64,000 nucleotides of DNA. Source: Pseudomonas hygromyciniae. GTDB lineage: Bacteria; Pseudomonadota; Gammaproteobacteria; Pseudomonadales; Pseudomonadaceae. Shown one piece after another: positions 1 through 64,000 of this stretch (its first letter is position 1; every line of letters starts with the position of its first letter). Position numbers and translations under genes: made by a program. The notes beneath the pieces were generated by a model that saw only the letters and a list, made by a program, of their open reading frames with translations, ran no database searches and was not told where the DNA came from. The stretch spans positions 4,772,501 to 4,836,500 of the forward strand of contig NZ_CP070506.1 of assembly GCF_016925675.1 (NCBI RefSeq), written 5' to 3'.

Positions 1-179
1 ACACCACCTTGGGCGCCAGCGCCGGGTATCGCTTCAACCTGGGTGGCAGCCAATGGCTGGCGTTCGTCAATGGCGAGAACCTGACCAACCAGACCGTGCG
101 TTATGCCAGCTCGATCCTGCGCGATATTGCGCCGGCGCCAGGGCGTAGTGTGCAGGTGGGCTTGCGCACGACCTTCTAA
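1..179 (+). CDS. TonB-dependent receptor, C-terminal end (partial)
   Basis: The window opens inside a gene read in the frame starting at base 3. About 58 residues remain. They include AGYRF and the motif NGENLTNQTVRYASS, and end in a terminal Phe (LRTTF), as expected for the last beta-strands of an outer-membrane barrel. The NxxNLTNxxxR pattern followed by a final aromatic residue is typical of TonB-dependent siderophore or carbohydrate receptors. The substrate cannot be told from this fragment. The oprB and gcd genes that follow, and my recollection of the same order in P. putida, suggest a receptor gene next to the glucose oxidation genes. Confidence 0.7.
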   Translation, partial: TTLGASAGYRFNLGGSQWLAFVNGENLTNQTVRYASSILRDIAPAPGRSVQVGLRTTF

Positions 180-196
180 CAGACACTGATTAACCC

Positions 197-286
197 TGTG
201 GGAGCGGGCTTGCTCGCGAAAGCGGTGGGTCAGTCGCCAAATAGAGTGACTGACCCAGCGCTTTCGCGAGCAAGCCCGCTCACACA
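197..286. repeat. REPIN-type inverted repeat pair
   Basis: Two inverted REP arms, GTGGGAGCGGGCTTGCTCGC and its complement, flank a shorter inner inverted repeat (GGGTCAGTC / GACTGACCC). It lies directly downstream of the TonB receptor stop codon. It probably folds into a long hairpin in the transcript and may protect or end it. Confidence 0.9.
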
Positions 287-491
287 TGAGATATGCGGTA
301 TTGCGTCGCACTGTTACCAAATCCGAAAGAATCCATCTTGCGATTAGCGCTTTCTCTCCCCGAGCCGGCGCTTTATCCTTGTCGGCAACAACCTGAAACG
401 TTTCATCTGCCGCTCAAACCTGACGCGCTGGCACCCCGCCGGTCGCCGTTTGCGTACTAAAACCAAAAACTATTAAGACCTGCCCTTGCCT
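287..491 (+). other. Upstream region of the porin gene
   Basis: With the REPIN before it, this makes a gene-free stretch of 312 bases ahead of the porin. It must contain the oprB promoter. I see no convincing sigma-70 or sigma-54 boxes and no strong ribosome binding site, only TAAGACC about 13 bases before the ATG. Confidence 0.4.
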
Positions 492-1829
492 ATGCCTGCT
501 TTCCCAACACTGCGCCTGTGCGCTGCGCTGCTGCCTTTGTGCCTGATCACCTGTGCCCAGGCCGCCCCTGCCTTTGACCGCGAGTCGCCGTGGATGCTGG
601 GCGATTTCGGCGGTTCCCGGACAGCGCTGTCTGAACAAGGCTACGACTTCAAGATCGACTACACCGGCGAGATGGGCAGCAACCTGCACGGCGGCTCGAA
701 CCACGACCGCACTGCGCGCTACAGCGATCAATGGGCCTTCGGCAGTCACCTGGACTTGCAGAAGATCCTTGGCTGGCATGACGCCGAGTTCCAACTGACG
801 ATCACCGAGCGCAGTGGCAATAACATCAGCAACGACCGCATCAACGACCCACGGGTCGGTGGCTTTACCTCGTCCCAGGAAGTCTGGGGCCGTGGCCAGA
901 CCTGGCGCCTGACGCAGATGTGGTACCAGCAGAAATTCTTCGACCAGAAGCTGGATATCAAGGCCGGGCGTTTTGGCGAAGGCGAGGACTTCAACAGCTT
1001 CCCCTGCGACTTCCAGAACTTGGCGTTCTGTGGCTCCCAGGTGGGCAACTGGGTCGGCGGCATCTGGTACAACTGGCCCGTCAGCCAGTGGGCACTGCGG
1101 GTCAAATACCACCTGACGCCCGAGCTGTACGCGCAGATCGGCGCCTATGAACAGAACCCGTCCAACCTCGATCGCGGCAATGGCTTCAAGCTCAGCGGCA
1201 GCGGCACCCAAGGCGCCCTGCTGCCGGTGGAGCTGGTGTGGACGCCCAAGCTCAACGGCCTGCCAGGCGAATACCGCGCTGGCTATTACTACAGTAGCGC
1301 CAAGGCCAGCGATGTGTACAAGGACCGCAACGACCAGCCCGCCGCCGTCAGTGGCGAGGCCTATCGCAGCGCCTCCAGCAAGCACGGTGTGTGGTTGGGC
1401 GTGCAGCAGCAGGTCACGAGCCTGGCCAGCGACAACAGCCGTGGCTTGAGCGTGTTCGCCAACGCGACGATGCACGATAAAAAAACCAACGCTGTGGATA
1501 ACTATGTCCAGGCCGGGGTGGTTTACAAAGGTCCCTTCGATGCCCGCGCCAAGGACGATATCGGCTTTGCCGTGGCCCGCGTCCACGTCAACCCGGCGTA
1601 TCGCAAGAACGCCCAGGCCAGTAACCAGTCCCGCGCGGTCTACGACTTTGACGACGCCGCCTACCTGCCGGTGCAAGACACCGAATACAGCGCCGAACTG
1701 TATTACGGCGTGCACGTCAGCAACTGGCTGACGGTGCGCCCGAACCTGCAATACATCCGTCATCCAGGGGCCGTCGCCCAGGTGGATGACGCGCTGGTCG
1801 GCGGGATCAAGCTGCAAGCGTCCTTCTGA
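492..1829 (+). CDS. oprB: Carbohydrate-selective outer-membrane porin, OprB family
   Basis: This is a 445-residue secreted protein with a signal peptide (MPAFPTLRLCAALLPLCLIT, then a cleavage region CAQA-AP). The mature part starts FDRESPWMLGDFGGSRTAL, with the W-L-GD-GG-R opening typical of OprB porins, and ends in a Phe suited to BAM recognition. OprB forms a beta-barrel that lets glucose and other sugars into the periplasm. An in-frame TTG lies 6 bases upstream, but ATG at 492 gives the better signal peptide. The gene sits 100 bases before gcd, so glucose entry and periplasmic oxidation are genetically linked. Pseudomonas carry several OprB paralogues, and this one is the gcd-linked type. 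Confidence 0.88.
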   Translation: MPAFPTLRLCAALLPLCLITCAQAAPAFDRESPWMLGDFGGSRTALSEQGYDFKIDYTGEMGSNLHGGSNHDRTARYSDQWAFGSHLDLQKILGWHDAEFQLTITERSGNNISNDRINDPRVGGFTSSQEVWGRGQTWRLTQMWYQQKFFDQKLDIKAGRFGEGEDFNSFPCDFQNLAFCGSQVGNWVGGIWYNWPVSQWALRVKYHLTPELYAQIGAYEQNPSNLDRGNGFKLSGSGTQGALLPVELVWTPKLNGLPGEYRAGYYYSSAKASDVYKDRNDQPAAVSGEAYRSASSKHGVWLGVQQQVTSLASDNSRGLSVFANATMHDKKTNAVDNYVQAGVVYKGPFDARAKDDIGFAVARVHVNPAYRKNAQASNQSRAVYDFDDAAYLPVQDTEYSAELYYGVHVSNWLTVRPNLQYIRHPGAVAQVDDALVGGIKLQASF

Positions 1830-1929
1830 ATCGCAATAAACGCAATTAGCCCTGAACCAAGCCCGCGTGCAAACGTCATCTACAGTGAACAAGCGCGGGA
1901 CTACTTTAAACGTCACGGAGAATCACACT

Positions 1930-4341
1930 ATGAGCACTGATGGTGCTTCAAGTCCAAGCCGCCTGCTGCCCAGGCTGCTGGGGATCTTGCTGCTGATTAT
2001 GGGCCTGGCCTTGTTGGCCGGGGGCATCAAGCTGAGCATGCTCGGCGGGTCGCTGTACTACCTGCTGGCCGGTATCGGCATCACCCTGACCGGCGTCCTG
2101 CTGCTGGCCACCCGCCGTGCGGCGCTGGGCCTGTACGCGCTGGTGCTGTTCGCCAGTACCGTGTGGGCCCTGTGGGAAGTTGGCCTGGACTGGTGGCAGT
2201 TGGTGCCGCGCCTGGCCCTGCTGTTCGGCCTGGGCGTCGTCATGCTGCTGCCGTGGTTCCGCCGCCCCCTGTTGCGCGGTCAACCTGCCCCGCTGGGCAC
2301 CGCCGCGCTGAGCGTGGCCGTGGTGCTGGCCGGTGCAACCGCCGTGGCCAGCCAGTTCACCAACCCCGGTGAAATCAAGGGCCAACTGGACCGCGATGCG
2401 GTACCGGGCATGACCAATGCCGCGCCGGCCCAGGCCGATGGCGACTGGAACTCCTATGGCCGTTCGGCCTTCGGTGATCGTTACTCGCCATTGGCGCAGA
2501 TCACCCCGGAAAATGCCCACAAGCTGGTACCCGCCTGGACCTATCGCACCGGCGACCTGCCTGGCCCGGGCGATCCCGGTGAAACCACCGCGGAAAACAC
2601 CCCGCTGAAAGTCAACGGCATGCTCTACGTGTGCACGCCGCACAGCCAGGTGATTGCCCTTGACCCGGATACCGGCAAGGAAATCTGGCGTTTCGACCCT
2701 AAGCTCTCGACGCAAAAAGCCGCGAACTTCAAGGGTTGGGCCCACATGACCTGCCGTGGCGTGACCTATCACGACGACGCCGCCTATGCCGCCACCGAGC
2801 AAAGCCCGGCCACTGACGCCGCCGCGCCAGCCGCCAATGCCTGCCCGCGCCGGATCTTCCTGCCGACCGCCGACACCCGCCTGATCGCACTGAACGCCGA
2901 CACCGGCAAGATGTGCGAAGACTTCGGCGACAAAGGCCAGGTCGACCTGGGCGCCAACATCGGCACCTTCGCCCCAGGTGGCTACTACTCCACCTCGCCG
3001 CCTGCCGTCACCAAGAACCTGGTGGTGATTGGCGGTCACGTCACCGATAACGTCTCCACCGACGAACCGAGCGGCGTGATCCGCGCGTTCGACGTGCACA
3101 CCGGCAAGCTGGTGTGGAACTGGGACAGCGGCAACCCGGACGACACCACGCCGATTGCCGAGGGCAAGACCTACACCCGCAACTCCCCCAACATGTGGTC
3201 GATGTTCGCCGTCGATGAAAAACTCGGCATGCTCTACCTGCCGATGGGCAACCAGACCCCGGACCAGTTCGGTGGCTACCGCACGCCTGCGTCGGAGCTG
3301 CACGCTGCCGGCCTGACCGCGCTGGATATCGACACCGGTAAAGTGCGCTGGCACTACCAGTTCACCCACCATGACCTGTGGGACATGGACGTGGGCGGCC
3401 AGCCGAGCCTGATCGACATCAAAACCGCTGCCGGCGTGAAGCAAGCCGTGATGACCTCGACCAAGCAAGGCAGCATCTACGTGCTGGACCGTGCGACCGG
3501 CGAGCCAGTGGTGCCGATCAATGAGATCCCTGTGCCGCAAGGCGCGGTCGCGGGCGATCACACCTCGCCAACCCAGCCCAAGTCCGACCTCAACTTCATG
3601 CCACCGCCCCTCAAGGAACGTGACATGTGGGGTGTGACCCCGTTCGACCAACTGCTGTGCCGGATCGACTTCAAGTCCCTGCGCTACGACGGCCCGTTCA
3701 CCCCGCCATCGCTGCAAGGCTCGATTGTCTACCCAGGCAACTTCGGCGTGTTCGACTGGGGCGGCATCTCGGTTGACCCGGTGCGCCAGATCGCGTTCGT
3801 CAACCCAAGCTACATGGCGTTCAAATCGACCATGATCCCGGCCGAGAAAATCGCCGCCATGGGCCCGCGTGTCAGCGAGACCGAAGGCGTTCAGCCGAAC
3901 AAAGGCACCCCTTATGGCGTGGTCCTGGAAGCGATGCTCTCGCCCATGGGCCTGCCGTGCCAGGCTCCGGCCTGGGGTTATGTGGCAGCCGTGGACTTGA
4001 CCAACAACAAGACCATCTGGATGCACAAGAACGGCACCGTGCGCGACAGCTCGCCGGTTCCCATCCCGCTGAGCATGGGCGTGCCAAGCCTGGGCGGGAC
4101 CTTCACCACTGCCGGTGGCGTGTCCTTCCTCAGCGGCACCCTCGACCAGTACCTGCGTGCCTATGACGTGAAAAACGGCAAACAGCTGTGGGAAGGCCGC
4201 CTGCCTGCAGGCGCGCAAACCACCCCGATGACCTACACCGGCAAGGACGGCAAGCAGTACGTGCTGGTCGTGGCGGGCGGTCATGGTTCCCTGGGGACCA
4301 AGCAGGGTGACTATGTGATGGCGTTCAAACTGGCCGACTAA
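1930..4341 (+). CDS. gcd: Membrane-bound PQQ-dependent glucose dehydrogenase
   Basis: This 803-residue enzyme oxidises glucose to gluconolactone in the periplasm and passes electrons to ubiquinone. Residues 15-135 form about five transmembrane helices. The rest is an eight-bladed PQQ beta-propeller with repeated tryptophan-docking segments such as ALDPDTGKEIWRFDPK, AFDVHTGKLVWNWDSGN and ALDIDTGKVRWHYQFTHHD. The length matches Gcd (about 800). ATG at 1930 was chosen because GGAG lies 9 bases before it. A longer open frame from 1867 has no ribosome binding site. A strong terminator follows the stop. PQQ and Ca are required as known for the family. Gluconate production by this route underlies phosphate solubilisation in these bacteria. 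Confidence 0.95.
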   Translation: MSTDGASSPSRLLPRLLGILLLIMGLALLAGGIKLSMLGGSLYYLLAGIGITLTGVLLLATRRAALGLYALVLFASTVWALWEVGLDWWQLVPRLALLFGLGVVMLLPWFRRPLLRGQPAPLGTAALSVAVVLAGATAVASQFTNPGEIKGQLDRDAVPGMTNAAPAQADGDWNSYGRSAFGDRYSPLAQITPENAHKLVPAWTYRTGDLPGPGDPGETTAENTPLKVNGMLYVCTPHSQVIALDPDTGKEIWRFDPKLSTQKAANFKGWAHMTCRGVTYHDDAAYAATEQSPATDAAAPAANACPRRIFLPTADTRLIALNADTGKMCEDFGDKGQVDLGANIGTFAPGGYYSTSPPAVTKNLVVIGGHVTDNVSTDEPSGVIRAFDVHTGKLVWNWDSGNPDDTTPIAEGKTYTRNSPNMWSMFAVDEKLGMLYLPMGNQTPDQFGGYRTPASELHAAGLTALDIDTGKVRWHYQFTHHDLWDMDVGGQPSLIDIKTAAGVKQAVMTSTKQGSIYVLDRATGEPVVPINEIPVPQGAVAGDHTSPTQPKSDLNFMPPPLKERDMWGVTPFDQLLCRIDFKSLRYDGPFTPPSLQGSIVYPGNFGVFDWGGISVDPVRQIAFVNPSYMAFKSTMIPAEKIAAMGPRVSETEGVQPNKGTPYGVVLEAMLSPMGLPCQAPAWGYVAAVDLTNNKTIWMHKNGTVRDSSPVPIPLSMGVPSLGGTFTTAGGVSFLSGTLDQYLRAYDVKNGKQLWEGRLPAGAQTTPMTYTGKDGKQYVLVVAGGHGSLGTKQGDYVMAFKLAD

Positions 4342-4354
4342 ACCGGCCAGCAAC

Positions 4355-4385
4355 AAAAAAGCCCCGGAATTCCGGGGCTTTTTAT
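4355..4385 (+). terminator. Rho-independent terminator after gcd
   Basis: The perfect stem AGCCCCGG-AATT-CCGGGGCT is preceded by an A run and followed by TTTTTATTT, 13 bases after the gcd stop. Confidence 0.93.
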
Positions 4386-4402
4386 TTGCAATACAACCCA
4401 AC

Positions 4403-4702
4403 TGTGGGAGCTGGCTTGCGTGCGGTAGACATAGTTATCCACACAACTTTCAGAAACTGACGAATTCTCCTGTGGCGAGCGGGCTTGTCGGAACGCCGCA
4501 TCGCCCGCGCTGGGCTGCGAAGCAGCCCCAAACCAGCCGCTGCGGTACATCTGATACACCGCATTCGACTTACTGGGGCCGCTTCGCAGCCCAGCGCGGG
4601 CGATGCGGCGTTCCGACAAGCCCGCTCGCCACAACAGCCCTGTCTGCTTGGTTTTAAGTTGTGTGGATAGCTATGTCTACCGCACGCAAGCCAACTCCCA
4701 CA
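4403..4702. repeat. Nested repeat: one inverted-repeat element inside another
   Basis: The outer arms, 4403-4446 and 4658-4702, are near-perfect inverted copies starting TGTGGGAGCTGGCTTGCGTG. Inside them, 4471-4633 is a complete second element with arms GTGGCGAGCGGGCTTGTCGG and GGGCTGCGAAGCAGCCCC and their complements. Short unique spacers (4447-4470 and 4634-4657) separate the two. The open frames across this stretch are by-products of the palindromes. It separates convergent gcd and the GGDEF/EAL gene. Confidence 0.9.
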
Positions 4703-4716
4703 CAAACCCACACATT

Positions 4717-7053
4717 TCAAACGGTACTGCGGTCGCGGCGCATCCATATCTCAAAGGCCATGGCATTCAGTGGCCGGCTGATCAGGTAGCCCTGGGCCGT
4801 GTCGCAATTCCATTGTTTAAGCAGCCTCAGGCTCGGCTCGAACTCCACCCCTTCGGCCACGACCTTGAGCCCCAGGTTGTGGCTCATCTCGATGGTCGAA
4901 CGCACGATCACCGCGTCGCCGCTGGTGCTGTCGAGGTTGCGCACGAAGGACTGGTCGATCTTCAGTTCCTGCACCGGCAGGCGCTGCAATTGGGCCAGGG
5001 ACGAATAGCCCGTGCCGAAATCGTCCACCGACAGGCTGATGCCACAGCCGCGCAGTTGCTCGAGGATGCGCAAGGCCTGTTCCGGGTTGTGCATGATCGC
5101 GCTTTCGGTAATCTCGAAAATCAATTGCCCAGCCAACACCCCGTGCAATTCCAGCAGCTCAGTCACGCGCGGCGCCAGCCCTTCGTCGCCCAGGTCGTCT
5201 ACCGAGATGTTCACCGACAGTTGCACCTCCAGCCCGCGCACGCTCCACTCTGCCAACTGGCGGATGGCTTCTTCAATCACCCAGTGAGTCAGGCTGGCCA
5301 TGCTGCCGGAGCGTTCGGCCAAGGGGATGAATTCGGCGGGGGACACCAGGCCCAGGGTCGGGTGCTCCCAGCGCAACAGCGCTTCGGCCTGGCGCACGTA
5401 GCCGTGGCGCAGGTCGAGCTTGGGCTGATAACACAGGAACAATTCGTCTTCGATGGCGGCACGCCGCAGGTCGCGGATCAGGCTGATCTGGCGTTGATGG
5501 GCAAGGTCACGGTCCTGTTGATAGATCTGCAAGTAGCCGGGCAGCGCGGCGGCATCGTGGCGGGCAATGGCGGCGCGGCTGATCAGTTCTTCAACCTGCA
5601 GGCCATCTTCGGGGTAGGCGGCAATGCCCATGCTCACTTCGTGGCGCAGCTCATCGCCGCCGACCCGCTGTGGCTCGGTGAGTAGGCTGTAGAGGCGGTC
5701 GGCGCGGGCCACGGCGCTGTCGAGCTTGGTGTTTTCCAGCAACACGAGGAATTCGCTGCCGGTAATGCGCGCCGCCGAATCCCCCGCCGCCAGGCTCGAT
5801 AGCAGGCAGCGGCTGGCTTCACGCAGCATTTCCTCGACGCCCTGGGGACCGAAGCCTTCGTTGATCACCCGGTAGTTTTCAATCCCCAGGTACAGCAACA
5901 CCACCGGCCGCCGCGCACTGATCGCACTGCCCAGGCGCTCCATGGCCAGGGCGCGGTTGGGTAGCCCCGTCAGGGCATCGTGCAAGGCGTTATGGGCCAG
6001 TTGCCGTTCACGCACGGCAATGCCGCTCTGCATCGCATTGAAGCCACGGGCCAGCAGGCCGAACTCATCCTTGCCACGCACCGCAACGGGTGTGCGGTAA
6101 TCACCGGCGCCGATGCGCTCGGCCGCCTGCACCAGGGCATCCAGCGGGCGCGATACGCGGCGCGCCATCAACAGTGCACCCGCCAGAGAAACCATCAAGG
6201 CCGCCAGGGCAATCCCGAGAAATTGCCGGTCCAGCGGCGCGAAGGATTGCAGGGCATGGTCCAGCGGGCTTTGCAGCAAAGCCATGACTTGCCCGCCATC
6301 GCCGGTGTTGGCCAGGGCCAGCACCTGGCTGAGAAAACGCTGGCCGCGCAATTCGCTCATCTGCGCCAATTCGTTGGTGCCCGAGTCCAGCAGCACCTGG
6401 ATGATGGCCGGGCGGTCGGCCGCGGGCTGGGTGCTGACCAAGGCACCTGGCTGGCCGTTGTCCACGCTCATGAACGACACTTCCAGATTGCTCAGGGAGC
6501 GTAATTCGGCGGCGAATACCTCATCCATGGCGAACCCCATGACCACCCGGGCGATGGGCAGCGGGTCGAGGACATCTTCCTGGACCAACAAGAAAGGGCG
6601 GCCGGCCAGGGCGACGATGAGAATTTGCAAGGTATTGCGCCGGGCATGGCGCAACGCTTGAGCATAGGGAAAGGCTTGTTGGGCGGGCACCCCATCGAGG
6701 GTACTGACGATCACCTGCCCATCGAGCCCCAGCACAAACACCTCGCTGCTGCGGATCCCCGCGCCATGGCGCTGCAGGGCCGCGAGAATCTGTGCCGGCT
6801 GGCCTGCGGCAACCGCGCGGCGAAACTGCTCGTCCACCGTGAGCCAGTCCAGCCCGTATTCCAGGCGGCGGCCACGCAAGTCCAGCAAGCGCTCGAACAC
6901 TCGACTGCCGGTCTCCAATTGCACTAGGGCCTGGTTTTCCACTGCGCGGGAGGTAGCGCCCTGGACGGCGAAATACACCGCGCCCACCACGACCAGCAGC
7001 AGTAACGCCAACACCCCCGCCAGACGGGTCTGGAAGGCGTGACGCCACTTCAT
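4717..7053 (-). CDS. Membrane protein with HAMP, degenerate GGDEF and intact EAL domains
   Basis: This 778-residue protein of the c-di-GMP system has a transmembrane helix at about 12-32, a periplasmic sensor region at about 33-275, a second helix at about 277-297, HAMP (about 300-350), GGDEF (about 355-500) and EAL (about 520-778). The GGDEF signature reads TGSEF, so cyclase activity is unlikely. The EAL domain has EALLRW, VNIS, FEITES, DDFGTGYSSL, KIDQSF and VAEGVE, as in active phosphodiesterases. ATG at 7053 is preceded by a perfect AGGAGG; in-frame starts further upstream lack one. The layout resembles LapD-like and dCACHE-linked regulators, and the ligand is unknown. The gene sits between gcd and asrA, which I recall as neighbours in P. 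putida, so it looks like an insertion. Confidence 0.88.
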   Translation of the reverse strand: MKWRHAFQTRLAGVLALLLLVVVGAVYFAVQGATSRAVENQALVQLETGSRVFERLLDLRGRRLEYGLDWLTVDEQFRRAVAAGQPAQILAALQRHGAGIRSSEVFVLGLDGQVIVSTLDGVPAQQAFPYAQALRHARRNTLQILIVALAGRPFLLVQEDVLDPLPIARVVMGFAMDEVFAAELRSLSNLEVSFMSVDNGQPGALVSTQPAADRPAIIQVLLDSGTNELAQMSELRGQRFLSQVLALANTGDGGQVMALLQSPLDHALQSFAPLDRQFLGIALAALMVSLAGALLMARRVSRPLDALVQAAERIGAGDYRTPVAVRGKDEFGLLARGFNAMQSGIAVRERQLAHNALHDALTGLPNRALAMERLGSAISARRPVVLLYLGIENYRVINEGFGPQGVEEMLREASRCLLSSLAAGDSAARITGSEFLVLLENTKLDSAVARADRLYSLLTEPQRVGGDELRHEVSMGIAAYPEDGLQVEELISRAAIARHDAAALPGYLQIYQQDRDLAHQRQISLIRDLRRAAIEDELFLCYQPKLDLRHGYVRQAEALLRWEHPTLGLVSPAEFIPLAERSGSMASLTHWVIEEAIRQLAEWSVRGLEVQLSVNISVDDLGDEGLAPRVTELLELHGVLAGQLIFEITESAIMHNPEQALRILEQLRGCGISLSVDDFGTGYSSLAQLQRLPVQELKIDQSFVRNLDSTSGDAVIVRSTIEMSHNLGLKVVAEGVEFEPSLRLLKQWNCDTAQGYLISRPLNAMAFEIWMRRDRSTV

Positions 7054-7394
7054 CCGTTTGCCTCCTGTCAGCGTGCCCGCGCCCCAGCTCAAGCGCCCTT
7101 TTGTCATAAGCATCCCTCACGACTGCAGACCCGGTGTCAAATAAACGTCCCTTTTTTCAGGACATTCGGAAAACCCAGATTAGTCCCCGCCGGGCAGAAG
7201 TAAACCTAATAAACACGGGAGATTGGCCGACATTATTTTGACGACAGATCACCGTCTAAAAGGTCCGGATTGGCCGCAAAACGCCCCTTGTTTGGTGTCG
7301 GTGCGGCGCGCCAATTCAACTTGCCCGCTCCCAAGGGGCTAGTGCAGTGAAATTCGAAAATGTCATGCAATTTGTTGCTAACCACGCGCCGCCA
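7054..7394. other. Divergent intergenic region, GGDEF/EAL gene and asrA
   Basis: About 340 bases are more AT-rich than the flanks. They must hold the promoter of the minus-strand GGDEF/EAL gene, but I found no clear -35/-10 pair. A weak hairpin CCTTTTTTCAGG lies near 7151. The asrA promoter is listed separately. Confidence 0.4.
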
Positions 7395-7422
7395 TTGAAA
7401 CCACCACTGACCTGCCCCATCT
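7395..7422 (+). promoter_or_regulatory. Sigma-32 (RpoH) type promoter for asrA
   Basis: TTGAAA at 7395-7400, 14 bases, then CCCCATCT at 7415-7422. The sigma-32 consensus is CTTGAAA, 11-15 bases, CCCCATnT, so this is almost exact. It would start transcription near 7430, giving a leader of about 25 bases before the ATG at 7453. Confidence 0.75.
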
Positions 7423-7452
7423 AACCTCCATACTTCACCATGCAGGTGCCCC

Positions 7453-9873
7453 ATGAGCGACCAGCAAGAATTCCCCGATATCGACCTCAACGACTACGCC
7501 GACCCCGAAAACGCCGAAACTGCGTCGTCCAACACCGGCCTGGCCCTGCCTGGGCAGAACCTGCCGGACAAGGTCTATATCATCCCGATCCACAACCGCC
7601 CGTTCTTCCCGGCGCAAGTGTTGCCGGTGATCGTCAATGAAGAGCCCTGGGCCGAGACCCTGGAGCTGGTGAGCAAATCCGACCATCACTCCCTGGCCCT
7701 GTTCTTCATGGACACCCCGCCCGAAGACCCACGGCATTTCGACACCTCCGCCCTGCCGCTGTACGGCACCCTGGTCAAGGTGCATCACGCCAGCCGCGAG
7801 AACGGCAAGCTGCAATTTGTCGCCCAGGGCCTGACCCGTGTGCGCATCAAGACCTGGCTCAAGCACCACCGCCCACCGTACCTGGTGGAAGTCGAATACC
7901 CGCACCAGCCCAGCGAGCCGACCGATGAGGTCAAGGCCTACGGCATGGCGCTGATCAATGCGATCAAGGAACTGCTGCCGCTCAACCCGCTGTACAGCGA
8001 AGAGTTGAAGAACTACCTCAACCGCTTCAGCCCCAACGATCCGTCGCCCCTGACTGACTTCGCCGCCGCGCTGACTTCGGCCACCGGTAACGAGTTGCAG
8101 GAAGTGCTGGACTGCGTGCCGATGCTCAAGCGCATGGAAAAAGTGCTGCCGATGCTGCGCAAAGAGGTTGAAGTCGCGCGCCTGCAAAAGGAAATTTCCG
8201 CCGAGGTAAACCGCAAGATCGGCGAGCACCAGCGCGAGTTCTTCCTCAAGGAACAGCTCAAGGTGATCCAGCAGGAGCTGGGGCTGACCAAGGACGATCG
8301 CAGCGCTGACGTCGAGCAGTTCGAGCAACGCCTGGAAGGCAAGGTGTTGCCGGCCCAGGCGCAGAAACGCATCGATGAAGAACTCAACAAGCTGTCGATC
8401 CTCGAGACCGGCTCGCCGGAATACGCGGTGACGCGTAACTACCTGGACTGGGCCACCTCGGTGCCGTGGGGCGTGTATGGCGAGGACAAACTCGACCTCA
8501 AGCACGCGCGCAAAGTCCTGGATAAACACCATGCGGGCCTGGATGACATCAAGAGCCGCATCCTCGAGTTCCTCGCCGTCGGTGCCTATAAAGGCGAAGT
8601 CGCCGGTTCCATCGTGCTGCTGGTGGGCCCGCCGGGCGTGGGCAAGACCAGCGTCGGCAAATCCATTGCCGAGTCCCTGGGGCGGCCGTTCTACCGCTTC
8701 AGCGTCGGCGGCATGCGCGACGAGGCCGAGATCAAGGGCCATCGCCGCACCTACATCGGTGCCCTGCCGGGCAAGCTGGTGCAGGCGCTCAAGGATGTCG
8801 AAGTGATGAACCCGGTGATCATGCTCGACGAGATCGACAAGATGGGCCAGAGCTTCCAGGGCGACCCGGCGTCGGCGTTGCTGGAAACCCTCGATCCGGA
8901 ACAGAACGTCGAATTCCTCGACCACTACCTGGATCTGCGCCTGGACTTGTCCAAAGTGCTGTTCGTGTGTACCGCCAACACCCTGGATTCGATCCCGGGC
9001 CCGTTGCTGGACCGCATGGAAGTGATTCGCCTGTCGGGCTATATCACCGAAGAAAAAGTCGCCATCGCCAAGCGTCACCTGTGGCCAAAACAACTGGAAA
9101 AGGCCGGCGTGGCCAAGACCAGCCTGAGCATCACCGACGGCGCCCTGCGTGCCCTGATCGACGGCTATGCCCGCGAAGCCGGGGTGCGTCAGTTGGAGAA
9201 ACAACTGGGCAAACTGGTGCGCAAGGCGGTGGTCAAGCTGCTGGATGAGCCGGATTCGGTAATCAAGATCGGCAACAAGGACCTGGAAAGCTCCCTGGGC
9301 ATTCCAGTGTTCCGCAATGAGCAAGTGCTGTCCGGTACCGGTGTGATCACCGGACTGGCCTGGACCAGCATGGGCGGCGCGACCTTGCCGATCGAGGCGA
9401 CGCGCATCCACACGCTCAACCGTGGCTTCAAGCTCACCGGGCAGTTGGGTGAGGTGATGAAGGAATCCGCCGAAATCGCCTACAGCTACATCAGCTCCAA
9501 CCTGAAGTCGTTTGGCGGTGATCCGAAGTTCTTCGACGAAGCCTTCGTGCACCTGCACGTACCGGAAGGCGCCACGCCCAAAGACGGCCCGAGTGCCGGG
9601 GTGACCATGGCCAGTGCGTTGCTGTCGCTGGCACGTAACCAGCCGCCGAAAAAAGGCGTGGCCATGACTGGCGAACTGACCCTGACCGGGCATGTACTGC
9701 CGATTGGCGGCGTGCGTGAGAAGGTGATTGCGGCGCGGCGCCAGAAGATTCACGAGTTGATCCTGCCAGAGCCGAACCGTGGCAGCTTCGAGGAGTTGCC
9801 GGACTATCTGAAAGAGGGCATGACGGTGCACTTTGCCAAGCGGTTTGCGGATGTGGCGAAAGTGTTGTTCTGA
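7453..9873 (+). CDS. asrA: ATP-dependent Lon-family serine protease (AsrA type)
   Basis: This 806-residue Lon-type AAA+ protease has an N-terminal Lon substrate-binding domain (from about residue 35, VYIIPIHNRPFFPAQVLP), a coiled-coil region near 240-290, Walker A GPPGVGKTSVGKS near 392, Walker B VIMLDEIDKM, and a C-terminal protease domain with the Ser-Lys dyad (DGPSAGVTM near 714 and REKVIAARR near 757). It differs from housekeeping Lon in its acidic N-terminus and matches the second Pseudomonas Lon, AsrA, which is linked to the heat-shock response and aminoglycoside tolerance. A near-consensus sigma-32 promoter lies just upstream, which fits that role. A chagasin-like inhibitor gene follows, as in P. 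aeruginosa. Confidence 0.85.
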   Translation: MSDQQEFPDIDLNDYADPENAETASSNTGLALPGQNLPDKVYIIPIHNRPFFPAQVLPVIVNEEPWAETLELVSKSDHHSLALFFMDTPPEDPRHFDTSALPLYGTLVKVHHASRENGKLQFVAQGLTRVRIKTWLKHHRPPYLVEVEYPHQPSEPTDEVKAYGMALINAIKELLPLNPLYSEELKNYLNRFSPNDPSPLTDFAAALTSATGNELQEVLDCVPMLKRMEKVLPMLRKEVEVARLQKEISAEVNRKIGEHQREFFLKEQLKVIQQELGLTKDDRSADVEQFEQRLEGKVLPAQAQKRIDEELNKLSILETGSPEYAVTRNYLDWATSVPWGVYGEDKLDLKHARKVLDKHHAGLDDIKSRILEFLAVGAYKGEVAGSIVLLVGPPGVGKTSVGKSIAESLGRPFYRFSVGGMRDEAEIKGHRRTYIGALPGKLVQALKDVEVMNPVIMLDEIDKMGQSFQGDPASALLETLDPEQNVEFLDHYLDLRLDLSKVLFVCTANTLDSIPGPLLDRMEVIRLSGYITEEKVAIAKRHLWPKQLEKAGVAKTSLSITDGALRALIDGYAREAGVRQLEKQLGKLVRKAVVKLLDEPDSVIKIGNKDLESSLGIPVFRNEQVLSGTGVITGLAWTSMGGATLPIEATRIHTLNRGFKLTGQLGEVMKESAEIAYSYISSNLKSFGGDPKFFDEAFVHLHVPEGATPKDGPSAGVTMASALLSLARNQPPKKGVAMTGELTLTGHVLPIGGVREKVIAARRQKIHELILPEPNRGSFEELPDYLKEGMTVHFAKRFADVAKVLF

Positions 9874-9891
9874 TAGAAATATAGCGCCTGC

Positions 9892-9973
9892 ACTGGCCTC
9901 ATCGCGGGCAAGCCCGCTCCTACAGGGTACGCATTCCAACTGTAGGAGCGGGCTTGCCCGCGATAGGGCCAGC
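9892..9973. repeat. REP pair, arms in the opposite order
   Basis: CTGGCC, then ATCGCGGGCAAGCCCGCTCC and CTACAG, is mirrored by CTGTAGGAGCGGGCTTGCCC and GCGAT..GGCCAG. The TGTAGGAG ends face the centre here, unlike most copies in the window, where they face outward. Confidence 0.88.
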
Positions 9974-10056
9974 ACGGCCAACATAAATCTCCTGCTGTAA
10001 CACCTTGTCTCATCTTCGGTTATGCTCGCCCTTCGTCGCCAATAAACGGAGCCTTC

Positions 10057-10449
10057 ATGACCGCTGCCCGCCTGCTTCTTGCGCTAAACCTCGCCCTCCT
10101 CGCGGCTTGCGCCAGTGCACCTAAGCAAAACGTCACCGTCGAAAAACAGAGCGCCTGCCCGCTCAAGCTCAAGGCCGGGCAAAACCTGACCCTGACCTTA
10201 CCGAGCAACCCCACCACCGGTTATCGCTGGGCGATCCAGGATTCGGCCGGCGGCGTGCTGCGCAGCCTCGGCCCCGAGGTCTACAGCAATCCCGAGGATG
10301 CCGGTGTGGTCGGTGCCGCGGGGCAATCGACCTGGCGCTTCCAGGCCTTTACCGCCGGTAGCGGCCGCCTGCGCCTGACCTCCCAACAACCCTGGGCCCC
10401 GGAAGTGAATCCGGTGGATACCTTTGACTGCGCCATTACGGTGAACTGA
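10057..10449 (+). CDS. icp: Chagasin-like (I42 family) protease inhibitor lipoprotein
   Basis: This 130-residue protein has a lipoprotein signal (MTAARLLLALNLALLAAC, lipobox LAAC) and one inhibitor domain. It carries the family-defining loop motif NPTTGYRW near residues 50-57. The second loop is less clear (the GAAGQSTWRFQAFTAGSG region) and the third is QPWAPE. I42 inhibitors block papain-like cysteine proteases. The bacterial target is not known. The gene follows asrA, as I recall for P. aeruginosa, and its stop is one base short of the next ATG, so the two small genes are probably co-transcribed. Confidence 0.8.
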   Translation: MTAARLLLALNLALLAACASAPKQNVTVEKQSACPLKLKAGQNLTLTLPSNPTTGYRWAIQDSAGGVLRSLGPEVYSNPEDAGVVGAAGQSTWRFQAFTAGSGRLRLTSQQPWAPEVNPVDTFDCAITVN

Positions 10450-10450
10450 T

Positions 10451-11107
10451 ATGCCATGGATGATTCTTGCGTTGATGGGTGCGGGTACCTTTATCTACGG
10501 TTTGAGCACGCACGCCACGTTACTTTGCCTGCTGGTCAAGCCGCTGCCGGTGCTGGCGATGTTGGGATGGCTGCATGACGCGCCGCCCAGCGACTATCGA
10601 CGCTGGATCAGCCTGGGGTTGATCTTCTCCCTGGTCGGCGATGTGTTGCTGGCCTGGCCGGGCGATCTGTTTATCTTTGGCCTGGGCGCGTTTTTGTTCG
10701 CGCACCTGGCGTACCTCAAGGCCTACTTCAGCGACTGCCGCCGCCCAGCGCTGTTGCCGTTGGCCTTGGCGCTGGGGGTTGGGGCGATCTTGTTGAGCAT
10801 CCTGATTTCCCACGGTCTGGGCGACTTGCTGATTCCGGTGGTGGTGTATGCGCTGGTGATCAGCGCCATGCTCTGGCGTGCACTGGCTCGCCTGGGCAGC
10901 GATGTGCCCAAGCGCTCGGCGCAGTTGGCGGCCATTGGCGCGGCGCTGTTTGTGTTTTCCGACACACTGATCGGCATCAATCGCTTTGTGCTGACCTTCG
11001 ATGCCGCGCCGTATCTGTTGATCATTACGTATTGGTTGGGCCAGTGGGGTATCACCGCGTCGGCGTTCCATCAGACAACCCGCGCATCCAAGGAGCAAGT
11101 TGGCTAA
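10451..11107 (+). CDS. Lysoplasmalogenase / YhhN (TMEM86) family membrane protein
   Basis: These 218 residues form about seven or eight hydrophobic helices. They include the family pattern GLIFSLVGDVLLAWPGDLFIFGLGAFLFAH, given here in parts: GLIFSLVGD, then LLAWPG, then FxxGLGxFLFAHLxY. FSDTLIGINRF near residue 172 matches the second conserved Asp region of the YhhN family. Members hydrolyse the vinyl-ether bond of lysoplasmalogens. A bacterial substrate is not established, so the function is inferred. The gene follows the inhibitor gene by one base and precedes cmoA by 36 bases. Confidence 0.75.
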   Translation: MPWMILALMGAGTFIYGLSTHATLLCLLVKPLPVLAMLGWLHDAPPSDYRRWISLGLIFSLVGDVLLAWPGDLFIFGLGAFLFAHLAYLKAYFSDCRRPALLPLALALGVGAILLSILISHGLGDLLIPVVVYALVISAMLWRALARLGSDVPKRSAQLAAIGAALFVFSDTLIGINRFVLTFDAAPYLLIITYWLGQWGITASAFHQTTRASKEQVG

Positions 11108-11143
11108 AATGCCGGCCTTTTCCCCTTCGTCGCCGGAACAGCC

Positions 11144-11887
11144 GTGAGCAAAGAACCCGATCGCCTATTCGCCCAGCCCTTGCCCCAGGTGCCGGACTTC
11201 GCCTTTAACGAGGACGTGGTGCGGGTGTTCCCGGACATGATCAAGCGCTCGGTGCCGGGCTACCCGACCATTGTCGAGAACCTCGGTGTGCTCGCCGCGC
11301 AGTTTGCCCAGCCCAATAGCGTGCTGTATGACCTGGGCTCGTCCCTCGGCGCGGTGACCCAGGCCCTGCGCCGCCACGTGCGCACCGACGGTTGCCGGGT
11401 GATCGCTGTGGATAACTCGGCGGCGATGGTCGAGCGCTGCCGCGAATACCTTAACGGCCAGGACTCCATGTTCCAGGAGCTGCTGCCGGTAGAGGTGATC
11501 GACGGCGATATTCTCGCCCTGCAGTTCCAGCCGGCCTCGGTGGTGGCGCTGAACTTCACCCTGCAATTTATCGCCCCCGAGGAGCGCCTGGCGCTGCTTG
11601 GGCGGATCCGCCAGGCGCTGCTGCCCGGTGGCGCGCTGATTCTCTCGGAAAAACTGCGCTTCAATGATCCCCAAGAACATGCACTGCTCACCGACCTGCA
11701 TGTGGCGTTCAAGCGCGCCAACGGCTACAGCGAACTGGAAATCGCCCAGAAGCGCAGCGCCATCGAAAATGTCATGAAGCCCGACAGCCTCGAAGAACAC
11801 CGCGAACGCCTGTTGGCGGCCGGGTTCTCGAAAGTCGTGCCGTGGTTCCAGTGTCTTAACTTTGCCTCGTTGATTGCCTTGCCATGA
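11144..11887 (+). CDS. cmoA: Carboxy-S-adenosyl-L-methionine synthase
   Basis: This 247-residue SAM-fold enzyme makes carboxy-SAM from SAM and prephenate, the donor that CmoB uses to build cmo5U34 in tRNA wobble positions. Motifs include [12 protein letters not shown] (written [10 protein letters not shown] in this copy), the Asp of [12 protein letters not shown], and the NFTLQFI..ERLALL segment. The start is GTG at 11144, which gives the usual N-terminus [10 protein letters not shown]. Upstream spacing is poor in purines. The last bases overlap the cmoB ATG (ATGA), so translation is probably coupled. Confidence 0.93.
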
Positions 11888-12840
11888 TTGATCTGTCTCC
11901 CCTCGCCCGCCATCTGGTCGGCACTCCCCTGGCCGTCTGGGCCCAAGGCCTGCAAGCACAACTCGATGCAAAAATGGAAAAGGGCCATGGCGACCTGGCG
12001 CGCTGGCAAAGCGCACTGGATGCCCTGCCCAAGATCCTGCCCAGCAAAATCGATCTGCTGAACGGCCTGATCCTCGACACCGATTGCGATGACGCCACCC
12101 GCACACAGATGCATGCCGCGCTGATGGGCCTGAGCCCGTGGCGCAAAGGGCCGTTCGACCTGTTCGGGGTGCATGTGGACACCGAATGGCGCTCGGACTG
12201 GAAATGGTCGCGGGTCGCGCCGCACCTGAACCTTACCGGCAAGCGCATCCTCGATGTGGGCTGTGGCAACGGCTACTACATGTGGCGCATGCTCGGCGCC
12301 GGTGCCGACAGCGTGATTGGCGTGGACCCGAACTGGCTGTTCTTCTGCCAGTTCCAGGCGGTGCAGCGCTACCTGTCGGCTCCCAACGCCTGGCACCTGC
12401 CGTTCCCGTTCGAAGACCTGCCGCCGAACATGGAAGGTTTCGACACCGTGTTCTCCATGGGCGTGTTCTACCACCGCCGCTCGCCGATCGAGCACTTGAT
12501 GGCACTCAAGGATTGCCTGGTCAAGGGCGGCGAACTGGTGCTGGAGACCTTGGTGATCGAGGGTGATCAACAGCAGGTGCTGGTGCCGGAAGACCGTTAC
12601 GCACAGATGCGCAATGTGTGGTTCCTGCCTTCGGTGCCGGCGTTGATGCTGTGGCTGCGGCGTGCCGGGTTCAGTGAGGTGCGTTGCGTGGATGTCAGCG
12701 TGACCACGGTCGAGGAACAACGCGGGACCGAGTGGATGAAGTATCAATCCCTGAGTGACTTCCTCGACCCTGAGGATCACAGCAAGACGATTGAAGGGCT
12801 GCCGGCGCCGATGCGGGCGGTGATTATCGCCAAGAAATAA
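11884..12840 (+). CDS. cmoB: tRNA U34 carboxymethyltransferase
   Basis: This 318-residue partner of CmoA transfers a carboxymethyl group from carboxy-SAM to 5-hydroxyuridine at tRNA position 34. The SAM/Cx-SAM motif is [15 protein letters not shown] near residue 122. [16 protein letters not shown] and [13 protein letters not shown] are conserved CmoB segments. Its length matches the family (about 320). It overlaps cmoA by four bases, forming a two-gene unit. Confidence 0.95.
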
Positions 12841-12874
12841 CCCTCAATCTCGCTGAAAAAATGAAGATCAAACA

Positions 12875-12964
12875 TGTGGGAGCGGGCTTGCTCGCGAAGG
12901 CGGTGTGTCAGTCAATTGATTCGTTGGCTGATACACCGCCTTCGCGAGCAAGCCCGCTCCCACA
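12875..12964. repeat. REPIN-type inverted repeat pair
   Basis: The arms TGTGGGAGCGGGCTTGCTCG and the complement surround an inner AGGCGGTGT..ACACCGCCT stem. The element fills the gap between convergent cmoB and tadA and may act as the only transcript end for both. Confidence 0.92.
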
Positions 12965-12994
12965 CTTGATTGGGTCTCACATTGAGGTCAGGTG

Positions 12995-13495
12995 TTAGTC
13001 GAGCGTGGGTTTAGCCCGGCGCGCCTTGAAGAACTCACTCAACACCGCCCCGCACTCCTCGGCCAGCACCCCGCCTTCATACATCACCCGATGATTCAAA
13101 AAACCCTGGGTAAAGAACTGCCCCTGGCTCTGCACAATCCCTGCCTTGGGCTCCAGCGCGCCGTACACCACCCGGGCGATGCGCGAATGCACGATCAAAC
13201 CTGCGCACATGCTGCACGGCTCCAGGGTCACATACAGGGTGCTGCCCGGCAGGCGATAGTTGCTGACGGCCTGGGCGGCCGCGCGGATGGCGACCATCTC
13301 GGCGTGGGCGCTCGGGTCGCTGCCGCTGATCGGGCAATTGAAGCCGCGCCCGATGATTTCACCGTCCTGCACCAGCACCGCGCCCACCGGGACTTCACCC
13401 AGTGCCGCGCCTTGGGCGGCGAGGGCCAGGGCTTCGCGCATAAAGTCCTGGTCGCGGCTGCGGTCGATGATCGCCGTCGGGCGGATCTGGCGCAT
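12995..13495 (-). CDS. tadA: tRNA-specific adenosine-34 deaminase
   Basis: This 166-residue zinc deaminase converts A34 to inosine in tRNA-Arg(ACG). It has the catalytic HAE motif (SAHAEMVAI) and the zinc-binding LEPCSMCAG. ATG at 13495 was chosen because it overlaps the cumA stop by one base (TGATG) and removes an N-terminus that is only the other frame of cumA. The pair corresponds to cumA-cumB as described in Mn-oxidising P. putida, where the downstream gene was noted as deaminase-like; that is from memory. TadA is essential in E. coli, so this gene probably depends on the cumA promoter. Confidence 0.93.
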   Translation of the reverse strand: MRQIRPTAIIDRSRDQDFMREALALAAQGAALGEVPVGAVLVQDGEIIGRGFNCPISGSDPSAHAEMVAIRAAAQAVSNYRLPGSTLYVTLEPCSMCAGLIVHSRIARVVYGALEPKAGIVQSQGQFFTQGFLNHRVMYEGGVLAEECGAVLSEFFKARRAKPTLD

Positions 13496-14874
13496 CACGC
13501 CACCTCGATGGCGGCCATCAGGCCGGTTTCCATATGGTCGATCACATGGCAATGAAACATCCACACCCCGGGGTTATCCGCCACCAACGCTACGCGGGCA
13601 CGCTCGTTCTTGCCCAGCAGGTAAGTGTCGGTGAAATACGGCGTGACCTTGTGACGGTTCGAGGCGATCACCTTGAAACTCATGCCGTGCAAGTGGATCG
13701 GGTGCTGGTACTGGGTCATGTTTTTCAATTCAAAAATATAGCTCTTGCCCAATTCGAGCTTGGCAATCGGCCGGTCAGCGCAGGTCTTGTCGGTTATGTC
13801 CCAGGCCTGGCCGTTGATTTGCCACAGGCTCGGCGGCCTGTTCTCGACATTGACCGAGACCGAACCGACCCATTCGAAATTGAAGTTGAGCTTCTCGGCA
13901 TTGGCCAGGTCTGGCTCGGCAATCGGGTTGGCCGGCAAGGCTGGCGGCCACTCGCCGGGCGCATCGGTGTTGGCCACTGAGCGGAAGGTGCCCAGGCGCA
14001 CTGGGCCATTGCGGATCGACAGCTCTTCGCCGGCCGGCGGGGCCTTGATCGCCAGGCAAATACGCATGCCAGGGCCCAGCCAGTACTCCTTGCCCAGGGG
14101 CCGTGGCTCGATGGGATTGCCGTCCAGGGCGTAGATCTGCGCCTCGGCGTTGGGGATATTCAGGCGATAGGTCAGGGTGTTGTCGAGGTTGAGCAGGCGC
14201 ACCCGGGTGATTTGCCCGGCCGGCAGGTCAATGACTGCCTGAGGCACACCATTGATGGTCGACAGGCGTCCAGCGGTACCGCCACGCGCTGCTTCGCGGG
14301 GGATGCTGAACTCAACAAACTCACCCTGTTCGTCGATATGCCAATTTTTCAGGCTCAGGGTGCGCTCATGCTTGAAACCGGTGGGCTCGCGCTCTTCGAC
14401 AATCAACGGGCCGACCAGGCCACGGCCCAGCTCTTCGCTGCTGCTCACATGGGGGTGATACCAGTAGCTGCCGGCATCCGGCACGCGGAACTGGTAGTCG
14501 AAATACTCGCCGGGCAATACCGGCAATTGCGAGACGTAGGGCACGCCGTCCATTTCCAGGGGCAGGCGGATACCGTGCCAGTGAATGGTGGTGGCGACCG
14601 GCAGGTGGTTGATAAACCGTACCCGCAGCCATTCGCCCTGGCGTACGCGCAACTCTGTACCCGGCGCCGACGGGCCGAACGCCCAGGCCTGGGTTGTGTG
14701 CCCCGGTACCAGTTCCACGTCCAGCGGCGCGGCGATCAGTTCGTAATCGCGCCCGGCACTGGCGTCCGCAACTTTCCCCAGCCAGTAGCGATAGGCGCCA
14801 CCGGCACCCACGCCCACCACTGCCAGGCCGGCGAGGCCACCTAGGATTTGTCGACGGGAAAAGGATCGGGACAC
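13495..14874 (-). CDS. cumA: Multicopper oxidase, CumA type, Tat-exported
   Basis: This 459-residue periplasmic three-cupredoxin oxidase has a twin-arginine signal SRSFSRRQILGGLAGLA. All four copper motifs are visible: TIHWHGIRLP, YWYHPHVSS, HPIHLHGMSF and WMFHCHVIDHMETGLM. The last Met is an axial type-1 copper ligand. The start is GTG at 14874, because GTGAGG lies about 6 bases before it and the Tat motif follows directly. The size matches CumA (about 50 kDa). CumA was first tied to Mn(II) oxidation, though later work credits other enzymes. The gene is co-transcribed with tadA. Confidence 0.85.
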   Translation of the reverse strand: MSRSFSRRQILGGLAGLAVVGVGAGGAYRYWLGKVADASAGRDYELIAAPLDVELVPGHTTQAWAFGPSAPGTELRVRQGEWLRVRFINHLPVATTIHWHGIRLPLEMDGVPYVSQLPVLPGEYFDYQFRVPDAGSYWYHPHVSSSEELGRGLVGPLIVEEREPTGFKHERTLSLKNWHIDEQGEFVEFSIPREAARGGTAGRLSTINGVPQAVIDLPAGQITRVRLLNLDNTLTYRLNIPNAEAQIYALDGNPIEPRPLGKEYWLGPGMRICLAIKAPPAGEELSIRNGPVRLGTFRSVANTDAPGEWPPALPANPIAEPDLANAEKLNFNFEWVGSVSVNVENRPPSLWQINGQAWDITDKTCADRPIAKLELGKSYIFELKNMTQYQHPIHLHGMSFKVIASNRHKVTPYFTDTYLLGKNERARVALVADNPGVWMFHCHVIDHMETGLMAAIEVA

Positions 14875-14971
14875 AACAACCTCACGTATCTGCGCGGGCG
14901 CAAGGCCCGCAAAGGGCAAATACGATACACCCCCACAGGCTAAACAGTAAGGCTTCGCATTGCCGCATGAC

Positions 14972-15076
14972 ACCTGTAGGAGCGAGCTTGCTCGCGAAGG
15001 TCGTTAACGATGACGCGGGGAGCCTGGCCCCCCGCGCTGTTCTCAGGTTTTTCGCGAGCAAGCTCGCTCCTACAGG
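14972..15076. repeat. REP pair with GAGC-type arms
   Basis: The arms CCTGTAGGAGCGAGCTTGCT and CGCGAA and their complement flank a 50-base centre containing GCGGGG..CCCCGC. It lies upstream of cumA and downstream of pdxJ, both on the minus strand. Confidence 0.88.
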
Positions 15077-15087
15077 TTGATCGACGG

Positions 15088-15831
15088 TCAGGGCTTGGCG
15101 GCGGCCAGGATCAGCGCTTTCATCTCGGCAACTGCGCCTTTGAAGCCGACAAACAGCGCATGGGCGACCAGCGCGTGGCCGATGTTCAGTTCGTTGATGC
15201 CCTTGATCGCCGCCACGGCTTCAACGTTGTGGTAGTGCAGGCCATGGCCGGCATTGACGATCAAGCCTTCACGCAGGCCGCAGGCCACGCCGTCAATGAT
15301 GCGTTGCAGTTCGTCGGCGACTTCGGTCGGGGTGGTGGCATCGGCGTAGCGGCCAGTGTGCAGTTCGATCGCTGGGGCACCCACGCGGCGCGAGGCTTCG
15401 ATCTGCCGTTCGTCGGCATCAATAAACAGCGAGACTTCGCTGCCGATCTGCGACAGGCGTTCGACCGCTGCTTTAATCCGCGCTTCCTGGCCTGCCACGT
15501 CCAGGCCGCCTTCGGTGGTCAGTTCCTGGCGGGTTTCCGGGACCAGGCAGATGTGCGCCGGGCGGATGCGCTCGGCGAAGGCCATCATTTCTTCGGTGAT
15601 GCCCATCTCGAAGTTCATGCGGGTCTGCAGCACGTCCTTGAGCACCAGCACGTCGCGCTCCTGGATGTGCCGGCGGTCTTCGCGCAGGTGCACGGTGATC
15701 CCGTCGGCGCCTGCTTCTTCGGCGTCCAGCGCGGCCTTGACCGGATCAGGGTAACGGGTGCCCCGGGCCTGGCGCAGGGTGGCGACGTGGTCGATGTTGA
15801 CGCCAAGAAGAATGCGATTGCTGGTGGTCAC
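15088..15831 (-). CDS. pdxJ: Pyridoxine 5'-phosphate synthase
   Basis: This 247-residue TIM-barrel enzyme condenses 1-deoxyxylulose 5-phosphate with 3-amino-2-oxopropyl phosphate to form vitamin B6 phosphate. Conserved pieces include [16 protein letters not shown] at the start, [27 protein letters not shown] and [10 protein letters not shown]. The start is GTG at 15831, with GGAG about 9 bases before it. It is the last gene of the lepA-lepB-rnc-era-recO-pdxJ block. Confidence 0.96.
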
Positions 15832-15882
15832 GGAAGCGCTCCTGAAAAGGGAAAGAATCGGCGCACAGCATACACGGGGATG

Positions 15883-16576
15883 TCAGGGCTTTCGAAACAA
15901 CTCGCGACTGACCAGGGGCCGACCGCCCAGATGCACGGCCAGGGCCTGGCGCATCAGGCGCTTGGCGGCAGACAGGGCGCCAGGTGCGCTCCAGTCGGCC
16001 TCAGCCATTGCCAACAACTCAGTGCCCTGGAACAGGCCCGGTTGCAGCAGGTAGACCCGCTCCAGCCCGGCATCCACTTGCAGGCGGTACATGCCGTCGC
16101 TGGCGATCGGTTCGCCGTGCAAGTCATTGCTCAATTCGAAGCCGTAGCCCAGGTCGTCAAGCAGGCGCCATTCGAACGCGCGCAACAGCGGCTCCAGCGG
16201 ACGGCCTTCGGCCAGGGCCAACAAGGTGGCGGCGTAGTGATCGAAGACCGCCGGGTGCGGGTCTTCGGCGGGCAGCAGGCGGATCAGCAGCTCGTTGAGG
16301 TAGAGGCCACTGAACAGCGCCTCGCCATTGAGCCAGGCAGACGTGCCGATGCTTTCCAGGCGCCCGACGTTTTTCAGCTCGCCCTTGCCACGAAACTCCA
16401 CGTCCAGGGCCACGAATGGCCGTGCCAGCGTACCCGCCTTGCCCCGCGCACTGCGCAACACCGCCCGCAGGCGGCCTTGGGGCGTGAGGAAGTCCACCAG
16501 GGCGCTGGTCTCGCGGTAGGCGCGGCTGTGCAGCACGTAGGCGGGTTGGCTGGGGGGGGGGTGGGGATTGGGACAT
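15883..16576 (-). CDS. recO: DNA repair protein RecO; start codon out of frame in this sequence
   Basis: The protein body from [18 protein letters not shown] to the stop is a full RecO, with an N-terminal OB fold and a helical C-terminal domain. It acts in RecFOR loading of RecA. The natural ATG at 16576 (MSQSP) runs into ten consecutive C on the coding strand (16552-16561), which puts it one base out of frame. The span ATG to stop is 694 bases, one more than a multiple of three. Nine C would give [17 protein letters not shown]. In the RecO frame itself, the only upstream start is a TTG inside a REPIN with no ribosome site, and the first internal one is a GTG within AYVLHS. It may be a sequencing error or real slippage. 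Confidence 0.85.
16552..16561. repeat. Run of ten G at the recO N-terminus
   Basis: This mononucleotide run within codons 6-9 of recO decides whether the ATG is in frame. Such runs are prone both to replication slippage and to sequencing error. Confidence 0.9.
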
Positions 16577-16621
16577 TGGGTTCTCGCTGCGGGAACACGG
16601 TCTGGAAAACAACGACTATCC

Positions 16622-16715
16622 AATGTGGGAGCGGGCTTGCTCGCGAATGCGGTGGGCCAGCCAACGCATCCGGTGACTGATCCACTGCATTCGCGAGCAA
16701 GCCCGCTCCCACATT
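16622..16715. repeat. REPIN-type inverted repeat pair between era and recO
   Basis: The arms AATGTGGGAGCGGGCTTGCT and the complement have an inner ATGCGG/CTGCAT stem. It lies inside the minus-strand operon, 46 bases before the recO ATG, so it could lower recO and pdxJ expression relative to era. Confidence 0.92.
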
Positions 16716-16742
16716 TTGTCCTGCTGTGTTACTGGAGACTGA

Positions 16743-17645
16743 TTACAGGTCGCCGTAGCCCAGGGAGCGCAGTGCGCGCTCGTCATCGGACCAGCCACCC
16801 TTAACCTTCACCCACAGGTTAAGCATGATCTTGGAATCGAACAGCAATTCCATGTCCTTGCGCGCTTCGGTGCCGATGCGCTTGATGCGCTCGCCCTTGT
16901 CGCCAATGATGATTTTCTTCTGGCCGTCACGTTCGACGAGGATCAGCGCATGAATATGCAGGGTCTTGCCCTGCTGCTTGAACTCTTCGATCTCAACGGT
17001 GATCTGGTACGGCAGCTCGGCGCCCATCTGGCGCATGATTTTCTCGCGGACCAGCTCGGCGGCGAGGAAACGGCTGCTGCGGTCGGTGATCTGGTCTTCC
17101 GGGAAGAAGTGCTCGTTCTCCGGCAGGTAGCCTGCGATCACCCGCTCCAGGGCTTCAAGGTTGTGCCCGTGCTGGGCCGAGATCGGCATGATCTGGGCGT
17201 TCGGCAGTTGTTCCTGCAACCAGCTCAGGTGCGGCATCAGCTCGGCTTTGTCTTCGATGCGGTCGGTCTTGTTCAGCGCGACGATCAGCGGGCCGGTGAC
17301 GTACTGCACACGCTCCAGCACCATCTGGTCTTCATCGGTCCACTTGGTGCGGTCAACCACGAAGATCACTACATCGACGTCTTTCAACGCCGCCGAAGCG
17401 GTCTTGTTCATGTAGCGGTTCAGGGCTTTCTCGCCGCCTTTGTGCATGCCTGGAGTGTCGACGTAGACCGCTTGCACGTTGCCTTCGGTCTTGATACCCA
17501 GCATGTTGTGGCGGGTGGTCTGCGGCTTGCGCGAGGTGATCGCCAGCTTCTGCCCCAGGATATGGTTCAGCAGCGTGGACTTGCCCACGTTGGGACGGCC
17601 GACGATGGCAACATAGCCACAGCGTGTTGCGGTTGAATCAGTCAT
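16743..17645 (-). CDS. era: GTPase Era
   Basis: This 300-residue GTPase of 16S rRNA maturation has an N-terminal G domain with [12 protein letters not shown] (G1), the DTPG motif ([12 protein letters not shown]) and NKTD (ALNKTDRIE), then a C-terminal KH domain with [14 protein letters not shown]. The start [16 protein letters not shown] at 17645 overlaps the rnc end by 8 bases (ATGACTGA). An upstream in-frame start would lie within rnc. Overlap with rnc suggests coupled translation of two ribosome-maturation factors. Confidence 0.97.
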
Positions 17646-18327
17646 GGCCATTCTCCACGCCCAGGGCAATCAGTGCTGCAGCGGCCGCTACCTGTTCGGC
17701 AATACGACGGCTCACACCCTGACCTCGGCTTTTTTCGTTCAATAAGGTGACTTCGCATTCGACGAAGAACACACGGCAATGCGGCTCACCCTGGATATCC
17801 ACCACTTCATAGCGTGGCAGTTCGCAGCCGCGCGACTGCAGGAATTCCTGCAGGCGGGTCTTGGGATCCTTGTTGGTGTCCACCAGGGTCAGGCTGTCGA
17901 TTTCCGACGCCAGCCAAGCCATGACCCGCTCCTTGGCCACTTCCATCCCGGCATCGAGATAGATCGCACCGATCAAGGCTTCCAGGGCATCGGCCAGGAT
18001 CGACTCGCGACGGAAACCGCCGCTTTTCAACTCGCCGGACCCCAGACGCAGGTACTCGCCCAGGTCAAAACCACGGGCCAGCACGGCCAGGGTCTCGCCT
18101 TTCACCAAGCGCGCGCGCAGGCGCGACAGCTGGCCTTCACGGGCCAGGGGGAAGCGGTTGAACAAGGCTTCGCCAGCGGCGAAGTTGAGAATGGCATCAC
18201 CCAAAAATTCCAGGCGTTCGTTGTTGCGCCCGGCAAAACTGCGGTGTGTGAGGGCAAGGACCATCAATTCCTGGTCCTTGAAGGTGTAGCCGAGCTGACG
18301 CTCAAGACGACTCAAAGAAACGCTCAC
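17638..18327 (-). CDS. rnc: Ribonuclease III
   Basis: This 229-residue double-strand-specific endonuclease processes rRNA. The catalytic signature is [13 protein letters not shown] near residue 35. A second acidic site is in [13 protein letters not shown], and a double-stranded RNA binding domain fills the last 70 residues ([14 protein letters not shown] to the end). The start is GTG at 18327, with AGGT ahead of it. It is preceded by a perfect hairpin that could be an autoregulatory cleavage site, as E. coli RNase III cuts its own leader. Confidence 0.96.
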
Positions 18328-18453
18328 GGTTTACCTACTTTCAGTACGTGGCGGCAAAGGCCATCGACGATTAACGCTGTGTTCAAATTCAAATCCTGGC
18401 AATGCTGTGTGCTGCTCGAGACCGGACCAATGTCCAAGCCCCAGAAAAGCATT

Positions 18454-18475
18454 CGGCGCTGTGTTCACAGCGCCG
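18454..18475 (-). promoter_or_regulatory. Perfect hairpin between lepB and rnc
   Basis: The ten-base arms CGGCGCTGTG and CACAGCGCCG are separated by two bases, and no T run follows on either strand. It lies 7 bases after the lepB stop and 127 bases before the rnc start. It could be an RNase III target or a processing signal; it does not look like a normal terminator. Confidence 0.6.
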
Positions 18476-18481
18476 CATGGA

Positions 18482-19336
18482 TTACTTGATCAGCCCCACC
18501 CGCGAGAAGTTCGGCAGGTGGCTGAGTTTGGGTTCCGGCCAGCTCATCCAGACCGCGAAGGCCTTGCCGACGATATTCTGGTCGGGAACCATGCCCAGCA
18601 GCTCCTTGGGAATGCTTGGATCGTCCCAGTAGCGGCTGTCATTGGAGTTGTCGCGGTTGTCGCCCATCATGAAGTAGTGCCCGGCAGGCACGGTCCACTG
18701 GTTGTCGGGCGGCGAACGGTAGCGGCTCATTTCCTTGCGGATCTGGTGCTCTACCGCCCCGAGTTTTTCCTCGTACAGCTCGGCGCTGCCCAAAGTGTTC
18801 GGCTCGGAACCGATGAGTTTTTCAGCCACCGACTCGCCGTTGACGAACAGGCGCTTGTCGCTGGTGTAGCGGATTACGTCACCCGGCAGGCCGACCACAC
18901 GCTTGATGTAGTTGACGTTCGGGTCGCTTGGATAGCGGAACACCATCACATCGCCGCGCTGCGGATCACCCACCTCGATGATTTTCTTGTCGATCACCGG
19001 CAAGCGGATCCCGTAGGAAAACTTGTTCACCAGGATGAAGTCGCCAACATCCAGGGTTGGTTTCATCGAGCCCGAAGGAATCTGGAACGGCTCTACCAGA
19101 AACGAGCGCAGCACCAGCACGATGAACAACACCGGGAAGAACGACTTGCCGTATTCAACCAGCAAGGGCTCTTTGTTCAGCTTCTCGATCACCACGCCAT
19201 CGGGCTGGCTGACGCTGCCCTGATAGGACGCGATGGCCGCCCGACGACGCGGGGCGAAGAACAGCAGATCGAGCAGCGCCAGAAGACCACAGACGGCAAC
19301 GGCGATGACCAGCAACAGCGGGAAATTTAGTGACAT
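18482..19336 (-). CDS. lepB: Signal peptidase I
   Basis: This 284-residue inner-membrane serine protease removes Sec and Tat signal peptides. Two N-terminal helices (LNFPLLLVIAVAVCGLLALL and FFPVLFIVLVLRSFLV) are followed by the catalytic Ser in PSGSMKPTL and the Lys in NYIKRVVGLPGD. The later MGDNRDNSNDSRYWD box is also present. It lies 5 bases after lepA, so the two form a tight unit. Confidence 0.97.
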   Translation of the reverse strand: MSLNFPLLLVIAVAVCGLLALLDLLFFAPRRRAAIASYQGSVSQPDGVVIEKLNKEPLLVEYGKSFFPVLFIVLVLRSFLVEPFQIPSGSMKPTLDVGDFILVNKFSYGIRLPVIDKKIIEVGDPQRGDVMVFRYPSDPNVNYIKRVVGLPGDVIRYTSDKRLFVNGESVAEKLIGSEPNTLGSAELYEEKLGAVEHQIRKEMSRYRSPPDNQWTVPAGHYFMMGDNRDNSNDSRYWDDPSIPKELLGMVPDQNIVGKAFAVWMSWPEPKLSHLPNFSRVGLIK

Positions 19337-19341
19337 AGGAC

Positions 19342-21141
19342 CTAACTATCCAACCTGAGCACCGCAAGGAAGGCTTCTTGTGGAATTTCCACGTTGCCCA
19401 CTTGCTTCATGCGTTTTTTACCGGCCTTTTGCTTCTCAAGCAGCTTGCGCTTACGGCTCACGTCGCCACCGTAGCATTTGGCCAGTACGTTCTTTCTGAG
19501 TGCCTTGACGGAGGTCCGCGCAATGATCTGCCCGCCAATGGCGGCCTGGATCGCGACGTCGAACATCTGGCGCGGAATCAGTTCCTTCATCTTCTCGGTA
19601 AGCTGGCGGCCTTTGTAGTGCGCATTGTCCTTGTGGACGATGAGCGCCAGGGCATCCACCTTGTCACCGTTGATCAGTACATCGAGCTTCACCAGATTGG
19701 CCGATTGATAACGGTCGAAATGGTAATCCAGCGAAGCATAGCCGCGACTGGTGGATTTGAGACGGTCAAAGAAGTCCAGGACCACTTCGTTCATCGGCAA
19801 ATCATAGGTCACTTGTACCTGGGTACCGAGGAACAGCATGTCGTGCTGTACGCCACGCTTTTCGATACACAGGGTAATGACGTTGCCCAGGTGTTCCTGC
19901 GGCACAAGAATATTGGCGCGCACGATCGGTTCGCGCATGTCTTCGATGGACGACAGATCCGGCAGCTTGGACGGGTTGTCGACGTAAATCGTTTCACCGG
20001 TTTTCAGCGCCAGCTCAAAAATAACCGTTGGCGCGGTGGTGATCAGGTCCAGGTCGTACTCGCGCTCCAGGCGCTCCTGGATGATCTCCATGTGCAGCAT
20101 GCCCAGGAACCCGCAGCGGAAGCCGAAGCCCAGGGCGTCGGAGCTTTCCGGGGTGTACTGCAACGACGAGTCGTTGAGGGTCAGCTTTTGCAGGGCTTCG
20201 CGGAAGTCCTCGAAGTCGTCGGAGCTGACCGGGAACAGGCCGGCGTAGACCTGTGGCTGGATGCGCTTGAAACCTGGCAGCACGTCGACGTCCGGCGTCG
20301 AGCTGAGTGTCAGGGTGTCACCAACCGGAGCACCGTGGATGTCCTTGATGCCGGCGATGATGAAGCCCACTTCGCCAGCTTTCAGGTCAACGGTGGCGGT
20401 GTGTTTCGGGTTGAATACACCGACGCTGTCCACCAGGTGGATCTTGCCGGTGGACTTGACCAGGATCTTGTCGCCCTTCTTCACCCGGCCATGGCGCACG
20501 CGTACCAGGGACACAACGCCCAGGTAGTTGTCGAACCAGGAGTCGATGATCAACGCTTGCAGCGGATCTTCGATGTTGCCGGTGGGGGCCGGAATGGTCT
20601 TGACCAGGCGCTCGAGCACTTCGTCGACGCCCAGGCCGGTCTTGGCGCTGCACTCGACGGCGTCGGTGGCGTCAATGCCGATGATTTTTTCGATTTCTTC
20701 CTTCACCCGGTCCGGATCGGCCTGTGGCAGGTCGATCTTGTTCAGCACCGGCATGACTTCCAGGCCCTGCTCGATGGCGGTGTAGCAGTTGGCCACGGAC
20801 TGGGCTTCTACGCCCTGCCCCGCGTCCACCACCAACAGCGCGCCTTCACAGGCCGCCAGGGAACGGCTGACTTCGTAGGTGAAGTCAACGTGGCCCGGGG
20901 TGTCAATGAAGTTCAGTTGGTACTTGATACCGTCTTTGGCGGTGTAGTACAGGGTAACGCTGTGGGCCTTGATGGTGATCCCGCGCTCGCGTTCGAGGTC
21001 CATGGAGTCCAGGACCTGGGCTTCCATTTCACGCTCGGCAAGGCCGCCGCACATCTGGATGAATCGATCGGCCAGCGTCGACTTACCATGGTCAATGTGG
21101 GCGATGATGGAGAAATTGCGGATATGACTCAAATCACTCAC
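19342..21141 (-). CDS. lepA: Elongation factor 4 (LepA), back-translocating GTPase
   Basis: This 599-residue translational GTPase has G1 [14 protein letters not shown]3 DTPGHVDF and G4 NKIDLP, then EF-G-like domains and the LepA-specific C-terminal domain (ending [20 protein letters not shown]). The start is GTG at 21139-21141. A TACAAT box lies on the minus strand near 21193-21198, so the gene may have its own promoter. In other Pseudomonas I recall mucD upstream; here the upstream neighbour is lptG instead. Confidence 0.97.
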
Positions 21142-21240
21142 GGGTCAACACTCAAAAAGGCTGCAGGCAGATTGCCCGCTGAAAAATAGCCGGGAATTGT
21201 ACCTGATGCTCAGGCCAGACGTCATCTTTGGCGACCAATA

Positions 21241-21280
21241 ACAAAAATGCCCCACTCTTGCGAACGGGGCATTTTTTGTT
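21241..21280. terminator. Bidirectional terminator downstream of lptG
   Basis: The stem AAAATGCCCC..GGGGCATTTT has T runs on both strands. It lies just after the lptG stop and upstream of lepA, isolating lepA from readthrough. Confidence 0.88.
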
Positions 21281-21293
21281 CAACACACGCGGA

Positions 21294-22373
21294 TCAACCG
21301 GCCCGCCGCAGCAGCCAGAACCCGGCCAGGGCACAGATGCCGGTCGGCACCAGCACCGCAAACAGCGGCGAGAAGCCGAATACCAGGCTCGACGGCCCCA
21401 GCAGGTCCTGGGCAATACGGAAGGTGAAACCTACCAGCACCCCGGTAAATACGCGCTGGCCCAAGGTCACCGAGCGCAACGGGCCGAAAATAAACGAAAT
21501 AGCCATCAGCACCAGCGCGGCGGTCACCACCGGCTGCAACACCTTGACCCAAAATGCCAGCCAGTAGCGGCCGTTGTTCAGGCCCTGGTCCTTGAGGTAG
21601 TGGATATAGCTCCACAAACCGGAGATCGGCAGGCTTTCCGGGATCATTACCACGGTATTGAGCAGTTCCGGCTTGAGGGCAATATCCCAGGCCTGGGTCG
21701 GCTCGTTGATGACCTCGGTGCTGGCCTCGGTACCTTTGCCAGGATTGCGGAAATGGGTCGTGGTGACATCGCTCAACACCCACTGGTTGTCACTGAACTG
21801 TGCCCGCTTGGCAAAGCTAGACGACAGCATGTGGCGTTCGTCATCAAAGCGATAACGGGTGACACCCACCAGCAGGCCGCCGGGCTGCACAGCGTTGATG
21901 TGGATAAATTCGTCACCCTGGCGGTGCCACAGGCCCCGCTTGGAGCTCTGGGCATCGCCCGAACCCTGGGCCAGCGCACGGTTGGCCTGGGCAGTGGTTT
22001 CAGCCGGTGGCGCCACGTATTCGCCGATCAGCACGCTGGCAGCCATCAGCAGCAGCATGGGTTTCATAACGGCCCAGACGATGCGGGCAATGGACACCCC
22101 GGCCGCGCGCATGATGGTCAGTTCGCTGTTGCTGGCCAGGCTGCCCAGGCCGATCAGGCAACCGATCAGCGCGGCCATCGGCATCATGTCGTAGAGCCGC
22201 CGCGGCGCGGTCAACGCCACGTAGCTCAATACGTCAGTGACCGTATAGGTATCGGTGACGTTGCCCACTTCATCAATAAAGGCAAACAACGAGGCCAAGC
22301 CGAGGATGATGCCCAATACCGCCAGGATGGCGACCAGTACGCTGCTACCGATGTAGCGATCCAACTTACCCAC
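21294..22373 (-). CDS. lptG: LPS export ABC permease LptG
   Basis: This 359-residue protein of the YjgP/YjgQ family has three N-terminal transmembrane helices, a periplasmic beta-jellyroll, and three C-terminal helices (from about residue 270). With LptF and LptB it extracts LPS from the inner membrane and feeds the Lpt bridge. It opens MGKLDRYIGSSVL (GTG start) and overlaps the lptF stop by 8 bases, indicating coupled synthesis of the two permease halves. Confidence 0.95.
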   Translation of the reverse strand: MGKLDRYIGSSVLVAILAVLGIILGLASLFAFIDEVGNVTDTYTVTDVLSYVALTAPRRLYDMMPMAALIGCLIGLGSLASNSELTIMRAAGVSIARIVWAVMKPMLLLMAASVLIGEYVAPPAETTAQANRALAQGSGDAQSSKRGLWHRQGDEFIHINAVQPGGLLVGVTRYRFDDERHMLSSSFAKRAQFSDNQWVLSDVTTTHFRNPGKGTEASTEVINEPTQAWDIALKPELLNTVVMIPESLPISGLWSYIHYLKDQGLNNGRYWLAFWVKVLQPVVTAALVLMAISFIFGPLRSVTLGQRVFTGVLVGFTFRIAQDLLGPSSLVFGFSPLFAVLVPTGICALAGFWLLRRAG

Positions 22374-23484
22374 GAGCCATCTCCTTCATGCCGCGACGGC
22401 TCTGCATTTTCAAACGAATCGGTTCCCAATAGAGCAGGCCCAGGCCAATCACCAGGAAGATGCCGTGGACCCACCACAACCCCAGGGTCGGCGACAGCTT
22501 GCCCTTCTCCAGGGAGCCACGGGCGGAAATCAGGATGGTCAGGTAGGCCATGTACAAAAGGATCGCCGGCAGCAACTTGAGGAAGCGGCCCTGGCGCGGG
22601 TTGACCCGGGACAGTGGCACCGCCATCAAGGTGACGATAAACACCAGCAACGGCAGGGAAATACGCCATTGCAGCTCGGCAATCGAGCGCAGTTCCTTGC
22701 TGCCGATCAAGGCCTGGGTCGGAATGGCATCGCGGTCGGTGACCTCGTTGCTCACATCCGGCCGGGCCAGCATGACACCGTAGGTCTCGTACTTGATGGC
22801 ACGGTAGTCGGCCTGGCCGGGGCTGCCGTCGTAGCGGTAGCCGTTTTCCAGGATCAGGTAGCGGCTGCCGTCCGGACGCACTTCCTGGCGCCCGCTATCG
22901 GCCACCAACACAGAAATGCCACGGTCCTTCTTGTCCTGGCCCAGGCGCTTCTCGGAGATGAATACGCCGCCGAGGTTGGCCCGATCATCGGTCATGCGCT
23001 CGGTGTAGGTCACCCGGGTGCCATCGTTGAGCGCCTGGAAGCGGCCCGGCTCGAGGGTGTCGAACTCGGTCATGGCGTCCTGTTTGTTGAGCACCAGTTG
23101 GAATTGCATGGCGCCCTGGGGGGCTAGGCTCAGGCTCAGCCAGGCCACCACCAGCGCCACGCCGGTGGCCGGGACCATGGTCATGGCCAACAGGCGCTGC
23201 TGACTCATGCCGGTGGCCGACAGTACGGTCATCTCGCTTTCAAGGTAGAGCCGGCCATAGGCCAGCAGAATCCCGAGAAACAGGCCAAGGGGCAGGATCA
23301 GTTGCAGGAAGCCTGGCAGGCGAAAGCCCATGATCAGGAACAGCGACCCCGGATCCAGGGCACCCGAGGCAGCCTGGGCCAGGTATTTGACGAAGCGACC
23401 ACTCATGATGATGACCAGCAATACCGCACTCACGGCACTCAGGGTCAGCAGGACTTCGCGGGACAGATAACGGAAGACGATCAA
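22366..23484 (-). CDS. lptF: LPS export ABC permease LptF
   Basis: This 372-residue partner of LptG has the same fold: helices near residues 10-120, a periplasmic domain, and helices near 265-365. The start is taken as TTG at 23484 (MIVFRYLSREVL). GGAG lies 7 bases before it, while the upstream in-frame GTG at 23493 overlaps that ribosome site. E. coli LptF opens in the same way (IRYL). It is divergent from pepA, as in other Pseudomonas. Confidence 0.93.
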   Translation of the reverse strand: MIVFRYLSREVLLTLSAVSAVLLVIIMSGRFVKYLAQAASGALDPGSLFLIMGFRLPGFLQLILPLGLFLGILLAYGRLYLESEMTVLSATGMSQQRLLAMTMVPATGVALVVAWLSLSLAPQGAMQFQLVLNKQDAMTEFDTLEPGRFQALNDGTRVTYTERMTDDRANLGGVFISEKRLGQDKKDRGISVLVADSGRQEVRPDGSRYLILENGYRYDGSPGQADYRAIKYETYGVMLARPDVSNEVTDRDAIPTQALIGSKELRSIAELQWRISLPLLVFIVTLMAVPLSRVNPRQGRFLKLLPAILLYMAYLTILISARGSLEKGKLSPTLGLWWVHGIFLVIGLGLLYWEPIRLKMQSRRGMKEMARG

Positions 23485-23745
23485 ACCAGACACTCCAGGG
23501 TTGTCAGGCTAAGGCGGCCAAACAAGCAAGCATATCAAGTCGCCCCGTTGACACGGGCCGGCGAAAAAGATGGCGCATTATCCTGTGATTGTCGGCGCCT
23601 GTCACGGAGCTTGCTCATACCGGCGCACAAAGCTGGCTTCAAGGGTTGTCAGGCTCGGGCGGCGCGGTACAAACTGCGGGCTTTGTCGCGGTCACCCACA
23701 GGTGGCCCAGCCTACAGGCCGGAGTACAGACTCCAGGCTCTTTGA

Positions 23746-25257
<1,512 letters not shown>

Positions 25258-25278
25258 ACATCACGGCCACTGCTTGAC

Positions 25279-25307
25279 CCTGTAGGAGCGAGTTTGTCTC
25301 CTACAGG
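25279..25307. repeat. Short REP-derived hairpin
   Basis: The arms CCTGTAGGAG and CTCCTACAGG have a 9-base loop that keeps part of the REP core (CGAGTTTGT). It looks like a collapsed REP pair between pepA and holC. Confidence 0.7.
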
Positions 25308-25337
25308 TAAAGCATGCAGGCTGCTGCAGGACATGTA

Positions 25338-25766
25338 ATGACCCAAGTCGACTTCTATATATTGCCCAGCGCCGATCCCTCGGCTCGCTTGGACTTTGCC
25401 TGCAAACTCACGGAAAAAGCCTGGCGCATGGGCCACCGTATCTACCTGCATTGCAGCGATGCCGCCCAACGCGACGACCTCGATGCCCGTCTGTGGCGCT
25501 TCAAGGGTGAGAGCTTTGTGCCCCACGGCCCCGCAGAATCGGAGCCAGAGGGGCTGGTGGTGCTGGGTTTGGGCGACAGTTGTGGTGATCACCATGACCT
25601 ATTGGTCAACCTGGACCTGAAAGTGCCGGCCTTCGCCAAGGGTTTTGCCCGCGTGGCGGAAGTAGTGGTGGAAGATCCGGCTATTCGTCAGGCCGCGCGG
25701 GAGAGTTTCCGTTTCTACCGCGAACAGGGCTATTCTCTGCAAGATCACCGATTACAGCGACTCTGA
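25338..25766 (+). CDS. holC: DNA polymerase III chi subunit
   Basis: This 142-residue clamp-loader accessory protein bridges SSB and the polymerase holoenzyme. It begins MTQVDFYILPSADPSARLDFAC and contains FACKLTEKAWRMGHRIYLHC and the SFVPHGP segment typical of HolC. ATG at 25338 has CAGGA 7 bases upstream; an earlier in-frame start at 25314 lies in the repeat-derived spacer. It lies between pepA and valS, the usual gamma-proteobacterial order. Confidence 0.93.
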   Translation: MTQVDFYILPSADPSARLDFACKLTEKAWRMGHRIYLHCSDAAQRDDLDARLWRFKGESFVPHGPAESEPEGLVVLGLGDSCGDHHDLLVNLDLKVPAFAKGFARVAEVVVEDPAIRQAARESFRFYREQGYSLQDHRLQRL

Positions 25767-25770
25767 GCAC

Positions 25771-26157
25771 ATGATGGACACTTCAAATCCGCTAAAACCC
25801 TCTGACCACCTGCTGGACGACCTTGAGTCGATCCGTCAGTTGCTCGGTGATGACAACCTGCAACCGCCGCTGCTGACCGATACCGTGGCGGAAGAGGTAC
25901 AGATCCCCCTGCTGTTCGATATGGTCGGCGCCAAGCCCGCCGCAGCCGAGCCTGTCGAGCCGCCCGTCGTCCAGGCAGAGCCCGCCGCCGAAAAAGCCCC
26001 CGATGCCCTGCTGCTGCACCTGGACAACGAACTGCGCGCCGCTGCGCAATTGATCATGCAGGACGTGATCGACGACTTTGCCCCGCATATCGAAACCGAG
26101 ATCAAGCGCCGGATGGATGCGCGCATGGAGCGGTTGCTTAGCCAGTACCAGTCCTAA
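25771..26157 (+). CDS. Small acidic protein between holC and valS, function unknown
   Basis: These 128 residues have no signal or membrane segment. The N-terminal half (SDHLLDDLESIRQLLGDD) is acidic. The middle is Ala/Pro/Glu-rich (about 50-75) and probably flexible. The C-terminal part (LLLHLDNELRAAAQLIMQDVIDDFAPHIETEIKRR, in pieces LHLDNELRAAAQLIMQDVI and DFAPHIETEIKRRM) is a predicted amphipathic helix. A second ATG three bases on is equally possible. Pseudomonas conserve a gene at this position, often labelled by proximity as polymerase-related. I know of no tested function. It starts 4 bases after holC, so it is in the same transcript. Confidence 0.7.
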   Translation: MMDTSNPLKPSDHLLDDLESIRQLLGDDNLQPPLLTDTVAEEVQIPLLFDMVGAKPAAAEPVEPPVVQAEPAAEKAPDALLLHLDNELRAAAQLIMQDVIDDFAPHIETEIKRRMDARMERLLSQYQS

Positions 26158-26173
26158 GCCACATAGATATCCC

Positions 26174-26264
26174 CTGTAGGAGCGGGCTTGCCCGCGATGG
26201 CTGTAAATCAGTCGATTTGTCGATGACTGACACACCGCTATCGCGGGCAAGCCCGCTCCCACAT
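26174..26264. repeat. REP pair with mixed arm types
   Basis: The left arm is of the TGTAGGAGCGGGCTTGCCCG type and the right arm ends CCCGCTCCCACAT. The two arms of the element therefore differ at the third to fifth positions. Confidence 0.88.
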
Positions 26265-26370
26265 TTGCCCCGCGCCAGCCTTAGCCCCTCTCTTCGTCTC
26301 GCCCTCTCCCCTATCCCTCGTTATACTTGCCGGCTTTCCTGAATAAATGCCAACTAGGGTCCCGCCGCGC

Positions 26371-29217
26371 ATGGATAAGACCTACCAGCCGCACGCTATT
26401 GAAACTTCCTGGTACCAAACCTGGGAGTCCGAGAACTATTTCGCTCCGCAAGGTGCGGGCGAGTCCTACACCATCATGATTCCGCCGCCGAACGTCACCG
26501 GCAGCCTGCACATGGGCCATGGCTTCAACAATGCGATCATGGATGCGTTGATCCGTTTCCGCCGTATGCAGGGCCGCAACACCCTGTGGCAGCCAGGCAC
26601 CGACCACGCGGGTATCGCCACCCAGATGCTGGTGGAACGCCAACTGGAAGCCACCGGCCAGAGCCGTCACGACCTGGGCCGCGAGAAATTCCTGGAGAAG
26701 ATCTGGGAGTGGAAGGACCAATCCGGCGGCAACATCAGCCGTCAGATCCGTCGCCTCGGCTCGTCCGTAGACTGGAGCCGCGAGCGCTTCACCATGGACG
26801 ACGGTCTGTCGGAAGCGGTCAAGGAAGCCTTTGTACGCCTGCATGAAGATGGCCTGATCTACCGCGGCAAGCGCCTGGTCAACTGGGACACCAAGCTGCA
26901 CACGGCGATTTCCGACCTTGAAGTGGAAAACCACGACGAGAAAGGCTTCCTGTGGAACCTCAAGTACCCACTGGCCGACGGTGCCAAGACCGCCGAGGGT
27001 AATGACTACCTGATCGTCGCCACCACCCGTCCGGAAACCATGCTCGGCGACTCCGCCGTGGCCGTTAACCCGAACGATGAGCGCTACCAGGCACTGATCG
27101 GCAAATTCGTCGAACTGCCACTGGTTGGCCGGCGCATCCCGATCATCGCCGATGATTACTGCGACCCTGAATTCGGCACCGGCTGTGTGAAAATCACTCC
27201 GGCCCACGATTTCAACGACTATGAAGTCGGCAAGCGCCACAACCTGCCGCTGCTGAACATCTTCGACAAGAACGCCGCCATTCTGCCGGCCTGCCAGGTG
27301 TTCAACCTCGACGGCACGCTGAACGACAGCATCGACGGCAAGATCCCGGCCGAATACGCCGGTCTCGACCGTTTCGAAGCGCGCAAGCAGATTGTTGCCG
27401 CCTTCGATGCCGCCGGCTTGTTGGTCAGCGTAGATGATCACGCCCTGAAGGTGCCGAAAGGCGACCGTTCCGGCACCGTGATCGAGCCGTGGCTTACCGA
27501 CCAGTGGTACGTTTCCACCAAGCCGCTGGCAGAACCTGCGATTGCTGCCGTGGAAGATGGCCGTATCCAGTTCGTGCCCAAGCAGTACGAAAACATGTAC
27601 TTCTCGTGGATGCGTGACATCCAGGATTGGTGCATCAGCCGTCAACTGTGGTGGGGCCACCGGATTCCGGCCTGGTACGACGAGTCGGGCAAGGTCTATG
27701 TAGGTCGTGACGAAGCCGAAGTGCGGGCCAAGCACAACCTCGGCCCGGACGTGGCGCTGCAACAGGACAACGACGTACTGGACACCTGGTTCAGCTCTGG
27801 CCTGTGGACCTTCTCCACCCTGGGCTGGCCGCAGCAGACCGAGTTCCTGAAGAAATTCCACTCCACCGACGTGCTGGTCACCGGCTTCGATATCATTTTC
27901 TTCTGGGTTGCCCGGATGATCATGCTCACCATGCATTTGGTGAAGAACGAGGACGGAACCCCGCAGGTGCCGTTCAAGACCGTGTACGTACACGGCCTGG
28001 TCCGCGACGGCCAGGGCCAGAAGATGTCCAAATCCAAGGGCAACGTCCTTGACCCACTGGACATCATCGACGGCATCGACCTCGAAACCCTGGTGCAAAA
28101 GCGCACCTCGGGCCTGATGCAGCCGAAACTGGCGAAAAAGATCGAGAAGCAAACCCGCGACGAGTTCGCTGACGGTATCGCCAGCTACGGCACCGACGCC
28201 CTGCGCTTCACTTTCTGCTCGCTGGCCTCCACCGGTCGCGACATCAAGTTCGACATGGGCCGCGTCGAAGGCTATCGCAACTTCTGCAACAAGATCTGGA
28301 ACGCAGCGCGCTACGTGCTGGACAAGGGCGAAGACTGCGGCCAGAACGGCGAAGCCTTTGAACTGAGCCTGGCTGATCGCTGGATCATCTCGCAGTTGCA
28401 GCGCACCGAAGCCGAAGTAACGCGCCAACTCGACCAGTTCCGTTTCGACCTGGCCGCCCAGGCGCTGTACGAGTTCATCTGGAACCAGTATTGCGACTGG
28501 TACCTGGAACTGTCCAAGCCGGTGCTGTGGGACGAGAACGCGCCGATCGAGCGCCAGCGCGGCACCCGCCGTACATTGGTGCGCGTGCTGGAAGTGGCGT
28601 TGCGCCTGGCGCATCCGTTCATGCCGTTCATCACCGAAGAAATCTGGCAGCGCCTGGCGCCGCTGGCCGGTATCGAAGGCAAGACCATCATGCTGCAACC
28701 TTGGCCAGTGGCCAATGAAGCACGCATCGACGAGGCTGCCGAAAGCGATATCGAATGGCTCAAGGCCCTGATGCTTGGCACGCGCAACATCCGCGCCGAG
28801 ATGAACATCGGCCCGGGCAAGCCATTGGCGGTGTTCGTGAAGAACGCCAGTGCCGAGGACCAGCGCCGTCTCACCGAGAACGACGCGCTGCTCAAGAAGC
28901 TGGCCAAGCTGGAGTCGATCACCGTATTGGCGGCTGGCGCCGAAGCACCGCTGTCCGCTACCGCACTGGTGGGCGAGATGGAAGTGCTGGTGCCGATGGC
29001 CGGCCTGATCGACAAAGGTGCCGAACTGGCGCGTCTGGACAAGGAAATCCTGCGCCTGCAAGGCGAAGTACAGCGCGTGGGCGGCAAGCTGTCCAACGCT
29101 GCCTTCGTGGACAAGGCCCCGGCCGAAGTCATTGACAAGGAACGCGCCAAGCTGGCCGAAGCCGAACAGGCATTGGGCAAGCTGGCGGAGCAACATGCGC
29201 GGATTTCCAGCCTGTAA
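26371..29217 (+). CDS. valS: Valyl-tRNA synthetase
   Basis: This 948-residue class I synthetase has the HIGH-type motif [11 protein letters not shown] near residue 45, a CP1 editing domain ([23 protein letters not shown] [11 protein letters not shown]), KMSKS ([11 protein letters not shown] near 553), and a C-terminal coiled coil ([16 protein letters not shown] to the end). ATG at 26371 ([11 protein letters not shown]) is the usual N-terminus; an in-frame ATG at 26347 would add eight residues. A terminator follows directly. Confidence 0.97.
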
Positions 29218-29231
29218 GAGGCAACCCGCGT

Positions 29232-29261
29232 AAAAAAAGAGACCTTCGGGTCTCTTTTTTT
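29232..29261 (+). terminator. Terminator after valS
   Basis: The stem AAAAAAGAGACC-TTCG-GGTCTCTTTTTTT has a UUCG tetraloop and a T run, 14 bases after the stop. Confidence 0.95.
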
Positions 29262-29280
29262 GGGTGTTGAAACCCCAATC

Positions 29281-29373
29281 AATGTGGGAGCTGGCTTGCT
29301 CGCGAATGCGGTATATCAGACACATACCCAATAACTGACACACTGCATTCGCGAGCAAGCCCGCTCCCACATT
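29281..29373. repeat. REPIN-type inverted repeat pair
   Basis: The arms AATGTGGGAGCTGGCTTGCT and the complement differ by CTGG against CGGG, with an inner ATGCGGT/ACTGCAT stem. It lies between the valS terminator and rlmF. Confidence 0.9.
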
Positions 29374-29445
29374 TAACCGAGATCAACTTCGGAATGTGTG
29401 ACAATACCCACCACTTTTGAAGCAACCCCAGAATCGACGTAGCCC

Positions 29446-30462
29446 ATGACCGCCCCCAGCACGCCAAAACCTCCGCGCAAGAAGCCTAAAACCGCAGCCA
29501 CGGCCAAGCCCGTCGTGCCGCGCAAGGAAGCGACCCTGCACCCGCGCAACCGCCACCAGGGCCGCTACGACTTCCCCGCGCTGATCAAGACCACGCCAGA
29601 ACTGGCCCAGTTTGTGATCCTCAACCCCTACGGCAAGGAAAGCATCGACTTCGCCAACCCGGACGCGGTGCGGGTGTTCAACCGGGCGCTGCTCAAGGCG
29701 TTTTATGGTGTGCAGCACTGGGATATCCCGGCTGACTACCTGTGCCCACCGGTGCCAGGGCGTGCCGACTACGTACACTTCCTCGCCGACCTGCTGGCCA
29801 GCGTCAACGACGGCAAGATTCCCCGTGGCTCGATCGTCAAGGTGCTGGACATCGGCATGGGCGCCAACTGCGTCTACCCGCTGATCGGCTACATGGACTA
29901 CCGCTGGAACTTCCTCGGCTCCGAGATTGACCCGACAGCCGTCGCCGCTGCCAAGGCCATCGTGCAGTCCAATGACCTGAGCAAGGTTATCCAACTGCGC
30001 CAGCAAACCAATCCCAAGCATATTCTGCTGGGGCTGCTGGAGCCGGGTGAGCGGTTTGACCTGACCATGTGCAACCCGCCCTTCCATGCCTCCATGGACG
30101 AAGCGACCAAAGGCAGCGAGCGTAAATGGCGCGCCCTGGGCAAGGCTGACCCCAAGCGCAAGTTGCCAGTGCTGAACTTCGGCGGCCAGTCGGCAGAGCT
30201 GTGGTGTGAAGGCGGTGAAGCGCGGTTTGTCACGCAATTGATCGCCGAAAGCGCGCATTTCGCCCATAAAGTGCTGTGGTTCAGCACCCTGGTGTCAAAA
30301 GCCTCCAACCTGCCTGCCATCGAGACCGCCCTGAAAAAAGCCGGTGTCCTGGAAAGCCAGGTGGTGGAGATGTCCCAGGGCCAGAAACAAAGCCGTTTTG
30401 TGGCCTGGACCTTCCAGACCAAGAACGAGCAGCAGATCTGGCGCCAGCGCTGGGTGCGCTGA
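29446..30462 (+). CDS. rlmF: 23S rRNA (adenine-1618-N6)-methyltransferase
   Basis: This 338-residue SAM-dependent enzyme methylates A1618 of 23S rRNA. Residues 1-28 are a basic Lys/Pro/Ala-rich tail. The family opening [16 protein letters not shown] follows, then the SAM site [15 protein letters not shown] and the catalytic MCNPPFHAS near residue 208. A terminator ends it, shared with the convergent HU gene. Confidence 0.94.
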
Positions 30463-30471
30463 CCCTGCATT

Positions 30472-30499
30472 TGTAGGAGCGAGCTTGCTCGCTCCTACA
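30472..30499. repeat. Perfect solo REP palindrome
   Basis: The 13-base arms TGTAGGAGCGAGC and GCTCGCTCCTACA have a two-base centre. It appears to be a pair of REP arms fused after loss of the spacer. Confidence 0.8.
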
Positions 30500-30523
30500 G
30501 ATAAGGCACAAATTGCAGGCAAC

Positions 30524-30564
30524 AAAAAACCGTGCCCGGATCGCTCCGGTGCACGGTTTTTTTT
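30524..30564. terminator. Bidirectional terminator between rlmF and the HU gene
   Basis: The stem AAAAACCGTGC..GCACGGTTTTT contains an inner CCGGATCGCTCCGG and has T runs on both strands. It serves the convergent genes. Confidence 0.93.
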
Positions 30565-30572
30565 ACTGCGTC

Positions 30573-30854
30573 TTACTTGTTGATCGCGTCGGTCAGGCCT
30601 TTGGCCACAACCAGCTTGATCACTTTCTTGGCAGCGATTTCGATGGCAGCGCCAGTCGAAGGGTTACGGCCGGTACGGGCTGGACGCTCGGTCACTTTCA
30701 GCTTGCCAACACCTGGCAGAGTGATTTCGCCACCGTTTTCCAGCTGGTCAGCAACAACTTGGCTCAGTTGGTCCAGCAGAGCGCGCACGGTAGTTTTCGG
30801 TGCGTCTACTGCTTCAGCCAGGTCAGCGATCAGTTGGTCTTTAGTAATAGCCAT
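30573..30854 (-). CDS. hupN: HU-family nucleoid protein
   Basis: This 93-residue DNA-bending protein has helix pair 1-45 and the beta-arm signature GVGKLKVTERPARTGRNPSTG, with the Pro that wedges between bases. The whole protein is one HU/IHF domain. Pseudomonas have several HU paralogues. The location between rlmF and ndpA matches the one called HupN in P. putida, as I recall, so the symbol rests on synteny. A strong GGAAGGA ribosome site precedes the ATG, consistent with abundant expression. Confidence 0.85.
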   Translation of the reverse strand: MAITKDQLIADLAEAVDAPKTTVRALLDQLSQVVADQLENGGEITLPGVGKLKVTERPARTGRNPSTGAAIEIAAKKVIKLVVAKGLTDAINK

Positions 30855-31250
30855 TGTGGTGTTCCTTCCCTATCAAATTCATTTGGATTGCAGAGTGCAG
30901 TGTCAGCCATCGAGCCCGACCGTCATGGCCTGGCACCCCTGGCCATAACCGCGAGAGATCGGGGTTATAGATGCTTGAAACGGGGTTTGGTTCGACCTGA
31001 CAAATGCTGAATGCACGCTTAACGCCGAGACATCGCGTAAGACGGGGCAAAACTAGCACAGAGACGGGGAAATATCCGCTTCTACCTACCCATTTGGTCA
31101 GCTTTATCGCTCTAAACCGTGAAAAAAAGGCATATGGGTCGTCAGAGGCCTCCCGAAACCGCTTCAAACGACGCCGCGACCAACGGGTGCGGTACACTGG
31201 CGACTTTTTCCGGGAGGCCAACCGCTCCCGCTCAACCAGCCGAGAAGCCC
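30855..31250. other. Divergent region between the HU gene and ndpA
   Basis: About 395 bases hold no supported gene. It should contain the promoters of both nucleoid-protein genes. I see no confident -35/-10 pair. The open frame leading into ndpA from 31119 lacks a ribosome site and looks non-coding. Confidence 0.45.
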
Positions 31251-32255
31251 ATGCCGATCCGTCATTGCATCGTCCACCTGATCGACAAAAAACCCGACGG
31301 CACGCCCGCAGTTCTCCATGCCCGCGACTCTGAATTGGCCGAGTCCGCTGCCATCGAGAACATGCTCGCCGACCTCAACGAGAGCTATAACGCCAAACAA
31401 GGCAAGGCCTGGGGTTTCTTCCACGCCGAGTCCGGCGCGCACCCGTTCAGCGGCTGGTTGAAGGAATACTTTGATGGCGGCAAGGATTTCACCGCCTTCA
31501 GTCGGATTGCCGTGGAACACCTGCAAAAGCTGATGGAAGAGTCCAACCTCTCCGTCGGCGGCCACGTGCTGTTTGCCCACTATCAACAAGGCATGACCGA
31601 CTACCTGGCCATCGCCCTGCTGCACCACAGCGAAGGCGTGGCAGTGACCGACGAGTTGGACGTGACGCCTTCGCGCCACCTGGACCTGGGCCAGTTGCAC
31701 CTGGCCGCGCGCATCAACGTGTCCGAATGGCAGAACAACAAGCAGTCCAAGCAGTACATCTCATTTATCAAGGGCAAGAACGGCAAGAAGGTCTCGGAGT
31801 ACTTCCGCGACTTTATCGGCTGCCAGGAAGGCGTCGATGGGCCAGGTGAGACCCGCACCCTGCTCAAGGCCTTCAGCGACTTCGTCGAGAGCGAAGACCT
31901 GCCAGACGAGTCCGCCCGCGAGAAAACCAAGACCCTGGTGGACTACGCCAGCAGTCAGGCCAAGCTCGGCGAACCCATGGGCCTGGAAGAGCTGTCGGGG
32001 TTGATCGATGAAGATCGGCCAAAAGCGTTCTACGACCATATCCGCAACAAGGATTACGGCCTGTCCCCGGAAATCCCGGCGGATAAACGCACCCTCAACC
32101 AGTTCCGCCGCTTCACCGGGCGCGCCGAAGGGCTGTCGATCAGCTTTGAAGCGCACTTGCTGGGCGACAAGATCGAGTATGACGAAGCCGCCGGCACCTT
32201 GATCATCAAGGGCCTGCCGACCCAGCTCACCGACCAGCTCAAGCGTCGTAACTGA
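31251..32255 (+). CDS. ndpA: Nucleoid-associated protein NdpA/YejK
   Basis: This 334-residue member of the NdpA (YejK) family binds double-stranded DNA in E. coli and occurs in the nucleoid. It opens [20 protein letters not shown] and has the conserved [17 protein letters not shown] and [18 protein letters not shown] segments. ATG at 31251, with GAGAAG upstream, gives the usual N-terminus. Its stop overlaps the next gene by one base (TGATG). It is divergent from an HU gene, so two nucleoid proteins share one control region. Confidence 0.93.
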
Positions 32256-32605
32256 TGCTTGGCGGGGTTCTGAAGAAAGTCCTGCTGGTATTGCTGGTGG
32301 TGGTGGCGATCCAGAACTGGGGCAAGATCGAGCGGCTGTTCAACCCCTCGCAGGTGGTCCCGGAGCAAACCCGGGCGTCAGCGCGGGTGGTGCTGTATGC
32401 CACCGACTGGTGTGGCTACTGCAAGCAGATCCAGCGATTCCTAGATCAGAAGGGCATTCCCTACAAGAGCGTCGATATCGACAAGGATCCCGAAGGCCGC
32501 AAGGCCTATCAGGCGCTGGGCGGTGGCGGGATTCCGTTTGTGGATGTGAACGGCACGCTGATTCGCGAATACAACCCGGACGCGATCCTGTCTGCCCTCA
32601 AATAA
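32255..32605 (+). CDS. Membrane-anchored glutaredoxin-like protein
   Basis: These 116 residues contain a single N-terminal helix (about 4-22, LKKVLLVLLVVVAIQNW), a linker, then a compact glutaredoxin fold with active site DWCGYCK near residues 50-56, the cis-Pro region GGGGIPFVDVNG, and a final helix. It would be an inner-membrane thiol oxidoreductase. The charge pattern (KK before the helix) leaves orientation unsure. It is coupled to ndpA by a one-base overlap. The substrate is not known. Confidence 0.82.
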   Translation: MLGGVLKKVLLVLLVVVAIQNWGKIERLFNPSQVVPEQTRASARVVLYATDWCGYCKQIQRFLDQKGIPYKSVDIDKDPEGRKAYQALGGGGIPFVDVNGTLIREYNPDAILSALK

Positions 32606-32607
32606 CT

Positions 32608-32739
32608 GTGGCGAGGGGGCTTGTCCCCCGTTGGGCTGCGCAGCAGCCCTAAACCCAGGCGCTGCGGTCTGCCTGATAAAAAGCGGCGGTCTTACTGGGG
32701 CTGCTGCGCAGCCCAACGGGGGACAAGCCCCCTCGCCAC
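32608..32739. repeat. GTGGCGAG-type inverted repeat element
   Basis: The arms GTGGCGAGGGGGCTTGTCCC and CCGTTGGGCTGCGCAGCAGC and complements span 132 bases. It belongs to the same family as 4471-4633 but has the GGGGG core variant. It lies between the glutaredoxin and GST genes, which converge. Confidence 0.9.
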
Positions 32740-32779
32740 TGAAACATCCAACCTGCACCACAGATACACATAATCCAAC

Positions 32780-33715
32780 CTACAGCTGCTGGATACCGAA
32801 CCCTAGGCGCGGGAAGTGCACATGCACGGTGCCGGCGCGCTCATCTTCGCGGCGCAGGATCAGTTCTTCGCGACCGGCAAATATCAACTCGCCTATCACC
32901 GGGTCGACGCCGTAGTCGGTCGCAGCGATGCTCACTGGCTGGCCCACCTTGAACCCGTTGGGATCTTCAAACACTTCATCCGGCAACGCCGCAGGCGCGC
33001 TGTCACGGGCAATTTCCAAGGCCTGGCTGGCACTCATCTCGCTGGCGGTGCCATGCCCAAAGCCCAGCACCCGGGCAAGCCAGGCGCCGACAACCGGATA
33101 GTTATCCACCAGCGGCGACGTCACCGACGAGCCCTTGAGGAACCACAACGGATGGGCCATGGAGAAGTCGGCAATCGACGGCTCGCCAAACAGGAAATCC
33201 CCCGACTGACGCTGCAACTGTTGCTCCAGCCGCGCAATGATGGCCGGCCACTGGTGCAGGGCCACGTCCAGTTGCACGCGGGTGGCAGTACCGTCGCCGA
33301 ACATCTTGCTGCGGTCTGCAACCAGTACCTGCAGCAAATGCGGCGGCACCTTGGCAAATTTCACGGCCAGGGATTCAGGCTGGAATACCAGGGCCACGGC
33401 GTGGGAAAACACCACCGAATCGGCCCAGGCCGCAAAGCTCTGGCTGACCAGCTCCTGACCTTCGGGAAACAGCGCAGGCGTGGCCTTTTCCTGTTCCAGG
33501 CGGCGTGCGATCAACGCAGTGTCACAATAAATATCCGCACCGACCTGCAGCACCGGGGTTTTACGGTAGCCGCCGGTCAGGGCCGTCAGGTCGGGCTTGG
33601 GCATCACCGGGGGAATGGTCACCGATTGCCAGGACAGCCCTTTGAAGCCCAGGAGCAGGCGGGCTTTTTCCGCGAAGGGGGATTGGGGGTAGTGGTGCAG
33701 GATCAACTCAGACAT
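32780..33715 (-). CDS. Glutathione S-transferase family protein with extra C-terminal domain
   Basis: These 311 residues carry a thioredoxin-like N domain (MSELILHHYPQSPFAEKARLL, with the Ser near residue 12 in the catalytic position, and the cis-Pro segment KTPVLQVG). An all-helical GST C domain follows to about residue 215. A roughly 85-residue tail (EVFEDPNGFKVGQPVSIAATDYGVDPVIGEL) is longer than in classical GSTs and looks like a small beta domain. The protein probably conjugates or reduces a small electrophile with glutathione. The substrate is unknown. Confidence 0.8.
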   Translation of the reverse strand: MSELILHHYPQSPFAEKARLLLGFKGLSWQSVTIPPVMPKPDLTALTGGYRKTPVLQVGADIYCDTALIARRLEQEKATPALFPEGQELVSQSFAAWADSVVFSHAVALVFQPESLAVKFAKVPPHLLQVLVADRSKMFGDGTATRVQLDVALHQWPAIIARLEQQLQRQSGDFLFGEPSIADFSMAHPLWFLKGSSVTSPLVDNYPVVGAWLARVLGFGHGTASEMSASQALEIARDSAPAALPDEVFEDPNGFKVGQPVSIAATDYGVDPVIGELIFAGREELILRREDERAGTVHVHFPRLGFGIQQL

Positions 33716-33796
33716 GCCGGACTCCGCCAGATGAAGGAACCGCCAGCTTATCGTGCAAAACCCCAGGGGCCTACCCTTTGGCCTGATGGGAACCGA

Positions 33797-34081
33797 TCAG
33801 TCAGATTGATAAGCCCGCGCCAGACACTCCTTGGCGCTTTTCTTGAGTTTTTTTATCAAGCGTTCCTGGCGCAAGGCCTCGCCCTTGCTTGCGCAGGCCT
33901 CGGTATACACCAGCGCCACCGCCGGGCTGGAAAGAAAGAACCGCGCGCCCTTGCCGCTTTGATGGGTCGCAAAGCGGCGCACCGGATCATTGCTGATCCC
34001 GCAATAGAGCGAGCCATTGGCGGCACGGACCAGGTAGACAAACCAGGGTTTCGATACGGTGGGTTCAGGCGAACTGTTCAC
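33797..34081 (-). CDS. GIY-YIG nuclease-fold protein, UPF0213 type
   Basis: These 94 residues make a single GIY-YIG domain. The motif is [20 protein letters not shown], with Y-V and YCGI in the GIY-YIG positions. [14 protein letters not shown] supplies the conserved Arg and His, and the catalytic-type Glu lies in [15 protein letters not shown]. Small stand-alone members are common in bacteria and most have no known substrate. It may be a DNA repair accessory, which is inference only. Confidence 0.85.
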
Positions 34082-34115
34082 GAAGTATTGGCCAGCGAAA
34101 AGAGCACCAATCTTA

Positions 34116-34586
34116 TCAACGACCGGCCTGGAACGCTTTCAGGCCTTTCAATGCTTGTGCCCGCACGGCGTTGCGTACCAGTGGCGTCCAGCCCAACAAC
34201 AGGCCCTTGGTACCGAGCGCCTGGCGCGACCAGCGCCACAGGTCAAAGTGATCGTGGTGCTCGCAGATCTTGCCATCACGGAATACGAAGCGTGCCTGGA
34301 TATCGTTGACCACGGTGTTGCCGGTCTGGCTGAACAGGTACGTCGCCACCCAATGGGCGCTGCCGGTGGTGTCGTCGCTGCGCACTTGGTCAAAGGTCAG
34401 GGAAAAGTCCTTGGCCCGGGTGGTGAGCATGCGCCACATATCGCCGGCATCGCGTCCACGCAGTTCACCAAATGCAGGATCGCTGAACAGCACGTCGTCG
34501 GTGTAGCAAGCGCTCATGGCGTCAGCATCCAGACGTTCAAAGGCGCTGTAGAACTCGACAATCAGGGCGTTGTGGGCATCACTCAT
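34116..34586 (-). CDS. SnoaL/NTF2-like domain protein
   Basis: This 156-residue cone-shaped alpha+beta domain opens [31 protein letters not shown] and has the family turns [15 protein letters not shown] and [18 protein letters not shown]. Such proteins act as ester-cyclase-like enzymes, isomerases or ligand binders. No specific function is visible. The His-rich HHDHFD segment could form an active or metal site. Confidence 0.8.
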
Positions 34587-34644
34587 GGGCAGCTTCCAAA
34601 AGAGAGGTAGTCAAGCCAAGCACTGTACCCGTGTCGAGCGGACC

Positions 34645-34785
34645 GTGGCGAGCGGGCTTGCCCCGCGCTGGACTGCGCAGCAGACCCAAAACCAGCCAAC
34701 TCGGTTTGCCTGAAGAACCTCGGCGGGTTGGGGTTTGAGTTTGGGGCTGCTGCGCAGCCCAGCGGGGGACAAGCCCCCTCGCCAC
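34645..34785. repeat. GTGGCGAG-type element with mismatched arms
   Basis: The left arm is GTGGCGAGCGGGCTTGCCCC and the right arm ends GGGGGACAAGCCCCCTCGCC. The halves therefore come from the two core variants of the family. The inner GACTGCGCAGCAGACCC is also altered compared with GGGGCTGCTGCGCAGCCC on the right, so it may be decaying or recombinant. Confidence 0.85.
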
Positions 34786-34814
34786 AAAAAAACTGCCCCC
34801 TTGCCAACATCCAC

Positions 34815-35450
34815 CTAAGGCACCATCCCGCAGTTACGCGCATAGGCAAACAAATCCACATCGGTGGAAATGCACAGGCGTTGCATCGCGGTACTTTTCT
34901 GTTTGCTGATCGTGGAAATACTGCGATTGACCCGTGCGGCGATCTGGCTGACGGTCAGGCCGCTGGCCAGCATCCGCACCACTTCCCGCTCTTTGCCCGA
35001 CAACTGCGGCAGTTGTGACTGATCCCCCGTCCCGGCTTCCACCAATTGCACCCGCAGGCACTCGCTGGCAAAGGTCTGGCCGCCGATCACGGCGTTGATG
35101 GCCTGCGGCAACTCCCTGGCCGACGCGCTCTTGGCCACGATGGCGCGGGCGCCATGGGCGAGGGAGGCACGCAGGGTGGCGACATTGGCGAACATGGTGA
35201 CCAGGATAACCGGCAAGTCCGGATACTGACGGGCCAGCAGGCTCAACAAGCCATAGCCATCAGCCTGCTGCCCTCCGGGCATGGCGAAGTCGGTGACCAG
35301 AACATCGCACGGCGTGGTACTCAACAGCCTGAGCAGCGCGTCGGGGCCATCGGCCTCCCCCACCACTTTGCAGCGACCGTTCGCCTCGATCACCACTCTC
35401 TGCCCGATACGTACAATGGGATGATCGTCAGCAATAATTACTCGAAGCAT
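34815..35450 (-). CDS. NarL/FixJ-family response regulator
   Basis: This 211-residue protein has a receiver domain with the acidic pair (IIADDHP), phospho-acceptor Asp in VLVTDFAMPGG near residue 55 and Lys in IVAKSAS. A LuxR-type helix-turn-helix follows (LSGKEREVVRMLASGLTVSQIAARVNR, read in parts LSGKEREVVRMLASG and TVSQIAARVNRSISTISKQK). The architecture matches RcsB, BvgA and RocA1-type regulators, which receive phosphate from hybrid kinases with Hpt domains and control fimbriae. It lies beside a REC-Hpt gene on the same strand and close to a fimbrial operon, so a role in switching those fimbriae is likely. Confidence 0.88.
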   Translation of the reverse strand: MLRVIIADDHPIVRIGQRVVIEANGRCKVVGEADGPDALLRLLSTTPCDVLVTDFAMPGGQQADGYGLLSLLARQYPDLPVILVTMFANVATLRASLAHGARAIVAKSASARELPQAINAVIGGQTFASECLRVQLVEAGTGDQSQLPQLSGKEREVVRMLASGLTVSQIAARVNRSISTISKQKSTAMQRLCISTDVDLFAYARNCGMVP

Positions 35451-35660
35451 AGATACCCACGGATGATGGCAAATTGAATCCGCGCAAAATAACCCCGCAG
35501 GCGATCCTCAACAACCGTCCAGGATGAGTCCCCCAAGGCCGCGTCCAGTGTTTTGTAGTTACTAATTCTTTCCTTACATAACAAAAGGAAAAACCCTACA
35601 GCCAAAAACCAGGCAGTCAGATTGCCAAATATTTATCGACACAAGTCACACCCACAGCGC

Positions 35661-36452
35661 TTACAAACTGCGCAAATACTCAAGGCACCGCCGCAAGTCC
35701 GCCCGGAATGCCTGCAGCGCTGAAGCGTTCGCCAACACGCCGTCGGCGTGAATTTGCTCAATCAGCTTCACACCTCTGAACTCAAGGTCTGCTCCCCCCA
35801 AAAAAGCCAGACTGCCTACCAGGCGATGTAGCCGCTGGGTGGTCAATGGAGTGCTCAAGGTGCGACAGGCTTGATCGAGGAACGCAAAGTCTTCCCAGGC
35901 CTCATCCAGCAGGCTGGCGAGCATCTGGTCGACGACCCGCTCATTACCGAAGGTTTGCACCAGGTGGGCACGCGTTGGCCATGCCCCCGCCGTGGGCCTG
36001 CCCCACACCGGCGCGATGCCCGGCAGCCAGCGCGCCAATGTCGCTTGCAGTTGCTCCAGCGCCAGCGGCTTGAGCAGCCAGGCGTCCATGCCGGCGTCGC
36101 GGCACCGTTGCGGATCGTCATTTTGCAGATTGGCAGTCAAGGCAATGATCGGCACGCGCTTGAGCCCCTTGCGGCACTCATGCTGGCGAATGGCGCGGGC
36201 CATGCGATAGCCATCCATCTGCGGCATTTGGCAGTCGCTGATAATCAGGTCGAAAGGCCGCTTGATAACCGCCAACAGCCCCTGGCAGCCATCGCCCACG
36301 GCTTCATGCCCAACGCCCAGCTTTTGCAGAAAGTAGCCCAATAGCGCGCGATAAGCGGAGTGGTCATCCACCACCAATACGTTCAGGTGCGCTACGGGGG
36401 GAGGCTCCGACGCTCGGCCCTCCCCGGTGGTTGAACGGACCAGAGAGCCCAT
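35661..36452 (-). CDS. Free-standing receiver-Hpt protein
   Basis: This 263-residue protein has a receiver domain (about 22-140) with VLVVDDHSAYR, acceptor Asp in LIISDCQMPQMDG and Lys in WLLKPLAL. A C-terminal Hpt domain has phospho-His in LHRLVGSLAFLGGADL near residue 210. This is the arrangement of the last two modules of BvgS/RcsC-type hybrid kinases, but here without sensor or kinase domains. ATG at 36452 has AAGGGG about 4-9 bases upstream; an in-frame GTG 6 bases earlier is less likely. Phosphate probably passes from an unlinked kinase to this protein and then to the NarL-type regulator downstream, 210 bases away. Confidence 0.87.
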   Translation of the reverse strand: MGSLVRSTTGEGRASEPPPVAHLNVLVVDDHSAYRALLGYFLQKLGVGHEAVGDGCQGLLAVIKRPFDLIISDCQMPQMDGYRMARAIRQHECRKGLKRVPIIALTANLQNDDPQRCRDAGMDAWLLKPLALEQLQATLARWLPGIAPVWGRPTAGAWPTRAHLVQTFGNERVVDQMLASLLDEAWEDFAFLDQACRTLSTPLTTQRLHRLVGSLAFLGGADLEFRGVKLIEQIHADGVLANASALQAFRADLRRCLEYLRSL

Positions 36453-36954
36453 GTACACCCCTTGCGCGCTATCGGACTGAAGACTGGCAGCCCCCAGAGA
36501 TCACAACCTCCGGCAGCGCTGGCGTAATAGGCAAGACGCCACGGTGCAGCACCGCGAAAAGAACGCATGTAACTATCATCGCCGCAAAAATATAGCCTTT
36601 GGGATGTTCCTAAGCCGATACAACAACTACGAAAAACAACTTTCCTACAGCACTGAAAACTTATTCTTACAGACTTCCCGCAAGACGCCCCATTGTCGTA
36701 TTTGTTGTATTTGCCCCTCGCCAAGCCCTCGCTAAATTGCGCCCCCACCCCAGAGAGGGACGGCTCGCCACCCGTCGTGCCAGCCACCAACAAACCCTGC
36801 CCCCGCAAAGCGCCCGCCCATTGAGGCCAGGCCTTGCCGTGCATCTTTTTTATCAATCAGCCTTGCAGTGGACAATTGAAATGAACACCTCCCGATACCT
36901 GATGAGCGCCACCCCCAATGTCCTTTCGACACCCGCGGATCAGGTCCTGTAACC
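36453..36954. other. Divergent control region, phosphorelay gene and fimbrial operon
   Basis: About 500 bases, clearly more AT-rich than their surroundings between 36560 and 36735, hold no supported gene. They should contain the promoters of the REC-Hpt gene (minus) and the fimbrial operon (plus). The inverted repeat at 36617-36711 is the only strong pattern. Short open frames here lack ribosome sites. Confidence 0.55.
36617..36711. promoter_or_regulatory. Imperfect 17-bp inverted repeat, possible regulator sites
   Basis: GATACAACAACTACGAA at 36617-36633 and AATACAACAAATACGAC on the opposite strand at 36695-36711 agree at 14 of 17 positions. The centres are 78 bases apart, about seven helical turns. 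This could place two dimers of the NarL-type regulator on one face, or support looping. Confidence 0.5.
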
Positions 36955-37569
36955 ATGAAGACTTTTGCCTCTAGCCTCATGCTCGCGTTGCTGGTCACAC
37001 CTTCGGTATTTGCAGCCAGTTCCATCGACCTGGCCGTCAGGGGGAAGATCACCCCTAGCGCCTGCACGCCAGCATTCGCCGGCAGCAACATCATCGAACA
37101 CGGAAAAATCGCCGCCAAAGACCTGGTGCAAAACAATCCCACGTACCTGCCCAAGGCCAACGTGAAATTCTCGGTCACCTGCGAGGCCAGCACGCTTTTC
37201 GCGATCAAGCCCATCGACAACCGCATCGGCACCTCCACCTCTCCCTTCAACTTCGGCCTGGGATTTGTCAACGGCGACAAAAAGCTCGGCAGCTTCTATC
37301 TGACGCCCATGAACATGCTGGCCGACGGTATCGCCGTGCAGCCAATCGCATCAAGCAACGGAGGCAACACCTGGTATGCCGAATGGCGATGGGAACTGTT
37401 GACCCTGTGGGGTGCGGGCACCATGGACGACGCGTCCACCCTGCTGCCATCCAAAGTGTTGGAGATAGACCTTGAGGTCGGTACCACCATCGGCCGTGCC
37501 GATCAGTTTGACCTGAGCGAAGAGCTCGACATCGACGGCTCCGGCACCCTGGAAGTGGTGTACCTGTAG
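36955..37569 (+). CDS. DUF1120 fimbrial subunit 1
   Basis: This 204-residue secreted pilin-like protein is the first gene of the fimbrial operon. The signal peptide ends SVFA-AS. An N-terminal strand with alternating hydrophobics (SSIDLAVRGKITPSAC) suits donor-strand exchange. Cys 37 and Cys 76 are 39 residues apart and probably form a disulfide. The C-terminus is LDLSEELDIDGSGTLEVVYL, ending Tyr-Leu. DUF1120 subunits occur in E. coli as YhcE/YhcF, beside a chaperone and usher. It probably forms part of the fibre shaft. The next gene starts 32 bases later. Confidence 0.85.
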   Translation: MKTFASSLMLALLVTPSVFAASSIDLAVRGKITPSACTPAFAGSNIIEHGKIAAKDLVQNNPTYLPKANVKFSVTCEASTLFAIKPIDNRIGTSTSPFNFGLGFVNGDKKLGSFYLTPMNMLADGIAVQPIASSNGGNTWYAEWRWELLTLWGAGTMDDASTLLPSKVLEIDLEVGTTIGRADQFDLSEELDIDGSGTLEVVYL

Positions 37570-37601
37570 CCCCCGTTTCACTCACAAGGAAGGTCCATTG
37601 G

Positions 37602-38222
37602 ATGAAACTCTCCAGCGCAATACCTCTGGTTGCACTGTTGTTCGCCACCGCGTCGCTATCGGTGGCCGCCAGTGACACCGAGCTGGTCGTCAAGGGGGCG
37701 ATCACTCCCAGCGCCTGCGAACCGATGATTTCCGGCGAAGGGTTGATCGATTTTGGAAAAATGTCAGTCAAGCAACTCAATACCGACGCCTACACCAGCC
37801 TGCCTCGGGAAACCCTGGATTTTCAAGTGCTGTGCGAGGGACCGACCTTTTTCACTTTCAACACCATTGATAACCGCTCTGGCACCTCTGCCCACAACGA
37901 GAGCTATCACGGCCTGGGCATGACACCCAACGGCGAAAAACTGGGGGGGGCCGGATTTGGTATCTACCAACTGGTCGCCGATAACGTGAGCAGACGCCCC
38001 ATTATCTCAACGGACGGCGGCATGACCTGGCAGCGCGCCTCGCTTGTCAGCCCCCAGGTGTTGACGGCTGTCGCCACCGACGGCGAGCTGGCGCCCATTG
38101 CCGTGCAGGTGCTGAAGGCACAGCTTTCGCTGTTCACCCACATCGCCCCCTCCAGAAGCCTGACGCTAATTGACGAAGTCCCCCTCGATGGCAACGCCAC
38201 CGTGCAAGTCAATTACCTCTGA
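37602..38222 (+). CDS. DUF1120 fimbrial subunit 2
   Basis: This 206-residue subunit has the same plan: signal ending SVA-AS, donor strand SDTELVVKGAITPSAC, Cys 39 and Cys 78, and C-terminus LTLIDEVPLDGNATVQVNYL. A strong AAGGAAGG ribosome site lies before the ATG. It contains a run of eight G (37943-37950) in the KLGGAG region, a possible slippage site. Compared with subunits 1 and 3 it is more divergent in the middle, so it may be an adaptor or minor subunit. Confidence 0.84.
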   Translation: MKLSSAIPLVALLFATASLSVAASDTELVVKGAITPSACEPMISGEGLIDFGKMSVKQLNTDAYTSLPRETLDFQVLCEGPTFFTFNTIDNRSGTSAHNESYHGLGMTPNGEKLGGAGFGIYQLVADNVSRRPIISTDGGMTWQRASLVSPQVLTAVATDGELAPIAVQVLKAQLSLFTHIAPSRSLTLIDEVPLDGNATVQVNYL

Positions 38223-38259
38223 CGGCTTGAACAGCCCCACTTGAAAGGAACTCACCCCG

Positions 38260-38883
38260 ATGAAAATCCTGCTGACCACCCTTGCCACCAGCGTGCTGCT
38301 GCTCGGTTCCACCGCCACCTTCGCCGCCTCCACGGTCGACCTGGTCGTCAAGGGCAAGATCATTCCTGCGGCCTGCACCCCCGAGCTGTCCAGGGGTGGC
38401 GTGATCGACCACGGCAAGATCTCCGCCAAGGACCTGCGCCCGGATAACCCGACACAAATCGGCAACCACGTGCTCACGATGACGGTCGACTGCGACGCGC
38501 CGATCCTGTTTGCCCTGCATTCCATCGACAACCGCGCCGCCTCGTCATTGACGCGCGAGCTCTATGGCCTGGGGTTCATCAACGGCGACCAGAAACTTGG
38601 CTGGTACAACCTGCAAATGCTCAACCTGGTGGTCAATGACAGCATCGTGGCGCAACCGATTGCCTCCGCTGACCAGGGCAATATCTGGTACCGCGAAAAC
38701 CACTGGGAACCTGGCATATACATGTCTGCGGCCTCGATGGATGACGACACCCAACCCCTGCCGGTCGAGAAACTGAGGCTGGACCTGCAGGTAATCAGCA
38801 CCATCGCGCGCACCGACGGCCTGGACCTGAGCAATGAAGTGAACATCGACGGCTCCGCCACCCTTGAAGTGAAGTACCTGTAA
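38260..38883 (+). CDS. DUF1120 fimbrial subunit 3
   Basis: This 207-residue subunit resembles subunit 1 most closely (GLGFINGDQKLG against GLGFVNGDKKLG; VAQPIAS against VQPIASS). The signal ends TFA-AS, the donor strand is STVDLVVKGKIIPAAC, and Cys 39 and Cys 78 pair. The C-terminus is LDLSNEVNIDGSATLEVKYL. Subunits 1 and 3 probably arose by duplication. An AAGGA site precedes the ATG. Confidence 0.85.
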   Translation: MKILLTTLATSVLLLGSTATFAASTVDLVVKGKIIPAACTPELSRGGVIDHGKISAKDLRPDNPTQIGNHVLTMTVDCDAPILFALHSIDNRAASSLTRELYGLGFINGDQKLGWYNLQMLNLVVNDSIVAQPIASADQGNIWYRENHWEPGIYMSAASMDDDTQPLPVEKLRLDLQVISTIARTDGLDLSNEVNIDGSATLEVKYL

Positions 38884-38950
38884 CCATGCCTGCCCATGCC
38901 CTGGACTTGTCCCAGCATGGGCTGTGCCTACCTGTGCCAGGGACCGACCG

Positions 38951-39574
38951 ATGAACACACGCGCCCATTTTGTTGCAGTGCTGCTGTCTGTGGCCGTCAC
39001 GATCGAGGCCAATGCGATGTCCCATGTTGACCTCACGGTGACCGGCCGCTTGACCCCGGATGCTTGCCAGATCGAGCTATCTGACCAAGGGACAATCGAA
39101 CACGGAGAAATCCCCACCTACCGGCTCAATGCTCACCAACCCACGGCGTTGCCCAGCCAGATGCTGGACCTTACGGTGATCTGTGCAAGGCCGATGCTGT
39201 TCGCGCTGGTCGGCATCGACAATCGCCAAGACTCGTCGCCGTCCGCCGACACGTTCGGCCTGGGTGTGAACATTCATGCCCCGGACCAGGCGCTGGGTGC
39301 CGTGACCCTGACCTATCGCGCCACCTTGGGGGATTTGCAACCGATGCAGGTGCTGGCCTCCAGCGACAACGGCGAAACCTGGACCCCACAGGCCAATGCC
39401 CATCCCCATGCCTATATGGGCTTTGCCCCGGCCGGAGCGCGCCAGCCGGAGTTCATCAGCCAACTGTTTACCCAACTGTGGGTGGATACCGCCATCAATG
39501 CCGCACGCTACCTGACCCTGGATCAGGAAGTGCCGCTGGACGGCTCCATCGTCCTGGACCTGCGCTACCTCTGA
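38951..39574 (+). CDS. DUF1120 fimbrial subunit 4
   Basis: This 207-residue subunit starts MNTRAHFVAVLLSVAV, with CAGGGA upstream; an in-frame ATG at 38924 is also possible but would place charged residues before the signal. The donor strand is SHVDLTVTGRLTPDAC, with Cys 39 and Cys 78, and the C-terminus is LTLDQEVPLDGSIVLDLRYL. It is the most divergent single-domain member and lies right before the chaperone gene, 40 bases away. Confidence 0.83.
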   Translation: MNTRAHFVAVLLSVAVTIEANAMSHVDLTVTGRLTPDACQIELSDQGTIEHGEIPTYRLNAHQPTALPSQMLDLTVICARPMLFALVGIDNRQDSSPSADTFGLGVNIHAPDQALGAVTLTYRATLGDLQPMQVLASSDNGETWTPQANAHPHAYMGFAPAGARQPEFISQLFTQLWVDTAINAARYLTLDQEVPLDGSIVLDLRYL

Positions 39575-39614
39575 CTCCCGCCCTTTTTATGTTGCCCCAA
39601 CGGAAACCGCTGTC

Positions 39615-40319
39615 ATGACCACGACATTCTCAACGACCGCTGCCGGTCTCATTGCTTTGCTGCTCGTGCTCGGTAATCAAGTGAAAGCCGACGGCATGGT
39701 GCCCGACACCTCCGTGGTGATCGTTCATGAAGCCGACGGCGAAACCTCCGTGTCGGTGACCAATACCGACAGCCAACTGTCGCTGCTGCACGTCACCTTG
39801 CAAGACATTCCCGAAGACACCGAGCCCTTGTTGCTGGTGACGCCACCGCTGGCCCGGGTAGAGGCGTCCAAATCGCAACTGGTGCGTTTCATCCTGCAAA
39901 ACAAGACACCACTGCGCACCCAGCGCCTCAAGCGTGTGGTGTTTGAAGGCATGCCCGTGGGCCGCGCCGCACCGGCGGCCGGGCACGCCCGAGTGGGTGT
40001 TACCGTGCGTCAGAATCTGCCGCTGATCGTGCACCCCAAGGGCCTGCCACCGAATCGCACACCCTGGACCGACCTGACCTGGACCCTGCGCGACGGCCAG
40101 TTGCACGTGCGCAACGACACGCCCTACGTGGTGCGCATGGCCCAGGACCTGCGCCTGCTGCCCGGCGATGGCAGGGCCATGCTGCCGCGCAACTATGTGT
40201 TACCGGGCGAAAACCTGAGTGTGCCGGCCACCGGCGGCCCAGCCACCAAAGTCCGGCTGCAGCCGGCCACGGTGTACGGGTTTGCCGTCAAAGCCTACGA
40301 AGCACCTCTGAGCCTCTGA
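39615..40319 (+). CDS. Periplasmic fimbrial chaperone, PapD-like
   Basis: This 234-residue protein has a signal peptide ending VKA-DG, then two Ig-like domains. The first has VVIVHEADGETSVSVTNTDS, PPLARVEASKSQLVRFIL (the F1-G1 region is short, FGS-like) and RVVFEGMP. The domain join VTVRQNLPLIVHPKG replaces the usual lysine region of PapD with R-Q-x-L-P, as in many YhcA-type chaperones. It would cap the DUF1120 subunits and deliver them to the usher. Confidence 0.88.
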   Translation: MTTTFSTTAAGLIALLLVLGNQVKADGMVPDTSVVIVHEADGETSVSVTNTDSQLSLLHVTLQDIPEDTEPLLLVTPPLARVEASKSQLVRFILQNKTPLRTQRLKRVVFEGMPVGRAAPAAGHARVGVTVRQNLPLIVHPKGLPPNRTPWTDLTWTLRDGQLHVRNDTPYVVRMAQDLRLLPGDGRAMLPRNYVLPGENLSVPATGGPATKVRLQPATVYGFAVKAYEAPLSL

Positions 40320-40439
40320 CGGAATAACCACAGACGCCGCACAACAGATCGGCGCTGGATATAGAAGTGACGGCGCATCGACCGTCACCGCAACGCCTGC
40401 CAGCACCGGGACAACCGGGCCAGGACGTTCACCCTGTGA

Positions 40440-42869
40440 GTGCCTTGCGTGAAAACAGTATTGAATTACCGTGACGGCGTAGCCGTGCCCGGCCTACCTG
40501 CGCGCCAAGCTGTGCCCATGGCATTGCTGCTGTGGCTGCTGCCAATGGCCCCGACCTGGGCCACCGGCTTTGACGCCCAAACCCTGGAGCAGCGCGGCAT
40601 TGATCCGCAACTGGCCAACCTGTTGCTGGACGCCCCGCGCTTCAGCGCCGGGCAGCATGCCGTCAGCCTGCAGGTCAACGGCCAGCGGCGCGGTCGACTG
40701 CAGGTCAGTTTCGATCAACAGGGCAACCTGTGCTTCGATCGGACCCTGCTCGACGCGGCCAACCTGGTCATCCCTGATGGCACTGCGCATTGCCATGACT
40801 TCCTCGCGCAGTATCCACAAAGCCTGGTGGAGCCAGACCCGGCCACGCTCAGCGTAGCGCTGGTGGTGCCGACCGACGCCCTGCGTCCGGTGCCACAGGA
40901 TATTTCGGGCTATGAAACCGGCGGCTTCGCCGGCTTGCTCAATTACGACCTCAGTGGCTTCTACAACCGCTATGGCGACGACGCCAGTCGATTTGGCTCG
41001 GCCAACACCGAGGTGGGGTTCAATGCCGGTGACTGGATCGTGCGCAGCCGCCAGGTCCAGACCTGGCAGGATGGCCAGTCCAGCAGCACCCACCTGGAGG
41101 CCTACGCCCAGCGCACGTTCGCCAGCCACCAGGCAGTGCTCCAGGCCGGGCAGATCAGCCTGTACAACCCGGTGCTGGCCGGGGCGCAGATTACCGGCGT
41201 GCAGGTCCTCACCGAACACGCCCTTCAAGAGCAAGGCCAGGGCGCGGTGATCGAGGGCATTGCCAACAGCCCGGCACAAGTGGAAGTACGGCAGAACGGT
41301 GCGTTGATTCATTCCACGGTGGTGCCCGCCGGGCCGTTTGCCCTCAACGATGTGCGCCGCCTCAATACCCGTTCAGATGTCGAAGTCACAGTCAGGGAAA
41401 GTGTCGGCGGTGACCGGCGCTTTACCGTACCCGCCGCGATGCTCGGCCTCGGGTTGCCGGCACCGGGCTACGCGGTGGCGGTCGGTCGGGTGCGCAATCT
41501 CGGCGACACCGAGGGCGACGCGCCGTGGGTGGCAAGTGCCGGCTGGACAGGCGCCGTGCATCCGCAACTGACCCTGGGCGGCGGGGTATTGGCGGCCAGC
41601 GAATACGGTTCGGCAGGTTTGAGCCTGGGTTGGCTGCCGTGGCTGGACAGCCAATTGCAGTTGTCGACGCAACTGTCCAACGCCCATGCCCGGGAAAAGG
41701 TGTCCGGCGTGCAGACCGACCTTGCCTGGTCCCAGCGCCTGAGTGAACGGTGGTCCTTGAGTGCCAGTAACTCCTGGCGCAGCGCGGGCTATCGCGAGCT
41801 GGAAGAAAGCACCTACGCACGCAACGAGCAGTCGCAACGCTCACGTTATCGCGATCAACAAAGCCTCAACCTGGGCTGGTCCTACCCTCGGCTGGGCGCC
41901 TTCAGTGCCGGGTTTTCGCGCTCGGCCAACTTCGCCGGAGACAGCAGCAGCCGTGCCCTGCTGTCCTGGGGTGCCAGCGTCGGTGCGGTCTCGTTGTCGG
42001 CCAGCGCCGAATGGCAAATGGGCGGCCACGCACAACAGGACAACGCGGTGTACCTGAACATCAGCGCGCCCCTGGGCGAGAACCGCAGGTTACGCAGTTG
42101 GCTACGCCACAACGGCGGCGAAAACCGCAGCGGCCTGGGGCTGACCGAACAGATCGACGAGCAACTGAGCTATCGCGTCAGCGCCGAGCGGGATTCGCGC
42201 GATCGTCAGGTCGAAACCTCCGTAGGCCTGTCGGCATTGCCGCGCTACAGCCAGTTGGATCTGAGCTACAGCCGTTCCGACGCCGAGCGTTCAAGTTATC
42301 AGGGCGGCGCTCGGGGTGGAGTGGTGATGCATGGCAGCGGCGTGACGTTTTCCCCCTATCCGGTGCGCGACACCTTTGCCCTGGTGTCCGTGGGCGACAT
42401 GAGCGGTATCCGCATCAACACCCCCAGCGGCCCGGTCTGGACCGACTGGCAAGGCCAGGCGGTGGTGTCGCAGGTCAACGCCTATGGCCGCAGCCCGGTG
42501 GAAGTCCAAACCCGCTCGCTGCCGCGCAACGCCGATATCACCAATGGCCTGGCCATGATTACGGCCGGGCGCGGAGCGGTGGATCGGGTCGAATTTGGCG
42601 TGGGCCTGACCCGCCGCGTCCTGCTCACCGTCAGCACCGAGCAGGGCACACCGTTGGCGGCGGGCGCGTCAGTCAATACTGCCGAGGGTGAGTTCATCAC
42701 CCTGGTCCAGGAAGGCAGCCAGGTGTTCCTGCCCAACGTCATCGATCAACCGCCCCTGTGGATAACTCTGCCGGGGGGCCAACGCTGCCAACTGCGCTAC
42801 ACACTTGCGCAAAAGGCCGACCCCTCGGTGTATTTCGAAACTGCCCCGGCCCGTTGCCACGCGCCTTGA
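40440..42869 (+). CDS. Fimbrial outer-membrane usher
   Basis: This usher of up to 809 residues secretes and assembles the subunits. The N-terminal chaperone-binding domain begins FDAQTLEQRGIDPQLANLLL and has the Cys pair NLCFD..HCHDF. The 24-strand barrel follows, with a plug region near TVPAAMLGLGLPAPGYAVAV. The C-terminal domain holds the second Cys pair (GGQRCQLRY..PARCHAP). The start is uncertain: GTG at 40440, GTG at 40449 (a TGAG lies 8 bases before it) or ATG at 40518, which begins a clean signal MALLLWLLPMAPTWA. A 120-base gap separates it from the chaperone, the widest in the operon. Confidence 0.9.
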   Translation: MPCVKTVLNYRDGVAVPGLPARQAVPMALLLWLLPMAPTWATGFDAQTLEQRGIDPQLANLLLDAPRFSAGQHAVSLQVNGQRRGRLQVSFDQQGNLCFDRTLLDAANLVIPDGTAHCHDFLAQYPQSLVEPDPATLSVALVVPTDALRPVPQDISGYETGGFAGLLNYDLSGFYNRYGDDASRFGSANTEVGFNAGDWIVRSRQVQTWQDGQSSSTHLEAYAQRTFASHQAVLQAGQISLYNPVLAGAQITGVQVLTEHALQEQGQGAVIEGIANSPAQVEVRQNGALIHSTVVPAGPFALNDVRRLNTRSDVEVTVRESVGGDRRFTVPAAMLGLGLPAPGYAVAVGRVRNLGDTEGDAPWVASAGWTGAVHPQLTLGGGVLAASEYGSAGLSLGWLPWLDSQLQLSTQLSNAHAREKVSGVQTDLAWSQRLSERWSLSASNSWRSAGYRELEESTYARNEQSQRSRYRDQQSLNLGWSYPRLGAFSAGFSRSANFAGDSSSRALLSWGASVGAVSLSASAEWQMGGHAQQDNAVYLNISAPLGENRRLRSWLRHNGGENRSGLGLTEQIDEQLSYRVSAERDSRDRQVETSVGLSALPRYSQLDLSYSRSDAERSSYQGGARGGVVMHGSGVTFSPYPVRDTFALVSVGDMSGIRINTPSGPVWTDWQGQAVVSQVNAYGRSPVEVQTRSLPRNADITNGLAMITAGRGAVDRVEFGVGLTRRVLLTVSTEQGTPLAAGASVNTAEGEFITLVQEGSQVFLPNVIDQPPLWITLPGGQRCQLRYTLAQKADPSVYFETAPARCHAP

Positions 42870-42880
42870 GGACGACTGCC

Positions 42881-44017
42881 ATGCCCCTTACCCGTTTGCG
42901 CCACTTGAGTTTCTGGCTATTGATCGGCATTGCCGGCACCGCCCATGGGCTGGAGGAATGCCAACTCAACCTCAGCGAACCGTCGGTGGATTTCGGCCTG
43001 ATGAGCCGCCTGTCCCAAAACGACAGCGCGCCCGAACGCCTGCTGGGCGAGCGTCGGCTGAACCTGACGTTCAATTGCCCCCAGGCCGGCGACTTGAGTC
43101 TGTTCTACCGCGCCCTCGCAGCCTCGACTGAGCGCCTGCAATTTACCGAGCACGGCAGCTACCAGATCGAGGTCAGTCACGGCACCCTGGACGGGCAGGC
43201 GGTGGAGTTGGGCCTGATTCCAGGCTTGCGCCAGCCACCGGTGAGTAGCGGCACCGTGCTCAACTGGCGCAGCGGGCATGGGATCGCACCGCTCGAAAAC
43301 GGGGCCGTGCGGGCGGGCAAAAACCTGTCGCTGCAATTGACCCTGCGCGCCTGGGCCGATCCTGCGGCCACCCATGTGCGTGACGCTACCACCTGGGAAG
43401 TCTCTGGCCTCTTGTTCAGCGCCAGCCACGGGCGCTATCGGGAGTTGGCGCTGCGGGCGCACTTTGCCCCGGTCGCCTGCCACCCGTCGTTGTCCGACCA
43501 AGGAGTGGTGGACTACGGAACTCTGTTCGCCAAGAACCTCAACCCCACCAGCGAAACGCCCTTGCCCATCCGCACCCTGCGCCTGGGTGTGACGTGCGAT
43601 GCACAAACGCGCTTTGCCTTGCGCATGCATGACAACCGCGATGGCTCGGCCACCGGCGGCACCGATGAAACCTCCTATGGCCTGGACCTGGACGCCAGCC
43701 ACAACAAAATCGGGCGCTTTTACATGACCATCGACCCCGCAGAGTTCAGTGCCGACACCCTGGGCACCCTGTACCGGACTGACTCCACCAGTAACGGCGC
43801 GGCCTGGAGCAGTTCCAGCGCACGCCAGATTCCCATGGGCGCCAACAGCTATATGGGCTTTACCGACAGAAGCGGCCTGACCACCGGCCCCGTGGCGATC
43901 CAGACCCTGGCCGGCACCGTGCGGATCAAGACCTACCTGGCCCCCATGCAGTCGCTGGACCTGCGCCAGGTGGTGCACATCAACGGTTCCGGCACTCTCG
44001 AAATCATCTACCTGTAA
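42881..44017 (+). CDS. Two-domain DUF1120 subunit, probable tip adhesin
   Basis: These 378 residues make two related domains. The signal ends AHG; domain 1 runs from about 24 to 183 (Cys 27, Cys 66) and domain 2 from about 187 to 378 (Cys 200, Cys 239). Both share C-x-x-x-LS-x-x-x-VD-(Y/F)-G and a 39-residue Cys spacing. Domain 1 begins four residues before its first Cys, so it has no donor strand and could not fill another subunit. The strand YRELALRAHFAPVAC before domain 2 looks like the donor strand of the single-domain pilins. This suits a tip adhesin. ATG at 42881 has GAGGA upstream and lies 11 bases after the usher stop. Confidence 0.82.
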   Translation: MPLTRLRHLSFWLLIGIAGTAHGLEECQLNLSEPSVDFGLMSRLSQNDSAPERLLGERRLNLTFNCPQAGDLSLFYRALAASTERLQFTEHGSYQIEVSHGTLDGQAVELGLIPGLRQPPVSSGTVLNWRSGHGIAPLENGAVRAGKNLSLQLTLRAWADPAATHVRDATTWEVSGLLFSASHGRYRELALRAHFAPVACHPSLSDQGVVDYGTLFAKNLNPTSETPLPIRTLRLGVTCDAQTRFALRMHDNRDGSATGGTDETSYGLDLDASHNKIGRFYMTIDPAEFSADTLGTLYRTDSTSNGAAWSSSSARQIPMGANSYMGFTDRSGLTTGPVAIQTLAGTVRIKTYLAPMQSLDLRQVVHINGSGTLEIIYL

Positions 44018-44040
44018 CCCGACCCCACGAGGCGTGCGCC

Positions 44041-44685
44041 ATGAAACTCGTTGCCCTACCCCACCTGTTGCTGCTGGCCTGTGCGCAATCGGCCCTGGCC
44101 GTGTCGACGGTGGACCTGAGCGTCCACGGCCAGATCATTCCCAGCGCCTGTACGCCGCTGCTGTCCAGCGGCGGTCTGATCGACCACGGCAAGATCTCCC
44201 GCCAAGACCTGAACCTTGCGCAAGGCACGCGCCTGCCGCTCAAAACCCTGCACCTGAGCGTCAACTGCACCGGGCCCAGTCGCTATGCATTGCGCATGCG
44301 CGACAACCGCGACGGCTCGGCCACGGTCAATAGCGAGATTTACTACGGGTTGGGATTCGACACCGCCGGCAATCGCCTCGGCCTGTACTCCATGAGCTTC
44401 GACCCGCGCCAGACCCAGGCCGACAGCACTGCGCAGATCTACGGCACCGAATCCACCACCGGCGGCTTGGGCTGGCGCACCGCCAACCTGAACCCCATCG
44501 ACATCGGTGCCAACAGCTACCTGGGCTTTACCGACATCGAGGGCAGTGTCGCCGGGCCGTCAGCCATCACCACCCTGAGCACCACCGTGCAGATCCACAC
44601 GGTTATCAATGCCCGGCAGAACCTGGACTTGAGCGTTGAAACCGACCTCGATGGCTCGGCGACGCTGGAAGTGGTGTACCTCTAG
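44041..44685 (+). CDS. DUF1120 fimbrial subunit, last gene of the operon
   Basis: These 214 residues have a signal ending ALA-VS, donor strand STVDLSVHGQIIPSAC, Cys 37 and Cys 76, and C-terminus LDLSVETDLDGSATLEVVYL. Its core is closest to domain 2 of the tip protein (ALRMRDNRDGSAT against ALRMHDNRDGSAT; GANSYLGFTD against GANSYMGFTD). It therefore probably shares recent ancestry with that domain and may sit next to it in the fibre. Its stop codon overlaps the stop of the convergent transporter gene at a CTAG. Confidence 0.85.
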   Translation: MKLVALPHLLLLACAQSALAVSTVDLSVHGQIIPSACTPLLSSGGLIDHGKISRQDLNLAQGTRLPLKTLHLSVNCTGPSRYALRMRDNRDGSATVNSEIYYGLGFDTAGNRLGLYSMSFDPRQTQADSTAQIYGTESTTGGLGWRTANLNPIDIGANSYLGFTDIEGSVAGPSAITTLSTTVQIHTVINARQNLDLSVETDLDGSATLEVVYL

Positions 44686-45938
44686 AGCCTCTGGCTGGTG
44701 ACATGAACATAACGGGCGCGCCCGGCACCGAGGCCGGCGATGATCGCTCCCACGCCCAGCAGCGCGAAAATCCAGCCGGTCGCCGCCCAGCCACCGGTCC
44801 AGTCGTGCACCAGGCCCACTGCCAGCGGGCCAAGGGAGGCCAGGGTGTAACCGATGCCCTGGGCCATGCTCGACAGGTTGGCGGCCACATGGGCATCGCG
44901 TGAGCGCAGCACGATCAAGGTCAGCGCCAGGCTGAACGTACCGCCCTGGCCCAGACCCAAGACAATCGCCCAGCCCCACAGGCCGTCGAGCGGCGCATAC
45001 AGGCAACCGAACAGGCCGCCGAGGGTCAGCAGCATCACCACCACAATGGCCAGGCGCTGGTCCTTGCCACGGGTGGCCAGCCACGGCGCGGCCAGGGAAC
45101 TGGCCAGTTGCACGATCACCGATCCCGACAGCACCAGCCCGGCCTGGGTCGCGCTCAAGCCACGGTCGATCAGGATCGACGGCAGCCAGCCAAACACGAT
45201 GTAGGCCAGGGAGGATTGCAGGCCCATGTACAACGTCACTTGCCAGGCCAGGGGATCACGCAACAAACCGCGCACTCGATAGGCCACTTGATGGCCACCC
45301 TGCTTCTGTCCGACCTGAGGCAACCAGCACAGCGCCGCCAGCAGTGCCGGCACCATCCAGAAGCCCAGGCCGATTTTCCAGCTGTCGCCAAAATGCTGGC
45401 TCAACGGCACCGTGGCACCGGCGGCGAGCGCCGCGCCCAGGCACAGGGCCATGGTGTAGACACCGGTCATGACCCCTGCATGCCGGGCAAAGTCACGCTT
45501 GACGATCCCGGGCAACAGCACGCCGATGATGCCGATGCTGGCCCCGGCCAGCAGGCTGCCGGCGAACAGCCCGACAGCGCCCAGCGAACTGCGCAGGATG
45601 ATCCCCGCCGCCAGTGTCAGCAAAATCCCCAGCACTACCCGCTCGGCGCCGAAGCGGCGGGCCAGGATCGGCGCCAACGGCGCAAACAGGCCCAGGCACA
45701 GAACCGGCAGCGTCGTCAGCAACCCGGCCCTGGCCGCCGAGAGACCGAGGCTGTCGGACACGTCGTTGAGCAAGGGCGCCATGCTCGACAATGCCGGACG
45801 CAGGTTCAACGCCACCAGCACCAACCCCAGCAGCAACAGCCAGGCCCGGCTGACGACCGGCTGACTGTGCTGCACCTGGTCATCATCGGCTTCGGCGTCG
45901 ATCAGCAATTCTTCAAGTGCATTTTCTGGGCGGGGCAT
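44682..45938 (-). CDS. MFS transporter, CynX/NimT family
   Basis: These 418 residues form about twelve transmembrane helices. A 30-residue acidic cytoplasmic N-terminus (ENALEELLIDAEADDDQ) is followed by the family opening LVALNLRPALSSMAPLL, with the NLRP motif of CynX-type carriers. ARRFGAERVVLG supplies the loop 2-3 motif. Relatives move cyanate, 2-nitroimidazole or similar small anions and drugs; the substrate here is not known. The gene ends tail-to-tail with the fimbrial operon. Confidence 0.87.
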   Translation of the reverse strand: MPRPENALEELLIDAEADDDQVQHSQPVVSRAWLLLLGLVLVALNLRPALSSMAPLLNDVSDSLGLSAARAGLLTTLPVLCLGLFAPLAPILARRFGAERVVLGILLTLAAGIILRSSLGAVGLFAGSLLAGASIGIIGVLLPGIVKRDFARHAGVMTGVYTMALCLGAALAAGATVPLSQHFGDSWKIGLGFWMVPALLAALCWLPQVGQKQGGHQVAYRVRGLLRDPLAWQVTLYMGLQSSLAYIVFGWLPSILIDRGLSATQAGLVLSGSVIVQLASSLAAPWLATRGKDQRLAIVVVMLLTLGGLFGCLYAPLDGLWGWAIVLGLGQGGTFSLALTLIVLRSRDAHVAANLSSMAQGIGYTLASLGPLAVGLVHDWTGGWAATGWIFALLGVGAIIAGLGAGRARYVHVTSQRL

Positions 45939-46019
45939 GGTGCTCTCGGGTTCAAGGCGGGATTGTGCGCGAGGGAGCCATGGTAATGCCCTGCACCACT
46001 TTGTGGCGAGCGGGCTTGT

Positions 46020-46165
46020 TGTGGCGAGCGGGCTTGTCGGAACGCCGCATCGCCCGCGTTGGGCTGCGTAGCAGCCCCAAGAGCATCACCGAGGCGTGTC
46101 AGGTGTAACGGGGGGAGGTTTGGGGCTGCTGCGCAGCCCAGCGCGGGACAAGCCCGCTCGCCACA
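46020..46165. repeat. GTGGCGAG-type element, first tandem copy
   Basis: The arms TGTGGCGAGCGGGCTTGTCG and ending GACAAGCCCGCTCGCCACA, with the GGGCTGCGTAGCAGCCCC / GGGGCTGCTGCGCAGCCC inner stem. Its centre (AGAGCATCACCGAGGCGTGT and following) recurs almost unchanged in the copy 230 bases on, so the two are a recent tandem duplication. Confidence 0.9.
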
Positions 46166-46173
46166 ACAACAGG

Positions 46174-46227
46174 GATCTAGATCAATGCAGAACCTGACTG
46201 AGAAACAACCGGCGCCGCCTGTTCGAC
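46174..46227 (-). pseudogene. Decayed duplicate of the aapP 3' end
   Basis: Read on the minus strand, it carries GAACAGGCGGCGCCG, then jumps to GTTGTTTCTCAGTCAGG and TTCTGCATTGA. The real aapP end has the same sequence with 38 extra bases between these blocks and a few substitutions. It is a copy of the last codons and stop of aapP with an internal deletion, placed between two copies of the repeat element. Confidence 0.82.
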
Positions 46228-46245
46228 GGGTTCACGCAGGTTTGC

Positions 46246-46376
46246 TGTGGCGAGCGGGCTTGCCCCGCGTTGGGCTGCGTAGCAGCCCCAAGAGCATCAC
46301 CGAGGAGTGTCAGGTGTAACCAGGGGGAGGTTTGGGGCTGCTGCGCAGCCCAGCGCGGGGCAAGCCCGCTCGCCAC
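46246..46376. repeat. GTGGCGAG-type element, second tandem copy
   Basis: The arms TGTGGCGAGCGGGCTTGCCC and complement share the centre of the copy at 46020-46165 with few changes. An additional end, CAAGCCCGCTCGCCACA at 46379-46395, follows and pairs with the extra end at 46003-46020. Confidence 0.9.
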
Positions 46377-46427
46377 AACAAGCCCGCTCGCCACAAGCAA
46401 GCAGGCTTACCACAGCGGGGGGCTAGG

Positions 46428-47192
46428 TCAATGCAGGATCTGACTCAGGAACAACCGGGTCCGCTCATTCTGCGGGTTGTCGAAGAAGTCGTTCGGCGCC
46501 GCCTGTTCGACGATTTCGCCCTTGTCCATGAAGATCACGCGGTTGGCCACGGTGCGCGCAAAGCCCATCTCATGGGTCACGCAGAGCATGGTCATGCCGT
46601 CTTCGGCCAGGCCGATCATGGTGTCGAGGACTTCCTTGACCATCTCCGGGTCGAGGGCCGAGGTCGGCTCATCGAACAGCATGATCTTGGGCTTCATGCA
46701 CAACGCCCGGGCAATCGCCACGCGCTGTTGCTGGCCGCCGGACAATTGCCCCGGAAACTTGTGAGCCTGCTCCGGGATGCGCACGCGCTCCAGGTAGTGC
46801 ATGGCAATTTCCTCGGCCTTGCGCTTGGGCATCTTGCGCACCCACATCGGCGCCAACGTGCAGTTCTGCAGGATGGTCAGGTGTGGGAACAGGTTGAAGT
46901 GCTGGAACACCATCCCCACTTCGCGGCGCACGGTCTCGATCTGCTTGAGGTCGTTGGTCAGCTCCACGCCATCGACCACAATGCGCCCCTGCTGGTGCTC
47001 TTCCAGGCGGTTGAGGCAGCGGATGGTGGTGGACTTGCCCGAGCCCGAGGGGCCGCACAGCACAATGCGCTCGCCCTGCTTGACGTTGAGGTTGATGTCT
47101 TTCAATACATGGAACTGGCCGTACCACTTGTTGACGCCCTGCATCTGGATAATGCCTTCAGGGCTCACCGGCTGTTTGATCGCTTCGCTCAT
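46428..47192 (-). CDS. aapP: General L-amino acid ABC transporter, ATPase
   Basis: This 254-residue ATP-binding subunit has Walker [13 protein letters not shown], signature [15 protein letters not shown] and Walker [16 protein letters not shown]. The His switch lies in VTHEMGFA. With AapQ, AapM and AapJ it imports a broad range of polar amino acids. Its 3' end has been copied into the repeat cluster downstream. It is the last gene of aapJQMP, 11 bases after aapM. Confidence 0.93.
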
Positions 47193-47203
47193 AACAACAA
47201 CTC

Positions 47204-48301
47204 CTAACGCTTGTGGCCAGTGTCGAGCTTGTGTTCCAAATGAATGGAATAGCGCGACATACCAAAACAGAAAATCCAGAACACCAGGGCCGCGAACACA
47301 TAGCCTTCAGTGGCCATGCCCAGCCATTTCGGGTCGGCGGCGGCTTGCTTGACGCTGTTGAGCAGGTCGAACAGGCCGATGATGATCACTAGGCTCGTAT
47401 CCTTGAACAGCGCGATAAAGGTGTTGACGATGCCCGGTATCACCAGCTTCAACGCTTGCGGCAGGATCACCAGGCCCATGCTGCGCCAGTAACCCAGGCC
47501 CATCGCCGCCGCGGCTTCGTACTGGCCTTTGGGAATGGCCTGCAAGCCACCGCGCACCACTTCTGCCACGTAGGCCGACTGGAACAGGATCACGCCGATC
47601 AACGCCCGCAGCAGCTTGTCGAAGTTCATGCCTTCAGGCAGGAACAGCGGCAGCATCACCGACGCCATGAACAGCACCGTGATCAACGGCACGCCGCGCC
47701 AGAACTCAATGAAGGTCACGCAGATCACGCGAATCGCCGGCATATTGGAGCGCCGCCCCAACGCCAGCACGATACCCAGCGGCAAGGCGCCTGCGATACC
47801 GACGGTGGCGATCACCAAGGTGAGCATCAGGCCGCCCCACTGGCTGGTCGCGACGTTGGTCAGGCCAAAGAGCCCGCCATGCAGCAGGAAAAAGGCAATG
47901 ATCGGGTACAACACCAGAAAGCCCAGGCCATAGATCGCCTTGCGTTTAAAACGCGAGATGAACAACGGCGCCACACCGACGATGGCCAGCCACACGGTCA
48001 GGTCCACGCGCCAGCGTAGGTCGCCGGGGTAATAGCCGTACATGAATTGCCCGAAGCGCTGCTGGACAAACACCCAGCAGGCGCCCTCCTTGGTGCAATC
48101 GGCCTGGGTAGTGCCGACCCAGTTGGCGTCGAGGATCGCCCAATGCAAAATCGGCGGCACCACCAGATAGACCAGGTAAATCGCCAGCAACGTCAGCAGG
48201 GTGTTGAACCAACTGGAGAACAGGTTGGCGCGCATCCATGCCATCGGCCCGAACACTTTGTTCGGTGGCGGCATGTCAGGTTTGAAAGTATGGGAAGTCA
48301 T
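47204..48301 (-). CDS. aapM: General L-amino acid ABC transporter, permease
   Basis: This 365-residue membrane subunit has about eight helices. The conserved ABC loop for the ATPase is [24 protein letters not shown]. Residues 60-100 form a periplasmic loop with two Cys ([20 protein letters not shown], given as CTKEGACW) that may form a disulfide. This long N-terminal part is typical of AapM and BztC rather than the short GlnP type. It lies 10 bases after aapQ. Confidence 0.92.
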
Positions 48302-48311
48302 GCAGGTTTCC

Positions 48312-49493
48312 TCACCGCTCGATCAGCGCAATGCGCTTGTTGTACCAGTTCATCAGCAGGGAAATGCTGATGCTGATCGCCAGGTACACGCTCATGGTGA
48401 TGGCAATGACCTCGATGGCCTGGCCGGTCTGGTTGAGCACCGTGCCGGCAAACAGCGAGACCATTTCCGGATAGCCGATGCCGGCGGCCAGGGATGAGTT
48501 TTTCGCCAGGTTCAGGTATTGGCTGGTCAGCGGGGGGATGATCACCCGCAGCGCTTGCGGGATGATGACCTTGCGCAGCGTAGGCCCCGGACGCAGGCCC
48601 AGGGAGCGCGCGGCTTCGGTCTGGCCGTGGCTCACAGACTCAATGCCCGAGCGCACGATCTCGGCAATAAACGCAGCGGTGTAGACGGTAAGCGCCAGGG
48701 TCAGCGCCAGCAGTTCGGGGATCAATACCCAGCCACCGACAAAGTTGAAACCCGCAAGCCTTGGCATTTCCCAGTGCAGCGGTACACCGAAGATCAAGAC
48801 GCACAACGCCGGAATCACGATGAACAGCGCCAGGCCCGCCCAGAACTTGTGGAACGGTACGCCGGTGGCCTCAAAGCGCTTGTTGGCCCAACGCGCCATC
48901 AGCACGATTGCCACGATGGCCACTCCGACACTGGCCACAAACGGCCAGAAACCGTCAGCCGCCAGCGCCGCCGGCATATTCAGGCCCCGGGCACTCATAA
49001 AGAATGTATCGCCCAAGTTATGGCTGTTGCGCGGCAACGGCATGGTCAGGAACACCGCGAAGTACCAGAACAGGATCTGCAACAACGGCGGAATGTTGCG
49101 GAACACTTCCACATACACGGTCGCCAGTTTGTTGATCATCCAGTTCGGTGACAGGCGCGCCACCCCAATGATGAAACCGAGCAGCGTCGCCAGGACCACA
49201 CCGATCACGGTCACCAGCAACGTGTTGAGCAGGCCGATCACAAAGACCCGGGCATAGCTGTCCGATTCGGTGTAGTCGATCAAATGTTGAGCGATGCCAA
49301 AACCGGCACTGCGCTCCAGGAAGTCGAAACCGGAGGTAATGCCCCGGTGCTGAAGATTGGTTTGCGTGTTGTTGAACAGATACCAGCCCAACGAAACCAC
49401 CGCGACGATGGTGATGATCTGGAATAGCCACGCACGCACTTTTGGATCACTGAAGCTGAGCTTCTGTTTTGGTGCGCCGATTTGAGTTTGCAT
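48312..49493 (-). CDS. aapQ: General L-amino acid ABC transporter, permease
   Basis: This 393-residue partner permease has the signature TEAARSLGLRPGPTLRKVIIPQALR near residue 290. Its N-terminal LSFSDPKVRAWLFQIITI and the large loop with YTESDSYARVFVIGLLNTLLV match AapQ. It pairs with AapM to form the translocation path. It lies 72 bases after aapJ. Confidence 0.92.
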   Translation of the reverse strand: MQTQIGAPKQKLSFSDPKVRAWLFQIITIVAVVSLGWYLFNNTQTNLQHRGITSGFDFLERSAGFGIAQHLIDYTESDSYARVFVIGLLNTLLVTVIGVVLATLLGFIIGVARLSPNWMINKLATVYVEVFRNIPPLLQILFWYFAVFLTMPLPRNSHNLGDTFFMSARGLNMPAALAADGFWPFVASVGVAIVAIVLMARWANKRFEATGVPFHKFWAGLALFIVIPALCVLIFGVPLHWEMPRLAGFNFVGGWVLIPELLALTLALTVYTAAFIAEIVRSGIESVSHGQTEAARSLGLRPGPTLRKVIIPQALRVIIPPLTSQYLNLAKNSSLAAGIGYPEMVSLFAGTVLNQTGQAIEVIAITMSVYLAISISISLLMNWYNKRIALIER

Positions 49494-49565
49494 TAAGTGC
49501 CCCAGAAGTAATGGAACAGAACATCACCCGGCGGTTGGCCCACCGGGTGATAGAACCATCAGCGA

Positions 49566-50597
49566 TCAGCGCACAGGGGGTGCGTATTGAATGCCACCGT
49601 TGTTCCACAGCGCGTTCAGGCCACGGTCGATTTCCAGGGGAGTGCTCTTGCCCAGGTTGCGCTCGAACACTTCGCCGTAGTTACCGACCTGCTTGACGAT
49701 CTGTACGACCCAATCCTTCTTCACTTTCAGGTCTTTGCCGTATTCGCCGTCAGCCCCGAGCAGGCGCGCGACGTCCGGGTTCTTGGTGGACTTGGCCTCA
49801 GCTTCAACGTTTTTCGAGGTGATGCCGGCCTCTTCAGCGTTGAGCATGGCGTAGCCCACCCAGCGCACGATGGCCAGCCACTCGTCATCGCCATTACGTA
49901 CCACCGGGCCCAGGGGCTCCTTGGAAATGGTTTCCGGCAGCACCACGTAGTCCTTCGGCGCGGCCAGCTTGCTGCGCTGGGCGAACAGTTGCGACTTGTC
50001 GGAGGTCAGCACGTCGCAGCGCCCGGACTCCAGGGACTTGGCGCTTTCATCGGAGGTATCGAAGGTGATCGGGGTGTACTTGAGGTTGTTGCCACGGAAG
50101 TAGTCGGAAACGTTCAGCTCGGTGGTGGTACCGGCCTGGATGCAGATAGTTGCACCGTCCAGTTCCTTGGCACTTTTTACCCCCAGCTTGCTGTTGACCA
50201 AAAAGCCGATGCCGTCGTAGTAGGTGATAAAGCCCGGAAATTTCAGGCCCATGCCCGCATCGCGGGAACTGGTCATGGTGGTATTGCGCGACAGGATGTC
50301 GACTTCGCCCGATTGCAGCGCGGTGAAACGCTCCTTGGCATTCAATTGGCTGAACTTGACCTTGGTCGCATCGCCAAACACGGCAGCGGCCACGGCGCGG
50401 CAGTAGTCAGCGTCGATCCCGAGGATCTTGCCGCTGGCATCCGGCACCGAGAAACCCGGCAGGCCGTCACTGACGCCGCATTGCACAAAACCTTTCTTCT
50501 GCACGGCATCCAGGGTGGCACCGGCCTGGGCCAAACCACTGATCCCCAATACGGTCGCCGCAGTCACGACGGCCAGGGTGGATTTCAATACCTTCAT
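49566..50597 (-). CDS. aapJ: General L-amino acid ABC transporter, periplasmic binding protein
   Basis: This 343-residue binding protein has signal MKVLKSTLAVVTAATVLGIS ending AQA-GA, then a two-lobe family 3 domain. Conserved segments are GFVQCGVSDGLPGFSVPDASG, GIDADYCRAVAAAVFGD, QAGTTTELNVSDYF and EPLGPVVRNGDDEWL. It delivers amino acids to AapQM. The first gene of the operon, it lies about 180 bases downstream of a sigma-54-type promoter, which fits nitrogen-linked control. Confidence 0.95.
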   Translation of the reverse strand: MKVLKSTLAVVTAATVLGISGLAQAGATLDAVQKKGFVQCGVSDGLPGFSVPDASGKILGIDADYCRAVAAAVFGDATKVKFSQLNAKERFTALQSGEVDILSRNTTMTSSRDAGMGLKFPGFITYYDGIGFLVNSKLGVKSAKELDGATICIQAGTTTELNVSDYFRGNNLKYTPITFDTSDESAKSLESGRCDVLTSDKSQLFAQRSKLAAPKDYVVLPETISKEPLGPVVRNGDDEWLAIVRWVGYAMLNAEEAGITSKNVEAEAKSTKNPDVARLLGADGEYGKDLKVKKDWVVQIVKQVGNYGEVFERNLGKSTPLEIDRGLNALWNNGGIQYAPPVR

Positions 50598-51598
<1,001 letters not shown>

Positions 51599-51694
51599 AA
51601 ACCCGCCATTGTGTAGCCGCATGACCAACGCACTACGCCGCGCCCGATTCTTGCATTACACTGGCCGGCGTACATTCCTTAACCAATTGATGAG

Positions 51695-53170
51695 ATGACC
51701 GTGCTCAAAGCACTCAAGAAGATGTTCGGTAAAAGCGAGGCTGAACCACTCGCCCCTGTTCCCAGCGCCCCTGTCCAGACGTCCGGCAGCCGCAATGACG
51801 GTAAACAGCCTGGCCGAACAGCGCCTGTTGCCTCGCCAAAACCTGCGCCCGTAACCACTGCTGCCCCGGCCCCTGTCGCCACCCAGCCCGCAGCAGAACC
51901 GGCGCGTGCAGAAAAACCGCGCCGCGAACGCGCGCCAAAACCGGTGGTAAAGCCGTGGAAGCTGGAAGACTTCGTGGTCGAGCCCCAAGAGGGCAAGACG
52001 CGCTTTCACGACTTCAAGCTCGCCCCGGAACTGATGCACGCCATCCAGGACCTGGGCTTTCCGTATTGCACGCCGATCCAGGCACAGGTATTGGGCTTTA
52101 CCCTGGCCGGCAAAGACGCCATCGGCCGCGCCCAGACCGGTACCGGCAAGACTGCTGCGTTCCTGATCTCGATCATCACCCAACTGCTGCAGACCCCGCC
52201 GCCCAAAGAGCGCTACATGGGTGAGCCACGGGCCCTGATCATCGCCCCGACCCGGGAGCTGGTGGTGCAGATCGCCAAGGACGCCGCCGACCTGACCAAG
52301 TACACCGGCCTCAACGTCATGACGTTCGTCGGCGGCATGGACTTCGACAAACAGCTCAAGCACCTGGAAGCGCGACACTGCGACATCCTGGTCGCCACCC
52401 CGGGCCGTTTGCTGGACTTCAACCAGCGCGGCGACGTGCACCTGGACATGGTCGAGGTGATGGTGCTGGACGAAGCCGACCGGATGCTCGACATGGGTTT
52501 TATCCCACAAGTGCGCCAGATCATTCGCCAGACCCCACCGAAAAACGAGCGCCAGACCCTGCTGTTCTCCGCGACCTTCACCGAAGACGTGATGAACCTC
52601 GCCAAGCAGTGGACCACCGACCCGTCCATCGTCGAGATCGAAGCGCTGAACGTGGCCAGCGAAAACGTCGAACAGCATATCTATGCCGTGGCCGGTGCCG
52701 ACAAGTACAAGCTGCTCTACAACCTGGTCAACGACAATGGTTGGGAGCGGGTCATGGTGTTTGCCAACCGCAAGGACGAAGTGCGGCGCATTGAAGAACG
52801 CCTGGTACGCGATGGCGTCAACGCCGCGCAATTGTCCGGTGACGTGCCGCAGCACAAGCGCATCAAGACCCTGGAAGGCTTTCGCGAAGGCAAGATCCGC
52901 GTGCTGGTGGCCACCGACGTGGCGGGCCGTGGGATTCATATCGACGGCATCAGCCACGTGATCAACTTCACCCTGCCGGAAGTACCGGACGACTACGTGC
53001 ACCGCATCGGCCGTACCGGTCGCGCCGGCGCTGCGGGTGTGTCGATCAGCTTTGCCGGGGAAGATGACTCGTACCAGTTGCCATCGATCGAAACGCTGCT
53101 GGGGCGCAAGATCAGTTGCGAGACGCCGCCGACGCATCTGCTGCGTCCCGTGGAGCGCAAACGCCCTTAA
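51695..53170 (+). CDS. rhlB: DEAD-box RNA helicase RhlB
   Basis: These 491 residues open with an amphipathic start ([14 protein letters not shown]), a disordered Pro/Ala-rich stretch (about 20-85), then the helicase core: Q motif [12 protein letters not shown], motif [16 protein letters not shown] ([13 protein letters not shown]), SAT (LLFSATF) and motif [12 protein letters not shown]. RhlB unwinds RNA for the degradosome. The core is followed by a short tail, so this is the RhlB type rather than RhlE or DbpA. Confidence 0.92.
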
Positions 53171-53188
53171 GCTGGAGCGCGGAAAAAG

Positions 53189-54443
<1,255 letters not shown>

Positions 54444-54511
54444 TCGTGCTGCTGGACTCGTCCAATACAGCGGCCAGACGATAGGGTGCGGCTGGCACTG
54501 GGGGGGACAAC

Positions 54512-54964
54512 TCACGCCTTCCAGCGATCAGCCGCCCTATGATCACTGGCCCGCCCTTCCACCCAGCGCGCCCCTTCGCTGGTGTTTTCCTTCTTCCAGA
54601 ACGGCGCTCGGGTCTTCAGGTAGTCCATCACAAACGCACAGGCATCAAACGCGGCCTGACGATGGGCACTGGCGGCGGCGACGAACACAATAGGTTCACC
54701 GGGCTCCAAGGCGCCGATGCGGTGCAACACCTCGAGCTTGAGCAACGGCCAGCGTTGCTCGGCTTCGACCGCGATCTTGGCCAGGGCCTTTTCGGTCATG
54801 CCGGGGTAGTGTTCGAGGAACATTCCTGCCACGTCGAGACCATCGTTGAAGTCGCGCACATAGCCCACAAAACTCACCACGGCGCCTACGCCAACGTTGG
54901 CGGCGTGCATGGCGTTGACTTCGGCGCCGGGATCGAACGGTTGGGCTTGCACACGAATAGCCAC
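54512..54964 (-). CDS. moaE: Molybdopterin synthase large subunit
   Basis: These 150 residues include VGAVVSFVGYVRDFNDG, LEHYPGMTEKAL and the conserved IVFVAAASAHRQAAFDACAF (HR and Lys in TRAPFWKKE). MoaE2-MoaD2 puts two sulfurs onto cPMP to form molybdopterin. It lies two bases after moaD in moaC-moaD-moaE. Confidence 0.95.
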   Translation of the reverse strand: MAIRVQAQPFDPGAEVNAMHAANVGVGAVVSFVGYVRDFNDGLDVAGMFLEHYPGMTEKALAKIAVEAEQRWPLLKLEVLHRIGALEPGEPIVFVAAASAHRQAAFDACAFVMDYLKTRAPFWKKENTSEGARWVEGRASDHRAADRWKA

Positions 54965-54966
54965 GG

Positions 54967-55209
54967 TCAGCCTCCGGTCACGGGCGGGAAAAACGCCACT
55001 TCGTCGCCGGCCTGCAGAGGCTCGTCAAGGCCACACAGCTCCTGGTTGCGCGCACACATCAGGCTGCTCTCGTTAAGCACCTCGAAGCCCGGGTCAGCGG
55101 CCAGCGCCTGACGCAACGCATCGACTGTGGCGAAGTCGCCTTCCACCTCCAGGGAATCGAGGCCCACCGCTTCGCTGTAGCGTGCAAAAAACAGTACGTT
55201 GATGCTCAT
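54967..55209 (-). CDS. moaD: Molybdopterin synthase sulfur carrier
   Basis: This 80-residue ubiquitin-like protein ends in Gly-Gly (AFFPPVTGG), the residue pair that is adenylated and thiocarboxylated. ATG at 55209 overlaps the moaC stop by four bases (ATGA). In-frame starts upstream lie within moaC and were not used. Confidence 0.95.
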
Positions 55210-55679
55210 GCCTGGTCCGCCTTGAAATGCCCGCTCTTGCCACCGAGTTTTTCCAGCAGGCGAATGTTTTCGATGGTCATGCCACGGTCCACCGCCTTGC
55301 ACATGTCGTAGATGGTCAGCGCGGCGACACTGGCCGCCGTCAGCGCTTCCATCTCCACGCCGGTCTGCCCGGACAGCTTGCAGCGGGCGACGATATGCAC
55401 GGTATTTTCCCCTTCGGCGGCCAGCTCAACCTTGACCCCGGTCAGCATCAGCGGATGGCACAGAGGGATCAGATCACTGGTCTTTTTCGCCGCCTGGATC
55501 CCGGCAATGCGGGCCACGGCGAACACGTCGCCCTTGGGGTGGGCGCCGTCGACGATCATTTGCAGGGTTTGGGGCAGCATGCGCACCCGCGCTTCGGCCA
55601 CGGCTTCACGGAACGTCACGCTTTTTTCGGTGACGTCGACCATATGGGCACGGCCCTGGGAATCGAGATGAGTCAGCAC
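55206..55679 (-). CDS. moaC: Cyclic pyranopterin monophosphate synthase
   Basis: These 157 residues make cPMP from the 3',8-cyclo-GTP made by MoaA. Conserved pieces are [28 protein letters not shown], and [20 protein letters not shown] followed by KAVDRGM. The start is GTG at 55679, with GGAG 8 bases before it. No moaA is present in this window. Confidence 0.95.
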
Positions 55680-55730
55680 GGGGATACTCCTGATCAGAAG
55701 CCCCGATTGTAAACCCAACGCCGACCAAAA

Positions 55731-55819
55731 TGTGGGGGCTGGCTTGGCTGCGATAGCGCTGTGTCAGTCAACCTATCATCGACTGAACCACCACTATCGC
55801 GGGCAAGCCCGCTCCCACA
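55731..55819. repeat. REPIN-type repeat with a diverged left arm
   Basis: The left arm is TGTGGGGGCTGGCTTGGCTG, with changes at several core positions; the right arm is the standard CGCGGGCAAGCCCGCTCCCA. It lies between moaC and the PhoH gene. Confidence 0.85.
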
Positions 55820-55829
55820 CTGAACGCGG

Positions 55830-57224
55830 TTACAGGTGGGATTCGGCGTATTCGGCCAGAATCGAGCGTGGTACCCCTTGCAGCGCAATGTGCACGCCGT
55901 TCGGGAAGTCCTTGAAGCGTTCCGTCAGGTAGGTCAGCCCGGAGCTGGTCGCGGACAGGTAAGGGGTGTCGATCTGTGCCAGGTTGCCCAGGCACACCAC
56001 TTTGGAACCGGCACCGGCACGGGTGATGATGGTTTTCATCTGGTGCGGCGTAAGGTTCTGGCATTCATCGATCAAAATCAGGCTCTGCTGGAAGCTGCGA
56101 CCTCGGATGTAGTTGAGGGATTTGAACTGCAACGGCACTTTGCTGAGGATGTAGTCGACGCTGCCATGGGTGTTTTCGTCATCCATGTGCAGGGCTTCGA
56201 GGTTGTCGGTGATCGCCCCCAGCCACGGCTCCATTTTTTCTGCTTCGGTGCCGGGCAAAAAGCCGATTTCCTGGTCCAGGCCCTGCACGCTGCGGGTGGC
56301 AATGATGCGGCGGTAGCGCTTGGTGACCATGGTCTGCTCGATGGCAGCCGCCAGGGCGAGGATGGTTTTACCCGAGCCCGCAGCGCCGGTCAGGTTGACC
56401 AGGTGGATGTCCGGGTCGAGCAGCGCGTACAGCGCCAGGCTCTGGTAGATATCACGCGGTTTCAGGCCCCAGGCTTCCTGGTGCAACAGGGGTTCCTGAT
56501 GCAGGTCGAGGATCAGCAGCTTGTCGACCTGGATCTCTTTGATCCAGCCCACAAAACCCTGTTCGTCGATGATGAATTCGTTGATATGCACCGCCGGCAG
56601 GTTGTCGGTCAGCTGTACCTGGTGCCAGGTGCGGCCATGGTCCTGGCGGGTCTCAACCTTGCTGACGCGGTCCCAGAACGAGCCGGTCATGGTGTGATAA
56701 CCACGGGACAGCATCGACACGTCGTCGACCAGTTGGTCGGTACTGTAGTCCTCGGCAGCGATCCCACATGCTCGTGCCTTGAGGCGCATATTGATGTCTT
56801 TGGTCACCAGCACCAGGCGCAGGTCCTTATCGCGCGCATGCAGGTCGATCAATTGGTTGATGATCTTGTTGTCGTTGAGGTTTTCCGGCAGCAGGCTGTT
56901 GGGTTCGCTGCGCTTGCTCATCAGGATCGACAGCAAGCCCTTGGGCCCGCTCTTGCCACGCTGGATCGGTACGCCGACTTCAACGTCCTCGGGCGAGGCT
57001 TCACCCAGGGTCTTGTCGATCAGGCGGATCGCCTGGCGGCATTCGGCGGCGACGCTGTGGTGCCCACTTTTGAGTTTATCGAGCTCCTCGAGCACGATCA
57101 TCGGGATGGCGACGTGGTGTTCTTCGAAATTGAGCAACGCGTTTGGATCGTGGATCAAAACATTGGTATCAAGCACATAAAGGATTGGCTGGTCGGAAGA
57201 AGGGGTACGTCCATGATCATCCAT
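55830..57224 (-). CDS. PIN-PhoH family ATPase/nuclease
   Basis: These 464 residues have an N-terminal PIN nuclease domain (LYVLDTNVLIHDPNALLNF, then ELDKLK and LVTKDINMRLKA, keeping the acidic residues) fused to a PhoH ATPase domain with GAAGSGKTILALAAAIEQ near residue 275 and Walker B LILIDECQN. Mycobacterial PhoH2 proteins of this layout are RNA helicase-RNases. The Pseudomonas role is not established. It is located next to moaCDE, as in P. putida. Confidence 0.9.
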   Translation of the reverse strand: MDDHGRTPSSDQPILYVLDTNVLIHDPNALLNFEEHHVAIPMIVLEELDKLKSGHHSVAAECRQAIRLIDKTLGEASPEDVEVGVPIQRGKSGPKGLLSILMSKRSEPNSLLPENLNDNKIINQLIDLHARDKDLRLVLVTKDINMRLKARACGIAAEDYSTDQLVDDVSMLSRGYHTMTGSFWDRVSKVETRQDHGRTWHQVQLTDNLPAVHINEFIIDEQGFVGWIKEIQVDKLLILDLHQEPLLHQEAWGLKPRDIYQSLALYALLDPDIHLVNLTGAAGSGKTILALAAAIEQTMVTKRYRRIIATRSVQGLDQEIGFLPGTEAEKMEPWLGAITDNLEALHMDDENTHGSVDYILSKVPLQFKSLNYIRGRSFQQSLILIDECQNLTPHQMKTIITRAGAGSKVVCLGNLAQIDTPYLSATSSGLTYLTERFKDFPNGVHIALQGVPRSILAEYAESHL

Positions 57225-57571
57225 ACTCGGTCACCTTTGTGGGAGCCAGTCGACGCAATACCACAACAGTGCTGCGCCTCGATTCGACCACCGAATGCAC
57301 CTGAGGGACGTCAAGTGCATTGCCCACCTGAGGAGTCTGGGAAGACGCCACCTGTGGTGCAGGTTTCGGCGATCTGTCTTCGTAATACCGCAAAACCCAT
57401 GACAGGAAAAAGCACTTTGACGCTTTTTTGAAGTTTATTTTTCAGGATGACGAATAGCACTGGCGGGGCGCCACTCACACCGCTAAAGTCGGAAGTCCGC
57501 CTGCATCGAAATGTCGCAGCAAATCGCCCCAAAAACCCCTCATCCCCAACAGGGCCGGGCATTTGCGCTTT
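57225..57571. other. Intergenic region with a weak hairpin
   Basis: This is 347 bases between two minus-strand genes, with no supported gene. A single REP half (TGTGGGAGCC) lies near 57239. At 57407-57428, AAAAAGC..GCTTTTTT forms a short stem with T runs on both strands. It is a possible weak terminator for the deacetylase gene, 144 bases after its stop. Confidence 0.4.
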
Positions 57572-58696
57572 TCAGCGAAACGCCTCCCGACAATCCTGCC
57601 AACCCAGCCCGCTTTGCGCCGTTGCCTGTAGCAACAGGGGCAATGCCACCCGCGCCTTGTCCTGGGTGTCGTGGAATACAATCACCCCCTTGCGCCACAA
57701 CAACATCAGCGTCAGCACCCGCTGGGCCGACTCGTCGGCCTTGAGCAGGCCGGGTTCATCCTGAGAGTCGATATCCCACAGCGCCACTTGCAGGCCCTGG
57801 GCCTGGAAGAAGCCCTGGCTGTCGGCGCGACGCTGGCCATAGGGCGGGCGGAACAGCGGCACGTAGTTTTCCGGCAGCAGGTTCTGGGTCAAGGAGGCGC
57901 TGCGGGTGATGGAGCTTTGCCAGTCGAGCCAATGGCTGTGGGAGCGGTACTGCCAGCCCTGGATGCCCACGCACTGGCCTTGGTACAACGCTTGCACATC
58001 GGCGGCCGAGGTCTTTTCCAGGCGGGTTTGCAGGCTGTTGCCCAGGACAAAGAAGGTCGCCGTCATTTTCTGCTTGCGCAGGTAATCGGCCAGCCAATCG
58101 GTTTGACCGTTAAGTGGCGCTGGGCCGCCATCGAAGGTCAATAGAAACAGGCGGTCGTTGAGCTCATCGCCATTGCGCTCGAAATCCCCAAAACGCGCCA
58201 CTTCGCTGCTGATTTGCGGGAACAAGGCAGCCTTGCGTAGAAGCTCATCCAGGTAGCGTTGGTGAAACGCGCGACTGGGCCCCGCCCAGCCTATATAGAA
58301 AGATTGCTCGCTCACTTCGAACTTGCCGGCCTGCTCGCGCAGGTCGTCCATGTTCTCCACCAGGTAGCAGAACGAGGCGTCCTGTTCGCAGCTTTGCTGG
58401 GCAAATCCGTAGTTCTCCAGCAACCGTTGCCAGAGCTGGCGACGCAAGTCGTCGATGGCGCCCTGGTTGATGATCTTCAGCCCCAGGCGCTGCTTGAGAG
58501 CCGGTTCATCCAGGGCCTCGCTGGCCAGCAGCGTGTTGGCAAACATGAGGATTTCGGCGCGTGACGCCACATCAAACAGCGCCGGGCTGCTGAGTTTTTC
58601 CGGCCAGGTGCCACGGTCCAGGCTGGCGACATCCACACTGGCTGCCTGAGCGCCCAGGCACGTCAGCCAGGCGCACAATAAAAGCGCAATTCGCAC
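57572..58696 (-). CDS. Secreted polysaccharide deacetylase-like protein, altered first motif
   Basis: These 374 residues have a signal peptide (MRIALLLCAWLTCLGAQA-AS), an N-terminal helical region with a possible disulfide (CEQDASFC), and a NodB-type domain from about residue 185. Motif 1 is LTFDGGPAP where active enzymes have TFDDGP, so the metal-binding second Asp is Gly. Later motifs are kept: SHSHW, RPPYG, WDIDSQD and IVFHD. It lies close to the alginate operon, but a role there is unproven. Confidence 0.83.
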   Translation of the reverse strand: MRIALLLCAWLTCLGAQAASVDVASLDRGTWPEKLSSPALFDVASRAEILMFANTLLASEALDEPALKQRLGLKIINQGAIDDLRRQLWQRLLENYGFAQQSCEQDASFCYLVENMDDLREQAGKFEVSEQSFYIGWAGPSRAFHQRYLDELLRKAALFPQISSEVARFGDFERNGDELNDRLFLLTFDGGPAPLNGQTDWLADYLRKQKMTATFFVLGNSLQTRLEKTSAADVQALYQGQCVGIQGWQYRSHSHWLDWQSSITRSASLTQNLLPENYVPLFRPPYGQRRADSQGFFQAQGLQVALWDIDSQDEPGLLKADESAQRVLTLMLLWRKGVIVFHDTQDKARVALPLLLQATAQSGLGWQDCREAFR

Positions 58697-58709
58697 AACG
58701 GGTCCCCTC

Positions 58710-58809
58710 TGTAGGAGCGAGCTTGCTCGCGAAGAACGTCAACGATAACACTGGCATCCGGCATGCACGCGGTGCCCCGGCGCTTTTCGCGAGCAAGCTC
58801 GCTCCTACA
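58710..58809. repeat. REP pair with GAGC-type arms
   Basis: The arms TGTAGGAGCGAGCTTGCTCG and complement flank a 50-base centre. It lies upstream of the deacetylase gene and may overlap its promoter. Confidence 0.88.
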
Positions 58810-58892
58810 AAAAAGCGTCGCTATAGGCGTGATAGGTGGAGTCCAACTCCCCAACCCCCTAGAATCCCCCGACGATTACAGGAGCCAACTTC

Positions 58893-59672
58893 ATGCTGAT
58901 GGTGATTTCCCCAGCCAAAACTCTCGATTTCGAGACCCCGCCGGCAACCCCGCACTTCACCCAGCCGCAGTACCTGGACCATTCCCAGGAATTGATCGAG
59001 CAGCTGCGCGAGCTGAGCCCGGCGCAGATCAGTGAGCTGATGCATGTTTCCGACAAGATCGGCGGCCTCAACGCCGCACGTTTCGGCAGTTGGACCCCAG
59101 CCTTCACCCCAGCCAATGCCAAGCAGGCGCTGCTGGCCTTCAAGGGTGATGTCTACACCGGCCTCAATGCCCAGACCTTCAACGACGCCGACTTCGCCTA
59201 CGCCCAGGACCACCTGCGCATGCTCTCGGGCCTATACGGCCTGCTGCGCCCGCTGGACCTGATGATGCCGTACCGCCTGGAGATGGGCACCAAGCTGGCC
59301 AATGCCCGTGGCAAGGACCTGTACGCCTTCTGGGGCACACGCATCAGCGAGTGGCTCAATGAAGCCCTGGCCGAGCAAGGCGATGACGTGCTGCTGAACC
59401 TGGCCTCCAACGAGTACTTCTCGGCGGTCAAGCGCCCGGCGCTCAATGCGCGGATCATCAACACCGAGTTCAAGGACTTGAAGAACGGCCAGTACAAGAT
59501 CATCAGCTTCTACGCCAAGAAGGCCCGGGGCATGATGAGCCGCTTCGTGATCGAAGAACGCATCAACGACCCGGCCCAGCTAAAGCAGTTCGATGTGCAG
59601 GGTTACCGCTTCAATGCCGAGCAATCCAAGCCGGACAACCTGGTGTTTTTGCGCGATCACGCACCGGATTGA
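58893..59672 (+). CDS. yaaA: Peroxide stress protein YaaA (DUF328)
   Basis: These 259 residues open with the family hallmark [14 protein letters not shown] and contain [21 protein letters not shown] and [11 protein letters not shown]. YaaA lowers free iron and protects DNA during peroxide stress in E. coli. It has also been described as a DNA-binding helix-hairpin-helix fold. A REPIN follows the stop. Confidence 0.93.
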
Positions 59673-59688
59673 GGCTGCACCCGGCTTA

Positions 59689-59783
59689 AAATGTGGGAGC
59701 GGGCTTGCTCGCGAAAGCGGTGTATCAGTCACCGGATAGATTGACTGAAGCACCGCTTTCGCGAGCAAGCCCGCTCCCACATT
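59689..59783. repeat. REPIN-type inverted repeat pair
   Basis: The arms AAATGTGGGAGCGGGCTTGC and complement have an inner GCGGTG..CACCGC stem. It marks the boundary between yaaA and the algD control region. Confidence 0.92.
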
Positions 59784-59815
59784 TGCCCTACATTCCTTCA
59801 GTAGAATCGTCATTA

Positions 59816-59829
59816 TTTTGGCGCCAAAA
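59816..59829. promoter_or_regulatory. 14-bp perfect palindrome upstream of algD
   Basis: TTTTGGCGCCAAAA lies in AT-rich DNA, about 715 bases before the algD ATG. It has the symmetry of a dimeric regulator site. No known owner is proposed. Confidence 0.5.
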
Positions 59830-60043
59830 ATATTTCTTCAGAATTCATAACGTTTCTTTCACTCGACATTCGTCAGCTTTTTTCGTAGTGGCACCACTTT
59901 TTTAAAACAGTAGTGGCATAAAACTATATCCCCGCGCCAACTCCCTATATCCACTCGCCAAATCTGCAAGTGCTATCAATATAGTACTAGTGCCATCTTT
60001 CCTAATATTTCAAGAAATTTCGAGAAACAGGATGAGCGGCCAG

Positions 60044-60070
60044 GAACTATGCCAAAAAGTGCCGCTCATA
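60044..60070 (+). promoter_or_regulatory. Possible AlgU (sigma-22) promoter for algD
   Basis: GAACTA, 16 bases, TCATA. The AlgU consensus is GAACTT, 16-17 bases, TCtgA. The -35 differs at one base and spacing is correct. It would give a leader of about 465 bases, somewhat longer than in P. aeruginosa. Confidence 0.45.
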
Positions 60071-60133
60071 CCACCGGTAACGATTATCTCTGTTCTTGTG
60101 CGATATGACTTACACACCGACCAACGGAAGTAG

Positions 60134-60156
60134 CAAAGTTGTCACATACAACTTTG
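60134..60156 (+). promoter_or_regulatory. Inverted repeat in the algD leader
   Basis: CAAAGTTGT-CACAT-ACAACTTTG has perfect nine-base arms with a five-base loop. It could be an operator in DNA or a stem-loop in the mRNA leader. Confidence 0.55.
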
Positions 60157-60542
60157 ACTCCTCGGTCTAATTACCAACTGTTTAGTTGAGGGCGGGCGAT
60201 CAGGTTGCATGACCATCCCCTACAAGGCCAAGGCTAAAGCCTACCTAAATGAGCCAGTGATACAACCCAAGGCACTGATAGTTATGGGCTAAACGTCCAT
60301 ATCAAGGCTTTGCGGCACTGACGCCAGATCCTTCTCCGCGAAGGCTGGCTGCATTTCAGGGCAAGCCCCAACAATAAGGCCAAGTTGCGCACAACTTGAG
60401 TGCATTAGTTAGTCACTCGACTTTTAACATGCCTGCACATGAGATTACCGTGTCTATTCACGGTATTACCTAGTGCATGAGTGACGCTTGAAAACATGAA
60501 CTCCGGCCATCTAATGGCGTGATAAAGATAGAGGTAAATGCG

Positions 60543-61859
60543 ATGCGCATCAGCATATTTGGTTTGGGTTACGTGGGCGCAGTCTGTGCCGGTTGCCTGT
60601 CTGCACGGGGCCATGAAGTGGTCGGTGTAGACATTTCCAAGGATAAGATCGACCTGATCAACGCGGGCAAATCCCCCATCGTTGAACCGGGCCTGGGCGA
60701 ACTGTTGAGCCAGGGCATTGCCACCGGCCGGTTGCGCGGTACCACCAACTTCGCCGACGCCATCCGCGATACCGACCTGTCGATGATTTGCGTCGGCACG
60801 CCCAGCAAGAAAAACGGCGACCTGGAACTCAACTACATCGAAGCGGTATGCCGCGAAATCGGTTTTGTGCTGCGTGACAAGACCACTCGCCACACCATCG
60901 TGGTGCGCAGCACCGTATTGCCCGGCACCGTGGCCAACGTGGTAATCCCGATCCTCGAAGACTGCTCCGGCAAAAAAGCCGGCGTCGACTTCGGTGTCGC
61001 GGTCAACCCGGAGTTCCTGCGCGAATCCACCGCCATCGCCGACTACGACCAGCCCCCGATGACCGTGATCGGTGAACTGGACAAAGCCTCGGGCGACGTC
61101 CTGCAGTCGCTGTACGAAGAGCTCGATGCACCGATCATCCGCAAGGACATCGCTGTTGCCGAGATGATCAAGTACACCTGCAACGTGTGGCACGCCACCA
61201 AAGTCACCTTCGCCAACGAAATCGGCAACATCGCCAAGGCCGTGGGCGTCGATGGTCGCGAAGTGATGGACGTGGTCTGCCAGGACAAGACCCTCAACCT
61301 GTCCCAGTACTACATGCGCCCAGGCTTTGCCTTCGGCGGCTCGTGTCTGCCCAAGGACGTGCGCGCCCTGACCTACCGCGCCAGCTCCCTGGATGTGGAG
61401 GCGCCGCTGCTCAACTCGCTGATGCGCAGCAACGAATCCCAGGTGCAGAACGCCTTCGACATCGTCTCCAGCCACGACAAGCGCAAGGTCGCCCTGCTGG
61501 GCCTGAGCTTCAAGGCCGGCACCGATGACCTGCGCGAAAGCCCACTGGTAGAGCTGGCGGAAATGCTGATCGGCAAGGGCTTTGACCTGAGCATCTACGA
61601 CAGCAATGTCGAATACGCCCGTGTGCACGGGGCGAACAAGGACTACATCGAAGGCAAGATCCCCCACGTGTCGTCCCTGCTCAACTCGGACTTCGACGAT
61701 GTAATCAACAACAGCGACGTGATCATCCTCGGCAACCGCGACGAGAAATTCCGCGCCCTGGCGCAGAACGCCCCGCACGGCAAGCAAGTGATCGACCTGG
61801 TGGGCTTCATGTCCCAGGCCACCAGTGTGAATGGCCGTACCGAAGGCATTTGCTGGTAA
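60543..61859 (+). CDS. algD: GDP-mannose 6-dehydrogenase
   Basis: This 438-residue NAD-dependent enzyme oxidises GDP-mannose to GDP-mannuronate in a four-electron reaction, the committed step of alginate synthesis. The N-terminal Rossmann motif is MRISIFGLGYVGAVCAGCLS. The catalytic Cys lies in FGGSCLPKDVRAL near residue 268. The central helix has EMIKYTCNVWHATKVTFANE. ATG at 60543 has GAGGT about 8 bases upstream; an in-frame start 24 bases earlier would give an extra tail. It is the first gene of the alginate operon. Confidence 0.97.
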   Translation: MRISIFGLGYVGAVCAGCLSARGHEVVGVDISKDKIDLINAGKSPIVEPGLGELLSQGIATGRLRGTTNFADAIRDTDLSMICVGTPSKKNGDLELNYIEAVCREIGFVLRDKTTRHTIVVRSTVLPGTVANVVIPILEDCSGKKAGVDFGVAVNPEFLRESTAIADYDQPPMTVIGELDKASGDVLQSLYEELDAPIIRKDIAVAEMIKYTCNVWHATKVTFANEIGNIAKAVGVDGREVMDVVCQDKTLNLSQYYMRPGFAFGGSCLPKDVRALTYRASSLDVEAPLLNSLMRSNESQVQNAFDIVSSHDKRKVALLGLSFKAGTDDLRESPLVELAEMLIGKGFDLSIYDSNVEYARVHGANKDYIEGKIPHVSSLLNSDFDDVINNSDVIILGNRDEKFRALAQNAPHGKQVIDLVGFMSQATSVNGRTEGICW

Positions 61860-61873
61860 CAGCAACGGCAAGT

Positions 61874-61916
61874 TTCAAGCTGCAAGTGTCCTGATCCCCA
61901 GCGCTTGCAGCTTGAA
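61874..61916 (+). promoter_or_regulatory. Hairpin between algD and alg8
   Basis: TTCAAGCTGCAAG and CTTGCAGCTTGAA are perfect 13-base arms with a 17-base loop, and no T run follows. It lies 14 bases after the algD stop and ends 26 bases before alg8. It may be an mRNA-processing or stability element that sets the algD to alg8 ratio. Confidence 0.6.
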
Positions 61917-61942
61917 GCCTTCTTCACCTTCGGATGACGCTT

Positions 61943-63424
61943 ATGTCCAAGTTAAAACACGTACTGCTCCAATCCGCCGGCTGGCTGTTCTTCCTGAGCC
62001 TGCTGATGGGACTCGCCCTGCTGCTACCGGCGAGTACGTTCGACTCCGAGTCGAAGAATTTTATTTTCCTGATTGGCGCCGTGGGTATCTGGCGCTACTC
62101 GATGGGGGCGACGCATTTCTTTCGCGGCATGCTGTTCCTGTACGTCGTCTACCCGCACCTGCGGCGCAAAGTGCGCAAGCTGGGCAAGGCGGCGGACCCC
62201 TCCCATGTGTTCCTGATGGTCACCAGTTTTCGCATCGACGCGCTGACCACCGCCCAGGTCTACAGCTCGGTGATTCGCGAGGCCATTGAGTGCGGCTTCC
62301 CCACCACCGTGGTCTGCTCCCTGGTGGAAATGTCCGATGAGCTGCTGGTCAAGAGCCTCTGGGAAAAGATGAACCCACCGGATCACGTCAAGCTCGACTT
62401 CGTGCGTATCGCCGGCACCGGCAAGCGCGATGGCCTGGCCTTCGGCTTTCGGGCGATCTCCCGCCACCTGCCGGACGACCGCGCCGTGGTTGCGGTAATC
62501 GACGGCGACACCGTGCTCGGCGAAGGCGTGGTACGCAAGACCGTGCCGTGGTTCCAGCTGTTCGGCAATGTCGGCGGCCTGACCACCAACGAGTTCTGCG
62601 AAGTACGCGGCGGCTACATCATGAGCGAGTGGCACAAACTGCGCTTCGCCCAGCGCCACATCAACATGTGCTCCATGGCCCTGTCCAAGCGTGTGCTGAC
62701 CATGACCGGGCGCATGTCGGTGTTCCGTGCCAGCGTAGTCACCGACCCCGGCTTTATCGCCGACGTGGAAAGCGACTCGCTGCAGCACTGGCGCCTGGGC
62801 CGCTTCAAATTCCTCACCGGGGATGACAAGTCCAGCTGGTTCAGCCTGATGCGCCTGGGCTACGACACCTTCTACGTGCCCGATGCAGCAATCAACACCG
62901 TAGAACACCCACCGGAAAAGAGCTTTATCAAGGCCAGCCGCAAGCTGATGTTCCGCTGGTACGGCAACAACCTGCGCCAGAACTCCCGGGCCCTGGGCTT
63001 GGGTATGCAGCGGTTGGGCCTGTTCACCAGCGTGGTGCTGTTCGACCAGCGTGTGTCGATGTGGACCTCGCTGCTGGGCCTGACCGTGGCGATCATCGCC
63101 ACCTTCAAGTACGGCGGCGCGTTCATCCTCGCTTACCTTTTGTGGATTGGCATCACGCGCCTGATCCTGACCCTGTTGTTGTCGTGCTCCGGCCACAGGA
63201 TCGGCCCCGCCTACCCGGCGATTCTCTATTACAACCAGATCATGGGCGCGCTGGTGAAGATCTACGTGTTCTTCCGCCTTGATCAACAGTCCTGGACCCG
63301 CCAGGACACCAAACTGACCCGCGATTTGGCCAGCTTTCAACGTTGGTTCAACACCTGGTCGTCTCGGACCATGACCTTCTCCGCCGGCAGCATTTTCGTC
63401 GCCGTGTTGCTGATGATGGTCTGA
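61943..63424 (+). CDS. alg8: Alginate polymerase, glycosyltransferase family 2
   Basis: This 493-residue inner-membrane synthase polymerises mannuronate. Two or three helices near the N-terminus and several near 370-420 and 480 flank the cytoplasmic catalytic domain, with DGDT ([11 protein letters not shown]), the acidic [15 protein letters not shown] and RKLMFRW. The start is taken as ATG at 61943 ([10 protein letters not shown]), nine bases after an upstream in-frame ATG, matching the family's usual length of 494. It works with Alg44, which supplies the c-di-GMP switch. Confidence 0.95.
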
Positions 63425-63461
63425 CCCTGCCAAGCCTGAATTAACTTAAGGAAATGCCCTG

Positions 63462-64000
63462 ATGAACAGTCAAGTAAACGCCAACGTTGTCCACGAATCC
63501 GAAGCCCAGCGCCAACATGCCCGGGTGAAAATCCCGGCCAAGCTGCGCTTCTTCGGTGCCGACCGCACGCCCATGGAAGTGCGGGTCATCGACCTCTCCG
63601 CCGGCGGCCTGGCTTTCAATGCCGCCCAGCAACCGCTGAAGGTCGGCGATGTGCATAAAGCGCGCCTGCAGTTTGTCATCGACAACCTCGGCCTGGCGAT
63701 GGACGTGGAGCTGTTGATCCGCTCCCACGACCGCCAGACCGGCCGCACCGGCTGCCAGTTCCAGAACCTGGATGCCCAGGATATTTCCACCCTGCGGCAC
63801 TTGATCACTTCGCACCTCTCCGGCGATATCGTGACCATGGGCGACGTACTGGCGACCCTGCAGCGCGACAACTTCACCAAGGCGCGCAAGGTCAAGGACA
63901 GCGGCAGCGGCATGAGCGCCTTTGGCCGCCTGCGCGCCGTGACCTTCAGCCTGGCAATCTTCCTGGTAGGCCTGGCCGCGTTCGGGTTTGTGTTCAAGTC
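63462..64000 (+). CDS. alg44: Alginate co-polymerase Alg44, PilZ protein (partial, cut by window end)
   Basis: The first 179 residues are visible. The N-terminal PilZ domain keeps the c-di-GMP residues Arg 17 and Arg 21 (EAQRQHARVK) and Asp 44, Ser 46 and Gly 49 (VIDLSAGGLAF), at the same numbers as in the P. aeruginosa protein. A transmembrane helix begins near residue 160 (LRAVTFSLAIFLVGLAAFGF). The periplasmic HlyD-like part lies beyond the window. TAAGGAA precedes the ATG. Confidence 0.96.
   Translation, partial: MNSQVNANVVHESEAQRQHARVKIPAKLRFFGADRTPMEVRVIDLSAGGLAFNAAQQPLKVGDVHKARLQFVIDNLGLAMDVELLIRSHDRQTGRTGCQFQNLDAQDISTLRHLITSHLSGDIVTMGDVLATLQRDNFTKARKVKDSGSGMSAFGRLRAVTFSLAIFLVGLAAFGFVFK

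Follow-up and report, generated by a model that had tools for sequence, protein, structure and literature searches.

The locus at 36955–44685 of the window (by which we mean the whole 64,000-nucleotide stretch of Pseudomonas hygromyciniae DNA under analysis, from contig NZ_CP070506.1) raises the question of what kind of fibre a chaperone and an usher would build from several distinct DUF1120 subunits, and of which subunit would stand at its tip. The open reading frame list places eight genes there, all on the + strand, in the order four pilins, chaperone, usher, two-domain protein (referred to hereafter as T2) and pilin, just as an earlier note on this DNA had read them (Table 1). The likely starts of p4 (38951), the usher (~40518) and T2 (42881) were placed by eye, downstream of the longest open reading frame starts.

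Table 1. Features of the fimbrial locus and the genes divergent from it, in window coordinates.
Feature	Position	Strand	Basis and remarks
RcsB-like response regulator (receiver + LuxR-type HTH)	34815..35450	-	Pfam Response_reg and GerE; divergent from the fimbrial genes
Receiver protein, C-terminal HPt-like motif HRLVGS	35661..36458	-	Pfam: Response_reg only
Intergenic region, presumed fimbrial promoter site	36459..36954	.	Position only
DUF1120 pilin p1	36955..37569	+	PF06551 42 bits; Cys 37/76; YL end
DUF1120 pilin p2	37602..38222	+	PF06551 48.5 bits
DUF1120 pilin p3	38260..38883	+	PF06551 63.8 bits; AlphaFold2 model
DUF1120 pilin p4	38951..39574	+	PF06551 39.6 bits; ORF opens at 38924
PapD-type periplasmic chaperone	39615..40319	+	PapD_N; PRK09918
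Outer-membrane usher	40518..42869	+	Usher, PapC_N, PapC_C; PRK15304 best; ORF opens at 40440
T2, two-domain protein, probable tip: YhcE-like domain + DUF1120 pilin	42881..44017	+	ORF opens at 42758
T2 first domain, lacking an N-terminal extension; cysteines spaced by 39	42950..43429	+	hhalign; no Pfam match
T2 linker (RYRELALRAHFAPVAC region), homologous to pilin N-terminal extension; proposed cis donor strand	43430..43480	+	Predicted model; Ala seven residues ahead of the first cysteine of the second domain
T2 second domain (DUF1120 pilin), nothing predicted beyond its final strand	43481..44014	+	PF06551 57 bits
DUF1120 pilin p8	44041..44685	+	PF06551 54.1 bits; best conserved of five

Class and distribution of the locus

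The locus encodes a beta-class chaperone-usher fimbria. Pfam recognizes PapD_N (66.8 bits), Usher (306.1 bits) and the pilins, all encoded on one strand; the PapD_C match of the chaperone lies below the Pfam cut-off (19.5 versus 22.8), and the protein passes NCBIfam PRK09918 (248.3 bits, cut-off 183), a model that E. coli YhcA also meets. The usher scores 649.9 bits on PRK15304, which is below the cut-off of 723 and still its top model by far (next 212.4); E. coli YhcD reaches 1273.4 bits on the same model. The usher groups with YhcD in two trees (support 0.965 and 90.9/75) that compare it with FimD, SfmD, ElfC, YraJ, HtrE, YehB, YbgQ and two more ushers of the same genome, rooted on EcpC and leaving aside the pseudogene YfcU, StjB and the full set of class references.

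The beta class belongs to the usher-based scheme of Nuccio and Bäumler (as described in PMC3559732), and published work places in it both E. coli Yhc (PMC5216030) and Stj, the sole Salmonella beta-fimbria (PMC3373541, PMC9238391). For Cronobacter sakazakii BAA-894, one report describes beta-fimbriae ESA_03512–03521 with seven subunit genes, one chaperone and one usher (PMC7545074). We place the window's locus among the large representatives of this known, though little-studied, class because its usher groups with YhcD, because Yhc and Stj are beta and because the seven-subunit locus is already in print; for the last of these reasons we reject a new fimbrial type, the earlier note having spoken of a larger and little-studied one. 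The note's broader description, of a fibre of the chaperone-usher kind made from several different DUF1120 subunits, stands, the pilins being mutually 33–47% identical.

Such loci are common in Pseudomonas. PF06551 (DUF1120) has matches in 51 of 149 genus genomes, the window's own included, and at least three matches in 35 of them, counted per genome and not per locus. An usher scan supplied 79 Pseudomonas loci, among which close relatives are favoured because the best 80 of 84 usher relatives were kept. The earlier note had suggested a search for Pseudomonas loci with at least three DUF1120 genes; in 75 of these 79 we find at least three single-domain pilins (commonest number 5, range 1 to 12). 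A breadth search detected PF06551 in one of 276 genomes, and a YhcD search found ushers in 13 of 276, none above 30% identity outside the window's genome. In a scan of 370 class genomes, with no more than ten candidates scored in each, profile A2 matched that of the window alone; in the family of G295, PF06551 gave matches in two of 149 genomes. None of 14 control genomes gave a PF06551 match, E. coli among them, despite scores of 155 and 161 bits for GltF and YhcF; the E. coli control may be a strain without the locus (of 5426 genomes of that species, 1133 have a yhcE match), or the search may miss it.

Single-domain pilins

Six proteins (p1–p4, T2 and p8) exceed the PF06551 gathering cut-off of 21, with scores of 39.6–63.8 bits. 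Seven DUF1120 domains, each with two cysteines 39 residues apart, had been claimed for the locus: all seven cysteine pairs are exact, but Pfam sees six domains, one and not two of them in T2, whose first half (the seventh) is a distant DUF1120 homologue. Likewise, the Tyr-Leu ending ascribed to the secreted proteins holds for the six secreted DUF1120 proteins but not for the chaperone. Among 451 distinct pilins (at least 190 aa, from the 79 Pseudomonas loci and the window) the cysteine pair lies at the expected place, 39 apart, in 408, and the YL ending is present in 390; spacing and ending are family features, not chance. A penultimate tyrosine is known as a general feature of pilins, and the spacing of 39 is not universal in DUF1120, because the pair of E. 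coli GltF (Cys 44 and 87) is 43 apart.

The AlphaFold2 model of p3, the sole single-domain subunit modelled, has a mean pLDDT of 93.9; its N-terminal extension is disordered, and nothing follows its final strand. Structure prediction had been put forward as a check, with a fold complete in itself as the refutation; this did not occur, because the p3 model is without its last Ig strand and has a free N-terminal (donor) extension. All 50 of its 50 structural matches, among the matches listed, are chaperone-usher subunits. Profile searches of PDB sequences returned no DUF1120 pilin structure, in keeping with the earlier note; the top matches, to sialidases, reached an E of 0.002 at best and depended on a short Asp-box motif. 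We reject a sialidase-like function of the pilins, the matches being weak and confined to the Asp-box-like stretch, and an Asp-box in fimbrial pilins was not found in the literature, among the matches listed.

Place in the operon tends to be kept by the relatives of p2, p3, p4 and p8, and less by those of p1. Within the best 40 relatives of each, p2 occupies upstream position 2 of 4 in 23 and p4 is the last pilin before the chaperone in 38; the relatives of p1 are scattered (13 at position 3 of 4, 7 at 1 of 4), a spread that speaks against every subunit having its own fixed slot. The best conserved pilin is p8, with a median identity of the best relative per locus of 66.7%, versus 43.7–52.4% for p1–p4.

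T2 as probable tip, and the assembly of the fibre

T2 is present exactly once, directly after the usher, in 78 of the 79 Pseudomonas loci (in the exception, L119, the frame is short). The earlier note had called it a two-domain pilin; the second domain is indeed a DUF1120 pilin, but the protein is better read as a tip protein. Its first domain has a single family match, NCBIfam PRK15301, with 69.1 bits against a cut-off of 226; this cut-off excludes T2 and YhcE alike, because E. coli YhcE itself scores only 54.3. Using hhalign on 12 stand-alone YhcE-like proteins (E. coli YhcE included), 30 of 68 T2 rows (A1) and a random 60 pilins, we obtained probabilities of 99.9 between the T2 first domain and the stand-alone YhcE-like proteins, 98.3 between the latter and the DUF1120 pilins, and 93.4 between the T2 first domain and the pilins, to which it is tied by profile comparison only. 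A profile search of PDB sequences with T2 gave no match. We read T2 as YhcE joined to a pilin because the E. coli order (GF124.3) is gltF-yhcA-yhcD-yhcE-yhcF, in which gltF (155.3 bits) and yhcF (161.1 bits) are both DUF1120 genes, in agreement with the number that the earlier note gave for this E. coli locus.

The fused and separate arrangements were compared across 40 stretches of genus genomes (partly repeating the 79 loci) together with a second locus of the window's genome. Eleven loci (L008–L012 and L014–L019) have a minimal layout of pilin, chaperone, usher and stand-alone YhcE-like protein, the last of which was not found in L018, nor next to one of the two sets that L019 contains. The layout of L020 is irregular, and the remaining 29 stretches and the window have the T2 layout, such that the window's genome holds one locus of each kind. 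Judged by description only, fimACD of P. fragi D12, where the usher is followed by a fimbrial protein that lacks annotation (PMC13188923), may be a minimal locus. In the tree, the fused-protein loci, with L152 among them, together make up one usher clade (99.7/96), and every split locus lies outside it; a single fusion event would explain this pattern.

With cleavage sites judged by eye, T2 starts ~4 residues before its first cysteine and the pilins ~16, so T2 would have no N-terminal extension to give. In the predicted T2 model, a strand at 163–172 follows that at 147–156 (block 161–170, pLDDT 93), and the stretch equivalent to the pilin extension forms an ordered strand here, versus a disordered one in the lone p3 model; most stand-alone YhcE-like proteins stop one strand earlier than the last strand of the T2 first domain. 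The second domain ends with a strand at 348–354 of 355 residues, and none is predicted beyond it. In chaperone-usher assembly the first subunit to enter becomes the tip, and T2 is probably the tip protein because a non-donating subunit can only enter first. Sequence and model together suggest that it would also be a naturally self-complemented subunit pair. As far as the literature searched goes (most subscription papers lying outside it), YhcE and T2 as tip, and T2 as such a pair, are new: one fused, self-complemented YhcE–pilin tip per locus was not found there.

Our preferred reading, to which we give a probability of roughly 70%, is that of a beta-class fimbria in which T2 enters first as the tip, its linker filling the groove of its own first domain, and the five single-domain pilins make the remainder of the fibre. 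The PapD-type chaperone would fold the DUF1120 subunits as incomplete Ig-like domains, each leaving its N-terminal extension free, for the usher to join by donor-strand exchange, as family and predicted fold imply. T2, as a YhcE-type subunit plus a pilin counterpart of YhcF, would go in with the groove of its second domain open. Its linker, which corresponds to the pilin's extension, would act within the same chain, and the two most distal subunits would therefore be covalently joined, with one exchange step skipped. Surface attachment is the likely use.

T2 could instead be a conventional two-domain tip adhesin resembling FimH or CupB6, with a first domain completed by its own last strand and a linker that is only a linker. 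We hold this to be unlikely, though well short of negligible: the last predicted strand of the first domain is, by sequence pattern, the pilin's N-terminal extension, and most stand-alone YhcE-like relatives end one strand earlier. The two readings overlap, because ligand binding is open to a cis-complemented tip as well.

The residue seven places before the first cysteine bears on cis complementation by the linker. This is a site that we take to be the P4 position, where donor strands acting in trans need glycine; a P4 glycine of donor strands was not found in the literature searched. Of 547 distinct pilins, 15 were left out for want of a usable cysteine pair; among the other 532 the residue is Gly in 531 and Ser in one, and in 93 distinct T2 proteins it is never Gly (Ala in 92, Trp in one), a contrast likewise not found in the literature searched. 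E. coli FimA, FimF, FimG and GltF have Gly; in YhcF, which follows YhcE as a separate pilin, the residue is Val; in L155 the pilin after a separate YhcE-like protein has Gly. L152, from another family, has Ala in T2 and Gly in four of its five pilins, the fifth having Arg, with Gly one place further. The loss can be read in two ways: the strand acts in cis, or it is fitted to a groove of the YhcE type. On the latter reading YhcF would be the partner of YhcE, as the T2 second domain is. We consider it slightly better than an even bet that in large beta-fimbriae the distal YhcE and YhcF counterparts have been welded, with the donor strand in cis, that the strand filling the tip groove is marked, in the fused protein and in E. 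coli YhcF alike, by loss of a glycine which almost all other donor strands of these loci retain, and that YhcE is the tip throughout the class.

Control of the operon would probably lie with the divergent RcsB-like regulator, here with a receiver–HPt-like protein beside it, judging by adjacency. The best NCBIfam model of the regulator is RcsB PRK10840 (150.7 bits, below the cut-off of 235), and a divergent RcsB-like gene is found in 77 of the 79 Pseudomonas loci. Relatives of the receiver protein occur in 58 of the 79, and 50 of these 58 have the HPt-like motif (HRLVGS, which we read as HPt). The pair suggests a phosphorelay; the genes that come next upstream are GST-like, GIY-YIG and SnoaL-like, with no kinase seen in this set. 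A scan of 36459–36954, covering sigma-70-type sites only, gave no promoter-like match, a result that would suit a locus decayed or silent in this strain and making no fibre, as would another usher of the same genome that is in pieces and the insertion sequence borne by yhcE in E. coli K-12. We think decay improbable, given that all eight frames are open and that gene order and cysteine pairs are conserved across the 79 loci.

Least probable of all, and by our estimate very unlikely, is that T2 is a tandem pilin inside the shaft or an adaptor, in a fibre with no special tip: both its domains are DUF1120-related and a Salmonella paper describes the beta class as without a typical adhesin gene (PMC3373541), but T2, starting so close to its first cysteine, has no extension to give, and each locus has just one T2 gene as against 1 to 12 for single-domain pilins.

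Comparison with known systems

If YhcE, fused or alone, is the tip, the beta class gains a candidate adhesin and a first testable assembly model. The fused tip would, moreover, be a natural experiment on donor-strand exchange, in which comparison of fused and separate forms shows the residues that exchange constrains and a finished fold does not.

E. coli Yhc has the same order as the window: DUF1120 pilin, PRK09918 chaperone, PRK15304 usher, YhcE and DUF1120 pilin. It differs in having two pilins and a separate YhcE, whereas the window has five single-domain pilins and a sixth to which YhcE is fused; the annotation of the E. coli yhc stretch examined lists no RcsB-like gene. With models alone compared, the T2 first domain, the pilins and the usher all find their best NCBIfam match among PRK15301–15304, presumably the models of the Stj proteins, and the 189 positions of PRK15301 suggest that Stj, unlike the window, has a separate YhcE-type protein. 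The Cronobacter locus ESA_03512–03521 is, like the window's, a large beta locus by its description (PMC7545074), and we infer that ESA_03514, adjoining the usher, is YhcE-like.

Engineered self-complemented FimA (PDB 6s09 and 2jty, which align with residues 2–176 and 3–174 of the T2 model) carries its donor strand in the same chain, as T2 is proposed to do; these are laboratory constructs, whereas T2 would be a natural case, restricted to the tip. FimH, CfaE and CupB6, which are among the best structural matches of the T2 model, share with it a first domain that has no N-terminal extension and is followed by a pilin domain. The first domain of T2, in contrast to all three, is a sequence relative of the pilins, and its last predicted strand would come from the extension of the next domain.

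An Asp-box-like motif in four of the five single-domain pilins

The single-domain DUF1120 pilins p1–p4 each carry a motif that resembles an Asp-box, with the pattern S-x-[DN]-x-G-x-[TI]-W; it is found neither in the single-domain pilin p8 nor in T2, the two-domain probable tip protein of the window. A loose form of the motif is present in 294 of the 451 distinct pilins (at least 190 aa) from the 79 loci of named Pseudomonas genomes and the window, against 3.25 in shuffles, and in 1 of 78 T2 proteins. It falls 93–99 residues past the first Cys in 278/279 motif-bearing pilins with a usable Cys pair.

Coordinates of the features described
Feature	Location	Strand
Motif, p1	window 37351-37374	
Motif, p2	window 38007-38030	
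Motif, p3	window 38665-38688	
Motif, p4	window 39359-39382	
PQQ-type dehydrogenase	window 1867-4341	+
HAMP-GGDEF-EAL protein	window 4717-7113	-
Second fimbrial locus in the same genome (L008)	contig C1:5794000-5812000, 4635-9202 within stretch	-
Broken usher gene, same genome	C1:5227114-5228735	
E. coli YhcF	L130 6043-6759	

DUF1120 genes at other sites

The P. hygromyciniae genome holds a second locus, a minimal beta-fimbria comprising a pilin, a chaperone, an usher and a YhcE-like protein standing alone. Separately, an usher gene broken across several frames was matched in the same genome through separate parts of the family. At least one additional DUF1120 pilin gene lies on the opposite strand, past the RcsB-like gene, in 22 of the 79 named loci. 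Genome G617, from a different family, has a large T2-type locus (L152) and two further sites (L153, L154), each with two DUF1120 ORFs; no chaperone or usher was found within the 18 kb stretches at those two sites.

Comparison with E. coli Yhc

Seven residues before the first Cys, where 531 of 532 Pseudomonas pilins have Gly, E. coli YhcF has Val, which may be a sign that YhcF acts as donor for YhcE. The E. coli gene gltF (L049, L130), whose name derives from the glutamate synthase operon, belongs to the Yhc locus; its product is a DUF1120 pilin, scoring 155.3 bits, and one paper (PMC5216030) already terms it a putative subunit.
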